From NCBI GenBank assembly GCA_002900995.3, contig CM035305.1, forward strand, positions 2,216,467 to 2,280,466: 64,000 nt of DNA. Direction: 5' to 3'. This DNA comes from Ganoderma boninense (Eukaryota > Basidiomycota > Agaricomycetes > Polyporales > Polyporaceae). Under the pieces are notes generated by a model. It was not told the origin of the DNA and searched no databases. It saw only the letters and a program-made list of their open reading frames with translations. Below, piece by piece: positions 1 to 64,000 of this stretch. How positions within the stretch are numbered: position 1 is the stretch's first letter; every line of letters starts with the position of its first letter. The translations under genes and the position numbers were made by a program.

Positions 1-424
1 TCTCGTCCCCCTGGACTTTCGAGGACAGTCGCGCCGTGGACCACACTGACTAGTGACTACTCGACCAGGTTATCGCCCGACTGCCCGAGTGCATCACATC
101 AATCGATCCTGACACGCCGTCCCTCGTCGGGCCGCATTGCAGCCTTCCGCGCCTGCCTTGCCCAATGTAGGCCCCGATCCCACGGCGAGCTGTTTATCCC
201 TGTTTATCCCCCTGCCTGAATCGGCCAGGTCCAGCCACGCCGACCGTGTCCGACACTACCGGCCTCTCCAACTCCTCAACGCCCCTTTATTATCTCAAAC
301 TCATCCGCGCTTCAAAATGTCCCCTCGCCTGCAGGCCTCCTTGCTCCCCCGCCGTCCTCGACCCCACCGGTGACCTTGCTCTCTACGGATCCCTGTCTCT
401 GATCCCTCTCCTCCACAACCTCCA
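1..424. other. 5' flank without a recognised gene
   Basis: C/T-rich sequence upstream of the nucleotide-sugar transporter. A short reading frame starting at an ATG at 317 is in phase with the transporter start at 425 but meets a TGA before it, so it is either an upstream ORF or part of an unrecognised first exon. I see no other gene here. Confidence 0.5.
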
Positions 425-2042
425 ATGGACGGAAAGCCCATTCCTCACCGATGGCAGGTCGCGGGCGTCGTCTCCTTCTACATGTCCGCAGCCCTGGTCG
501 TACGTTCTACTAATCTGTACCCCCACCGACGCGACACCACTGACATGAACTCCCTTCGTTCTCAGATGGTCTTTGTGTAAGCTCCTGAAATCATGTACCG
601 CTCGTCCTCACCTACTCACCAGGCGCATGCAGAAACAAGGCCGTCCTCAATGGCTCCCCTGACCTTCCCCTCCTTTTCCTTCTCAATCAACTCATTCTTG
701 CAGTGGTCCTTCTCCATGCCACCGCCTTCCTCACCACCAAGGTCGACATTCCCCAGCTCAAGCTCGAGACCGCCAAGAAGCTTGCCCCAGTCACATTCGT
801 TAACGTCGTCGGATTGGTCTTCAATATCCTCTGTCTTCGCGGCGTAGAGGCTTCCTATTTCCAGGTGCGTTACATGCCCCCGACCTGTGCACATTTTATA
901 CTCATCGTTTGCTTCGTATCCGCCCAGATTGCCAGAGGTCTCGTCCTCCCTCTGACCATTGGCGTTTCCTCAACCCACAGCCGCTCGACCCCCTCCCTTC
1001 GAGTTCTCCTCGCAGCCTTCATCGTCACATCTGGATTTTTCATCGGTGTCGCACCCGATGCCGCAATGACGCAACACTTTAGGGAAGCACCGAGTCAACT
1101 CTCCATCTTCTACGGCGTGCTCTCCTCGTTGTTCATCGCCATTCATGCGGTCCTAATCAAGATTTCCCTTCCACATGCCGGGAACTCCACCATCCAGCTT
1201 GCGTACTGGCAAAATCTTGGCTCTGCCGTGTTCTTGGCGCCGTTCATTTTCTTCCAGGGAGAGGTTTCCAAGCTTTTCGAGCTCTATCACACTCCAGAAT
1301 GGAATGCTCGGGTATTTGTGTGGGGCAGTCTCGTCACTGGCGTTTTCGGCTTCCTGCTTTGCGTTGCCGGGCTGCTTAGCATTAAAGTTACAAGCCCAGT
1401 GACGCATATGTTCTCCAGCGTGAGTTTGCCCTGCATGACGTACTTGCTATCCGCGCAGTACATCGCTAACCTTACTTCCTTCTGCTCACGCTCTTGGACC
1501 GCGCTGGCGTCGCAATGTTGATGACCTATTCTAGGCTGCGCGTTCAGCCATTCAGACCCTGCTCGGCGTATGGCTGTTCAATGATCTCCTGTCAACGTGA
1601 GTGGCCCTCCTATAATGCAATTTATCCCTTCCCCTCCGTAGTCCCTGAGCTCGACGCGATGCACACCACCGCGACCTCCCCCCGCACAATAATTGCCGAT
1701 CCCTTCCCGCCATTACATTACGCATATGTGCACCGCGTGCTTCATTCCCTTCTCTTCCCCACTTCCCTTCATTTCCGAATGCGCCCGCGTTTGAATGCTG
1801 ACTGACAGTGCAACTGATCCAGGAACCGCGCGGCCTCTATCCTCGTAATCGCCGCCGGGACGATGTTTTACACATGGGTCAAGTCTGTCGAGACCGCACC
1901 ACCGCCGCCGTCAGCGCGCAGTGTCCGGGTGCCGTCGGACGACGTCGAAGCGTCTGCGGCAGAGCGTCTGAATCGCATCGAGGAAGGGGAAGAGGTGTTT
2001 GATATGCAGGCCGAGAAGGAGAAGAAGAGCTACCCGGCCTAG
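425..2042 (+). CDS. GDP-sugar (GDP-fucose type, SLC35C-like) transporter
   Basis: Predicted Golgi multi-pass antiporter moving a nucleotide sugar into the lumen in exchange for the nucleoside monophosphate. Six exons: 425-490, 566-576, 633-864, 928-1419, 1535-1596 and 1823-2042. All junctions are GT-AG and the frame stays open. The protein has about ten hydrophobic segments. It shows the family pattern MVFVNKAVLN near residue 26, the drug/metabolite-transporter core, a conserved segment NSTIQLAYWQN, and TNRAASILVIAAG in the last helix. The tail is acidic and lysine-rich and faces the cytosol. Resemblance is best to the SLC35C1 branch of the triose-phosphate/nucleotide-sugar transporter family; the exact substrate cannot be read from sequence. 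The start at 425 is the first ATG in the open frame, but a more upstream exon is possible. Confidence 0.8.
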
Positions 2043-4466
2043 ATACCGTCGCGGTACCCAGTCAAGGGACTGACTTCCTGGCATTCTCGCCTCGGAGAGG
2101 TGACAGACCGTTCCCTGTTTGTGTCATGGAGGCTATGATGCCGGACTTCCTCGGGGCCCGCTAGTGAATGCGTGCGCAAGGAGGCTTTACTAGGGAGAGT
2201 GTTGTAATACCTTCAGTGTTTGTATTGCTCTGTGCTATCATGTAAACTTGTTCTCGCATCGAACTTCCTCGCATAGGTTAACCGTTACTATGGTACACTG
2301 GACATCTTGGTACGATCATTGTAATCAGTAGAATGGGCCGTGACCTCTGGTGCACTTTTTGTCCCCGCGGTGCATGGTGTCGACGGCCAGTCGCAGCCGT
2401 TGAGGGCATTTGCCGTTCCCGATTGCGGCAAGGTGTGCGCCGTGTTCCGGGGATGTTGTGCAGCCCCTGGCGGGAGTTTTCTGCGGAGTGGGGCTGTGCT
2501 CGTTCGACTTGGGTCTTCTCAAGCGCATGGGAAAGTAGTCACGACGCCGCGTCTCGTCCTTCCGTTAGTTAACGTTCGTCCGCCTTCGCGCACTCTTCCC
2601 GTCTGCAGACGCAACGCTATCCAAGTTTCAGATTGCCACACTCTACACTTTCTGAGCATTCAGCGTGCACTTCCGTTGCATATGCGTACCTTAACTATCT
2701 CTGACAACCCTTCGTCCTGCTTGCTGAAAGTGGTACATAGCGTTCATCCACGCGTGAGCTGGCGTGACGGGCTTAGGCACGGTGGGCTGCCGTGGAAATC
2801 CGGCCTCTCGACTCTCGAGACCCCGGTGTCACGCTCATCCTTGTCCACCCAACCTCGTGCCCTCGGAATTCTTTGACGTCGCTACGGCCCTCGGAAAAAC
2901 GGCGGTCTCCATCGCGCCACTGGCTCGTTGGATCCCCGGCATGGGAGTTTCAGTTCATGTGTCGCGGAACGCCCTGAATGAACCAGACCAGACCTGCTTG
3001 ACTTCTGCACGTCCCTTCTGACCGTGATCAGCCTGATCCAGGTCCGCCGCGGGGCAGCTCGAAATCGCGCGATGATGCATCCAGCAAGTCTTCGATTGAA
3101 TTCGCATCGATCGCACACACGTACGTCGTCCGCCCACTCCGCCTGCTGTTGCCATCAGTCGTCCTGAGTCGTGCCCATTCGATCCCTGCGAAGTTTTCCC
3201 CATTGCAAGTGGGCATAAGCAGGCATTCATTTATTACTTACACGAGTTCTTGCTTCTTCGAGCCTTCCAGCCTTGTCCGAGTCAACCTAGGCATCATTCC
3301 CTGTTGTAGGCTTCGTCAAGGGCCGCCTCGCCGTGCGAATCAGGCGAGTGAACCGCTTGGATGGCTGCTGGCATCGAGACGCCACACAGGCAAGTCCGGG
3401 ATTCCGAGGGACCATCCCGGCGGCACGTCCTCTGTCTAGTCTAGGCCTCCGGTTTCACCGTGAGTGTATCTCGTCGAGATTTCGATTTCCCGCTGTCTGG
3501 CTCTGAAGATCTGAAGCCCGAGGGTCGCTTCATTTACTTTGTTGTACCTGATCCGCATTTCAGCTCCATCTGCGAATGTTTTATTACGGGCGATGCATGT
3601 TCCGGAGGAGGTCTTCCGATATCAAACCTGCCTCGACCTGGTTTGACGTCGTCTGCTTGCTCGGGGTCTTTTCCGTTGAGGTGACAAGGTTGGAAAGTGG
3701 CGGAGCGGACGCCCACGCCCGCGGTCCCCTCACCCTGATAGGAGATATTTTTGGCCCGCAACAGCTTTTGGTGCCAATAAACTTGCTTGCGAGTTACAGG
3801 GGTGGAGGTATGCAGAGGTTCAAACGTCTATCTCAGGCCCGATCTAAACCTAGGAGCCAACGGAATGATTGTGCTGCGAGTGTCAGAACTTACGGGTTGG
3901 CAGTAAAGGCCGTGGGCATGACGAACACGGGCAATCGTTCTTCGGAGGGATGTCTGAGCTTGGTTCTGGTGCGGCGAAGAGGCCTCTGATTGACCTGGTG
4001 GTCAGGGATGTAGGACTTCTGTCGGTGTCACGCTTCTCGCAGCGTGCGCCCTGCAATGTGGAAACCGAGCTAACATTCCCGGCACGGCGGCCGTGCGCTG
4101 CTTTCCGTTACTTACCTCCAAGATCAATCTCTCTTCCGCCCCCGACGTCAATTCTCCGTCACCCACCCGACCGCACCGAGGCAGGACATCCGCACAGATG
4201 CCCCAATGCCATGTGTGACCGCTCCAGAATTGCAAGCTGCCGTCGAGCGGGCCGTACTAGCTCCCCCATGCCAGGCCCATCCTGCCAACCCCTCAGCGCG
4301 GTCCATTTATTGCCGTTTGTGCGGCCACAGCATCCCGCCTCCTCTCCCCCGCACTCCATCTGCGCCCCCACAGCCGCCTCTATACCCTAATACGCGCGCG
4401 GCACTCTGGACTTATACTGGCCTCCGCGCACTCTTGACCGCTCCATTCGACGCCGACTTCATCACT
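2043..4466. other. 2.4-kb intergenic stretch, no supported gene
   Basis: Between two plus-strand genes. Only short overlapping frames on both strands without recognisable domains, and no coherent exon chain. The last 350 bases are pyrimidine-rich and probably hold the promoter and 5' UTR of the acyltransferase gene. A lineage-specific small gene or a non-coding RNA cannot be excluded. Confidence 0.5.
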
Positions 4467-6430
4467 ATGGCTTGCCACACCGACTCCTCTGCGCCCCTCA
4501 CCCCGCCATTGTCCGTCGCCGCTTCCGACTACGAGAAGACGTTCTCTTTCGACCACGCATACGACGGCGCCGAGACGTCTCGCGCTGGGCTCAGGTATGA
4601 GCGGAAGATGGGCGACACCGAGCTGTCGTACTTCCTCCCTTCGCGGCAGACAGGAGTGAACGACATGTACGCTTTCGCCCTCCCGTCTGCCAGAGATGGG
4701 CGCTGACATCCTGCCCATGCAGGTATTTGCACCTCGGCTTCAAGGCGGACGCCAGCGTCGCAAAACGCTCCCGTGTCTGCGCCGTGTGGGCCATCCTTCG
4801 TTTGCGGCACCCTCTTCTTAGCGCGCGCGCCGAGATGCACGATTATGACGACGTACGATTTGTGTAAGGCTTGCTTCCTCGGTGCCTGCGGGATTTAGGT
4901 GCTGATCGTATGTGTCAGGTACGACGCCCCATCATGTGTGGAGGACGCCCTCATGGACGCCGAGGCCAACCTGGAGTATCGCATGCAGTCCAAGGATGGT
5001 CAGTGCTTGCTTCGCACAGAGCTTAACGACTCGCTGCTTACTCCTCCGTCCGCTCAGAGCTCATCGACTCCTATCTGAATGGACCACGCACCTTGTCCAA
5101 CAACCGCCTGTCTTATCTCATCCTCTCCGAGCCCGTTAGCTCCCCAGAGCTTATGCTTACGCCCCCGCGCACGCCCTCGCCCACCATGAGCGAGCCGCGC
5201 GAGCCGGAGTCGGGGGCCTCAATTGACGACGAGCTCCAAGGAGCCGAGCATAGTCGACAGTACGAGCTCCTGATCTGTGCAATGCACTTCCTCGGTGACG
5301 GCATGGCCCTGCACGCGTTTGCAAACGATTTTTTCGGCCTTCTTGGTGGCGACAAGTCGGAGGCAGACCTACAGCAGCTGCTACAGGAGGAATGGCGCAC
5401 GCGCTGGGCCAATGCGCCAGAAGAGGTAAGGCTTCGCGCTTTAGCCACACATTATGATTCATACGGGGACTGACCTCCGCTCTGCTGCCGCCACCGCAGT
5501 GCGTCCTTCCCTGTGCGCTGGAAGATAACATGCCGCTGTCCTCGGCGAAATTCCGCCGCGTCGCGGCCAATGTGGATTTCCAGCTCGCGCAACAGAAGCT
5601 TGTGGGAGGGCAGACCTTCCCCCGCCGCAAGCACCCGGAGCGCCGCACGATCGTACCGACCGTGTCCTTCCCAGAAGACCGCACGAATGCCATTCTGAAG
5701 AAATGCAAGGCGCACGGCGTCTCGATCTCGGCCGCGCTCTTCGCGGTGTGTAACGTTGCGTGGGCACGCATGGGCGAAGAGCGCTGCCAGCGCGAGCTCC
5801 CGATGCTCATGTACTCTGCGCTCAATCTTCGGCCATACTTCACCAAGAAGCCGTCCAGCGAGCTATGGACGTCGTACTGGTACCTTGCGATCGGGTACTT
5901 CAACGTCGTGCTTCCCGTCGTTTCTCCCCGCGGACGCTCAGGAGACCACGTTCTGGCTGCGCGCGCGCCAGGCGAAGGACCAGAGCACGCGGGCGGCCAA
6001 GAACCCCCTCGTCGCCTCGCGCACGCACGAGATGTCGCAAAAGCGAGGGGAGCAGGCACGCGCGTGGGGCCGCGAGGACGACGAGCGCGAGAAGGGGACG
6101 TGGGTGCCGCCTGCGCCTGCGCCCATCGCGCAGAAGGTGGAGCAGTCGGTGTTCCCTGCGCGGCCGAAGGCGCCGTCTTCTGCGCTGATTGGGCTGTCGC
6201 TGTTGGGGAACCTCGATGGCATTTACAAGCACGCCGTCTTCCCGAACGCTGAGCTCCACACCCTGACGACAGGGTCGAGGCAGCGCCATGGCGCGATGCT
6301 GCTGTTCGGCTACACGTTCAAGGGCAAGCTCTGGATTAGCCTGGGGTACGACGAGAACGGATTCGCCGAGGGCATTGTGGACCAGTTCTGGAAGGAAGCA
6401 TTGGACTGCGTTGACCAGTTCTTGGGATGA
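4467..6430 (+). CDS. CoA-dependent acyltransferase / condensation-domain-like protein (one frame break)
   Basis: About 520 residues. Exons: 4467-4666, 4723-4863, 4919-4998, 5058-5425 and 5500-6430, joined by GT-AG introns in phase. The fold class is inferred from a single HxxxDG active-site motif (MHFLGDGMALH) about 200 residues in, as in alcohol acetyltransferases and condensation domains, and from the C-terminal region around LIGLSLLGNLDGIY. The last exon changes from one frame to the next near 5905-5915. The second frame gives the sensible continuation LPSFLPADAQ, which would follow if one C of the CCC run were surplus. A 34-base GT-AG intron (about 5908-5941) would also restore frame but is shorter than any other intron here. 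The substrate is unknown. No secretion signal is seen. No acyl-carrier or adenylation domain lies nearby, so this is not a multidomain NRPS. Confidence 0.65.
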
Positions 6431-7848
6431 ACGGTAGACATTGAATATCACAGACACACTTAGCTATCTAGGAACTCCTTAGACTTGTAGGTTGAGTTGG
6501 ACTTGCGCGCCTTATGACTGTTTCCGTACGCACGAGCTCTTGAATGCTCTCGGTGCTACGTAGCGAAACGGATTATTGCCATCCGAACCATCTATGTTCA
6601 TTACTCTTTCAAAAGACTCTCGCTGCACAGCTGAGCTATGGGGAAGACACGGTGAAGGTCTCGACCTGGAAACTTGCAACTCGAATCATCAATGTCGGAA
6701 ATACTCGAACGAGGAAAATGGAGCACGAACCTATAAGACGAAGCAAAGTGATGATTCGTTCATTCAATCGACATCCCATACCAACCCATACCCCGACCTT
6801 GCAATACATCATTCCCAATGTCGGCAACCTTCAACATCAGGATTGCAGCTTGCGACCAAGATCGAGAAGCATGCTGACGGCCAAGATTACCTGGGGCATA
6901 CGGGTTAGCTCATTCATCAGGTACGTAAGAGGGCATTAAGCACTTGACCTCCCATGGCGCGGACGACCTCTTCGAACCACGCAAAATAGGCACTACGCAG
7001 CCGACGTTTTCCCTCAGTGGCGAACAAGGGTCCTGAGTCAACCTATTTCCTGTCCGCACAACTGTAGCGGGGTAATGGAAGGGTATCACACGATAGAACT
7101 AGAAATTGGATGTGATTGTCGCCAGAGCGGAACCCCGAAATTTCGGGACGTGTTTCTCGGCGAGGCGGAAAATGCCCACTCTCTGTATCTCGTAGGAAAT
7201 GACCTGGCGGTCCAAGAGGATAAGAAAGCAAAGATGCGGACGTCACGACGAAGGGTGACTCCAGCGGGAGACAAGTCAGTCGAGAGTCGGCCCATGCTGC
7301 GACGATTGTAGGATGTTGGTGGTCCTGCCCGATGGTCGATGATTGAGGACATGTTGAACACCATGATGCAACGTGGCAATGGAGGCAGAGGAAATGAGCC
7401 ACAGAATCTGGTTGAAATGCAGAGACAAGTGGGCAGCGGGGTTTGGCTCTGGAGACAGAGAAATAGGACTTGGTGCTGGCTCTGGTCTGCGCTCTTCACC
7501 TACGAGGACAAGATGCTTTCACTTACCCGCTCTCCCGACGTCCAGGTTGTCATCCTCGCAGGATATTAAGGAAATTGGGCCCATTTGTTCTGGTACTGAC
7601 CCATTCGAAAAGTGTTTGCTGGGCTGTGAAAGGTGGGTGGATCTGTCAGGTTTGAGAGTGGTTGGTTTGGAGCACTCGCGATCGAGTCGTGGGGCAGCAA
7701 GCGCCGCGAACGGGAGAGGAGCACGTGAACGACGCGTCGGACGCGTTTTCGTCGCGCTCATCATCCACTCCCTCAACCCCTCCGTCTCCCACAGGCGGCC
7801 TCTCCCAAATCATCGACCACGCTCATATCTGCTTGGCGACGAGGGGAT
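6431..7848. other. 1.4-kb intergenic stretch, no supported gene
   Basis: Separates the acyltransferase from the Rsc9-like gene. It holds only short frames without family resemblance and no repeats that I could see. The end nearest 7849 should contain the Rsc9-like promoter. Confidence 0.5.
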
Positions 7849-9863
7849 ATGTCCACTTTAGCTCCAGCCGCCCGTCAAACCCCGGCTCCGCCACAACAGC
7901 ACCGTCCTGTCGTGACCGACGACTACGAGAGTGAGTAACCGCTTCTTGGCAAGCTCTCACATCATATAGTGCTGAACGTGCTTGTCGATAGGATGGTACA
8001 CTGAGGCGACTCCGAACAACAGGATGCTGCTCTCTTTGCGTTCTGGCATCGACTCCGAGGTGGCTTGGGCTTTGGATCGTCTTTGCCGTCTTTGTCTCAA
8101 CGAGCAGTTCATGCTCATAGCAATCCCAGGACTCACGGACGCCCTATTCGAGTGGCCGGAGTGGTACGTCAAGGAAGGGTACAAGCAATACACCGATACC
8201 AACAACTTTTTCGCTATGTCAAAAGAGAAGGAGCGGAAACGGAGACATGCCATTGAGTCCCTCTTCATTCTTCGCAACGCCGCCATGCACGACGCAAATG
8301 CTCGCGAGCTCTCCACCTACCCCAAAATTCCTGATCTCGTTCTGCGCACACTTCACGACCTTCCGCAAGAGTCAGACCCCAATTCTGAGTTCATCCTCTA
8401 CATCCTGGAGATTCTCCAGTCCATCGCCTCCACCGTTACTCTTCCAATCCCATCTGCCCCATATCGCAACAGCCCCGTTGGCCCACTACAGCAAATTGCT
8501 GGCTTTTCATCCAATCGTAGCCTCATAATCTCCTCTTTGATTACCCTGACTACCATGTACTCGAATCCAGTCAACATCTACCAGCTCACTGCCCAGTCTC
8601 CAGCCCTTGAAACCTCTATGAACGTGCTCCCTCTCATCCTCGACAAGGATCTCATCGATGCCGCACTCAACTACCTGTATGCGCACCTGTCGTATCCTCC
8701 TATGACCAAAGCCTTTCTTCTGCATCCCAGGATGCCTGGAACACTGCGGTTACTCGTCTCCCTCATCCTCGCCGACCAGATGGAGGAGAATGTGACTTAC
8801 GAAGTTGGATTGCCCCCCTATACCGCGCCATCACAGTCATTCACCATCAGCAATCATGAACTTACGAAAGAAGAACTCGATACCTTGTTACCAATACCAG
8901 AACCGCAACGATGTTACGAGTGGTAAGCATGCTTCACACTATTTTGACATTATTTTGCCTAAAGGAACCTGCAGGATGAAGACCATGTTCGTGGCCAACG
9001 CAGATGGCGAATTGACACAAGTGGACTTCTGGAATCTGTACAAGGACGTCTTCATGCCCTACTCGGACCGCTACCCGTTACTTGTTGCGTCTGACGTGAT
9101 TAAGAATGTGAACGCCGTCTTCCCCCAGGCCCAGGCAATGGTGCTCCCTGGACCCCCTCAGCGTTTCGTAGTTCGAGGCGTAGATCGCCGAAAGGACTTC
9201 TCCGCAAGCACACAGTTCAAATGCCAGTGGGATCGCTCGCAATGCACGTCGGAACCCTTTGCGTCTACCGATCAGCTTTACGAGCATATCCTCGAACAAC
9301 ACATCCAGCCGCACGACGGCTCACATCTCCCCTGCCTCTGGTCGTCTTGTTCACAGACGGAGGTCACGAAGACGCAGATGCGTGGCCACGTCCTAACCCA
9401 TCTCCCTGACACGCAGCCGCAGCCCAAGCATCCAAACCAACCCGACACCGTGACCCTTCCATCCATCAATTATCCGCATCCCATCCCTGACCCCACGACA
9501 CGTCCACCTCCGCCAGCACGGTCTACACGCATTACGTACATGCGGCCACACGTAGACCCCCCGCCGAGCTCTCTGACGGCGCTGCTGTGCCTACGAGTCC
9601 TGTTCCGCGCAGCATATGCATCGTCCGAAGCGGCCCCTCGCGTGGACGAGAACCACTTCGGCTTTCCGGGCATCATTGACGACATGGGCGAGGAGGAAGA
9701 GCATTTTGGGGATACAGAGGAGGAAAAGGAGGGCAAGCGGAAGGGACGGAGGGCGTTCATGTCCATCCGGTATCTCATGGAAGATATACGGCTCAAGCAC
9801 GATGTGTTCCAGGTGTGGGTGTCTGAGATGGTGGATGCCGGACTGGCAGGGGTGGCACTATGA
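7849..9863 (+). CDS. RSC9: Rsc9/ARID2-like chromatin-remodelling complex subunit
   Basis: Likely subunit of a nuclear RSC/SWI-SNF remodeller. Exons: 7849-7930, 7992-8922 and 8975-9863. The N-terminal two thirds is an all-helical, armadillo-like region (LFILRNAAMHDANAREL, then repeated leucine-rich helices). Exon 3 opens with an RFX-type winged-helix segment: DFWNLYKDVF, then PQRFVVRGVDRR, matching the position of the RFX domain in ARID2. Two C2H2-type fingers follow (FKCQWDRSQC with paired His; LPCLWSSCSQ with paired His). The C-terminus is proline-rich, then acidic. No ARID domain is seen, as in fungal Rsc9. The start at 7849 gives a short Pro/Gln-rich N-terminus and splices in phase. The assignment rests on domain order rather than on a single motif. 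Confidence 0.75.
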
Positions 9864-10198
9864 GACGGGTTAGTGGACGCGTGCTTCTATGCGTTGTACT
9901 ATTTCCCGGTTTGGCGTATCGTATTTCTCCAGCTTCGTTGTCGTGATGTTCCATCGTTCGCCGGGTTGTGTACTGCGAGACAACAGTAGTGTCAGGCGCG
10001 CTGGCAGCCAGATCCGGCGAGATCTATGCCACGCAGACCTACACTGCCACCGCGCAGTGGTTGCCCTGCGCCGCGTTCGGCCTTGGCTTCCCTCTACCTC
10101 TGTCTGTGACAACAGCACATTCAACTGGATGACTACTAACGTCCTGTTTCGTACATCGAACTTCGCTGATCGGATCTACTCGCAAAAAGGCACTAGCG
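9864..10198. other. short intergenic stretch
   Basis: 335 bases between tandem plus-strand genes. I see no gene or repeat; it should hold the terminator of the Rsc9-like gene and the promoter of the ARMH3-like gene. Confidence 0.4.
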
Positions 10199-12741
10199 AT
10201 GGACCGTCGAGGGTCGAAGCAGTTCAGCTCCAAGTTTATGGCGACATACAACCGAATCCTCCAGGCAAGTCTGTGCCAAGTAAATCTCCTAGAGTCCTTT
10301 GTTGATTTATCAAACAAAACGCTGAAGGGAGTAAACTCTGAGGAGCTTACAGGACCTAGGCAGGATGTTGCCAGTTTTTGGTCTCAGCTGCTGGACCTGA
10401 ACGTCGACAGGGACTGGCTGTCTGCTAGACTCGACGACGTTCGGAAGGATGATTGTCTGGGCTATCTTAAGGTGCGCAACTCGTAGTATATTCCACTTTT
10501 CTTCAACACTGAGTTGAGCCGTACTAGTAGCCGGCCTTGAATGCCATCGTAGGGGCATGTTTGCGGATGCTCCGTGCTGAGAATGCCGATGAAGTCAGGA
10601 AGATCCATGCTGCTGTGACACTGGCCATCTTTAGCAGAAGCATGTTAACTAGGAACTTCGCTGGGTGGGAAGTCATGGAGGTCTTCGCTGGCGGAGTCAG
10701 TAGCAGCGACATGGTTTTCAAGGTAACCTGTGTTCTGCGGTCAAGCCATTGATGCTAACAGACTTCAGAACTTCACCAATGCAATTGACGAGGTGCTGAC
10801 CAGCGCAGAACTATCCGGTATGTGACATCTGGGATACCATGGAACGGCGCGCTGAGTTTAGATGTTGTCTAGTCAACCTCCGACACGAAGTGCTGCAATT
10901 AGCCGTGATATTCATCTGTGGCATCAGCCAGCTGAGCCCTGGCGCATACTTTCTCCGCCACGATCTCTTTCCCTGTATCGTTAAGGTAAAGTCCACCCTT
11001 GGTACCGAAGGAATGTAGTTGACTGTCGCGAACAGACCGTCACATCTCCTGAGACAGAACAATTCACATTCGAAGCTGTCTTACTTCTTGCACTCTTGGC
11101 TAACTTTCATAAATCGGACGCTGGAAAGCTCAACCCGTATCTCAGGTGCATCAGAGAAACCGAGGATGAGAATTTCATGCGTATGACGTGCTGGGCAACA
11201 AACTTCGCCGCATCGGCAGTGGTAAAGTCCGTTCGCGCGCATTAGTCTACTCCCTTATCGGCAATTTGTCTAATGACATTGTCTCAGGGCATACCAGAGT
11301 ATCGCTGACGACTCTCCACCGACTTTGGCAACAACTTTCAACTCGTTCATTTCCTCTCTGCGTCCAGACCGCGCATTCGCGTTGACACCCGTTGACCCTC
11401 CTCGGGAACTTCTCAAAAGCCAGTAAGTATCCATCAGTGAGCTAACTTTCGAACGGAGACTAATTTTGCGTCGTAGACCAATAGAGGCATGCGTTATACT
11501 TCTACCCTTGTTCGAATTCCTGCACGGTAGTCCCACATTTCGCAAGGTATTTGCGAGCACTCTTCACGCCGAAGAAGATTCGGAGAAGAAAACAGCTACG
11601 AAGATCACCCCGCTTCCTCTCACCCTGATTTCCTTGTCGTCGTATCTGTTGTCTCATGCATCGTCGACATCTTCACCCCGCGCTATTGCATACGCTAATT
11701 TAATGCTCAATATCCTCTTGGTATTGGTGGACAACGAGGACACAATTGCAGCCCTGAACCTACATAACGAAGAGTACATTAGACTGTGTCGCCAGGTGCC
11801 GTTTCCCCCTAATCTTCCAGGAGTTTCTGACCTGATTTGAAAAATATCCAGAGGCAGCCGCCACTTCCTGTAGTCTCATCGCCGCGTCCGCCACTGTGTG
11901 CACTGCTGGACTGTTGTATACTGTGGTTGCGCCACAATCTGCATATGAAGCTCGAGGTCCAGTGCTATTTGTAAGCATCTGCCATTCAAGCTGGCCAATG
12001 GCTAATTTTTGGTCCTGGTCTCTGTGTCAGAACTTGTATCAAAATATGTTACCGAACACTATGGTTTCTTCAATCTAGACGTATTAGACTCGGTTAGTGC
12101 CTCTCTATGCACATACCCATCCCTGTTGTCTCGAATTAATCAAGCCAATTCATAGACTATCATTGGCAAGAACTTTGGCGTGCATCGGTACAACTGCTCG
12201 CATTCCTTGCGAACAAGGCAGATGGTCTGATAATAGCCGGGGGTGCAGATATACTGGCGCAGGAGGTATGGAGTTTGTTAAATTATTGTCAAGGAGGGTT
12301 CAAGTTCTCAGATATTACTCCATACTATACAGACGCTACTGCTGCTCGATGTTGCGCTATGTCGTAACGACCAGTTCCTCCTCGATCCCACAGCAATTCA
12401 CGAGCTGGTGGTACGTGCCACGTCATGGCGTCCGATTGCGAGGCTCGTCTGATCCAGCCAAAAAGTACGAGGTTGTGCGCTCCGCTGAGGTCTTCCGGAA
12501 GCAGCGGGCGCTCTTGGATGAACCCTACTCGAACACTTCCCCAAATCGGATTTCAGGTCCCAACGCTACATCCTCGTTAGCCCTGAGTAACATCCTAGCT
12601 GTCGCCGAGCATTACGAGACGAAACTCCAGGAAGCGGGGGTCCGCTCGGCAAACCAAGGGCTACGCGTGGTAGCTAAGGAAATCGAGAAGGATGGGCTGT
12701 CATACGGCGAGGATGTTCATGGGACAGATGACCCACCGTGA
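10199..12741 (+). CDS. ARMH3-like armadillo-like helical protein (DUF1741 / C10orf76 family)
   Basis: Twelve exons: 10199-10471, 10531-10722, 10769-10817, 10873-10985, 11036-11226, 11288-11422, 11477-11795, 11852-11970, 12031-12092, 12156-12265, 12333-12410 and 12466-12741. They encode 638 residues without a stop. The protein is all-helical. It carries family landmarks: FEAVLLLALLANFHK and NPYLRCI about a third of the way in, RPPLCALLDCCILWLRHN, then a segment pairing CYLTCIKICYRTLW with DYHWQELWRASVQLLAFL. These line up with human ARMH3, a Golgi/ER-associated PI4KB regulator; in fungi the family is annotated UPF0588. Intron 5 must use the donor at 11227 (GTCCGT) to keep frame, and intron 11 the acceptor after 12465. 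The function in this fungus is inferred from the family only. Confidence 0.8.
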
Positions 12742-13721
12742 GTGTGCGCTTCTGTTATAGGCTTGTCTGGAGCTTAAAGAGCCGAGGGCGATCTACGCAG
12801 GAAACAATCGGAGGATGTAGCAGGCTTCATTCGGTTTGCATACGCCGATGGGATGGCGCTCATGCCGTGACGCTCCTCCATGTACCGACGCCCGCACGAT
12901 GCGGGCGGTTCAGATACTACTTAGTATATATGTGCTTTGCTGGAGTCTGGCCTTCCATAACTTATCATTCGAAGTTTAATCAACGTGAGGTTGATATACG
13001 TACAGCATGATAAGTGGCCTCGCGAGCGGTCGTCCTGACGTTGAGATAAGATCCTCGCGGGAATCCGACGGGAATATGCGGGGAATTCGTATAGAGGACG
13101 CTGGCGACGGTGTGTGGCATTGTGTGCCCAAGGCCGGCTTGAATATGCCTTTGGATGAAGAAAACTCATTGGTCGCAAAAACTGATATTCAGTGAAAAGG
13201 CGCAGCAAAAGGCGGCCTTGCTATTTTAGGGAGTTGAGCGTCGGGATCCAGGCTCGGGACGGAGGAGCGGGGAGCCGAGTCATTGTGAAAAAACTTTTTC
13301 ACCACGCGGAACAGTGCCTCCAAGGTAAACCCGTGCGCCCGCTCCGTTTGGCAATGGAGTATCATCCGCTGCACAAGTTCCCGCCGGATGTGACGGAATA
13401 TGTGGAATGTCACCAGATACAGCCTCCCCATTTTTTCGGTGTGTGCTGGATGGAGATCTGCCACAGAAACAGGAGGAGCGAGGGAGGGAGAGGAGGAAGA
13501 GGGGCGAGACGCCGGCGGACCGCGCAGGGCGGGAAGCGAGTATGTAAAAAGTGAGGAGGACGGGTTGGACGATAAGAGTCTGCTTTTACTCGGTGAATGG
13601 CTCGGTGAACACAGCGACTAAAAAATGGCCGCGTCCACCGTCCACCTTCCCCAAGCCCTCCTCTCCACGTTCAACAGCCCCACCGTCCCTTCTCCGGGCG
13701 CGACCTGCCCCCTTTCCGCCC
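12742..13721. other. 980-bp intergenic stretch with the glycine dehydrogenase promoter
   Basis: No supported gene. Short frames on both strands lack family resemblance. Near 13541 an A/T-rich TATGTAAAAAG lies about 180 bases before the P-protein start and could serve as the TATA element; this is inference. Confidence 0.45.
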
Positions 13722-16700
13722 ATGGCGGCCCTCCGTAACCTCTCCGCCCTTCGCCAGCGACCCTTCATACCTCATGTTCGTACACCGCACCTTCTGTCCT
13801 TGAGGGCACCTGCGCGGGGTCTTGCGACTGCCAAGGCCCCTCCCTCTCTCTTCGCGTCCCTGGACACCTTCGCTGACCGCCACATCGGCCCTGACGATAA
13901 TGAGGTCGCGCATATGCTCACCAAGCTTGGTTACGACTCCATGGATGCCTTCGTTGCCGACACCGTGCCTGACAAGATCAGGTCTTCCTCCACGGCCGTG
14001 AGCGACGAGTCCATCCCCTCCCTCACCGAGTCGCAGCTCTTCCTGCGCGCCAAGGAGTTGGGCAAGGCCAACAAGCCGTTCAAGAGCTACATTGGCATGG
14101 GCTACCACAATGCCGTGGTGCCGCCCGTCATCTTGCGGAACGTATGTCGTGTTCTTTCACTCTGTTTGTGCGCCCCGGAAGTGACAGGGCATCCAGATAA
14201 TGGAAAGCCCAGCCTGGTACACGCCCTACACGCCCTACCAACCTGAGATCGCTCAAGGTCCGTAAGAGCAGCTAAGCTGTCCTATTTCAAAACTTTATTG
14301 ACGTACCCTTGGGGCTGTCTGTCGCAGGTCGCTTGGAGTCATTAGTGAACTTCCAGACGATGGTGATGTCATTGACATCAATGGACATCGCCAACGCGTC
14401 GCTGTTGGACGAGGCCACTGCTGCGGCCGAAGGCATGGTCATGGCGTTCACCGGATCAAATGGAAAGAAGCGCACCTTCTTCGCGGACATTGGAGTCGCG
14501 CCCCAGACCATCGCCGTCCTCCGGACTCGTGCCAAGGGCTTCGGTATTAAATTGGTTGTCGGCGACGCGCTGAAGGAATCTCGACAACGAGGCATCACGC
14601 AAGGACCTATGTGGCGTACTCGTCCAGTATCCCGACGTCAACGGTGCCGTAAAGGACTTCTCTGCTCTGGCTAAATCTGTCCATTCTGGAGGCGCGCTCC
14701 TCGTATGCGCTACCGACCTTTTGGCGCTGACGATGCTCAAGCCACCTGGCGAATGGGGTGCCGACATCGTTCTCGGCAACTCTGCACGGTTTGGTGTTCC
14801 TGCTGGCTATGGCGGACCTCATGCCGCGTTCTTCGCATGTACGGACAAGCTCAAGCGCAAGATGCCTGGTCGCCTCATCGGTCTCAGTCGTGATGTCCAC
14901 GGAAAGCCTGCGTATCGTTTGGCCCTTCAGAGTAAGCCCCTCGTATGGTGCTATCTTGCGTCCTCAACTTATTTTTTTACCCAGCCCGCGAGCAGCACAT
15001 TCGTCGTGAGAAGGCTACCAGCAACATCTGCACGAGTCAGGCGCTCCTCGCGAATATGGCCGCCATGTACGCTGTCTACCACGGTCCTGTCAACCTGCAG
15101 CGTATCGCCCAAAAGATCCACGGCCTAACTCAGATAGTCAAGTCAGGAGTTGAGCGCTACGGCTACAGGGCGGTTAGTTCACAGTTCTTCGACACCATCA
15201 CTTTCGATGTTAGCGGTGCAGTCAAGGATGCAGAGGCAGTTCACGCCGCCGCCCTGGTGGCTGGAATCAACTTGCGCAGGATCGATGGGAAACACGCAGG
15301 CCTTACCCTGGACGAGAGTGCTGGTGTTGAGGACGTCGTCGCTCTGATCAACGCTTTCGCTGAGGCCGCTTCGCAACCAACGATCACCCCGAGTGATCTT
15401 GCTCCGCCCCCTTCCCTCGCCATTCCTGAGTTTTTGCGCCGCACGTCGAAGTTCCTCCCTCATCCGGTATTCAACTCGCACCACTCCGAGACGGAAATGC
15501 TGCGCTACATTTACCATCTCCAGTCGAAGGACCTCGGGCTCAATCACGCCATGATTCCCCTCGGCAGCTGCACGATGAAGCTGAACAGCACGAGCAGCAT
15601 GATTCCGCTCACCTGGCCGGAGTTCAGTTCCGTCCATCCCTTCGCACCCAAAGACCAGGTCAAGGGCTACTGGGAGCTAATCAAGGTATTCCTCCCCTTC
15701 CTAGCTATTGTCGATACGTCACTGATATGCATTGTCGCAGGAACTGGAAGAGGACCTCTGCAAGATCACTGGTTTCGCTGCATGCTCGCTTCAACCAAAC
15801 TCTGGTGCCGCTGGAGAGTATGCTGGTTTGTCGGTCATCAGGGCATACCATGAGTCACGTGGAGAGGGGCACCGTGATATCTGTCTCATTCCTGTCAGCG
15901 CACACGGTACCAACCCTGCGGTGAGTACTGCTCTCGGTTAGGCATCAACCAACCGCTGACAATTCGCAGTCGCGGTCATGGCGGGTTTGAAAGTGGTCCC
16001 AGTGAAGACCCACGCTGACGGCAACCTTGACCTTGAAGACTTGCGCATGAAGTCGGAGAAGCACAAGGACAACCTGGCAGCTTTCATGGTAATACTTGAT
16101 CATCCAGCTACCCCGTGCCATGCTTACTAGTACTACAGATCACGTACCCGTCTACCTTCGGTGTCTTCGAACATGGCGTACAAGATGCGTGTAAGATCAT
16201 TCACGAAAACGGCGGCCAGGTCTATTTGGACGGTGCGAACCTCAACGCTCAGATTGGTGTAACAAGTCCTGCGATCTGCGGTGGTGATGTCTGCCACATG
16301 AACCTGCACAAGACCTTCGCTATGTACGTTCGAGGTTATCCTGATCTTTCGTGCAAATTGCTCATATCCATTCTAGTCCCCATGGTGGTGGTGGTCCTGG
16401 TGTTGGCCCGATTTGCGTTGCAGAGCATCTCGCACCTTTCCTTCCGACTCACCCTCTTGTTGCAACAGGCGGTGCCAACCCGATCGACGCCGTTGCCGCT
16501 GCTCCCTTCGGCAGTGCCTCCATTCTTCTTATCTCCTGGGCATACATCAAGATGCTCGGGGGTTCTGGCTTGTCCGAAGCCACCAAGGCTGCGCTTCTGA
16601 ACGCGAATTACATGGCACACCGCCTATCCGGTCATTACACTCTCCGCTACAAGAATGGCAAGGGACGGGTTGCCCACGAACTTCTCATTGATCTCGCGGA

Positions 16701-17296
16701 GTTCGACAAGGCCGCCGGGCTCAAGGTCAATGACTTCGCGAAGCGTCTGCAGGACTACGGTTTCCATCCCCCAACATGCTCCTGGCCCATTTCTACTTGC
16801 ATGTTGATTGAACCCACCGAGTCTGAGACACTGGAGGAGATTGACAGGTGTGCAAAGTCTCCGTGTTCTCATCCGCGCAATGTTACTGACATGTGTCTCC
16901 AGGTTCTGTGATGCCATGATCCAGATCCGCAAGGAGGCTGAGGATATCATCACTGGCAAACAACCCAAGGACAACAACGTTCTCAAGAACGCACCCCACC
17001 CTCTTTCTGTCATCACCCTTTCTGAGGAAGAGTGGAACCGGTGCGTGTAGATAGTTCGTATTGACAGCAGAAGCCCTCATCTGTCCACAGTCCCTATTCC
17101 CGTCAGACAGCTGCGTACCCTATGCCTTGGCTCCTGGAGCGGAAGTTCTGGCCCACCGTGTCCCGCGTGGATGATGCTTATGGCGACCTGAATCTCATTG
17201 TGAGTTGTTGCCTCCTGCGCGTTCTCGTCTCTTTGATTGACCACGCGCTGCTAGTGTGACTGCCCCTCCGTCGAAGAGACGGCAGCTTCCACATGA
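13722..17296 (+). CDS. GCV2: Glycine dehydrogenase (decarboxylating), P-protein of the glycine cleavage system (two frame breaks)
   Basis: Mitochondrial PLP enzyme that decarboxylates glycine and passes the aminomethyl group to the H-protein. Eleven exons: 13722-14141, 14197-14257, 14328-14931, 14985-15685, 15741-15920, 15970-16088, 16139-16323, 16377-16847, 16903-17040, 17091-17199 and 17255-17296. The N-terminus is Arg/Leu/Ser-rich without acids, as in a mitochondrial presequence. The PLP-lysine motif [18 protein letters not shown] spans exons 7-8. GSCTMKLN and SAHGTNPA are also present. Two single-base breaks occur in otherwise perfectly conserved stretches: one near 14580 (an extra base before [12 protein letters not shown]) and one at the 15969/15970 junction (a base missing before [11 protein letters not shown]). 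An alternative donor at 15925 would also fix the second. I judge sequence error likelier than decay. Confidence 0.92.
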
Positions 17297-17490
17297 CGAA
17301 AATCTCTTAATAATGGACTTCGGTAGATATCGCAGGGATACCTTATACATCATGGGCTTTCTACTCCCCTAGACGGCCCCTGGGCCAGCGTACTGTTCAA
17401 CCACACGCACATTGTATCATATACCTCGCACGTCACACTAGCACACATCAATGCTATCGCACGCATCGCTTTCGATTCAGATCCAATCCA

Positions 17491-19731
17491 TCATCCCATC
17501 TCGCTCTGTAAGGAGTAATACAACTTGGGTAAGAATCGCTTGATTTTCGACCGGATCTCCGCCTCTTGCTTGTGCTTAATAGCGAACTTCAGTAGTATCC
17601 GCACCGACTCCTTGTTCGGGGCAATGCCGTCCTCCCGCCCTGACATCTCCAAACACAAAACCTTCATCGCCTCGTCAACCCTGTCCAGCCGGCACAGACA
17701 CTCCAGGAACGTGTTCCAGTTGCGGACATTGAGTGGGTGCTCCGACTGGAGCAGACTGGTAAAGACTCGCACGGCGAGATCGTGCGCACCATTGAACGCG
17801 CAAGCGTCGATGATGATGCTCACGCTCACGTTGTCGAAGGTGCGCGATGCGAACAGCTTCTCCCAAATACGGTACGCCTCCGTGAGACAACCCGCGCGCT
17901 GATACGAATCCATCAGCTGGTTCCATAGTGCGACGTCGGGCGTGAACCACGCGTTCAGCGTGAGGTGGTTGTGCACACGCGCGATGGACCTCGCGATCTG
18001 CCTGCGGAGGTTGCTGTTCTCCAGGTCTGCGGAAGCAGATGCAGCAGTGGTGGCGAGGGCGGCGAGGCGGCCGATGATGATCGTGTATCCCTTGTGGTTG
18101 AAAGCAAGACCGTGCTTGCGCATGTCGAGGACGATCTGGAAAAAGAGTTTCGTGGATGGGATCCCCTCGGGCCACGTCTTGAGCGCGCAGAAAGCGCTGA
18201 GGATCGCGTAGTACCCCTCCGCGTCGAGGTTCGGCATGTCATGTTGATCGGGTGGCTGACCGAGCAGACGGTAGGACTCGAAGGCTTCCTCCGGTGTGGG
18301 GCATGCACGCATGACGAGGATGATAACGCTGGCGGTAGTCTTGGGATCGAGCTCGACGCGGAACCTTCGCATGTCGTCCACAAGAGTAATAGCAAGGGGT
18401 AGGGACTCTGTTCCGTGGCTACGGGTAAGGGTGCGGAGGAGGAGTTGGTACGTTGCTGCATTGGGATATAAAAGTTTCCTCGTTACACGACTCTCTTCCG
18501 AGGGGTTGGATGCGACATCCCCGATGAAGTCACGGTAGAGGGTCAATGCGGTCTCCAAGGCTCCTTCGGAGGGGTTGGCCAGCTTGGAAGATAAGAGGGC
18601 TTGAATAGCAAAGTGAAGCATATCAGATGACACCCTGTACCCTCGAGTCCTTTCGAGCTTGTAGAACTGAACGACGACTGATGGCGAGCCTCCCGCTGCA
18701 AGGACATTTTCCATTGCTTGAGCAGCAGCTCTGGAGCCACCGCTGATTGACAGCTTCTTCCTCCAATAGTCGTAGTCGTCTATCTTTGCGTGATCGCCTA
18801 AGATAGCGAAGAGGGTGTCTTCGGATGGTTGGAGTCCCAGATCTTGGTATCGGCGTAGTTGAAGGAGGACCTGGTTTCGATTGAGACGAGACGCTGCCGA
18901 TGAGAGACTGCAGTTCATGTGTGTCTCCGTGAGGCCACTCTCAGGTACGGCCAAGACGGATGTGTACAGGAGCTCCACGCGCTGTCCATCGTCATTGTCT
19001 CCTGCCTTGGCATAACCTTCCTCGATGATTTGAGCCGTATTCCTGTCATAGGGAATTCCAGTAGCGCGAAAGACGTTTATGGTGTGCTTCATCATGCCGT
19101 ACGCAGGAAGAGGTCGAGTGGCATGAGGGGGAACCGGGCGGAATATCGCGGCCATGATGAGACGACCAGTCTCGACTGTCGGTCCGACGGCGAGTGTCTT
19201 CATCTTCTTGAGCGCGGCAGCAAGCAGGTACTCATTCCTCCTCAACGCAGCGACGTCGAGGAGACGGTGCCAATGAGCAAGGCCTGATGCGTAGCCGGCG
19301 CTTCCATCGTCCTTCCTCCCAGTGACGCAGAGCCAACTGAGGGCCTTGATCTGAGCTCCTTTATCCACGAGTCGATTGAATATGTCAATAGCATAGTCCT
19401 CATCGCCGACGTGTAGTGAGCGAGCAACCAATAGAAGGGCGTCCCTGAGGAGCGCATGATCCTGAGGGGAGGACGATTGGCATAGGTGTAGGAAAGCTTC
19501 TTCCAGGAGATCTTGCGGCGGACCGCGCAGCGTGGAGGATGGGTCCGGAAGTGCGTCAACGCACCGCCGGAGGGAATCTAAAGCCAGATGAGGAGACCCC
19601 ACTGATTTGCATATGACAGTGTGGAAGCGTTCCAGTTCCTGGAGGAACGTGCTGATAGGGGACAAGTCGTGAGGTTGCGCGGTCCTTTTGATTGAGAAAT
19701 TGCTTGCATGGCGTCCGATGGAACATGGCAC
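17491..19731 (-). CDS. Pentatricopeptide-repeat-like protein, probably mitochondrial
   Basis: A single open frame of about 746 residues made of helix-turn-helix repeats. Recognisable PPR-type stretches include DVALWNQLMDSYQRAGCLTEA, ASVIILVMRACPTPEEAFESY and NWNTFLECLCRLDRVDEAMK. Proteins like this bind organellar RNA. The open frame has no ATG at its 5' end: it is closed by a TGA just upstream of 19731. A second frame starting with ATG at 19828 begins with Arg/Leu-rich residues (MFLRRAFVRGKRLPARF), a good mitochondrial presequence, and overlaps the main frame out of phase by one base. Either one base is wrong between about 19730 and 19790, or a short first exon was missed. The gene is divergent from SEC61-gamma, about 300 bases away. 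Confidence 0.72.
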   Translation of the reverse strand: MPCSIGRHASNFSIKRTAQPHDLSPISTFLQELERFHTVICKSVGSPHLALDSLRRCVDALPDPSSTLRGPPQDLLEEAFLHLCQSSSPQDHALLRDALLLVARSLHVGDEDYAIDIFNRLVDKGAQIKALSWLCVTGRKDDGSAGYASGLAHWHRLLDVAALRRNEYLLAAALKKMKTLAVGPTVETGRLIMAAIFRPVPPHATRPLPAYGMMKHTINVFRATGIPYDRNTAQIIEEGYAKAGDNDDGQRVELLYTSVLAVPESGLTETHMNCSLSSAASRLNRNQVLLQLRRYQDLGLQPSEDTLFAILGDHAKIDDYDYWRKKLSISGGSRAAAQAMENVLAAGGSPSVVVQFYKLERTRGYRVSSDMLHFAIQALLSSKLANPSEGALETALTLYRDFIGDVASNPSEESRVTRKLLYPNAATYQLLLRTLTRSHGTESLPLAITLVDDMRRFRVELDPKTTASVIILVMRACPTPEEAFESYRLLGQPPDQHDMPNLDAEGYYAILSAFCALKTWPEGIPSTKLFFQIVLDMRKHGLAFNHKGYTIIIGRLAALATTAASASADLENSNLRRQIARSIARVHNHLTLNAWFTPDVALWNQLMDSYQRAGCLTEAYRIWEKLFASRTFDNVSVSIIIDACAFNGAHDLAVRVFTSLLQSEHPLNVRNWNTFLECLCRLDRVDEAMKVLCLEMSGREDGIAPNKESVRILLKFAIKHKQEAEIRSKIKRFLPKLYYSLQSEMG

Positions 19732-19828
19732 AGAGGAGGCCAGGCGCAGGAATCAAGGCAGGATGAGGAGGCAGGGAGAAACGGGCTGGTAAACGTTTGC
19801 CTCTAACGAATGCTCTCCTCAAGAACAT

Positions 19829-20128
19829 TCACACGGCACTGTGCAGAGCCCTTGAACAAAACGTAGCAATGAGGAAAGACACGGGCGCACCTGCACATCT
19901 ACCGGAAACCGACGGCGAGGGGAGGAGCGAGCGACAGTGTGCAATGCAGCGGTCGTCGTCGTGACCGTGGCCGAGCGCGCGTTCCACTCGGGGACGGGCG
20001 CCTGCGTGGGAGGAAGGTCTCGTGATCGAAGGAGTTAACACGTCGACGGCACACGCGACTCTCGCCAGCATCTTTCCCTCTCCCCACAAAAGTACCCTCC
20101 GTGTCGCCCCCCCGTCTTGTCCACCGCC
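19829..20128. promoter_or_regulatory. Divergent promoter between the PPR-like gene and SEC61-gamma
   Basis: Three hundred bases between the probable PPR-like start (19828, minus) and the SEC61-gamma start (20129, plus). G/C-rich with several CG-rich words. No classic TATA was recognised. The function is inferred from the head-to-head layout. Confidence 0.4.
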
Positions 20129-20547
20129 ATGTCTGAGAAGCTCAAAGAGTTCGTCGACATTCCCCAGCAGTTCATCCGCGACGGCAACCAGGTGTGTAAC
20201 CTCCCTCACCTGCGTTCGGAACTCAGGCTGATGCAATATTGTGGTAGTTCCTCACCCGGTGTACAAAGCCCTCGCACAAAGGTTGGCTAAGGCAGCGACG
20301 TGGTGTTCCCACTTCTCTAATACTTCGCACAGAGTTTGTCCAGATTTCCAAGGCCGTTGCTATCGGTTTTGCGGTGATGGGTTTCATTGGCTACTTCGTC
20401 AAGCTCATCCACATCCCAATGTACGTCCCTTCAGTGCATCTGCTTCGCCTCGTTCTAACCCCATTTGCAGCAACAACATCCTAGTGTGCGTTACTGCTAC
20501 TCATCTGACTATCTCTTGGCTAACATGTCAACAGAGGCGGCGCATGA
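20129..20547 (+). CDS. SSS1: Protein translocation complex subunit SEC61-gamma
   Basis: Small tail-anchored subunit of the ER Sec61 translocon. Five tiny exons (20129-20191, 20248-20281, 20333-20420, 20471-20485, 20535-20547) encode 70 residues. The N-terminal cytosolic helix reads [33 protein letters not shown] follows, then a single membrane helix ([25 protein letters not shown]) and the terminal residues LVGGA. This is the full length and the conserved sequence of the family. Exon 4 is a 15-base microexon and exon 5 has only 13 coding bases, so automatic gene finders are likely to miss the 3' end. SEC61 is a known neighbour of the HD mating-type locus in Agaricomycetes. Confidence 0.95.
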
Positions 20548-20954
20548 TGCGCTGGTGTGTGGGCTGCTGGACGGCGCATGTGTACTGTACATACGGGGGC
20601 TATTTATCTCTTTCCTCTACCTGCATTCCTTGGCCGTCAAGATGCCTCTGCGGCTGAAGTCCTGAGTCGCTGCGTAGACTCGATGACAGTGAACGTCGGC
20701 AGGGCGATGCGTGACTTGCATGGTGTCCCTGAAAGGGGGGGCGCTGTGCCACGCGTGGTGTATGCATGTCCGTCCGGTCCCAGCGCTGCAGTTGCAGCGA
20801 TGCGGGAGGTAGGAGAGGCCTCTGTGGTCGCACCACGCCGTCATCCAGATGTGGATCTGTAGTAGGTCCACGGATGCCGTCTTGCGGTCGGGACGATGTA
20901 GCCCCATTGGCGAGCTGTGGGTGTCTCTAAAACCAGCTGGTGTCGCCAAAGTCA
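20548..20954. other. Convergent 3' intergenic stretch
   Basis: Lies between the stops of SEC61-gamma (plus) and the seven-helix protein (minus). I see only 3' UTR-like sequence. Confidence 0.45.
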
Positions 20955-22416
20955 TCACACGATGGAAGAGGAGGAATGTGTGTGGGTGACCGGTGTTGGG
21001 CATTCGAATGTCGCCTCAGAAGCGAATGTGTCGATCCTGATAACGCGAGGTGACTCGTTGGACGCTCTGACGGTCCCCTCTCTTTCCCAGTGGCGACGGC
21101 GGCCCCAGCATAACCAAACCATGAGTACGTCCTAGCAGACTCCGCTGTTAGATACAGCGGCCTGTAAAATGAACTGCACAGGCACCTTTTGTAACCCAAA
21201 GACGAGGAAAGCCGCAAGGGGAAGTGCCGCTTGGATCATATACGCAAAAACGTTCAGATCTTGCCTGAGGTCCATGATGCAAGCACTGGCGTTCGGAGGC
21301 TTAGCTGAATGCGGACTGAGGTCCTATTGAGCGACTCACCCGAGCGCTAAGGAGGTGTAGACCAGGAAGAGCCCAGCCTGGTCGTACAGAATTAGCCTTT
21401 ACAATTTCGACGTGCCTGACGTACGTACCCTAGCCCAAGGGGATAGCGAAGGCCGTTTCGATGTAGCCAGCGGAAAGTCCTTTTTAATGTTGTGTCGTCC
21501 ACGGATGAACTGTACAACACTGGCGACTAGAGAAGAACATGAAATGAGCTTCGATCAGGCTGTACTGGGCGGCATCTGTGCTTGCCTTCGAGGCCGATGA
21601 TGAGGATCAGGAAGACACTGCAGAAGACAGGTACAGCGAACATTTCACTGCAAATCAGGGCTGCTGTCAGTAAAGAACGAGAGGCCAAGCATGAACATCT
21701 TACAAACGTCCGTACATGAGCCCACAGTAGAGTCCAGTCTTGACCCGAACCCATTCTGGATGTTGCAATCCGACCACCATAGCAGGCATTGCAAATGCAA
21801 CGAAGGTCAAGTAAGGAGGTACAATAATCTAAAAATGGGGATAAGAAGTCGAAATAAGTCGGAGCAAAAGATGGCCTTGTGGAGGACGTACTGCGACCAA
21901 TTTGACCCAGGGTGGGATGGCGGCAAGACGAGCTTGCTTCCATGGCTCGATAAACGTACTCCAAATCTGTTGCGCATGTCTATCGCATGCCAACGCCAGT
22001 GATGAAATGGATACCCACTTGGAGCGCAACCTCGAATCCGGCTACGACAGCCATCGGAGGAGCCGCGTAGTTCATCGCCGCTTGAGCCAGGCACAGCTCG
22101 CGTGGGGGATGGTCCAACCAGGTATCGCCCCCGTAAATGCTAACTCCACTGTGAGCACCTTCGCCTACCAGCCACGAGAGGGAAGGGACGAGGGGACTCA
22201 CAGCAGAGAGTAGATGATAGAATACAGTATCCATATGATACAAAAGTTAACGACCGTGGGGTGGCGATTCGCCGTCTTCGAGAGAAGGAATGTCGCGACG
22301 AGGATCGGGAGTCCAATATGCCCTCCAGCGAGGTGGATGGCAAAGAACACCGACGTTAGGTTCCGCAAGTCTGGCGGAGGAGGCAGTTCTGCGTTCGCAT
22401 CGCAGTCGGTTAGCAT
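20955..22416 (-). CDS. Seven-transmembrane receptor-like protein
   Basis: Nine exons (22416-22202, 22148-22019, 21966-21892, 21828-21704, 21647-21586, 21526-21429, 21377-21340, 21285-21186, 21131-20955) encode 339 residues with continuous phase. Seven hydrophobic segments can be read, among them TSVFFAIHLAGGHIGLPILV, the PPYLTFVAFAMPAMVVGL helix, FCSVFLILIIGL, and a last helix ending in FLVFGLQKDVLMVW. This pattern, with the aromatic-Gly-x-Gln-Lys-Asp motif after helix 7, resembles receptor-like proteins I know from Agaricomycetes; ligand and signalling are unknown. The intron after exon 5 needs a GC-AG pair (GCAAGC donor at 21585). The start at 22416 is the first ATG in the open exon. The C-terminal tail is basic, then Ser/Thr-rich. 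Confidence 0.65.
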
Positions 22417-23558
22417 GCGTTTTAGCCACCATCCCAGCAAGCGGTCCAATGGTACGAGCTCGGTACGGGCTGCTTAGATACAGAGTGTGCAGCGTACCTT
22501 GCATAATGTTACACCAAGGGAGAGCCGATACCAACTGCCGTCGTCACCTCCGTAGTCGGTGCAGCCGAGATCGTAGCTGAGGCAACTCGTAATTTGTCGG
22601 GGTATTGTCTGCGTCCAGGAGATCAACTCCTGTCCCGCCGCCCACCGTGCGTCGCAACTCGCTCCAAAGGTTCCAGGGAGCAAGGGAGCTGGTCCGGGGG
22701 CCAACAGCTGCCAGCGCTGCTGGGATAAAGCTGAGCTGAGTGCCGAAGCTGGGCTAAGCTGGGTGCAGTCGCGAAGCGCTGAATAAAGCGGCCTTCATAG
22801 ACCTTTGGCGAGGGAACGACGGAGCACGAGAAGCCCAGAATCCGATCTGTGTTGCCTCCTTCCTGTGATTTCTTGACAGATGTCAGAACACACGCGTTCG
22901 ACTCACACAGGATCTGGCTCTCGGGAATGCTGATCATGCCTATCATGTACTCACGCCGCAGGCTGTGTCCCCGCCCCCGCCCGCAGGATCAATCGAAAGG
23001 TGCATATCACAGATCTGACACATGAGGTGGGTGAGCCCCGGCGAGGTGCTTATCATGACGCATGGGAGAGAGCGCAGCCAACAATGAACATACCTTTTGT
23101 CATCTCCAGATTGTCTGGGACCGTATGTATGTCAGGGCTGAGGCGCTGACCAGTGACCATTGATCGGCCTCTTCGATTCGGGATGTGCGTGTATTATTTT
23201 TGTCAATGTCCTTTGGATATCGCATTCGGGCAGGAAGGGGCCGTAGCCCAGGAGTTGGCATTGATCGATAATTGATCGAGCACGGCGATCGGCTTGGTGT
23301 TAATGTAGGTAGGGTTGTCTTCCAGACACGTTCGAGATGAACAGGAACTCTCATCAGGGCATGCTGGATCATCTTACCATGCGCGAGGGTTAAGTAGTAA
23401 GCACTGGCGACGGTGTGGAAGTTTTTGGCGGGAGTTCCTGCGTCCTATTCCATCATGATATCGGAACGACAGGAGTCTGACGAACAATGTGGAATAAATT
23501 AGCAGGCAGGAAGGGGTTGTTGTGGATGATGGTGTCCGAAAGTACGGTACATGCATGT
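22417..23558. other. 1.1-kb intergenic stretch, no supported gene
   Basis: Lies between the start of the seven-helix gene and the stop of COG1 (both minus). Short unconnected frames only. Near 22730-22780 a short imperfect run of GCTGAGCTGAG/GCTGGGCTAAGCTGGG words occurs. It should include the receptor-like gene's promoter. Confidence 0.45.
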
Positions 23559-26500
23559 CTAACGGACCGTGGAGGCACCCACGTGGAGCAAACCGAGGCG
23601 TGGAGGTGGCTTGACCAGTTCCAGAGCGGGTTCGAATCTGGCCTCTGCGGCTGGGGTACCATAGAGGAGGAGGGCTGATGATTTCTCTATCTTCTTCGCC
23701 GGCTCCGGAGGATCGATACTCGGACTCCGATGAGCATGGGAGGGGAGTAAACCAGCAAGAAGGATTTGGGTCCTCGACAGGTACTCCTGCGCAGATGCGG
23801 CTATGTCACACTGCGGCAATGCCTTGGCATCCGCCAGGGCCTGACGGAAGATAAATAAGGAATCCAGCACATTCAAGTTGACACAACCTCTGCTCACATC
23901 TCGTTGACTGGAAATGCCCGCTGCGATCCGTTGCGACGTCTCTGAGGTTTCCTCTCGCCAAACATGAGATAGCTTCTCCAAGAAGGCGAGGTCCCACAGA
24001 GCTTGACGGTGTCCTTCGGGGTCGGAATGATCGGGTGGTAGCTGAGAAATGTATACGGCACAGAGTTGACGCAACATAGAACCAGCTCGTTGCCTCCTGC
24101 AATCTTCGTTGAGACATACACCTAGTTGTTGCATTTCAGAAGACAATGAGAGAAGTGCTTGCGTGAGCGCATGCGAGGGCCGAGTCGGCGACGCGGCGTC
24201 ATCTATGTCACGTCAACATGCCTCTCCGCGGGCAGCGTAATCAAATGTGTCTTACTTGGAAAGGGCGGCAAGCTTGTGTTCGTAGATTGAACCCCAAAGC
24301 TGACTTCGAAGACTCGTGAAACAGTACGCTCTTGCCAGTTCTCTATTAGTTTGTCGTGGAGACCGCGCAGCCGTCCTCGGAACACTGCGATAGGAAGAGG
24401 TGAGGTGGTCTGAATGGTAATGATGATTCAATGACAAACCATCAGCTGCCGTTGAGCTACACCCAACTCGTGCGAAGAAATCAGAGCAAATGGATAAATC
24501 CTGGCAAATCCTGGCAACGAATACAAGACTTCTTGATGATGGGACATCTATAGAAGTCGAGAAGCCTTTCGTCAACGATGCTGCCAACAGCAGCCGATGG
24601 ACTAACCTTCGTTCTTTATGCAATGCTCTAGAACGCTGCAGATTCTATCACAAACAGCTTCTGCATCCGTACGATAAGTTGACGAGAGGTACACAACTAG
24701 CCCACTATGACGAGAAGCATACGTCAATTTCCATCAGCCAATGAACCCCGCGGGGACAGCAACACACCTTCCGGAGTCTCTAGTTTTGAGCATCACAACC
24801 AAATCCTTCTGTATGTCCGACGCACGTTGTTCCAGGGCCACTACTGTCGAATTCAACAAAGGCGTGCGACCGGAGAGCTGCTGACGCAATGCCGATTTGT
24901 ATTTTGAGAATTGTGCGGCGGCTACAGACCCTTGCGCGCTCGTCTGCATTGAAGGTACGGGCGGCGGTGAGAAGAGGTATTCAACGGGTTGATTGTCTAT
25001 GACTGTATCAGGAACTGTGGAAAACACCACGGCTTAGTTGTGACGCACCATATACATGGTCGGTGGGCGTCTGTTCTAACTCCCTGGCGGCCGATACCAC
25101 CGCGTCGCGGAACGTGGCCTCCAGGCCTTGTAATTCACCCTTCCACACGCATTTTGCCTGAACCTGAGAGGCAGTGTTGATGATGGACTCCAATTCTTGC
25201 CTCTCAGACGAGTCCAGTCCCTGCGTACTTTGGAGCCAGGTCAGGAGGGAGTCGCGGACGTCCCACACTTCCCTTATGGTCTCCAGGGAGGCGAACCAGT
25301 CCGCGAAGGCGCCTCGAACGTCTTGTATCAACTTCTTGAACCAGTCCTCCAGCTTCTCCTTTAGCTGCAATTGCAGAGTTGGGGTCATCACAGATGCGCC
25401 ATCAATGTAGGGCTTATACATCCGGATGCTCTGGGGAAGCAGCAAGAAGTGATTCGAAGAAGGTAATGTCGTCAAAAGGGTCTGTGTCGTTAGTCGCAAC
25501 TCGTGTGGAAGGGGTTCCGGGTCCTCCGAAGGCGCTTGGAAGAACTCCAGGGCTCGCTTCATCAGACAGGAAGTCATGGAGCCATCATCAACGTCGGCGA
25601 ACATGGACCGCGCTGTGGAGACGGTTCGGGAGATGGCATCTAGCAGGGCCTGGGTCCTCTGTTTCGTTTCTCGCAGGACAACTTTGCGTGGCCGGTGAGA
25701 GACCTTCCCAGTAGCCTTGGTGTCTGTCGCAGAACCATTGCCTGAGGTTGATGCTTTCCGTGCGAGGAGATTCGACAACGTTTTCGTGCGTTGAGCGAGG
25801 TATATCGACAGCGTCTCGGGTAATGGTCTTGACTCGAGGAGATGCAAGGTGAGAAGAGTTGCGCAGACTTCCTGTGCAGGTTTGAGAACGGAAATGTGTC
25901 GAGGCTAGATAAAGGCAACGTACCCCAGGGGTACTGCTCGCTTCTCGGAGGGACAAGGTGGCTCTGTGTGAGATCTGAGAGCGAAAAGGCGTAATGGCGT
26001 CCCATTGACGCTGCACAAGAGGAATGTGTTCCTATAACGAAGTGAGTCATTGCACTCAAATAACAACGAGCTATATCACGGACCTGGACGTCGACACCAT
26101 ATGAATGCCAGGTCCTATCATCGCTCTCTTGGGATAGTGCGCGATGGACCACCCGCGCAAGGAGGAACATCCATGCCGCGTTCAAGTACGACCTCTTCTC
26201 CATCAACCGCCACAGATGCTCTGGGGCATCTAGGAGCAACTTGACATGCGCTGACAACGACTGCAAAGCCTGGAGGTGCTTGTCTAAGCCGGCACATCAG
26301 AACTCCCCTCATGCAAAGACACGAAGGCGGCCTACCTTCTCCAGTAGCCGTGCGTTTCGGAGCGCGAGCTGGACTGATCGCCTTCACGGTGTCGCGCATC
26401 TCCTCCAGCGCGTCCAGGACATACTGTGAGGACTTGTCCAGGGCGAGGATGGATGTAGAGGCCTGGAGGAGGTCACGGTAGCGTTCCCTACGCTTTCATG

Positions 26501-26900
26501 ACGCCTCTGAACAATCCGACAGAACGATGGCATAGAAATCGACGCACCCAACCATGAGACGAAGTTCCTCCTGTTTCGCGTCCGCATCCGCCCTATACAC
26601 CACCTAAATCATCTAAAGGCAACGCATGCACTGAGACCGCACACACCTCAGGCGTTGCTGGATTGTTCGGACCTCCGAAACATGATGCTTCACAAACAAG
26701 TCGTCCGGGTCTATGTTGCTAGCATTAGAGAGAGGATCTAGCTTGTGCGTTGCAGATGTCGAGCGAAACGAGGGACGCCTGGGGTTAACCAGAGGGAGCG
26801 GAGGCGGACGCTTGGGAGTCGCAGAAGCTGTGCCATTTTGGCGAGGAAAGTCCGGAGAGGTTACGAGCGACGTTGACGCTACAGATGGACGACGGGCCAT
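23559..26900 (-). CDS. COG1: Conserved oligomeric Golgi complex subunit 1
   Basis: Vesicle-tethering subunit (lobe A) acting in retrograde traffic within the Golgi. Read on the minus strand from MARRPSVASTSL at 26900, through a low-complexity N-terminus, to the Vps51/COG1 signature DLFVKHHVSEVRTIQQRLR. That continues across short introns into KQEELRLMVG, then GERYRDLLQASTSILAL and LEEMRDTVKAI. Central exons (25847-25025) form long helices, including LRLTTQTLLTTLPSSNHFLL. The 3' exons include LNEDCRRQRAGSMLRQLCAVY and end at VGASTVR with the stop at 23559. About ten exons; small internal junctions were followed only approximately, so the exact intron map should be checked. The total length is in the range of fungal COG1. 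An upstream in-frame extension exists before 26900, but the chosen ATG has better context. Confidence 0.8.
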
Positions 26901-27224
26901 GGAGGCAGTTGGAGCATGGGACAGGACAGGACGGGGCAGTGGTCTACTGTAGGCGCTGAGCACGCAGGACGTGTCGGCAAGGGCGTCTGGCCTGGCGCGT
27001 CCGTTGCCAGCCAAGATTCCACCACCGTTCCATACATCGCAAAGCATACTCGGCCCGCTCTTGAATGAGGCCATAATCAATACAGCATTGCTGCTGGGGT
27101 GTGAGAGAAGTTCATCGACACGCGTCGAAGACGACGCAACGCGTTTTGGATCATTAGGCGCTCGTACATACATGAAGGTGTGGCCCGCGTAATCACAGCA
27201 TAAGGAAAGCAGTACTAGTGTGGG
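26901..27224. other. Short intergenic stretch between TMEM115-like stop and COG1 start
   Basis: About 320 bases. It holds the COG1 promoter and the 3' region of the TMEM115-like gene; I see nothing else. Confidence 0.4.
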
Positions 27225-28550
27225 TCATCGACTCTCGGACTCGTTCTCGGTAATATCTTTCGAAGATCCGTCGCTGGAAGTGGGCGGCACCACAGCTGGT
27301 GGCGCAGCCGAAGACGGCCCAGGGCGAGGTGGTGCAGCAGAACCGTTAGCAGTTCGCGGTGGCGTAGGAGAAACAGCTGCAACTCGCTGGTCGAGTGCCT
27401 TCAAAGCCATCGCGCTGGAAAGAACACATGTTGAAGGGAAGAGGTGCTGACAATGCATTGGGACACTAACCGTCTTCGCTCAGCCTCCGCGCGTGCGCCG
27501 CCTGGAAGTTGGCTATATCCTCCGGCTTCTGCATCGTTTCCGCCAGTAGGGATTAGATGGAATTTGTTCGCGACGCTGTAAACGGTGTTGCCAAGGATGC
27601 TTATGGGCCCGCTAGAAGCATTCAGGTTAGCAGAGCTGCCTTGAACTGAGGGCGCTGGCACCACGTACTGGAGTAATGGAGGGAACCAGCTCACGAATGC
27701 GAAAGTTTCGCTTCTATCTCCATACGCCGGACCTCCGCTCAAGGTCTCTGCAGAGTTCTTCTTGTAAAAGCGGAGCCAGACATAGGATACAAGCCATCCG
27801 AACTGGATAATGATGAAAGGTACTTGGAAACCGATGAGACACATGACAGTCGAGAATGTCACGTAAGCCATGGGCAACGTCTTGAGATACAAAGCATAAG
27901 CACAAGGCCGTACACAGCCCATTGACTAGAACACACCTTCACCCGCGCCTTGAATACGCCCATGATCTGAACTTGATGCTCCGGAATGATCTGAGTGAAG
28001 CCGACGAGGACCCCGATCTGGAGAGCCATCAGGCCATGGTATTGCTGTCCATACCTTCGCCAGTATCAATAAGAGTGCGAAGTGAGAAGTACTGGCTACT
28101 CACAAGAACACGGGCATCCTTGTGACAGCGTACTCCAACCAGTTCACTACGAATGCGATAATATTTGACGCAACGACTGTCACCACAACGAACTTGACCG
28201 TCTCGATAGACCCCCATAGTCGTTCCAGGTAGCGAAGAGATGCAGGGATAACGATGAGGGAGAAAATTAGCTGCAGCAGGCATGTCAGCATGGTGTGGCG
28301 ACCGTGTATACGCGAATAAACGCACCTCTACGATGCTACTCTCGACGAAAGCGGAGGTGAGGAATGTCCATGGATAGAAGAGGCTGGACCCCGGGATAAG
28401 GACGAGATATGGAGCAGAGAAGGTGGCATCCCCTGTCCAGAGAAGGAAGTAGTAGAGTAATGAGAAGACAATCGTGGCTGCAGTGAAGGCGCGAGTCGCT
28501 GGAGGTATTGAGGCGACATATTGGAGTGGGGCAAGGGAGAGGACAGCCAT
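27225..28550 (-). CDS. TMEM115-like rhomboid-family Golgi membrane protein (DUF1751)
   Basis: Integral membrane protein of the rhomboid superfamily without protease activity; in animals TMEM115 acts in Golgi-to-ER retrograde transport, and the fungal counterpart is YOL107W-like. Starts with MAVLSLAPLQYVASIPPATR at 28550. Hydrophobic helices follow: TAATIVFSLLYYFLLW, YPWTFLTSAFVESSIVEV, IFSLIVIPASLRYLERLWGS and VVVTVVASNIIAFVV. The family hallmark region YHGLMALQIGVLVGFTQIIPEH is formed across a splice junction. A further pair of helices (MAYVTFSTVMCLIGFQ; FIIIQFGWLVSYVWLRFYK) precedes a Pro/Ser/Ala-rich cytosolic tail ending at 27225. About six exons. Catalytic Ser/His of active rhomboids are absent, as expected. 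It is divergent from the FAM32A gene, 255 bases away. Confidence 0.82.
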
Positions 28551-28805
28551 GGCGATCCCGGTTTAGCGGCTATAAGGTCATTCACTAGTGTTCCGGGGAA
28601 GAGCAACCGCCGGAGACGGAAAGAAGAGCGAGGGCTGCACGGACAACAGACTGAGAGGACGACACGGTCAACGACGCAGCCTTGGGTTTGGCGAACACAG
28701 CGGGCGCGCGTCACGGCCTGTCACGGCGCCCTTCTCCTGGCAGACCCGCGTGATGCGTGACGGCACCACTCCATGACTTGAACGACCACCACGCCCCGCC
28801 GGACG
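28551..28805. promoter_or_regulatory. Divergent promoter between the TMEM115-like and FAM32A genes
   Basis: A 255-base head-to-head gap between two genes starting at 28550 (minus) and 28806 (plus). It must contain both promoters; no specific element was recognised. Confidence 0.4.
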
Positions 28806-29371
28806 ATGTCCTCAGACTATGACTTCCGTCCCGGTGGCTCCCTCAAGCTCAAGGGAGGCGTCAAGGATGGTGGCATTGTGAAGAAGTGAGTATTGTGGCG
28901 TGTTCCTCTGTAACCTACGCTGACAGCACCACAGGAAGAAGAAATCGAAGAAAGACAAGGAGAAGGCTGTTCCTCCTGACGAGGACCGCGTGCAGGCATT
29001 GGAGCGAGCAATCAAGGAAGACGAAGCTCGGTCCACGTCTCCATCTGGCAGCGGTCGTAGCACTCCCGCCATCGCCAGTAGCAGCAGCAGTAGCGACAGG
29101 AAGACCGCCGCGGAGAAGAGGTTCGAGGAAATTCAAAAGAAGCGGGTGCGTACGCCACACCATGTTACTCACTCCGACCTCTCAACATCTTCGGACCTCA
29201 GTTAGCAGAGAAGGTGGCGAGGCTGGCAAGCAAGACCCACAAGGACCGCGTCAGCGAGTTCAATGCCAAGCTAGAAGCCCTCAGCGAGCACCATGATATC
29301 CCGAAGGTATGCCTCTGCGACAACCCGTATCTGCTGTGTGCTCACCCACAGCACAGGTTGGACCGGGCTAA
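28806..29371 (+). CDS. FAM32A homologue, spliceosome-associated small basic protein
   Basis: Begins MSSDYDFRPGGSLKLKGG, a good match to the N-terminus of FAM32A proteins. Then comes a lysine-rich block (KKKKSKKDKEK), a Ser-rich linker, and the conserved C-terminal helix AEKRFEEIQKKR-LAEKVARLASKTHKDRVSEFNAKLEALSEHHDIPK. The last exon is only 15 bases and reads VGPG plus stop (29357-29371), which matches the family C-terminus, so the stop at 29371 is secure. Three introns. In human cells FAM32A sits in the catalytic spliceosome and favours the second step; the same role here is inference from conservation. Confidence 0.88.
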
Positions 29372-29679
29372 TATATCATGTATTTCATACGCATCGTATC
29401 CTTGTATGTTTTGCCCTTCAATGGATTTGTGTCCTATCTCCGACATATACTCGGATACACGAAAGTCTGCCAGAGCGACCAGGGTTTGTTTGCGCTGCGT
29501 TTGGGGGACAGAATCACAGATCAGCTATCTAGTAGATAACTGGCGTGTTGGTCTGTATTTGTACGTTAGATATGACGGAATAAGAGGGTGGCCCTACGAA
29601 CGTGACCACAGACCGCGCCTGTCCGGCCTCGCCTCAACTCTCTCTCGTCCATGCATCTTCTCCCCTCACCACCACCACT

Positions 29680-31869
29680 ATGAAGGCCACTGCTCCAGAC
29701 CATACTCTCGATAAAAAAGGACACATATGTCCGCCGTCTGCCGCAACGCATCCTTCGGACCGCTGGGAATCGCTCTTTGTCTATGGCTTCATATGCAAGT
29801 TTACTCAGCTCCGTGTGAAGGTCGAGGGGTTTCATACGCCTATGGAGTACGCCTGATTTTCTCGTGGCGAGTCTGAAACGCCGTTTGCTAACGTCCACGG
29901 GGTGGATTTATCAGTTTCGAGGACGCGTTACTGTCGCCCGAGCCCAACCCTATAATGACCCAAATCCTCTCGCGATTTGTCCTCAACCTGCGTCCGGGGA
30001 CGCGTAATTTGAGGTGCGCACAGTTTCAATGTCCCTGTGGGCTCGTAAAACACGTTATGCTGACGTGGCGAGCGTCGCAGCTCCGATGTGATTACATCTA
30101 CCGTGGCGGCTCTGCTGCAGGAATACTTCAAGACCTCGGAGAGGAGTGTATTCTGGGACGATGCCCTGAAGGCAAACGTGGACCCATTCCAGGAGGTAGA
30201 GGGGAGCTTTTTCGCTGCATGCTGGGACACGAAGGTGCGTCACAGTAATATCCCGATGACCCTTTACAACATTTCATCCACCCCCGACCTCCACACAGCT
30301 CAAAATACTGCGGCAATTGGTGGAATTACAACTGTGCCACAGTCAAGAAATAAAGGCGGTTATCGACCGCGCATGGGGCGTCGTCCACAACAAGCACAAG
30401 AAGACCGAGGTGCAATCCCTGCCTCCGCCTCCCGGCGACCCACAGAGTCAAGAACGATTGCAGCTAATCCCTCTGGGCCAGGACAAGGAACGTAGACGCT
30501 ACTGGATTGTAGATGGTGTGTTTTAGAACGCTCTACCCTTGTTTTCGTATTTGCGAGTGTTTGCCGTCCATGCGGCTGCTGGATCGTATCGGACGGTCGG
30601 CACTTTGCGGCTTCTAAAATTGACCAATGTTTTGGGCAGCGGGTCACTGACTGAACCTTTGTCGCACCAGATTCCCCAAGGGTCTACATGTCTACAAACC
30701 CGTGGAAGATTACCGCTACATTCCAGACCGTTGCCTCAACACGAGACGAGTACATGGTCATTTTGGAGAAGGTAAAGGAGGGTGCACCTCCTGAAGGCAA
30801 GACGGGCAAGCGGTCGAAACTCGAGACCGCCCATGTTTCTCTGCTCAAAGCGCTTCAGGATAGAGTCGAAGTGATTGACAACGAAATAGCGGTGAGTTTT
30901 TTTGGTCAAGACGTTTTCGGACGGTGCCGCATCCTAGCATGCCTTGGACCTTTATTTGCCACGGCTGCGTGGAGGTTTGACCGTATCTGTGTTTCACGTG
31001 ACTGATGGATGCGCCGTCGCAGCGAATCCAACGTGTACAGCGCAAGATCCAGCAGCGGAATCTGCTTATCGCATCGGCGGAGTTGCGAGAAACTCGCACC
31101 CGCCGACGGACCAACCGTCCAGACTACGCTTACATGAACAACCCGGAAAGCGACGTGAGTGCTGCCGTCCGGTCCGACTGAGCGGCCACGCTCATTCCAA
31201 ACTTTCATGCAGCACGAAGAGGACGAATACGCGTATCAACCACAAGGCGAGGAGGACGACGAGTATGAAGATCAGGGAGAGTTTGACGATCCTGACGACG
31301 CGAAATCGCGACGAGGGGCTACAGCCACCCGACGATCCACACGGAGCAACGGTGCTCGCGCCCAGGACGACTGGAGTGAGTGGAGAGGAGAGCGCCGCTC
31401 AGTGCGCCTCGGTGCACCAGTAGACACACAGCTAGACGAGCCGCCACCAAAGCGCGCGCGAACGGACGACAGTGCTATGAGCGGAAACTCTGGCGACGTA
31501 CCACCGACCAATGGCAACTCGGGGAGTGGCCTCAAGATTAAGATCAACGGCGCGGCCGCAATCAAGCCCACCGAGACAGCCGTGGAGGCTATCGCAGGGA
31601 AGAAGAAGAGTAAATTCTGGTACTATGCCGTTGAGCCAGTAGCCGCCACCGCTGGACGCGCTGTTGGGCCGCCAGCAACCTCTGACAGTGCGCTGCACTC
31701 TGAAGGCGACGGGGTAGACTTGGACGACGCTATGTCGGATGGGCCCAGTGGTAACGGCGTACGATATCCCTCGACGACACCCTCCGCGTCGGGTTCGAAC
31801 GCCGATGAGCTCTACGAAAAGAGCATCGGAGGCAGCCTTTCGCCGGCATCCAGCATGGACGAGTCGTGA
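29680..31869 (+). CDS. DDT/WHIM-domain chromatin-remodelling protein (RSF1-like)
   Basis: Nuclear protein probably bridging an ISWI-type remodeller to chromatin. Exon 1 (29680 to about 29849) carries the first DDT helix (LFVYGFICKFTQL). Exon 2 begins at 29915 with FEDALLSPEPNPIMTQIL, completing the DDT/WHIM1 region. After further introns come KLKILRQLVELQLCHSQEI, then a WHIM2-like block, LQLIPLGQDKERRRYWIVD, matching the position of the IGRDKDGLMYWYQLD-type motif in RSF1. The second half is low-complexity: acidic (EEDDEYEDQGEFDDPDD), then Arg/Ser/Pro-rich with a basic KRAR cluster. No PHD finger is visible, unlike animal RSF1. The splice at 30015 uses AG|GTGCGC. Family level is confident; the specific orthologue is not. 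Confidence 0.72.
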
Positions 31870-32335
31870 TCTCCTGGTCGTCGTATGTGTGTTCTATCTT
31901 GTTTATATTCTACTTCAAACCCCACATATCCCATCATCGCACTAGTCAACGTCCTGCCGCCAACGCATTCTCACCGGCTCAGACCATTTCTACCGTTACA
32001 TCTGGCTGCGTACGCACCGTCACGTCGCCACTACGTACGTCCTAATCGCAAGTTCATAGACCAATGATAGTATTACACACCGCCCGATATCGAATCGAGT
32101 TATTTGCTGTTTTGTGAATTCCAGCGGGACTGTGCCACAATTTTATGTGATACTGGACAACGGCCTTGGGCAGCAGGGAGCGAAACGCGGCGAGCCAGGC
32201 TGAGCCTCTGTCGGCCGTTGCCGTGGTTCGATGGAGCTCGGGAGGAAAGCGGTCACGGCGGTTCTAACGACGCGTCAGTCCCACTTCCCCCTTCAAGTCC
32301 TCCTTAAACTTTTCCGCCCTCCTCTCTTCTGCTGA
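31870..32335. other. Intergenic stretch before mitochondrial intermediate peptidase
   Basis: About 470 bases with no recognised gene. It contains the 3' UTR of the DDT/WHIM gene and the promoter of the peptidase gene; C/T-rich in the last 60 bases. Confidence 0.45.
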
Positions 32336-34829
32336 ATGCTCGCATGGGTCGTAAAGAACACAACCACCAAATCACCGTTCCGTTCTCGCCGTTATCTCAG
32401 GGTAGGGCGACTGGGCAGGGAGGGGACCCTTTCCCGACAAGCCACCACCTCCGCTGTCCAACCCGCTTCCGCCGATGACACGGACCTCATAGCCTTCTTC
32501 GACCAACCTTATGTTCCTCAGAAACTCACCTCGCCGACCGGCCTCTTTGGACACCAGATGCTCAACACCCCATCCGCCTTTGTCGCCCTGGCCGACTCTA
32601 CTGTTCGCCGCGCGCAACTGCTAACGGACCGAATTTTGCGGGCGCGGGAGTCACGGGACGAGCTGTTCAAGGTAGTGAAGAACTTGGATAGGCTCAGCGA
32701 TATGTTATGTGGCGTCATCGATCTAGCGGAGTTGGTGAGGAACGCACACCCGGACCAGACCTGGATCCAGAGTGCCGACGAGGTATACGAGAAGTTGTGC
32801 GAGTTCATGAATGTTCTCAATACCAATGTCGACTTATACGAAGTGCGCATTGCATACAACTACGTGGCATTCTCTATAACTGACATTTGCTCTTGTGCAC
32901 ATCTAGGTGTTGCGGGATGTCTTAGCCGACAAGGACGTCGTGAAATTCCTCAGTCCGGAGGCGTATCAGACCGCCCTAATATTTTGGCGCGACTTCGAGA
33001 ACTCGGGGATAGAATTACCCCCTGCGCAGCGCGAACGCTTTGTCTCCCTTTCCACCGAAATTCTTGTCCTTGGTCGCCAGTTCTTGAACGAGACCTCAAC
33101 TCCACGCCCACCCGCTCAAATCCAGTGGTCGGAGTTGCAGGGTGTGAACGATCTGGGCATGGGCGCAAGACTGCGCCTCCAAGCACAAGTCACGAAAAAG
33201 CAGTTGCTTGTGTATCCCGGTTCTCTCCAGGCTCAGATGATCATGCGATCCGCTCCCGCAGAAGGACCACGTAGAAAGGTGTATATGGCTTCGAATTCCA
33301 GCACACCCGAGCAGATACACATTCTTGAACGACTCCTACGCGCGCGAGGGGAATTGGCGCAGTTGGTGGGGAAGGAGAGCTTTGCGCATATGACACTCAC
33401 AGACAAAATGGCGAAGAGTCCAGGTACAAGACTCTTTCACTGCCTGCCTTTTCACTGCGCTGAGCTTGTCCAACAGAGAATGTCCAATCATTCCTCGATG
33501 CGTTGTTGGGCCATACACAGCTGCATGCCCAACGGGCTCTGCGGACGCTCAGCATGCGCAAACGAGTGCATCTGAACGCCAACTCGTTACCCATCATTCA
33601 AGCATGGGATCGTGACTTCTACTGTCCCCCCGAACCGCCTGCGCCACCAGTCTCCCTTCCTCCCCTGACGCTAGGCACAGTCTTCATGGCGCTATCACGA
33701 CTGTTCCGGGCCCTCTACGGTATATCTCTCCGACTCTCAGAAGTCTCTCCAGGAGAGGTGTGGCATTCGGACGTTCGCAAACTGGAGGTAATCGATGACG
33801 AGCAAGGGCAACTGGGTTGGATCTATGCCGACCTCTTTGGACGCGTGGGGAAACCTGGAGGAGCCGCACACTACACCGTGCGCTGCTCCCGACGCACAGA
33901 TGACGACGATGAAGGGGGAGACCTGAAGGGTACCCGTGGCCATGACCATTCTATTATTCGCCTCTCACAAGAATTCGAAGCAGGGCGCCATGTTCGCCTT
34001 CCTCACGAGGACGTGACATATCAATTACCCGTTGTCGTCCTGCTATGCGAGTTTATGAGACCAAGGATTGGACAAGGGCCGGCAGTTCTCGAGTGGCACG
34101 AAGTTCTTACACTTTTTCATGAGATGGGCCATGCTATGCACTGTAAGCCCTCATTCACTTGATCGGCTTAATTGGGGTGTTGATATGAAATCTCATAAAG
34201 CCATGATTGGTCGGACCGAATATCAGAATGTCTCTGGCACCCGATGCGCCACGGACTTCGTTGAACTCCCGTCCATACTCATGGAACACTTTCTGAACTC
34301 TCCGATAGTTCTGTCCCTCTTCGATTGGGACAATACTTTCGCGATTCGCCAGACTGGGAGCCAACCCAAAGACCCGTGCCGATCCATCGATACGCACACC
34401 CAGATTCTTCTCGCAATGTTGGACCAAATTTATCACTCTCGAGCTGTCTTGTCTCCAACATTCGACAGCACCGCGTCACTAACCCAGTTGTATGAGACTT
34501 CCGGTCTAATACCGTATGTCTCCGGCACATCTTGGCAAACACAGTTTGGACATCTCTTCGGTTATGGCGCAACGTATTATTCCTACCTTTTCGATCGTGC
34601 CATCGCGTCACAAGTTTGGGGCAAGCTCTTCCACCACGACCCCCTACAACGCAATGTTGGCGAAAAATTCAAGCGTGAAGTCTTGAAGTTCGGCGGCGGA
34701 CAAGATCCTTGGAAGATGGTAGGCAGGCTGCTAAACTCGCCGCAACTTGGCGCAGGTGACGCGGAAGCGATGGCGGAGGTCGGTCGATGGAAGATCGAAG
34801 ACGATGTAGCCATGCCTGAGAGGCATTGA
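32336..34829 (+). CDS. OCT1: Mitochondrial intermediate peptidase (MIP, Oct1)
   Basis: M3-family zinc metallopeptidase that removes an octapeptide from imported precursors in the mitochondrial matrix. Four exons: 32336-32842, 32907-33423, 33477-34142 and 34201-34829. The N-terminus is basic ([22 protein letters not shown]), as expected for a presequence. The family block [19 protein letters not shown] follows. The zinc motif HEMGHAMHS is split by the third intron (second His triplet and following Ser). Downstream come [13 protein letters not shown] and the C-terminal [14 protein letters not shown] block (here [20 protein letters not shown]). All catalytic features are intact. MIP is the standard marker directly beside the HD mating-type genes in Agaricomycetes, and here its stop is 165 bases from the HD2 stop. 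Confidence 0.95.
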
Positions 34830-34993
34830 TGCACGAAATGTGTATTTACACCATTTGAGCCGTGTGGCAACGTCTTATTCCACATATATAGTACGAACTA
34901 CACAAGAGCCATTGATGATGAATAATGATAGCACGATAAAAGGTGGAAAGATGTCCATGAGCAGTGGAATGTTGCTGGGATGATATACCGTCC

Positions 34994-36825
34994 TCAGGGT
35001 GACAACGCATCCCCCTGGGACGTCCAACGAAAATAATCAAGGGAGAACATGCATGGATCTGATCTTGGGACTTCATAGCTTATTGTAGGGGAAGGGACTG
35101 ATTTTGCTGGAAAGTAATCCTCGACGACCAAAGTGGGTGGAAAACGTAGCCCCAAATCGCTAGGTGGAGACGACGGTGCGACGGTTGCGATCGGTAAGTC
35201 AAACACAGATGATGGAGGCGTGGATGGAGGAGATTCCGTGTGGTCACTGTCACTGGCAGCCTTGGAGGATGAGGAACCGGCGGACGTTGTGCGAGAAACT
35301 GGAATGCGGTAATGAGGGTTATTCAGTTGTGCTCGTCGCGAAGGCGGATTCTTGGGAACACGCCGCGGCAGAGCGCGCCTCGGATAAGCTGTGTCGGGAT
35401 GTAGATCTGGCGAAGGAAGCCCACAAGAAGCGGAGAGAGATGCGCTTTTCGAGCAGCGTAGCGGCGCCTTGACTGAGGCTTCTGGAAAACACGATGCTGT
35501 GTGATCGTTCGTAGCTGTCTGACGACAGGATGCTGAACACGACGGACGAGGTGTCCGTCTTAAGACACGAAGCAGGGATGGGAGAGGGGCTTGGACGCAA
35601 GACGTTACGAAACCAAAGCCATAGTGCGGACCCGACCGATCCCGGCTTGAGGATTCGCACGAATGTCCCGCCAGCGAGAGTTTCGCGAACGCCGCTGTAA
35701 GAGAAGAGACGTCGATTTCTGAAGAAGTCTTGACGGCTGTAGAGGAGGAGGAGCGCGGCCATGGCAGCGCGAATCCCCTCTTCTCGGAGGTATCAGGGAA
35801 AGGTTCATATTGGCAAGACGGCGGATATGGTGTGGGAAATGCATGAGGGGGGACAGGCAAGTCGAAATGCTCATGAGTCGGCGACATCGATGGTACGACA
35901 CTAGCTTCCTAGAAGAGGCCTAAGGTCGCTGTAACAATCTGAGGAGCGGCGAATAAACTCACAACGACATTTTCGCCAGCATCTACATCACCATCGTCTT
36001 CGGGATCGACGGGTAATAACGCCTCTATGACTGCATTCTCGAGTTCATCTGACAATACCCCACTGCCGGCTGGCTTGTTCAGTTCTCGTCCTTCCTTCCT
36101 GCATCGGCTCCGTCGATTTTGAAACTGTATGCATGAGCTGCGATGTCCTTCAGGATGATACATTTCCACTTACCCAGACGTGAATTTGCTTAAATCCCAT
36201 GTCACTTCTGTGCGCCAACTCATGCTTCTCCAATCTGGAAGGAAAGGCGTTCTTTGCAAAAAATCCTTCCAGTAAGGGGACTGCACTCTGAACAACAAAG
36301 TTGAGATGGCGTATAACACTCATAAGCAAATATCCTGACCTGGTTGAATGGTCTCCTTGTCGGCGGACTACCCGAAATTGATCTCTCCCTGTGGAATAGC
36401 TGCGCCTTCATGTAGCGAGGAGCGAAGTCGCTCAGAATGTAGGAACTCCAATTGCGAATGGTTGTGTTGTAGATTGCGACATAGGGGAGAGGAATTGGGG
36501 TAGATTTGAGGGCGTTGTGGGAGTAGAGGGCGGGATTCTGGAGAGATTCACGACGGCGGGCGAAGTCGGCCTGACAGAGATTCTTGAGACGAGCGACCGC
36601 ATGCGACATCACGGAAGAAATGCGTTGTGCCGACAAGTCATCCAAGCCAAACGCGACCAAGCGTGGAGCAAGCGAGTCTGGTACTGGAAGTGACAAGTCG
36701 AGGATAGGTGGAGCCGGGGTCTGAAGGTGCACTGGCGTCGAGCACGATGCTGACTTCCGAGCCATGGCTTCAGCCGATGCCAGAGTTTGACGGAGGACCT
36801 GGATGGATGTAGTGTATCGCTGCAT
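34994..36825 (-). CDS. HD2-type mating-type homeodomain transcription factor
   Basis: Four exons: 36825-36340, 36287-36174, 36124-35963 and 35908-34994; 558 residues. The N-terminus (MQRYTTSIQVLRQTLASAEA) is the variable dimerisation region that decides allele specificity. The homeodomain lies at about residues 156-215. It starts at TRRPFNQ, runs through SAVPLLEGFFAKNAFPSRLE and DMGFKQIHVW, and closes with FQNRRSRCRKEG after an intron that splits W and F. WFQNRR is the recognition-helix motif of the HD2 class. The long Ser/Pro-rich C-terminus has a basic patch (RRALPRRVPK). HD2 proteins act in the nucleus as heterodimers with HD1 from the other mating type to start dikaryotic development. Divergent from HD1, 229 bases apart, as usual for this locus. 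Confidence 0.93.
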
Positions 36826-37054
36826 GACGGCGACAAGGGGAAACGAGTGAGAGACGTGTACGCATGGGAGCGCTGAGTACTATGAGCGCGGTTCGACAGC
36901 CACGCCGATAGGCGCCTATCTCCATATTGGTCGAACAAAAGACGTTCAACTTCACAGACAAACGAATGCAAACACTGCTAGCCTATTGTGCACAGGATCT
37001 TTTGAGGGCACTTCTCGTTCTCCCCATCCAACTACATCCACTCCCCGCTTTACT
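36826..37054. promoter_or_regulatory. Shared HD2/HD1 divergent promoter
   Basis: Head-to-head gap of 229 bases between the HD2 start (36825) and the HD1 start (37055). Divergent HD gene pairs normally share this control region. No individual site could be assigned. A second in-frame ATG for HD1 at 36986 lies inside it. Confidence 0.5.
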
Positions 37055-38579
37055 ATGGGCTCTCTGAGAGCAAGACTCCACCTCGCTGAGGAGGATTTCC
37101 TCGCCGCACTCGCCGAGGGCGGAGATGCGCTCTCCGCTTTCGATGAACGTTGGGAATCCTTGATCAACGACATCGACAACGCTATGGAACTTTCTGGCTT
37201 GGATACCGAAACAGCCACTCTGGCTCACACTATTGCATATCGTATATCTGTCCTCGCCGACACTTGCTCCGACTTGGCCAAAAGCTACAAGACGTTTACG
37301 TCGCAACTCATGGACGAAATCACCGTCCTGATGGCCGACCTCGCTGTCGTCGACTCCTGTACAGTTGATGTCTCAGCCTCCACAACCGACTCCATAATTC
37401 CTTCCGCATCATCATCAAGCTCCCTGTCAATCACAAACCATAACCATCGTTCTACGTCTTCTCGGAAACGCAGTAGAGAAGATGAGTTCTCCCCCTCTTG
37501 TCATCACCTGACAAAGAAGCAACGGTACGTCCCCGCGCGTCGCAAGTTTTTCAAGTATCTAATGGCAAGCAAAGTAGGGTTCTCTCCATCGGCAATGCGG
37601 TGCCCTCATTTAGGAATAGCTCACCCTTTACCCCCTCGATGTCGTCTATAACGCTTCCCGTCAGCGCTGAGTCCCCGCCTCAAGCTGCGCGTCGCCCCAA
37701 TCGAAAACGCCGTTTATCGGACGCAGACCTCGTTGTGTCTTGCCCCAAAGCCAAGCGCGTCCATGTAGGGCCCAGGCTACATGCGGTCTCAGACTCGTTC
37801 TCAACACTCCGTCCCTCGACATCATTGTCTAAGCAATCAGGCCGTATTGCTGCATCGTCTCTGTTGCCCCTCAATACCTCCTCCCCGCTTCTCATTCAAC
37901 CTCTAGTCCCTTCCCTCCTGGATGAAGAAGGTATGCAGTCCGATTTCCGTCTAGAATGTGCACTGATTACCGTTTCTCAGAGGTCTTTTTCAACGCCGAC
38001 GAATTTGGCTTGAAAACGCTTCCTGAACTCGCAAGCATCGATGTTTTCTGTCCACCAAGAGAGTGCATTGCTGCGCAAATCATGGAGGGGGGCACAGATC
38101 CCGCCGTCGAACCGACCGACACGGCTCACCAATCAGGTGCTTCGAACTGGTCTGGATGCGCTTCGGCAGCCTCTCCCGCACTTTCTTCGCATGCGTCATT
38201 CTCCCCGTCCCCCACAACATCATGTCCAGCAACGCCACCGTTGCACCCTGGCGCTGATTGCTCACTTCCTCCGTATTCTATGGAGCTCCCGCTTTTCGAG
38301 GCCTTCCCAGAGTCCAAGGAACTCCTCGTCCCTATCACGCTACTACCGGGCGAAACTATGCCTCACTCTTTGGACGTGCTGCAATCCAACCTCGCTTTAG
38401 ATCCCTTCTTTGATCCACTTGATCCTTCTGTGTGGCTCTCTGCTCCTCCTCCTTACTCTCATTGGCCGGAGATCGAGGATGCACTGCCACCGAAGATATC
38501 ATGTCACGAAGTGGCAGGAGCAGGACTGCACCTTGATTCTTCGGAGTCGTGGCTTTCAACCGCACCCTTAGTTATATGA
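37055..38579 (+). CDS. HD1-type mating-type protein lacking a homeodomain
   Basis: Three exons: 37055-37524, 37578-37930 and 37981-38579; 473 residues, frame open and junctions GT-AG. Residues 1-100 match the HD1 N-terminal dimerisation region in style: RLHLAEEDFLAALAEGGDALSAF, then a tryptophan helix, then LDTETATLAHTIAYRISVLAD. A Ser-rich linker and a basic cluster (SSRKRSRED...KKQR) follow. In HD1 proteins a roughly 60-residue homeodomain with a WFxxxR helix comes next. Here the protein passes straight to a Ser/Pro-rich segment with a second basic cluster (RRPNRKRR), then an acidic, Pro-rich C-terminus. No homeodomain remnant is readable in the exons or in the 53- and 50-base introns. Identity as HD1 rests on the N-terminus, the divergent pairing with HD2 and the MIP/beta-fg flanks. 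An upstream start at 36986 is possible. Confidence 0.8.
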
Positions 38580-38912
38580 TTGCATTGGCTTGGTTCCCTA
38601 GCAGATCATGTATGTTTATTGCCCTTCCTTTCGGCGTATATGACCTCGGATTATTTTTCCTCGCTGTCGTTGTAACCATGCTATGTATTGTTATTTCTAC
38701 TAGTTGTATATGTGTTATATCACTCTGTCTCAACGCCTGGCCTCATCAATGCACTAATTCAAGATCGTGTCCTATGCGATCCATTGCACCCTACACCATT
38801 GTACAGTATGCGGCGATGAACCACACCAACCTTGTGGGGCACATCTACTCAACGGAATAGAAATTATCGTCGCAGTACCGCATTCATCACTTATACCGCG
38901 AATCCCTACATG
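38580..38912. other. Convergent stretch between HD1 and beta-fg
   Basis: T-rich 3' region of about 330 bases between the HD1 stop and the beta-fg stop; no gene seen. Confidence 0.4.
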
Positions 38913-39890
38913 CTACATGAACTTCGAAGCCTGTGTAAATGACGTTGCATACAGGTGAGGACAGTCCTTTGGGATTGTGAAGAAAAGAGACCCACCAAGC
39001 CCATCACGCTGGCAAGTCCGCCGCTGTTTCCACCACCGATGTTCCCGCTGAATTTAGACTGGACGAGTAGCTTCATGACCGTCATGGCAGCCCCATTGAC
39101 GGCATCTTGTTTGCTTCCAGATGAAGCACCGCCAGACTTATCAAATAGTTTGGATGCCTCCGCCATAGCGAGACTGATGAGCTGCGTCTGAGATCCCCCA
39201 CCACTACTACCACTCGAAGTGAACTGTTTCAAAACCTAAGGTTATAGTGAGTCATACATAACACTGTCAAAGTCATAATTGTGCGTACCTGGAGGGCTGC
39301 AGCGCTTCCAAGAGAGCTTGCAGGCAGAGAGCCTGCGGAATCCTCCTGGTACGCCTTGCGGTGGGCATGTTGTACGCTTCTCTCATCAATGGGGCGCTCG
39401 TGTTCGTCCTACCATAGAATCTTCGATGAAGGACATTGTAGGATGCTTCAGATGTGTACACCACTGACCTTGTTTTGCTTCAGAAACCCTAATGCGCCTG
39501 AGAAGAGCGAGTGATCACCGCTACCTTGGCTGCTAGCAGTATTCACGACTTCGTCTTCATCGACTGCCAATTCGGATCCATGAGCCGCAGCGCTGACCCA
39601 AGTCGCCGACTTTACGCACATTCCGGACGCTCAGCCCCGCTGTGACCACCCTGAGAGTGGTGAGGAGAATTATACTCCTGGCCACCAGTCTTTGAGACAT
39701 CAGCTTCAGGAGCCACAACACATATCATGACGATCAGTTGAGCGATACAACTGTTGTTACCACACTCACAATGAGACCGCTCGTAGGCGTCAACGCCCTG
39801 CTTCGCGAGATTGATGAAAGTATCCTATACACTCTCGAATGCGTTGAGGACAACATTTTGGCGTAATAGAACAAATGCTTGGCGCACCAT
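38913..39890 (-). CDS. beta-fg: Beta-flanking protein (beta-fg)
   Basis: Conserved fungal protein of unknown function that borders the HD mating-type locus in most Agaricomycetes. Read on the minus strand, the first exon appears to be only the ATG at 39890-39888, followed by an intron to 39825. Exon 2 (39824-39770) gives DTFINLAKQGVDAYERS. Exon 3 (after an acceptor inside GGCTCCTGAAG) gives GGQEYNSPHHSQGGHSG. A further exon begins DEDEVVNTASSQGSGDHSLF. The conserved core follows: VLKQFTSS, LISLAMAEASKLFD, GSKQDAVNGAAMTVMKLLVQSK, GGGNSGGLASVMGL. A last exon supplies ASKFM plus stop at 38913. Every part matches the known protein. The ATG-only exon and several small exons make it easy to misannotate. 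Confidence 0.85.
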
Positions 39891-40122
39891 GGTCGTCAGC
39901 GAGTACTGTATCGTCGTCGAAAGAGGGTTCCAGTTTGAGATGTCTATGAGCGTCTATCTGGAGCATCGCCTCACAAGGAACCGCCGAAAGTGGCAGGCTG
40001 AACGATGCCGAACCCCCCCGTGACCCACAGCTCTAATTCGGCCGGCACGTCCCCGATTAAGCGCTCTATGCAAACAGATCGAAATGCGGCCAAATAAGAC
40101 CACACGAATTCACCGGGTTCCT
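39891..40122. other. Flank between beta-fg and the left end of the RecQ-DUF6589 element
   Basis: About 230 bases; presumably the beta-fg promoter. No gene. It carries AAATAAGA at 40092-40099; AATAAGA recurs three bases outside the right terminal repeat, but the left copy is 23 bases away from its repeat, so I do not call it a target duplication. Confidence 0.4.
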
Positions 40123-40154
40123 TTATTACGGTTTTCAAAATGATACGGAATCGC
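40123..40154 (+). repeat. Left 32-bp terminal inverted repeat
   Basis: Identical, base for base, to the reverse complement of 55017-55048. Contains TACGG twice. It lies outside both genes. Confidence 0.85.
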
Positions 40155-40169
40155 TAGGCTCGTCCCCAT

Positions 40170-40219
40170 CCTGTTCGGTGATGGGATTTCAAACTCCGTT
40201 GTGAGGGTTACCGAACAGG
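40170..40219. repeat. Left-end hairpin
   Basis: CCTGTTCGGT (40170-40179) pairs perfectly with ACCGAACAGG (40210-40219) around a 30-base loop. It abuts the subterminal block beginning at 40220. Confidence 0.8.
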
Positions 40220-40271
40220 CTGGGCAAACTCGGCGCCCCTTTGGCGGGGCCGCCCGTGGGAAATTTGACTT
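40220..40271. repeat. Left subterminal inverted block
   Basis: Its reverse complement matches 54530-54580 with about five mismatches and one single-base gap in 52 positions (shared words TTTCCCACGG, CCCCGCCAAA, CGAGTTTGCCCAG after reversal). Confidence 0.8.
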
Positions 40272-40348
40272 AGAAAAATCATGCATCCACCGTTTGGTCG
40301 CGACCATGCCGTGGCTCGCTGGGCCACCGAATCCCCTCAGAATACATT

Positions 40349-43034
40349 TCAGACGTCTTCGACATCATCTACATCAGCTTCTATCAAGTCCATGTCCAAT
40401 GCAACATCACCCAGGGTTTCTAATGAGAAAGGTACCTGCTCCGAAGACTCAATGTCCTCAAATGCGCCCCAGTAGTCTTCCTCCTCGTCTTCTGGCACGT
40501 CGTCAGGAGGTACACCACTACCCCCCCCCTTGCTCAAGCGTGGCGGGTATGGGAGCCGTGGATATGACAGCAGTTACGGAAGGTGGTGTCAGCGCGCTCG
40601 AAGTCAGAGGCTGCGCGAGGGATGGGCCGGATGGCATATCGACTGGGGCAGGTTCCGGGGTGGCGTCTCGCTGAGTTGTATAATGCAGGAGCTGCGAGAG
40701 GCGTCGAAACACAACGGTGCTGCAACCGTTTGAGCTGTGTATTGAAATCTGCAAGGGGTGCGGTAAGCTGGTTCCACCCGAGGGCAACTGCGTACGGTAC
40801 AGCTCCGCCGCTGAAGCCTGGCTTGTCGGATTCGGATGGGATGACACGACCGGGCACCTGTACATATACCTGGTGTTCAGCTAGCGAGTCTCGCAGGACT
40901 TGTAGATCCTTCTCAAGACTTGGACTTGTGTGCTTAGAACCCTGGTGGGCGCCGAGGTCGCAATTAATGTGGGTTGCAAGATGGTGGAGGATGTCGATGC
41001 ACGGGGAGACCATCGCGAGCCATTCCCAGGATGCATTGCTGCTGTGAGCTTTGTATATGGTCTACATATGACTCATCAGATCGTAACACATTACAGGACA
41101 TAACTGACGCACCTTGATCCAGAAGTTCAGATGCTCTTGCATCAAGTCGACTTCGACCCAAGCATCGGGATGCCCCGTAGGATTGACAAGCCAGTTTTTC
41201 AGGATGATCTTGCTGGAGAGAGGTCAGCGATAGAAACCAGGAGTGAAAGAATGCACAACGTATCACACCGTAAAGGTTCCGGCCACACATGGGTCAGGTT
41301 GTGAATTAAGTGCAACATTTCATGAGCGTACTTCGTGCGACCGTTGCCGCGGAATGTGAGCGCCCACAGTCTCAGGACCAAGATGACTCTACCAGAGTCT
41401 CCGGTCTTGACTGCATCCGTGAATTCACGTAAAACCAGAGCATCGCGGAGGAACAATATGGCGTTTTCGAAGACAGCATCGCCGGAGGTGAAAGGTGCAG
41501 GAGGTGGTTGAGCGGCTGTATCGGCGCCCGTTCGCTCGGTTGCTGTCTCGGCGGCCATGCGAGCGTTCACATCTGCCTGGCGAGTTCGCATCTCTGCTTC
41601 TCGCTGTCGTTGTGCTTTATGTGCTACCTCTGGGTTTGCGAACTGGTCGACTATCTTGCTTGCATGATCTTTCAGCTGTGCAAAGTCGACTACTCTGCCG
41701 TATTCATCAAGACTAGCGCAGTTGCTGACAAGCTCAAGGCAATGGAGGACTCGGGCATACACCGAGACGAAGATGAGGTCGCGACAGGTTCGGAAGGGTA
41801 GAAGAGAGGATAGGACAATGGGTTTACGATCCAGGAGGGTGTTATGGAAGGCGAGTGAGGCTGGATTTGTTGTGGAGGAGGACCCGAAGTGATGCTCGAG
41901 CAGACCGTGAGTTGCTGTCATCTTGTAGTGGAAGAGCCCTGGTACGCAGATAGCCCAGAGGAAAGATTGTGCAAATGAGGTGTGTCCAGCGCGGTTGGCA
42001 ATGATTGAATGGATGCGTGACACGGACAGCTGGTCGCCTGCGATCAGCTTGACCAGCTTCGTGAACTCCGGGGATGCAATGTCCTGATAGAGCTCTGCAA
42101 AGATCTCCTTCAGGACGTCTGCGTTCCCGGTGATGCTGGATTCGTCGATGTTCATGGCTGGTAAAGGGAAGATCTCGGTCTTGTGGATGTTGATCTTGTC
42201 CGAGGTGGTGGGGGTAGTGTTCATGACGTCCTCCCGAAAGCGGGCGAAGCCCTCGCCTCCGTATGTGATGATGATGCGCAGAACTGTGTGGATGAGCCTC
42301 TCGCGAAGCTGTGATGTCTCCTGCGGAGTGAGTAGGATGTCCTCTGGACAGAGCGGGGGGGCTGAGGAGAGCGACTTGAGCAGGTCTGCAGTGCGCATGT
42401 CTTCCTCGTCAGCCTCAAACAGCTTGAATGCGGTCGCGCAGGTGCCATTTTGCTGAGAGTCCTTGCGACCTAAGATTTGTTCTGCGATTCGAAAGAGCAT
42501 GTTGATGTTGTTGTAGACATATCCTATTGGAAATAGTTTCGCCATTTTGCGGGTGTTTTGTCGACAGGCATGGGAGAGCTGTTTGATCAACCCGTACGCG
42601 GCGAGGATGAGTCGAAGTTTGCCTGGTTTAGAGGGAGGATTTGGCTGCGAGGTGGTGCCGGATTCCCCATCTTGTTGGGTTGTGGGTGTAGCATGTGTGT
42701 TGTCTTTCGCAGCAGAGCTGACTCGAGCCTCGGGGATGATCGCTGACATTGACGTGGGTGGCGGTACAGAGCGCGATGGAGCAGGGGGGAGGGAGTCTGA
42801 CCCGGATGGCATCGTCTCGGGGGTTGAGGACGGTGGGGCCTGGCGCGGGCCGGCCTCTGCGTGCGTAGGGTCAGGGAGAGGGAGATTAGAGGACTGGACA
42901 GGGGCTGAGGATAGATGGTGAGTCCTTGGGTTTTGGGGCAGCGATGATGGGCGTACCTTGAGCAGAGAGTGTGGTGGTTGCCGCTGAGGATGGGCCTGGG
43001 GGCGGCTCGTCAGGATCAGCAGCTGTGGTGCTCC
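40349..43034 (-). pseudogene. DUF6589 gene, 3' segment (after the foldback insertion)
   Basis: Holds most of the DUF6589 domain. From the 5' side there is a short Ser/Thr/Pro/Ala-rich exon, an intron, then a long exon to about 41199. That exon carries KLFPIGYVYNNINMLFRIAE, NGTCATAFKLF, the block IFPLPAMNIDESSITGNADV, GDQLSVSRIHSIIANRAG, LWAICVPGLFHYKMTATHG, and GDSGRVILVLRLWALTFRG followed by KYAHEMLHLIHNL. Later exons give NWLVNPTG, DLMQEHLNFWIK, WEWLAMVSPCIDILHHLATHIN and an acidic tail ending in DDVEDV at 40349. DUF6589 proteins occur in many copies in Agaricomycetes and have no proven function. The segment itself is open, so inactivation appears recent. The strand and order require joining with the pieces at 45349-45977 and 50467-51029. 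Confidence 0.8.
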
Positions 43035-43775
43035 TAATGCATTATTAACCGGCTAATGCCTGGGGACTTAATACAACATTAACCGTCAGTATTCCTATTG
43101 CATTACAATGCCCCGGGACAATGCCCGGAACTTCCTAAAAGGGATGGGGCCTCCCGGAGGCACCGGTTCAAGCCCCACTGTGCGCATTTTTTGCTTATCT
43201 TGTTAGATAAGAGAGATCTAAGAGTCCGGAAGGGCGCTTTTTTGCTTATCTCTTAGATAAGAGATATCTTGCATCTCCCATCAATCAGGGCCTCTCCCAT
43301 CAATGAGGGCTTCTTCCGGCTGCCTCTACCAACCTCCTGGCTGTGCACCCCCAATTAGGCAGGTCCCTCCTGTACTGGCAGGCAGGGGACCTTCTGGGGG
43401 CTGCCCTGGGGCCAATACTGACCTGTTTACCTTCATTATAGGCTCATTTGGTTCGCATTTTTAATGGGCTTCAAATGTGTATAGCTGGACTGTCCCATAT
43501 GTATGCACTCCTGTGGTATAGCCCATTTACTGTTCGCTCTAGGGGGTAGTAAATGGGCTGTATCTCGGCCGTTTCTTGGACGATCTGTACGCCTAAGGGC
43601 TCGTTAGAACCGCATAATTACCGCGGTTCTAACGAGCCCTCATGCGTACAAAACGGTCCACCCGTTGCCGAGTTATAGCTACACCTTCCTCCTACCCAGG
43701 AGGGCAGGTAGCCATATCTTGGGATTGGGTGGTCCGATTCACTTCATCTTTGTTGCTGCTTGTAGATACACTCTG
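43035..43775 (+). repeat. Left arm of the foldback element
   Basis: 741 bases, exact reverse complement of 44608-45348 as read by eye along its whole length. It includes a word like a Pol III B box (GGTTCAAGCCC at 43165-43175) followed by a T run; no tRNA fold could be made around it. Confidence 0.9.
43596..43640. repeat. 18-bp stem hairpin inside the left arm
   Basis: 43596-43613 pairs perfectly with 43623-43640 around a 9-base A/T-rich loop. The copy in the right arm is at 44743-44787. Confidence 0.85.
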
Positions 43776-44607
43776 AAATACACTGGGATAGCGTTTAGAA
43801 TAGTAATCTAGCCATTGCAAAAATGTTGATACTCAAAACACTAGCTGTAGGATGACTTTGCAGTGTTTGATAGCTAGAATTGGCAAATATTGGGCGAATT
43901 GCATGCTCTCTTTTGCAACATGTTAGTATTGCATACCTCTAGCCATGTACAAAATACCACACCCATACATCAAGTGGACAATTTACAACATATATATTGG
44001 TTTTTTTCACTGTGGTCATGATGTATATTTTTCCTTACCACTGCCCAGAGTACTAATAGTGCGATCAAAAGCACCTAAACAAGAGCTATCCAACACAAAA
44101 ACAATCATGGGAAACAGACCAGAAATGGGGAAGATATGGGTCATGCATTGCCAGGGCTAGTTGGTGGTATACACAGCCTACAGTAAGACACCTCCGGAAA
44201 GTGTCTTAATCCAGCACCCAAGTGTCTTAAACTGATTGTTCCACCCATATCTTCTTCATCTCTGGGCCGATTCCTATGATTTTGGTACCGTTAGAAAGCC
44301 CTAATTCATCGCTTTCCAACACCTTATTACATGTTGCACAGTAAGGCAGTAATAGGGTATAGAAATGCGAACTATTGTTCAAACTATAAGTGGAATAGCA
44401 ATGGTGTATGATGTCCAATGGCCATGGAATTTTGTGAGAGCATTTAAGCACCATATACACATATAATACAAAGGCCAGCGCCCAGATGTGCCTTCCAGGA
44501 AAGACCATATTAAATACATTGCAATATAGCTGAGTCGACTAGTAATTGGCTTGTGGACCATTCAACAAACAATGCAGCAGTGGTATAAACACTATCCCAG
44601 TGTCTGC

Positions 44608-45348
44608 CAGAGTGTATCTACAAGCAGCAACAAAGATGAAGTGAATCGGACCACCCAATCCCAAGATATGGCTACCTGCCCTCCTGGGTAGGAGGAAGGT
44701 GTAGCTATAACTCGGCAACGGGTGGACCGTTTTGTACGCATGAGGGCTCGTTAGAACCGCGGTAATTATGCGGTTCTAACGAGCCCTTAGGCGTACAGAT
44801 CGTCCAAGAAACGGCCGAGATACAGCCCATTTACTACCCCCTAGAGCGAACAGTAAATGGGCTATACCACAGGAGTGCATACATATGGGACAGTCCAGCT
44901 ATACACATTTGAAGCCCATTAAAAATGCGAACCAAATGAGCCTATAATGAAGGTAAACAGGTCAGTATTGGCCCCAGGGCAGCCCCCAGAAGGTCCCCTG
45001 CCTGCCAGTACAGGAGGGACCTGCCTAATTGGGGGTGCACAGCCAGGAGGTTGGTAGAGGCAGCCGGAAGAAGCCCTCATTGATGGGAGAGGCCCTGATT
45101 GATGGGAGATGCAAGATATCTCTTATCTAAGAGATAAGCAAAAAAGCGCCCTTCCGGACTCTTAGATCTCTCTTATCTAACAAGATAAGCAAAAAATGCG
45201 CACAGTGGGGCTTGAACCGGTGCCTCCGGGAGGCCCCATCCCTTTTAGGAAGTTCCGGGCATTGTCCCGGGGCATTGTAATGCAATAGGAATACTGACGG
45301 TTAATGTTGTATTAAGTCCCCAGGCATTAGCCGGTTAATAATGCATTA
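44608..45348 (-). repeat. Right arm of the foldback element
   Basis: Exact inverted copy of 43035-43775. Confidence 0.9.
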
Positions 45349-45977
45349 CAAACACCACAGCAGGTGTCAGGATTATCGAAGCTGTCCCAGTACCAGTCGT
45401 CTTGAACGTCTGATGAGCTAACTCCGATCTTCTTTGCAGGGTTGGGCTCCGTGACTGTGGAATCCGGAAGCTGGGAGGACTGTTGGATTAGGTGAGCGGT
45501 GCTTTTTGACGGTCCTGCCTCGGGTAGTTCAACATTGTCGAAGATTGTATTGCTATCACGATGTCTTCCAGCAATACTTGTGTAGCTACTTGTGATCCCC
45601 AGGTGCGAAAGAACCGCGATCACTTGGCGCGATGCACCCGAGGCGTAAAGGTACAATGCGAGGACACTCTTCATATAGTTATTGTTTTGGCTGCGTGTTC
45701 TGAGTGCGATGAGGGCTTGCATTGTTACGCACTAGCCCATGCACTGCAGAGGTGCCCAGTTAGTCAGGGTAAGTCCATGGATATGATGTATGGGCTCACT
45801 ATTTCCTTTTTCCGTTTAGAGTTCTCCTCAAGCTCTCGATCCTGGCGGGTTGTTGTGCTGTAGGCCTCGAATAGATCCATAGCGACTGGACAGTGCTCGC
45901 GAAGCTGACTGTGTAGAGTGCGTAGGCTGAACTCGAGCGCAAATGTTTGATCAATACTCATGGATTGACTTTGCAGG
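45349..45977 (-). pseudogene. DUF6589 gene, middle segment
   Basis: Lies between the hAT and the foldback insertions. From the 5' side it gives FLQSQSMSIDQTFALEFSLR, LHSQLREHCPVAMDLFEAYS and TTTRQD, then after an intron MQALIALRTRSQNNNYMKSV and ALYLYASGASRQVIAVLSHL, then GITSSYTSIAGR. These are the usual N-terminal motifs of DUF6589 proteins: a Thr-rich TTTRQ stretch, the RSQ-NNY-KS-LYLYA block, and a Gly-Ile/Val-x-x-Ser-Tyr-x-Ser motif. It runs into the foldback element, which supplies a stop codon about a dozen bases after the junction. Confidence 0.75.
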
Positions 45978-46450
45978 AATTTTGTTAGCGAATGGCAAGG
46001 GTATGGCAAACCCGCAAGGGTTTACGCGGGTGTCACACACGGGTCGGGTGGAGGGTCACACTGCGCCAACCTGCCCCAAACCCGTGACCCGTGTAACCGG
46101 GTTTCACTACCCGCAGGCGCTCGAGTCTTCGAAATCTCGCCTCCGCAAGGAACCACGGTGGAGGAGCTATTCGGACCAATAGTGCTCGAGAGTCCTTGTG
46201 TTTTGCCTCATGATGTTCTAGACTCTGTATTAGATATACTACCAAATCCGCACTTCTGCCATTTTGAGTGCTACTGTACAGTTATTCATGCTTGAAAACT
46301 CCGATGGAGTACTGATTAGGATAAGAGAGGAGGGACTAGCAAGCCACCGAGAGCCAGACAACAAACAAGGACAGACAAACAAGCCATATTCATCCTCAGT
46401 CTAACTCGAAAACAACACAGATCTCAACATCATTCAGCTTGACTTGGTCC

Positions 46451-49400
46451 ATGGCCTCGCGAACACAACGTAAGCGCGCTGGGACGCAGACGGCGACTCG
46501 TTCGCCACCGCCCAAGAAGCCGAAAACCGGTATGTTCACGTTATGGTGGAGGGCGCCCGGGATATAGCGCTAACGGAAAACGGGAAGCTTCAAAGGCAAA
46601 GGAGCGCGGAGGTGGGAAGGGGAAGAAGTTGAAGAAGTCGAAGAAGGCGAAGAAGGGGAAAGGGTCAGCGCTGAGCGAGGCATCCGATGACGAAGGCAAC
46701 ACGTCCGACGAGATCGAGATCATCGGCACATCTTCGAAGTCTGCTGGGAGGCCTTCGCGCAAACCGACAGTGGAGGATGTGGAAGACGAGGGAGACGACG
46801 CCAGTGGCCAGAGCGCGACTGAGAGTGCCTCAGACCCTGAGAAAGACGCTCGGATACAGCTTGGTGCGTTTGTACATTCTATGTCTTGCGAATGGAAAGG
46901 TTATTGTGTCTGGTAGAGAAAATGCGTGCCAAGTGGACATCGACGATCTACGCCTTCTACGAGGAGGCGGAAATCCGCTACAAGGACGGACGGCTCCAGC
47001 ACTCGTTTAAGTGCTCCAACCGGGGCTGCAAGACGCGCGTGAATCGATTTTTAGATACCAAAGATGCAGCGTCGACCTCCAATCTTCGGCGGCACGCAAT
47101 GGACTGTTGGGGCCCGGATGTGATGAAGGCGGCCGCAGAGGTCTTGAACTGGGGAGAAGCGCGCGAGAAGATCGTGAAGTCCGTACTGATGACAGGCACG
47201 ATCACAGCCCACTTCGAGCGGAAGGCAGGCCAGGTGACGTACAGCAACCACCCTCTTTCGCGCAAAGAGACCCGGTTGGAAATTGTGAAGGGGGTGTGCG
47301 AGAGCATGCGGCCATTCAACATCGTGCGGGATCCAGGTTTTCTGGTATTGATGAAAACGGGGCGCCCCAATTTCTACGTCCCATCGCCATCCACTGTCGC
47401 CCGAGACGTCAAGGAGATCTTCGCGCGCACGCGCAGTAGGGTCGCCAAGATGCTGCAGGTGAGTGCGAACTTCGGAGTGAGCATGTTCCTCGCCGCGCGC
47501 AAGGGCTAATAGGTCTCACCTCTAGGAATATGATGGGGATCTCAACTACGCCACAGACTGCTGGACCTCTCCTAACCACCGCGCGTTCATCGCGTTTACT
47601 GTGCACTTCGAATACGAGGGCAAGCCCATTGTTCTCCTTCTTGATTTCGTCGAGGTCGCGACATCCCATACAGGCGCCGAGCTCGCGAACGCGTTCACTG
47701 AGATGCTCGAGGAGTTCAGAATCGAACGGAAGGTGCGCGCACTTCCAGACGGGGTGGGTCTTGTGGATAGGAACGTACTCATGGTGTCGCACGTTCAGAT
47801 AAACGGCGTCATGATCGACAATGCGTCGAACAACCAGACCATGATCGAGGCGATGGGCGAGGATGACCGTCTCCCCCACTTTGATGGGCATCGCGCTCGG
47901 ATCCGCTGTTTTCTTCATATCCTTAGCCTAGTCGTCAAGAGCCTCGTTAAGCAGTTCGACTCGCGGGCAGACAGAGTGAAGGCGGCGAAGGACAAGGACG
48001 AGCAGGCGCTCTTGGAGCTCGAGACGGACCTCGCAGTGTTCGAAAATCTCCCGCGCCTTCCAGTGATAGGTGAGGATGTGAGTCCTCAGGGAGACGACGA
48101 TCCGGATGACGAGGTTGACGCGATGGAGGAGATGGATGAGGAGGAACGGGCTGAATTTGAGAAGAACGTGCGCCCAGTGAAGCTTGTACTAGCGAAGGTA
48201 GGTGGTTAGCTTTCGTGCTGACTCGGAGGACACCCATGGACTCACCACAATGCACGAATAGATCCAAATGTTCGCCTTCAAAATCGTCAACTCCACGACG
48301 AAGCTTCTCCCGGCGTGGCGGGCCCTGTGTGTGTCTGAAAAGTGCCCCCGAGACGCTCCTGCCGCGGAGACGTTAGAACACGTTTGGAAATTCGACTTTC
48401 GACATGTTAGCAGGGGCACTGACTCACTGGGCTGTTTATCGACAAGATGACGGAGGGACAAGACGTATGGGTTGCGGGGCATTACGAGCTTTAGTCCAGC
48501 TGACTGGCGCATTGCCCGGCACCTGCACAAGGTTCTTGAGGTTCGTCCTCCGCCCGAACCTTCTTCAACCAAGGTTCAAACTCTAATAAAACCTTTCCTT
48601 CTCGCGTCCCGTGAACCAACCAGCGTACCCCCCCGGGCCACGCATGCTGCCTCTGCCTGGGTACCCCGGGCGTCCTGCCCCTATCCCGCTGTCCCTACCC
48701 CCACTCTCCTCCTCTTCTGCACGGACGCGTTCTGCTCCTCGGCCACGGACGCGCTTGCCTCCCTCCCCCTCAGCCACGGACGCGCCGCTCACCTGCTCTC
48801 ACTCACGGACACGCTCTCCCCATCCTCGCATACGCGTTCTCCTCATCCGCATGGACGTGATCTCCTCGTCCTCACGAACGCGCCACTCTCCTGTCCTCGC
48901 CCACGGACGCGCCGCTCTCCTGCTCTCACCCATGGACACGCTCTTTCCATCCTCACGGACGCGCTCTCCCCATCCTCACGGACGCGCTCTCCCCGTCCTC
49001 ACGGGTGTGCTATCATCCGGACCACTCCAGCATTTCAAGCACTCCACACTCGCCTTCTCCCAGGCAACGCCACACCTGGCCAAGGTCATCCCGGCCATGG
49101 ACAAGTGCGACAAATTTCTCACGGACTGCAGCTGCAACACGAAGCTTGACCCGGCCATTCGCATCGCCTGTGGCATCGTGAAGGGTACGCTGAACCGATA
49201 CTATTCCTTGACTGATGCCTCAAAGGCATACCGTATCGCAATGGGTGAGTATTCACCTCCCAGTGTCATCTCACACTATTCGTCGCACAGAATACCTACA
49301 CTGATTACTCGCCGCCCTTCCCCCACAGTAATGCATCCTCGCTACAAGATGGCGTACTTCAATCAACTCAAATGGGAGGATGACTGGAAGAAGGTCGCCC

Positions 49401-50219
49401 TCGACCTTGTCCAAGAAGAGTGGCGCAGCAAGTACGCGGACCGGACTTTGGGCGATCTTGAGTCAGAGACGAACCCACGAGCCTCAACGCCTCCTCGCAC
49501 CCCAACGCAAGCCAGCGAGTCTGAAGAAGGAGATCCTGAGACCGACGATGACGGTGACGACAACGATGACGTCCACGACGAGGGGCAAGATCGAGATCGA
49601 CGACGAGGACGATAGTGCGTCAGCCATAGATGACGAGGTATGTGTGCGCCGCAACTTGGACTTGCATCCAAGCCCGTCTTCGCGATGTCCTGACACTTTA
49701 GCCTTTCTGTAGTTCAGCGCGGACATCTACGATGTCTTTGATGACACCGCCCCCCCCGCTCTTGCTGAGCTTGGTGACGAGCTGGACCGTTACCTCAGGA
49801 CCCCGATCGAGCATGCCCCGAACGCCATCAAGTGGTGGGTTGATCGTCGCGCAATGTATCCGAACCTGTCGCGCATGGCTCTCGACTATCTAATGATTCC
49901 AGGTGAGCACGGACTTCACGACTTCTCCGATGTGCTCACAGCTTCTGATGCTCAATCGCTTTGCCCCGGCAGCGACGTCCGTTGACGTCGAGCGTGTCTT
50001 CAGCTGTGGACGCCTCCTTCTCTCGCATATACGCAACCGCCTCAGCGCTCAGTCCACTCGGGCCATCCTCTGCCTCGGAAGTTGGGCAGATGCCGGCTTT
50101 GTCAAGGCTGCCGACTCATGCAAGGTCGCAAACCTCGAGGAGATCGTTGATGAAGATTCAGAGGCTTCTGATTATGAAATGGAGGAAGGCTGGGATGCCA
50201 TCGATACTAGCAAACTGTA
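46451..50219 (+). pseudogene. hAT-family transposase, probably damaged
   Basis: Exon 1 starts at 46451 (MASRTQRKRAG, basic). Exon 2 is Lys-rich, then acidic. The zinc-finger region (FKCSNRGC...SNLRRHAMDC) is BED-like. The catalytic RNase-H-like core follows: EYDGDLNYATDCWTSPNHRA, FIAFTVHFEYEG, DNASNNQTMIEAM and RCFLHILSLVVKSLV. The hAT dimerisation domain near the end reads NAIKWWVDRRAMYPNLSRMA, TSVDVERVFSCGRLLLSH and RNRLSAQSTRA, with the stop at 50219. The region expected to read DVSTRWNST after about 48340 is not recognisable; frames change between 48340 and 48600, and a minisatellite occupies 48640-49015. Downstream motifs (LAKVIPAMDKCDKFL, LNRYYSLTDASKAYRIAM, MHPRYKMAYF) resume cleanly. 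I infer a once-autonomous copy that has lost the central part. Confidence 0.8.
48640..49015. repeat. G/C-rich minisatellite inside the hAT transposase
   Basis: About a dozen degenerate copies of a roughly 23-24 base unit resembling CACGGACGCGCTCTCCCCAT. The last three copies (48945-49010) are nearly identical. Confidence 0.75.
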
Positions 50220-50466
50220 GTTATCTGCGAGATGTGTACCTACGCATGTCTGTATGCCTCATGTATGCTTCCGTGAACGTATATGTCTATTATTGGGTAT
50301 CTCCACCCGTGTACGCACCCGAACCCGCGACACCCGCACCCGTACCCTCTACCCGGCGCTTCTACCCGCCACCCGCTGTCACCCACCACCCGTGGGTGCG
50401 GGTATTCTACGGGTTCGATCATGGGCTGAGTGCCACAACCCGAGGGTAGACCTGTGCCATTCGCTA

Positions 50467-51029
50467 AATTTTGTACCAGTCGCCTCATCACCTTCGGACC
50501 TGAGAACCTTCTTCACGTACTCGAGAGCCCAGTTGCGCACAGATTGTCGACCCTTCGCACTGTTCCCCGAAGATGTCCAGGCGTTGAGGATTCGCTTCAC
50601 TCTACTGTCATTGCTGAACAGTCCTTCGAATCGGGCTGCACCTTTCCAGTTTGTAGGATCGGATACGTACTCCAGCAAGCCACCAAAACTGCATCCGTCT
50701 TCTCGGCCTAGTGTGGTGAGTATTTTATTGTAAATGTTGTGCTCACGTCTCTGCCTAGACTGCTTTTCCAATCGTTTCTTCTCTTCCCGAGCTGACTTCT
50801 GTTTGCGACGAGAATCGGCGGCGGTGCGAATAGGAGATGACATCTCGAAGTCTGTAGAGAGCTCGAAACTGCCCAGTTCATCATGGATAACGCGCCTTGT
50901 GCTGGTACCGAGTGTAGGTGTTGTAGGACTTGGTGGGTCGCTCGGGGGTAGATCAGGGGGGTGCGCCAGCGAGGGCGTCCCCTCTGGGGTGATTGTGTAC
51001 AAGTCATTGAAAGCGGGTTGGACAGGCAT
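50467..51029 (-). pseudogene. DUF6589 gene, 5' segment
   Basis: Start at 51029 (MPVQPAFNDLYTITPEG), the first ATG in the frame; the frame is open further upstream without an ATG. It gives a Pro-rich lead, a basic coiled stretch (DSRRKQKSAREEKKRLEKQS), then the DUF6589 N-terminal motifs GLLEYVSDPTNWKG, RVKRILNAWTSSGNS and RQSVRNWALEYVKKVLRSEG. The hAT insertion begins in the codons for GTKF; when the hAT and one 8-bp copy are skipped, the reading frame continues directly into the middle segment. Divergent from the RecQ-like gene. Confidence 0.8.
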
Positions 51030-51237
51030 ATGTGGAGGGGACGGAGGACCAGGCGTAGCAGACAGTGAGTTGATTTCACTTGTGAATTGTCTATGGAGCT
51101 GTGTAGAACTGAACGGCTGTGATGAAGGTCGGCGTATGCAGTAGAGCAGCAGTGTATGTCCACTCAAGCGCACAAAATGTATGGCCACTCTCTGTTTCGA
51201 TCACTTCCGCTCAGCTTCACCTCTTCGAATTGCGCTC
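51030..51237. promoter_or_regulatory. Divergent promoter of the RecQ-DUF6589 pair
   Basis: About 208 bases between the two start codons. No particular motif was recognised. Another in-frame ATG for the helicase at 51181 would narrow it further. Confidence 0.45.
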
Positions 51238-54200
51238 ATGCCCCCTAAGCATCCCTCTCCAACCTCGAAGCCTCGTTGGGCACAGAGGACAGCACCTACC
51301 TCTAGACTGCCACCCACTACCAAACTTTCGGACTCGGACATGGAATGGCTGAAAGGCGAGATGCGAACCAAGTTCAGATGGAAGTCGGACCCTCGACCCT
51401 TCCAGCTCGATGGCATCCGTGCCCAACTCAAAGGGGTGGACATTATAATTCAGGCTCCAACCGGAGCTGGTAAGACCGCCATTGCCACGGGGCCGCATCT
51501 CTGGCCTGCGTCGGCGGGAAAGACTACCCTCATGGTCTGTCCATTGTTAGCCTTAGAGGAAGAGATGGTATGAACACCGGGAGTATCCTGAGATCTCAGG
51601 TCGAACACTCACGATACAACGGCAGGAACATACATTCGCAGATGAATTCGGGCTAAAAGCCAAGGCGGTGAATAGCGTTGGAGGAAAGTTAACACAGGAT
51701 GTCGTAAAGGTACGTACTTCATCATGCTTCTAGAAGAGTGCCGCCGCAAACACTCTCGTGCCCACCTGTGCCCAGGAGCTACTTGCAGGGACCTACCAAA
51801 TTGTTCTCATCTCTCCCGAAATGCTTCAGTCTCCTGCTTTTATCAACCGTGTTTTGCGGAAACCCGCGTTTTCTCGGCGAGTTCTATCCCTAATAATTGA
51901 CGAAGCGCACTGCATCTCTCATTGGGGAGCGGACTTCCGCAAGAAGTACTCGACGCTCGGCTCAATCCGAGCTTACCTTCCTCGCAGAACATCAGTCGTG
52001 GCAAAGACTGCAACTCTTACGACGCACGTGCGATGCGACCTGCACCGAGTCCTGCATTTCTTGAAAGGTGAAAGCCGGTTCACGAACATGGGGAACGACC
52101 GGCCAAATGTTACTATGGTTGTCCGAGCCATGGAACATCCTCAACATACATATGCAGATCTCGACTTTCTGATCCCTCCCTCTGTATCCCATCCTTCTGA
52201 CATCCCAAAATCCTATGTGTATGTTGAGGACATCAAGATAGGTAACGAAATCATTGACCATCTCAATGATGTCCTCGCAATGCGGGCGAGTACCAACCTT
52301 TCCACTGATGGTCTCATACGACCATACAACGCGACACTTCCTACCGATTACCGCTCAGATGCTATGGCTGCCTTCCGAGCCATTCCACCTCCTGGCACAG
52401 CATCCACAACGTCAGCTAGTCAGCAGTGTATACATATACTGGTCTGTACAGATGCAGCAGGCATGGTAAGTACCCGTAAAAGCCTTTGCTAACTGTTATT
52501 TACTAAACACTGTAATCTAGGGCTGTAACGTCAGGGATGTCGCTCGTGTGGTGCAGTGGAAGTTGCCCAAGACACTATCCAACTTCGTGCAGCGAGCTGG
52601 TTACGCTGCCCGGGCACCTGAACTTACCGGCATTGCTATCCTACTGGTTGAACGCTCTGCGTATTCTCTAGACCTCCGTCCCAGTCAATCGCTCACCACA
52701 CCTACTGGCGGACCCAAAACGACTACCCAGAATAAGAAGAAGAAAACTCGCACTGCTGCAGGTGCTCTCCCAAAAGGGTACGCTCAGTGTCATGGTGTAG
52801 ATCGGGGCAGCTCCTCTGGATCTCATGACACTATCCCTGACATACCGCCCGACGAAGTTCCACATCTGAAGCCTGACGCAGACGATGAGGGTCTCCAGGT
52901 TCTAGTGCAAGCGAACACATGTCGGCGTCTCTTCTGTTCGAAGATATTTGACAACCCATTTACGCCTAGTACGTGCCTCACTCTTCAATGCTTGATATGC
53001 TCAACGGTGTCACCACAAGCTAAACCTTCACCGCTTTTTGTATTCAGTAGAACCTGCACCCGGAGTGCCATGCTGCGATATCTGCGACCCTGCCGTGTTC
53101 AATATGACCCGACCTGGCACACCCCTGAGCGCCGACACTTCGAAAGCGAAGGTTCGAGCCAAAGGTTTACCAGATTATAGCTCCTTTGACAGGCTCGATG
53201 AGTGGCGGGAGAGAGTGTTTCACCGCGACTTGGCTACCTCTCCGCTGGATCCTACAGCCGTGCTAAACGATGAGATGATCATGCACCTCGTCTCCGTTGG
53301 CCCGCTCACGGCCCATCAAGCATCTTCAATCCTCCAAGATTTGTGGATTTGGTGGAAGAAGTATGGGCAGGAGCTCACCGCATTCATCTGTAGCCTCAAA
53401 ATTGTCTACCTTCCCATCAAGAAGCCTCCGAAAGCCCCTGCGGCTCCCAGGCCGGCGGCCGTCCAGCCTTCATGTACGTCGACCACAGGACCCGTAGGAC
53501 CAGTCCCTATCGCGGTGTTGCAGACCACTCTCGTGTCTGATATGTTAACGACTATGCCGGCCTCATCCAAACGTGCTCGAGAACGTGAGGATACGGCTTT
53601 ACGCCCAGGTGTCTCTTCTGAGCCTAACCCCGCTATGCTCGCGCCGAGTGGCACCTTCACCCCTAAGCGTGCACAACTATACCCTGCCGCACTCCCCCCT
53701 GCAACATCACCATATCTCGCAGAGCACACTCTCATGGCACAGCGGGCCTCTCTTGCCAACTACACAAGCCACAGCAGTGCAGGTCACGGCAGCCACTACG
53801 TCGCACAGATTCCACCAGCGGTCTCTCCCCCAGTCTATCACCAAGCCACGCTGCTGCTGCTGCCGCCACCGCATTCAGCTTATAGCACGACGCCACATCA
53901 CACAACACAGCAATCTTTAACTCAACCCCATGAAGTGCCCGCTGCCATGTTCTCCCCGCGAGGCTACTACTCCGAGTCCGAGTCCTGGCATATGGCGCCT
54001 GGCCGTCTACCACCAGCGCTGCACCCATCTCAGGAGTTCCTGCTGGCTTCAAGTCCTGGAATTTATTCCAGGCCTGTACATCAACAAGCCACTTCTGCGG
54101 CGCCCGGGCCAAGCGCAAGCGGGCACCCAGTCCACGATATCTACTCGTCCACCCACTCCGCCGCTACCTCCGTTGCCCATCATACTACTACCCAGTGGGC

Positions 54201-54423
54201 CACCTCCCAAGTTCCTGGACAAATGCACACTGACGTGTTTCCTGGAAACACGTCATGGGAATCATTGCTGACAGCTCCTGCCGCACAGGCAGCGCAGACT
54301 AATTTTGAAGCTGCATTGAATACTCACCAGCTGTACATAGCGCCGCCGGCCGAGTATTATTGCGATGTTGAAGAGGAAGCGAACGAGTCTTGGAATACAT
54401 ACATTCCGGACCATGAGCACTGA
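51238..54423 (+). CDS. RecQ-like DEAD/DEAH helicase of the mobile element
   Basis: Five exons: 51238-51567, 51626-51709, 51776-52465, 52521-52968 and 53048-54423, in phase with GT-AG junctions. Superfamily 2 motifs in order: Walker A APTGAGKTAIA (motif I); VLISPEMLQ; DEAHCISHWG (motif II, the RecQ form); a weak motif III (KTATLTTHV); ILVCTDAAGMG (motif V); and QRAGYAARAP (motif VI). In motif VI the usual first arginine of QRxGRxxR is tyrosine, which could weaken ATP hydrolysis. A zinc-binding stretch like RecQ-Zn follows (CRRLFC, then CCDICD). The C-terminal 300 residues are a His/Pro/Ser/Thr-rich tail with no known domain. RecQ proteins unwind DNA 3' to 5'. Here the helicase is paired with DUF6589, suggesting a role in the element's own DNA transactions. 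Confidence 0.82.
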
Positions 54424-54529
54424 TGCTGTACAATATGTAGATAGCAATGCAATGAAGGAAACATGAAGAATACTAATGCAGCAGACGAATGCGCGCGGCG
54501 CCAGCCCAGGGAGAACTGCTCGATTTCAC

Positions 54530-54580
54530 CAAGTCCATTTTCCCACGGCCGCCCCGCCAAAAGGGCGGCGAGTTTGCCCA
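54530..54580. repeat. Right subterminal inverted block
   Basis: Inverted match of 40220-40271, about 88% identical by eye. Confidence 0.8.
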
Positions 54581-54638
54581 GTCGGTATGGCAGGTCCTCC
54601 CCCTTTCACACTCCGCTGATGGGACCTGCCACCGACTG
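54578..54638. repeat. Right-end hairpin
   Basis: 54578-54596 pairs with 54622-54638: 17 base pairs with one 2-base bulge (AT) and a 25-base loop. It occupies the same place relative to the subterminal block as the left hairpin, with a different stem sequence. Confidence 0.8.
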
Positions 54639-55016
54639 GCTTGCGAGTCTACAGAATCGCGTTCTTGAGCAACACCAGTGTCTATAGGGCGCTCTTAGAG
54701 ACGCCACTCGATCACGGGACCCCGACGTCAGACGGTGTGATAGTGTTACTGTGACGTGACCCAAACACTGGAGCTTCGCCTCCTAGAGGTGCAGCAATTT
54801 CGACAAAACTCTGCTTAGATATTGATGTAAGAGTTGTAATTCAGTCCGCATAGGCACTATTCGCTCCGTATTGTGGAGAGGATCATGGCTCCGAGGAGCC
54901 CGCTGCTTGATGGTGACAGAGTGACTCTCCGGTTCCCCGGCTTGCTTGAGTCACTGTGTGCCCGGCACAGCATGCTAGTAGCAAAGCGCCCGTCAAGCGT
55001 AGGCTCGCACGAAAAC

Positions 55017-55048
55017 GCGATTCCGTATCATTTTGAAAACCGTAATAA
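55017..55048 (-). repeat. Right 32-bp terminal inverted repeat
   Basis: Identical to the reverse complement of 40123-40154. Confidence 0.85.
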
Positions 55049-56394
55049 CAATAAGATTGGCCCAGTGCACTTTCGGGGGGTCGTGACATCCGTGACCAAT
55101 CACGTGAAATGAGCGCTTGAAGGATCATGGTGTGGAATAATGGACGTTAAGTCCTGGGTACATGAGCCTCCAGAGGCAGTGTGTTCCTCATGGCGCGAAT
55201 GCACGCTGCGAGAGTGAGAGCCATGGAAAGGACACCATACAAATGCACCTGAATGGCCGCGGGGCACCGCGACGTTAATTTTGAAATGTACTGGGTTGAT
55301 TCTGAGTTTAGAGGTCTCCATAGACCAAGCACCCCCTGACGCCGTACTAGTGGTGCGCAGGGATCTCATATCACTATTAAGGCCATCATTGTGCATATGG
55401 AACATTTCGCGATGCTATGGCGTAAGGCATGAGAGAACAGAGGAAGACCGCGAGCGAGGTGGTGGAAACTCCAGATATTTGTGTCTGATAACGCCTGATC
55501 GGGACTGTTAAGTCCGCCATTAGACAGACGCCGTCCTCCCATGGGCGACAGAACTTTTGCATCTCCTCTCGCACAGGTCTGAAATTCAAAAATCAAAAAC
55601 CGTAACTTTGTAGAATGGACATGCCTCCACAAAGTTACGGTCGTACTTTTTCGTCTAAGGGCAGTTTCACAGAGCCTATAGTTCTTTGGTTTTTCGCCCC
55701 CGCCAAAAGTGCTCGAGCGTGACGTATTTACATCACGTGACGCCCCCGACAGTGCACTGGACCAATCTTACGACTTAGTGCGCGCCATTCTTCACGGTCG
55801 GTCCGCAAAGCGCTTTACTCTGCTAGATCGGCCGCGTCGGCATCGAAACGTGTCCATGACGTTGGGTGTCGAGCACTCGTACAGTGTTGGTTGCATGCCC
55901 AACAGTGCTCCGAAGACAGAACACAAACAACGACAAACAATAAGAGGGACAACTACGAAGACAAACAACTGGTCCTGAATGAGCCTTGCAACGATATAAT
56001 TGCATGTCAAGACTCAACGGTCGACCCGGTTGTCCGCCGACGCTCATACGGACATCCCGTACTTATCTACACACTCATGACGGGTCACGAGGGTATGTGA
56101 TCGAGCCGACGGTATGCAGGATACATCGATTGAGGAAGACAAACGACATGCGGGACAAACAAACTTGCCGGAGATTGCGACGTACGGACAAGATGCAGAT
56201 GCAGAATGTTGCTAAGGTCACGTGTACAGACGGATGAAATGTCGAGGAGATAATGTGGACGTGAGATGAGGCGAGGGGAGGGGACAGAAAACGGGATGGA
56301 TGCGGGCTACACGAGTGAATGGAATAATGAGAGGGGCAACATCTAATAATCACAGAGAAGGTGAATGCGTTGACAGTGACGACGGTAACACTAT
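55049..56394. other. 1.3-kb stretch between the element and glycogenin, no gene
   Basis: No supported gene; short frames only. Contains the 13-bp hairpin at 55599-55641 and, from 55910 to 56200, A/C-rich repeats of ACAAACAA-type words. It should hold the 3' UTR of glycogenin at its right edge. Confidence 0.5.
55599..55641. repeat. 13-bp perfect hairpin
   Basis: ACCGTAACTTTGT at 55599-55611 pairs with 55629-55641 around a 17-base loop, flanked by A-rich and T-rich runs. A terminator-like or MITE-like structure; no gene ends beside it. Confidence 0.6.
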
Positions 56395-59300
56395 CTAAAC
56401 TTGGCGTCTTTGGCCATCCTCGTCGTCGAACGAGCCGGATCGCAAGAACCGTGCAAGGACCTCCTCGGACGAGCGCTTGAACACGTCCACCCCGCGGGCA
56501 GGATCCCAGACACGTCCACCCTTGCGCTGGGGAGGCGCTTGCGGTCCCAGGATCGGCGTACCCTCCGGGGTCTCGACCTGACCTGATGTCGAAGTCGAGG
56601 TGGTGAGCGTAGTGTCGTTCGAGGACATGCGCTGGAGCGGCGGCGAAGTCAACCTTGCCAGTCTGGGCGATAGGCGCGGCGAGGAGTCTGCAGACGGTCC
56701 AACAGCGGGCGAGCTCGACGTCTGTGGGGACAGCGCGAGCTTGCTCGTCGGTACCTGCCCGGCAGAGAGGCGGCGGGGAGACATGATCGCCCTCGGCGAG
56801 GACGAGCCTCGAGGAGAGGAGACTTTTGGAGGAGAAAAGGGTTTTGGGGAGCCAATACGCGGGGGCGATGGGACTGCCTGTGGACTCGCTACCGACGGCG
56901 GCGAGTACGTGCGCGGGGACCCAAGCGTCGGGGGCGACCGGACACCCGTGGGCGACAGCTTCGTCGGGAAGGGAAAGGCAGATGTCTGTGGCGGATGGGT
57001 CATGGGAGATCCGACCGCCATCTGGTCCGCATCTACCTTGAACGTGACCGCAGGAAGCAGGAAAGCCCCTGCCCTTGAACCCATACCGGTTCCACGACTC
57101 GGCTTTGGGGGCTTGCCTTTGCGAGCGACGTTAGCTTCTTCTGCCGATGTGTTAACCTGTACACCCATGCTGCGCGTTTCAATAGGAATCGTCTGCACAC
57201 CTCGTCCACGGTATTTCTTGCTCTTTCCGGACGTCAAGGACGCGTTGCTACCCGCACGCGAGCGACGAGGCTGGGGACGCTCCCGGCCACCGTCGCTATC
57301 GTGGCGAGCAGGCTGTCCGCGATTGTCCTCATCGTCATCGCCTTCATCCTCATCGTCGCCATCCATACTGCTTGCATCCTGCTTGTCCTGGTACTCACGC
57401 TCGCGCTCCTCGTCCCACTTCCGCCAGCTGTCGTCGTGCTCGGGCGGCGGGGGCTGGTAGGCCGAATGACGCGGACTAACAAGCCTTGAGGCGTACTTTT
57501 GAATGCTGGGTACCGTGTCCCAGGCATTCGAATAGGCCAAGTTGAATGCATGGGTGATTGGTGGTGGCGGGCCGAGGACCTGAGACAGGCTAGGTGAGTG
57601 CTTCGTATCTGACTGAGACGCATGAACAGTCTCGTCGATGAAGTTAGTAGCCGGAGGTGGAGACTCCGAGGTGGGGAAAACCCGTCGTGGCGCATGTCTT
57701 GGTTTCTCCTCCCAGGGGAACACGGCGTGGACTTTGTTACGGTCAGGCACAGGAGCAGTCACTGGGTTCCCTTCCTGCTCTCCAGAGGCACGTCCAATCA
57801 CCTGCTCGTACTGACCCTCACGAACCAGTTGCACAGGGATCTCGGAGGGAGGCGGAGGATGGAAGAACGTTTCGGATGTAGGACCAGGTAAATATCCGGC
57901 AAACGATTGATACGAAGTATCGTGTCCAGGATTCGGTGCCTGATCCCAGATGTTAGGGAAGTACGTGTCTGAGGGGAAGCCAGATGGCGGAGGAGGGGTC
58001 TTCGGTGGAGGCTCGATTGCAGGGTTCCATTCGAGTTTCGGAGGAGAGAATGGAGGCAGAACATGTGTCTGTTGACGGTGGCCTTGGGAAAGAGACATGG
58101 ACATATGCTGATGACGCTGGTGTTGATAAGGTGATGAATGCTGGTGGGGAATGTGCTGATAAGGGGGGGATGATGACTTGGCTCAGAGTGTCGGCGTACC
58201 GCAGGGGGTGGGGAATGGCGGGTGTTAGTCGGCGAGTGATGCCCTCGAGGTGATCGAACGCCTCGAGGAGATCCCATGCCGCGGGGTGAATGATAGCCAC
58301 TTCCCCGGGGGGAGAACTGGCCATGGCGGATGTGATTTGCATCCTTACGATGGTGACGCTCTGCCAAAGGCGAGGCGGGCCGCGTGGATACTTTCCAAGG
58401 TAGCTGCTTCGACACAATCGCAGGAGTTTGATCGTCAGATTGCTCACTTTCTTGATAGTGCGACGCGTTCTGTGCAAGAAAACGCCTATCCGCCCAGGAC
58501 AATCCCAGTGACAAAGCCACGGTGCCAGCTTCAGAGGTCGGCGGGGGATACGAACCAGCCTTCGTTCGCTCCTGCTGCTGCGTATCGTACTGGCAAGAGG
58601 TGGGGGGTATAGAGGGGCCTAGATCCTGCGGAGGGTTGTACGGTGCTGAGGGGACTTCAGGCGGAAGGGGAGTCGGTAGAGTCTCCATTTGCGGAAGCTC
58701 GCCTCCTGGAAGGACGGTGAACGCTTGCTTGGGAGTTGCATTCTGATCCCCACCTTGGTCGTCCGCAGCCTGCAACTTCTCTTCGTGTGCAGGTAGGGGA
58801 GGCTCTTTCCGCGGTCGCATCAAGTCGACACGGCCCTCCAGAGGCATCGAACGATACTCTCCAACCTTCGGTCGGGCTTGAACGGCACCATTATAGTTGC
58901 TAATACCCTCGACCGCGATCTTGCGCAAGTCATCAAGACCGAGCACGGCCCCACTCGGCGGCGCCGACTCGGGTCGCATGATATCTGCACCGAAGTAGCT
59001 GTTCCCTGCATCCCAGACGGAGTCGTAACGTGTGAACTCAAAGTTCACGTGCTCGGGGTTGAAGTCGGAACGATAGTGTCTGTCGTACACGTCGAACCAA
59101 CGGTCGACAAGAGATTCGTAGTCGTAAGACTGAGCTTGCGTGTCCTGGGATTTGTCGGACACTCTGGAATACTTGATGCCGGGTGCTCGGTAGGTGATAG
59201 AGACCCATGGTTTGTTTGGTCCAATGAAATGAATCGCAGAGATCTGGGAACCGAACCGCTCGTATGCGGGGGCATACCTAATCGAACGCGAGTCAAAGGG

Positions 59301-60188
59301 TGTATCATATGACCGTCACAATCGAACTCACGTGTAAACCGCGGTGGGAGTGGTGTTATACGTAAAACTGAGACGGTGCCAGGCGTCACCACGCCATTCG
59401 TTGAGAATACCTTGGTCGCCTCCGTCCCAAGAGCCCTTAGACTTCAGAAGTTCTGTGAGCTCGTTGAACTTCTCTTCACCTGGAGTGAAAACCAGGACGC
59501 CGGAGTTGAATATGTCAGGCCAACCGACATCAGGAACGGCGGCGAACTCGTGTGGTATCGCGAATAAGTGAGACATAGGTCGTATGGGAAGGACATCTGC
59601 ATCCAGGAATATTACTTTGGCGTACTGCGTGAGTCGGAAAATATGCAGTTTTGTGAGGACGAGATTAAGATCCGGACGGCCTAGAGGTAGAAGCATTCAG
59701 CACAAATTGAGGCGATAGGTTTCATGATAGGTAAATATCAAGTGGTTATGACATTAAGGATTGAACCGGAGTTTAACGGCCGCTGGTGTCGAACATAAAA
59801 AAGGTATCGTGTCGCTTCTACATTGAATGAGCACACAAACACTTTTTGATCTTTTAAGCATAGAAAAAATGCGATGGTGTATGGCGATTTCGCATATGGA
59901 GTTGGAGAACGAAATAGAACCACAGGACTCACCGAGTAGCTGCAACCCCGTTCCATCTTCTTGTTCAATGATTTCCACTCCAATCACAACGTCGAAGGCT
60001 CTTCGTAGAAGCTTGATAGTTGACACGTCCACGGTCTCTGGAGTGACGAGACATAGGGTTTGGAAAGCAACTTCGTGAGGAAGAGGTTGGGAAGGGTGTT
60101 GATCTTTAAGCGCGGCAGCGACAGCAAGCGCACCGGGAAGATAGTGGTCGGAAGTGACGAGAGTTACGAAGGCATAAGGAGCGTCCAT
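56395..60188 (-). CDS. Glycogenin (GT8 glycosyltransferase; one frame break)
   Basis: Self-glucosylating primer of glycogen synthesis, cytosolic. Start at 60188 (MDAPYAFVTLVTSDHYLPGA); an upstream open extension lacks an ATG. The GT8 core is seen in order: LVLTKLHIFRLTQYAKVIFL, the DxD motif in LDADVLPIRP, NSGVLVFTPGEEKF, GDQGILNEW and, after an intron, AIHFIGPNKPW. A long Ser/Pro-rich region follows and ends with the glycogen-synthase-binding type motif GRVWDPARGVDVFKRSSEEV and stop at 56395. The last exon reads in two frames that meet at a run of seven C near 58170 (minus strand). Eight C would join them, giving a His/Gln/Pro-rich linker into MSMSLSQGHRQQ. I take this as a homopolymer error. 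The gene is the known GLGEN neighbour of HD loci. Confidence 0.88.
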
Positions 60189-60929
60189 GAGCACAGGGCT
60201 CGGCCGGAAGAGCAGCGTCGGGGACGCTGGGAGCGAAGGAGACGGAGGCAAGTTACATATCTCTAGCGCCAGCTTTCGTCCCGTCTAGCCGACCACTATC
60301 TAACCTTACGTAACTATTTTGCTCATCACCACTGCGTCCTTATTCAACTCCTTGTCATTCCGACGCGTTCTGAACGCGTTGCTGGCAACCCCAACCTGTA
60401 GCATGTCACTACGAGTCAGGGAGCGCAGCCTATGGCAACTGGCGATTCGGACGGCGGTATGATGCGAAAGGCTATAGCAGCTTTGATCGCCGCTCTGACG
60501 TTTTTGAGGGCATCACACACCGGCTTCGCAATTGGCATGGTTGTTTTTCTTGTTGAGTCCTGTTCAGTACCATGTCCCGAGATCTAGACAGCCGTTGACG
60601 TCCGTGAAGACCGGATTATGATAATACGTCGGTGGGGGAAGGGAGTCTGCGGTGGACAGTATGAGTAACCCCACAGTCAAAATCAGATCGCAATCTACAT
60701 TCGTGGAATACGAGGAGTCCCTACTGCTTTGGATGAATGAGACCGATGCCGACCATAGCGACAGCGTCGACTCCTTCTACTTAACTTACTGCACCCTACG
60801 TCATGGGCGCTGAATCCACGTGCTCGGCCGGGGCGGCGCACCTGATTTTGGCGACGACGGACGCGTCTTTGCGAGTGCTTTGCTCCTTGCCAGACCCGTC
60901 GCCTCGTCTTCGCGGTCCATGATGTCCTC
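60189..60929. other. Divergent intergenic stretch between glycogenin and the ABC1 kinase
   Basis: About 740 bases containing both promoters. Short frames only; no other gene or repeat recognised. Confidence 0.45.
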
Positions 60930-63444
60930 ATGCCACCTGTAGTCCTCCGCATCTTTCTTCGGCCTGGTCTGAGGCAGCCTTTCTCCCCACGGGCTGCTTC
61001 GTCTTTCCGCCATGCTTCCCACTGGACGACCACCTCCCCCCGCTTCTCGTCCCAGTTCTTCACCCGCACGGCCGCCCCGGGTCCGCTGTTCTCCAAAAAG
61101 CTCCTGTGGGTGATACCCGTGGCCGGCGGAGCCGTCTTTTTTGCCATCCCTACCCGGCCCAAGTCACATAATGTCTTCGCCTCTCCCGACCTCATACCCT
61201 GCAATGACGCTGCGGCGACGGATGCCTTGGACCCTGTCATTCTTTCTCCCTCCGAATCTGACCGCACTTTACTTCGTCGTGTCCTATCCTATTTGCGCGA
61301 GCGAGTCCTGGAACCTCTCCTCACCGCAAAAAGATTCGTATACCTGTGCTTCGTGTTCATTCCAGTCTTCCTGGCGGCACCGATGCTCCTTATTGGCCAA
61401 CCGGAGACCAAGCTTGGAGGAGATAGGTGGGGAGCTGTCTGGTGGTATGGGTTTCTCACCAGGCAGATGCAGTTAGCGGGGCCGACGTTCATCAAGGTAA
61501 GCACTCCCGGTCCGTTCGCCCATGACGCAATCGCCCTTTTCCGGAAGCACACGCACCTCGCTTGTTTGTTGGATCTCCACCCCGGACTCGCGTCTCTCCC
61601 ACGCAACGGGTCTCTCGCGGGAAGCCATATGTTCTTCAGCATCCAGATTGTCTCCTGTCAAAGTCTGATCACTTTTACGCTAGTTGGCTCAATGGGCCGC
61701 CTCCAGGGCAGACCTGTTTCCTGCCCTTTTGTGCGAACGCATGGGCGCGCTCCATTCACGAGGGAAGGCGCATCCTCTATCGCATACCAAGAAGGTCATC
61801 CAGGATGTCTTTCAGCGGCCGTTTGAAGACGTCTTTGAGGAGTTTGGAGAGACTCCCATCGGAACAGGTGCTATTGCTCAAGTAGGTGCACCGACATATT
61901 GGTTGCGTCTATCTTCGTTGACGTGTGGTGGCTCCGTTCCAGGTGTATAGGGCGACTCTAAAGCAGGATCTACTCCCCCCATCGTACCTGATGTCGAAGC
62001 GTAGCAAGCGGAAAGCCGTCCTTCCCCCCTCGCTAATCAAGGAGCCACCACCTTCGGTCCCCACCGCATCCGTTGCAATTAAGATCCTGCATCCCCATGT
62101 CTCGAAGATGATCAACAGGGATTTGAGCATCATGTCCTTCTTTGCCAACGTGATCACGCTCTTCCCCGGTATGCAGTGGATCTCGCTTCCAGAGGAGGTC
62201 AAGGTCTTTGGTGAGATGATGCACGGGCAGCTCGACCTGCGAATAGAGGCGGACAACCTGGCCAAGTTCGAGAACAACTTCGCGGGCCGTAAGCTGCCTG
62301 TGTCGTTCCCTCGTCCTCTCAGGGTATGGAGTACACCGAACATGCTGGTGGAGGAGTATGAGAACGCCTTGCCTCTCGAGCTGTTCCTCAAAAATGGCGG
62401 CGGCCCATACAACGATACCCTTGCAGAGGTTGGGCTTGATGCTTTCCTGGTGTGTTTTGTGTTTGGATCGTGTTCGCCTACCAAGCTTACGTCGGTGCTC
62501 AGAACATGCTCCTCTTGGACAATTTCGTACACTCCGATCTACATCCTGGCAACATCATGATCAAGTTCATGAAGGGTGACAGCAGGCTGCAGTCCAGCCA
62601 CTCCTGGCTCCCATTTCCATTCAAAGACGAAGGACGTCCCCTCTCCCAAACGGGAAGCGCCCTCATTGGGTGACATAGCGGTGGACGAAGTTCGCGCTCT
62701 GGCTCATGACCCCGAAGCGTGGCGTGCCAAGCTAGATCAGCTGAATGCCCAAGGATACCAGCCCGAGATTGTCTTCGTCGACGCGGGACTGGTGACGACG
62801 CTCAACACCCTGAATCGCAAGAATTTTCTCGACCTCTTCCGCGCCGTCGCCGAGTTCGACGGGTACCGCGCGAGCGTCCTCATGGTGGAACGCTGTCGTA
62901 CGCCGGAGCTCGCGGTCGACGTCGAGACGTTTGCGCTGCGCATGCAGCACATCGTGCTTAACGTGAAGCGCAAGACGTTCTCGCTCGGACAGATCAAGAT
63001 CTCGGATATCCTCCGGGACGTGCTTCGCGCCGTGCGGAGGCATCACGTCAAAATGGAGGGTGACTTCATTAACACAGTCATCTCCATCTTGCTGCTCGAG
63101 GGTATTGGGCGCCAGCTCGACCCTGGGTTGGATTTGTTCAAGAGTGCTCTGCCGATATTAAGGCAACTGGGTCGACAGATGTCCACGCAGGAGAGCATAA
63201 AGCAACTGCCTGCGGGAGAAGTCGGGACGTTCTTGAAGGTGCGTTTTGTTCCGCGCTGTGCAGCTCGCTCAATCATTGATTCCTGTTTGCATCTAGTTCT
63301 GGGTGTATATGGAGGCACGCGAGCTTGCCTCGGCGGCGCTGGTCAATGCAGACAATCTGATTAAATACGATTGGTATGGTGTCCTTTGCTGCGCCACTGA
63401 GACGATCTAAACCTTGCTCTTTCAGGCTCACTCCCTCAATTTAG
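60930..63444 (+). CDS. CQD1: ABC1/ADCK-family mitochondrial kinase-like protein (YPL109C/Cqd1 type)
   Basis: Atypical kinase of the mitochondrial inner membrane; yeast Cqd1 influences coenzyme Q and phospholipid distribution. Start at 60930: MPPVVLRIFLRPGLRQPF, then Arg/Ser-rich, a presequence. Hydrophobic segments follow (LLWVIPVAGGAVFFAI; VYLCFVFIPVFLAAPMLLI). Exon 1 ends at 61496 in GPTFIK. Exon 2 (61684-61881) gives LAQWAASRADLFP, the KxGQ-like region, and TPIGTGAIAQ, the Ala-rich loop. Exon 3 (61943-62449) includes VAIKILHPHV and RIEADNLAKFENNF. Exon 4 from 62503 has the catalytic HSDLHPGNIM. A frame change occurs between about 62570 and 62640, after FMK and before KDVPSPKREAPS; no ordinary intron repairs it. 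Then IVFVDAGLVTTL and a long helical C-terminus end in YDWLTPSI at 63444. YPL109 is an established neighbour of HD loci. Confidence 0.87.
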
Positions 63445-63684
63445 ATGACATTACGGCAGCCCTAGATATTCGCTACGCACGGACAGGACAGGTACATTAG
63501 CTTGTAGACTTTAGACATTTTACAGCATGCATGCATAATGCGCGTTCCGCTCTCTCAACAAGGCTGACGGGTTCCTTGGGAAAGCATCGTGACATCTATT
63601 GTACAGACACGAATACCTCTAATCTTTCAGGGTATGTCCCTTCACCGTGCATCCGTCTTTTACGGCACTCTCTACCAGATTCCT

Positions 63685-64000
63685 TCAGTTCTTTTCCTCA
63701 GCACGAACGGGAGTGAGCATGTCGACCCAACCACGCTCGTATTGGTTCGCCGGCTTCACCGCCACACCAAGTTTCTGGGCAGCGTCGATCGCCCAATGCG
63801 GGTTCCGAATCAGGGCCCGCGCAAGGAAAACAACGTCTGCCTTCCCGTCTCGCAGGTACGATTCAGCCTGTTCGGGCTCGGCGATCATCCCGACGGTGCC
63901 AATCGGTAGGTTAGGATGCGCCTTCTTCAGGGCCTCGGCGAAAGGAGTCTAAATCGCAGATCATCATCAGCTTCGATTCCCACCGAACGTTGAAGGCTAA
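63685..64000 (-). CDS. NADH:flavin oxidoreductase (old yellow enzyme, YqjM-like), 3' end
   Basis: Partial: the gene continues beyond the window. The last exon (63948-63685) encodes PFAEALKKAHPNLPIGTVGM, then IAEPEQAESYL, GKADVVFLARALIRNPHWAI, and ends MLTPVRAEEKN. The GxADVVxxARxLxRNPxW pattern is the FMN phosphate-binding C-terminal part of the (beta-alpha)8 barrel in OYE-family enzymes. An acceptor AG lies at 63949-63950. Such enzymes reduce activated C=C bonds with NAD(P)H; the substrate cannot be inferred. It converges on the ABC1 kinase, with stops about 240 bases apart. Confidence 0.75.

Follow-up and report, generated by a model that had tools for sequence, protein, structure and literature searches.

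The window analysed is a stretch of 64,000 nucleotides of Ganoderma boninense DNA. As an earlier note on this DNA had described, it holds a RecQ-like helicase gene and a DUF6589 gene that diverge from each other between two inverted repeats, together with two insertions (Table 1). The DUF6589 gene matched Pfam family PF20231 with an E value of 3.6e-110, and Pfam DEAD was found in two exons of the helicase gene. Both insertions lie in the DUF6589 gene: a non-autonomous element with 781-bp inverted arms (99% complementary) around 788 bp, and a hAT element. Stretches ∼71% similar to these arms are also present at C2:207k (L040). The window copy is very probably a fossil that is incapable of moving itself, because its transposase gene carries two insertions and has Asn in place of the first catalytic Asp, and because motif VI of its helicase is altered (QRAGYAAR versus QRAGRAAR in the C38 and C3 copies).

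Table 1. Features of the locus (positions in the window)
Feature	Position	Strand	Remarks
MITE left fragment (first 32 bp of ∼420-bp MITE)	40123..40154	+	100% match to ends of C1:816378-816797
Left TSD copy, 9 bp	40146..40154	+	CGGAATCGC; equals unoccupied MITE sequence
RecQ/DUF6589 transposon	40155..54651		14,497 bp; ∼7.65 kb after subtracting the two insertions; homology limits
Left TIR, including a subterminal palindrome	40155..40284	+	82% to C38, 94% to C8/C1 derivatives
DUF6589 gene, predicted DDE transposase	40382..50768	-	tblastn with P0002; extent as matched by relative
DUF6589 exon pieces	50466-50768, 45797-45985, 45564-45695, 41268-42602, 40630-41223, 40382-40474	-	
Non-autonomous insertion in DUF6589 gene	43017..45365		8-bp TSD GTCAGGAT, read by eye
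hAT insertion within DUF6589 exon	45986..50466	+	12-bp TIR TAGCGAATGGCA, 8-bp TSD AATTTTGT, Dimer_Tnp_hAT
RecQ-like SF2 helicase gene	51238..54423	+	tblastn with C38 helicase
Helicase matched exons	51238-51567, 51629-52465, 52521-52682	+	C-terminal frame, reaching 54423, placed by eye
Right TIR, including a subterminal palindrome	54520..54651	-	95-96% to C8/C1 derivatives, 71% to C38
Right TSD copy	54652..54660	+	CAGAATCGC; one change
MITE right part, ending in second 32-bp repeat	54652..55048	-	97% over 400 bp to C1:816378-816776

The earlier note had taken the 32-bp inverted repeats (40123-40154 and 55017-55048) for the ends of a new transposon class. These repeats are perfect, and everything else at the locus lies between them. 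To place them, we searched the 74 contigs (55.57 Mb) of the genome to which the window belongs and found the repeat, at up to two mismatches, at 14 places that form seven inverted pairs; a reversed control pattern gave none. Six of the seven pairs span only 0.4 to 1.4 kb (∼420 bp at C1 and C8, ∼1.4 kb in four), too short for the two genes; the window pair alone is long enough to hold RecQ and DUF6589. The repeats thus occur without the gene pair, a finding that the earlier note itself had named as counting against its reading. The 40123-40154 sequence matched both ends of a MITE at C1:816378-816797 at 100%, and those of C8:710401-710819 at 100% and 31/32, respectively. Window positions 54650-55048 were 97% identical to the same 420-bp C1 MITE. 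From the genome-wide pairs and this match it follows that the window contains a single MITE split in two. The 32-bp repeats are the terminal inverted repeats of this separate family, not the ends of the RecQ/DUF6589 element. Four 1.4-kb elements with the same TIR (C5:4551166-4552591, C5:4132756-4134176, C4:1357638-1359057 and C2:3757901-3759320) may be longer relatives of the MITE.

The true ends of the RecQ/DUF6589 element lie further in. Homology to the C38, C8 and C1 copies begins at 40155 and ends at 54651, and the ends read TAGGCTCG...CGAGTCTA. The MITE is unbroken across the insertion point except for nine duplicated base pairs. The two flanking 9-bp sequences agree at 8/9 positions, and the first is identical to the unoccupied MITE; therefore, insertion of the element interrupted the MITE and duplicated 9 bp, one of which has since changed. 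The earlier statement that no target-site duplication (TSD) abuts the repeats is right for the MITE repeats, and wrong for the true ends. The inner inverted block that had been put at ∼88% identity is present (40215-40264 and 54537-54586), at 82% complementarity ungapped or 52/61 columns (85%) with one gap. A new class bounded by the 32-bp repeats, given these pair lengths, homology limits and MITE continuity, is refuted and retains practically no probability. In short, the instinct of the earlier note was correct and its boundaries were wrong. Just left of the MITE fragment, positions 40057-40120 recur, as seen by eye, beside the C7a copy, and another dispersed repeat may therefore be there.

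Related elements with the same organization were found elsewhere in the genome. Full-length relatives lie at C38:6529-13931 (7403 bp) and on C3 (7596 bp), flanked by perfect 9-bp duplications (TAAGAGTCT and GTTTGTCCC, respectively). Two deletion derivatives of ∼660 bp (C8:2670316-2670974 and C1:962258-962918) have the same ends and perfect 9-bp duplications. The duplication of a short copy at C10:976k agrees at 6/9 positions only, and the end search on the C24 relative gave no resolved ends. Across the elements, TIRs range from ∼130 bp and patchy in the window to 558 bp and identical on C10.

To quantify the pairing of the two genes, we grouped at least 33 DUF6589 exon matches into at least 16 loci and compared them with the 18 places matched by a helicase exon of the C38 copy. 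A helicase match was found within ∼11 kb of 15 DUF6589 loci, at 2.8 to 4.8 kb in 14; the window's two insertions account for its wider spacing. In 20,000 trials of random placement the mean was 0.12 pairs, and no trial exceeded 3. The only unpaired matches were three of the helicase and a DUF6589 fragment at C2:4111k. The two genes were on opposite strands in 15/15 pairs, divergent in three (window, C38 and C3) and convergent in 12. The matched helicase exon was 64% (window) and 60% (C3) identical to that of C38, and 27 to 37% in the convergent pairs. Helicase motifs I, II, III and VI were present in nine of ten stretches searched; the tenth (C10) comprises the gene start only. The C38 helicase protein matched recQ_fam with an E value of 2.5e-37, below the curated cut-off. 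Judged by the refuting condition of the earlier note, the true ends give a mixed but on balance favourable picture: in eight elements the helicase match lies inside the ends together with the DUF6589 gene, and the same ends bound the short deletion derivatives, as a transposon would be expected to show. The earlier proposal that common ends explain the joint multiplication of the two genes therefore holds: one transposon carries both.

Among the convergent elements, those at C9, C4 and C2:5267k carry ∼194- to 229-bp TIRs (72-81%) that start with CAGGCTCC, and perfect 9-bp duplications, which at C9 and C2:5267k are readable as 10 bp if a terminal C is shared. The element at C10:547691-555110 has 558-bp identical TIRs and the duplication GTGAATTCG; at C2:207k the duplication is 8 bp, or 9 bp with the C shared. 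In total, perfect 9-bp TSDs were found in eight cases (C38, C3, C9, C4, C2:5267k, C10:552k and the two deletion derivatives), and their sequences are unrelated to one another. The end core AGGCTC is common to both lineages, the exception being that each TAG element has AGACTC at one of its ends. No duplication was resolved at C7a, C7b (not scanned separately), C13, C1 or C25. In the C7/C13 subgroup, neither TIR nor TSD was resolved at the ends; C25 has 71% inverted repeats and no exact 9-bp TSD, and at the paired locus on C1 the left end resembles TAGTCTCG and there is no TSD. Coverage of the two C5 loci stopped short of the helicase side. C7a and C7b lie head to tail at C7:639.5k-652.6k (L044, L043, L051) and are 99.4% identical over ∼6.1 kb, which suggests a recent tandem duplication. 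An inverted pair of CAGGCTCC ends ∼1.1 kb apart at C1:2917925-2919051 likely represents a non-autonomous element of the convergent lineage.

As had been suspected, the enzyme that cuts DNA in this unit is very probably DUF6589. The best structural match of both of two DUF6589 structure models was hAT (Hermes), and a D-D-E triad is conserved in two alignments. These results predict an RNase H-fold DDE transposase with the triad D272, D431 and E702 (P0002 numbering), and would name catalytic residues for a Pfam family that has hundreds of relatives and no assigned function. Scoring of 7991 candidates gave at least 312 relatives at E ≤ 0.001; among the 120 matches listed, those with a species name are Agaricomycetes by our reading. 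A viral fold library gave no DUF6589 match at E ≤ 0.001, and none of 44 pattern matches in viral contigs was confirmed as a relative. Searched against PDB sequences, a single DUF6589 protein matched only a P450 (E 0.01).

The common ends, the 9-bp duplication that accompanied insertion into the MITE, and the related two-gene elements and deletion derivatives, both with 9-bp duplications, establish the unit as a transposon. We hold with considerable confidence that 40155-54651 is a decayed DNA transposon encoding a DDE transposase (DUF6589) and a RecQ-like helicase, most likely of the AcademH lineage of the Academ superfamily. Terminal inverted repeats are an Academ feature and were found here, as were TSDs within 9 to 10 bp and a helicase inside the element; the DDD/E transposase is predicted. 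PMC10045372 and PMC10799480, citing Kojima 2020, describe AcademH as helicase-bearing with a 9-10 bp TSD. The former gives 9 or 10 bp for AcademH and 3-4 bp for AcademX, the AcademX length being at odds with the 9 bp seen here; the latter reports AcademH from Basidiomycota, Ascomycota and Mucoromycota, in few copies. PMC6416283 reports fungal Academ copies with DEAD and recQ_fam domains, often annotated as host genes, and PMC9587614 places Academ among the DDD/E superfamilies. PMC8290104 reports putative non-autonomous elements of Academ type from Marasmius oreades. By these accounts, AcademH resembles the window element as a fungal DNA transposon with a helicase gene (DEAD/Helicase_C; recQ_fam in fungal Academs), a DDD/E transposase (predicted here), a 9-10 bp TSD and low copy number in Basidiomycota; the likeness is set by published description, not by transposase sequence, terminal motif or gene order, and no difference was shown. 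The make-up that had been thought undescribed is thus matched by the fungal Academ and AcademH elements of these sources; most likely, then, the class is one already described, and it is best filed under AcademH.

DUF6589/RecQ elements could instead form a DDE superfamily of their own that resembles AcademH only in helicase content and TSD length. In four full-length DUF6589 proteins, only PF20231 passes the cut-off, and no other Pfam family appeared at E up to 5, sub-threshold NdhN and PB1 in two of the four aside; the DUF6589 profile found no match among PDB sequences. The word DUF6589 was absent from the 5.39 million papers searched, whose reach excluded subscription journals and Repbase, and the link of this name to a transposase appears unreported there. 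These points favour a separate superfamily. Against it stand the AcademH elements as published, with a 9-10 bp TSD, a helicase and a fungal, Basidiomycete host, and the recQ_fam domains in fungal Academs according to PMC6416283; we regard it as improbable. The same low probability attaches to DUF6589 as an Agaricomycetes DDE lineage distinct from Academ, with an obligate RecQ-like partner and an ancient split into two gene orders (divergent with TAGRCTCG ends and convergent with CAGGCTCC ends). If DUF6589 were distinct from Academ, the helicase partnership and the 9-bp stagger would have evolved at least twice.

The DUF6589 models share with hAT (Hermes) the RNase H core and an all-helical stretch ahead of the final Glu helix. 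hAT elements have an 8-bp TSD, as does the window's own hAT insertion, versus 9 bp for the RecQ/DUF6589 element; hAT elements are not known to carry a helicase, and none of the four full-length DUF6589 proteins matched Dimer_Tnp_hAT. Helitrons are not known to have a TSD or a TIR, both of which are present here. Kolobok elements duplicate TTAA, which is absent from the mutually unrelated 9-bp TSDs. PMC9587614 describes KolobokH, found only in fungi, as encoding a RecQ helicase, which would suit the present element; in KolobokH the helicase lies downstream of the transposase domain, whereas here the two genes are on opposite strands, and a Kolobok lineage is highly improbable. KDZ, Zisupton and Plavaka are likewise fungal DNA transposons that can carry an accessory enzyme gene, in this case TET/JBP, according to PMC12730594, where the Zisupton TSD is 8 bp as opposed to 9 bp here.

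In the AcademH-type element that we favour, DUF6589 is predicted to bind the inverted ends, cut, and join across a 9-bp stagger. The helicase might aid by melting or processing the ends, or by repairing donor or target. A general mechanism in which the helicase works on hairpin ends was dropped, because the right ends of C38 and C3 fold weakly (z -0.2 and -1.2) and the CAG-group ends have no palindrome (z -1.7 to 1.2). In the TAG group, the subterminal palindromes were strong at the left ends, with fold z values of -7.5 (C38), -6.4 (C3) and -2.9 (window), and at the right ends of the window (-4.1) and the two derivatives (-4.1 to -4.7 for the three). The defined ends and targets offer a basis for studying the role of a helicase in cut-and-paste transposition.

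If DUF6589 is a DDE transposase, many mobile genes and their RecQ-like partners would leave host-gene lists. One DUF6589 protein of G. boninense (P0132) is called 'ATP-dependent RNA helicase CshA' in UniRef, an apparent misnaming of which a neighbouring helicase gene may be the source.
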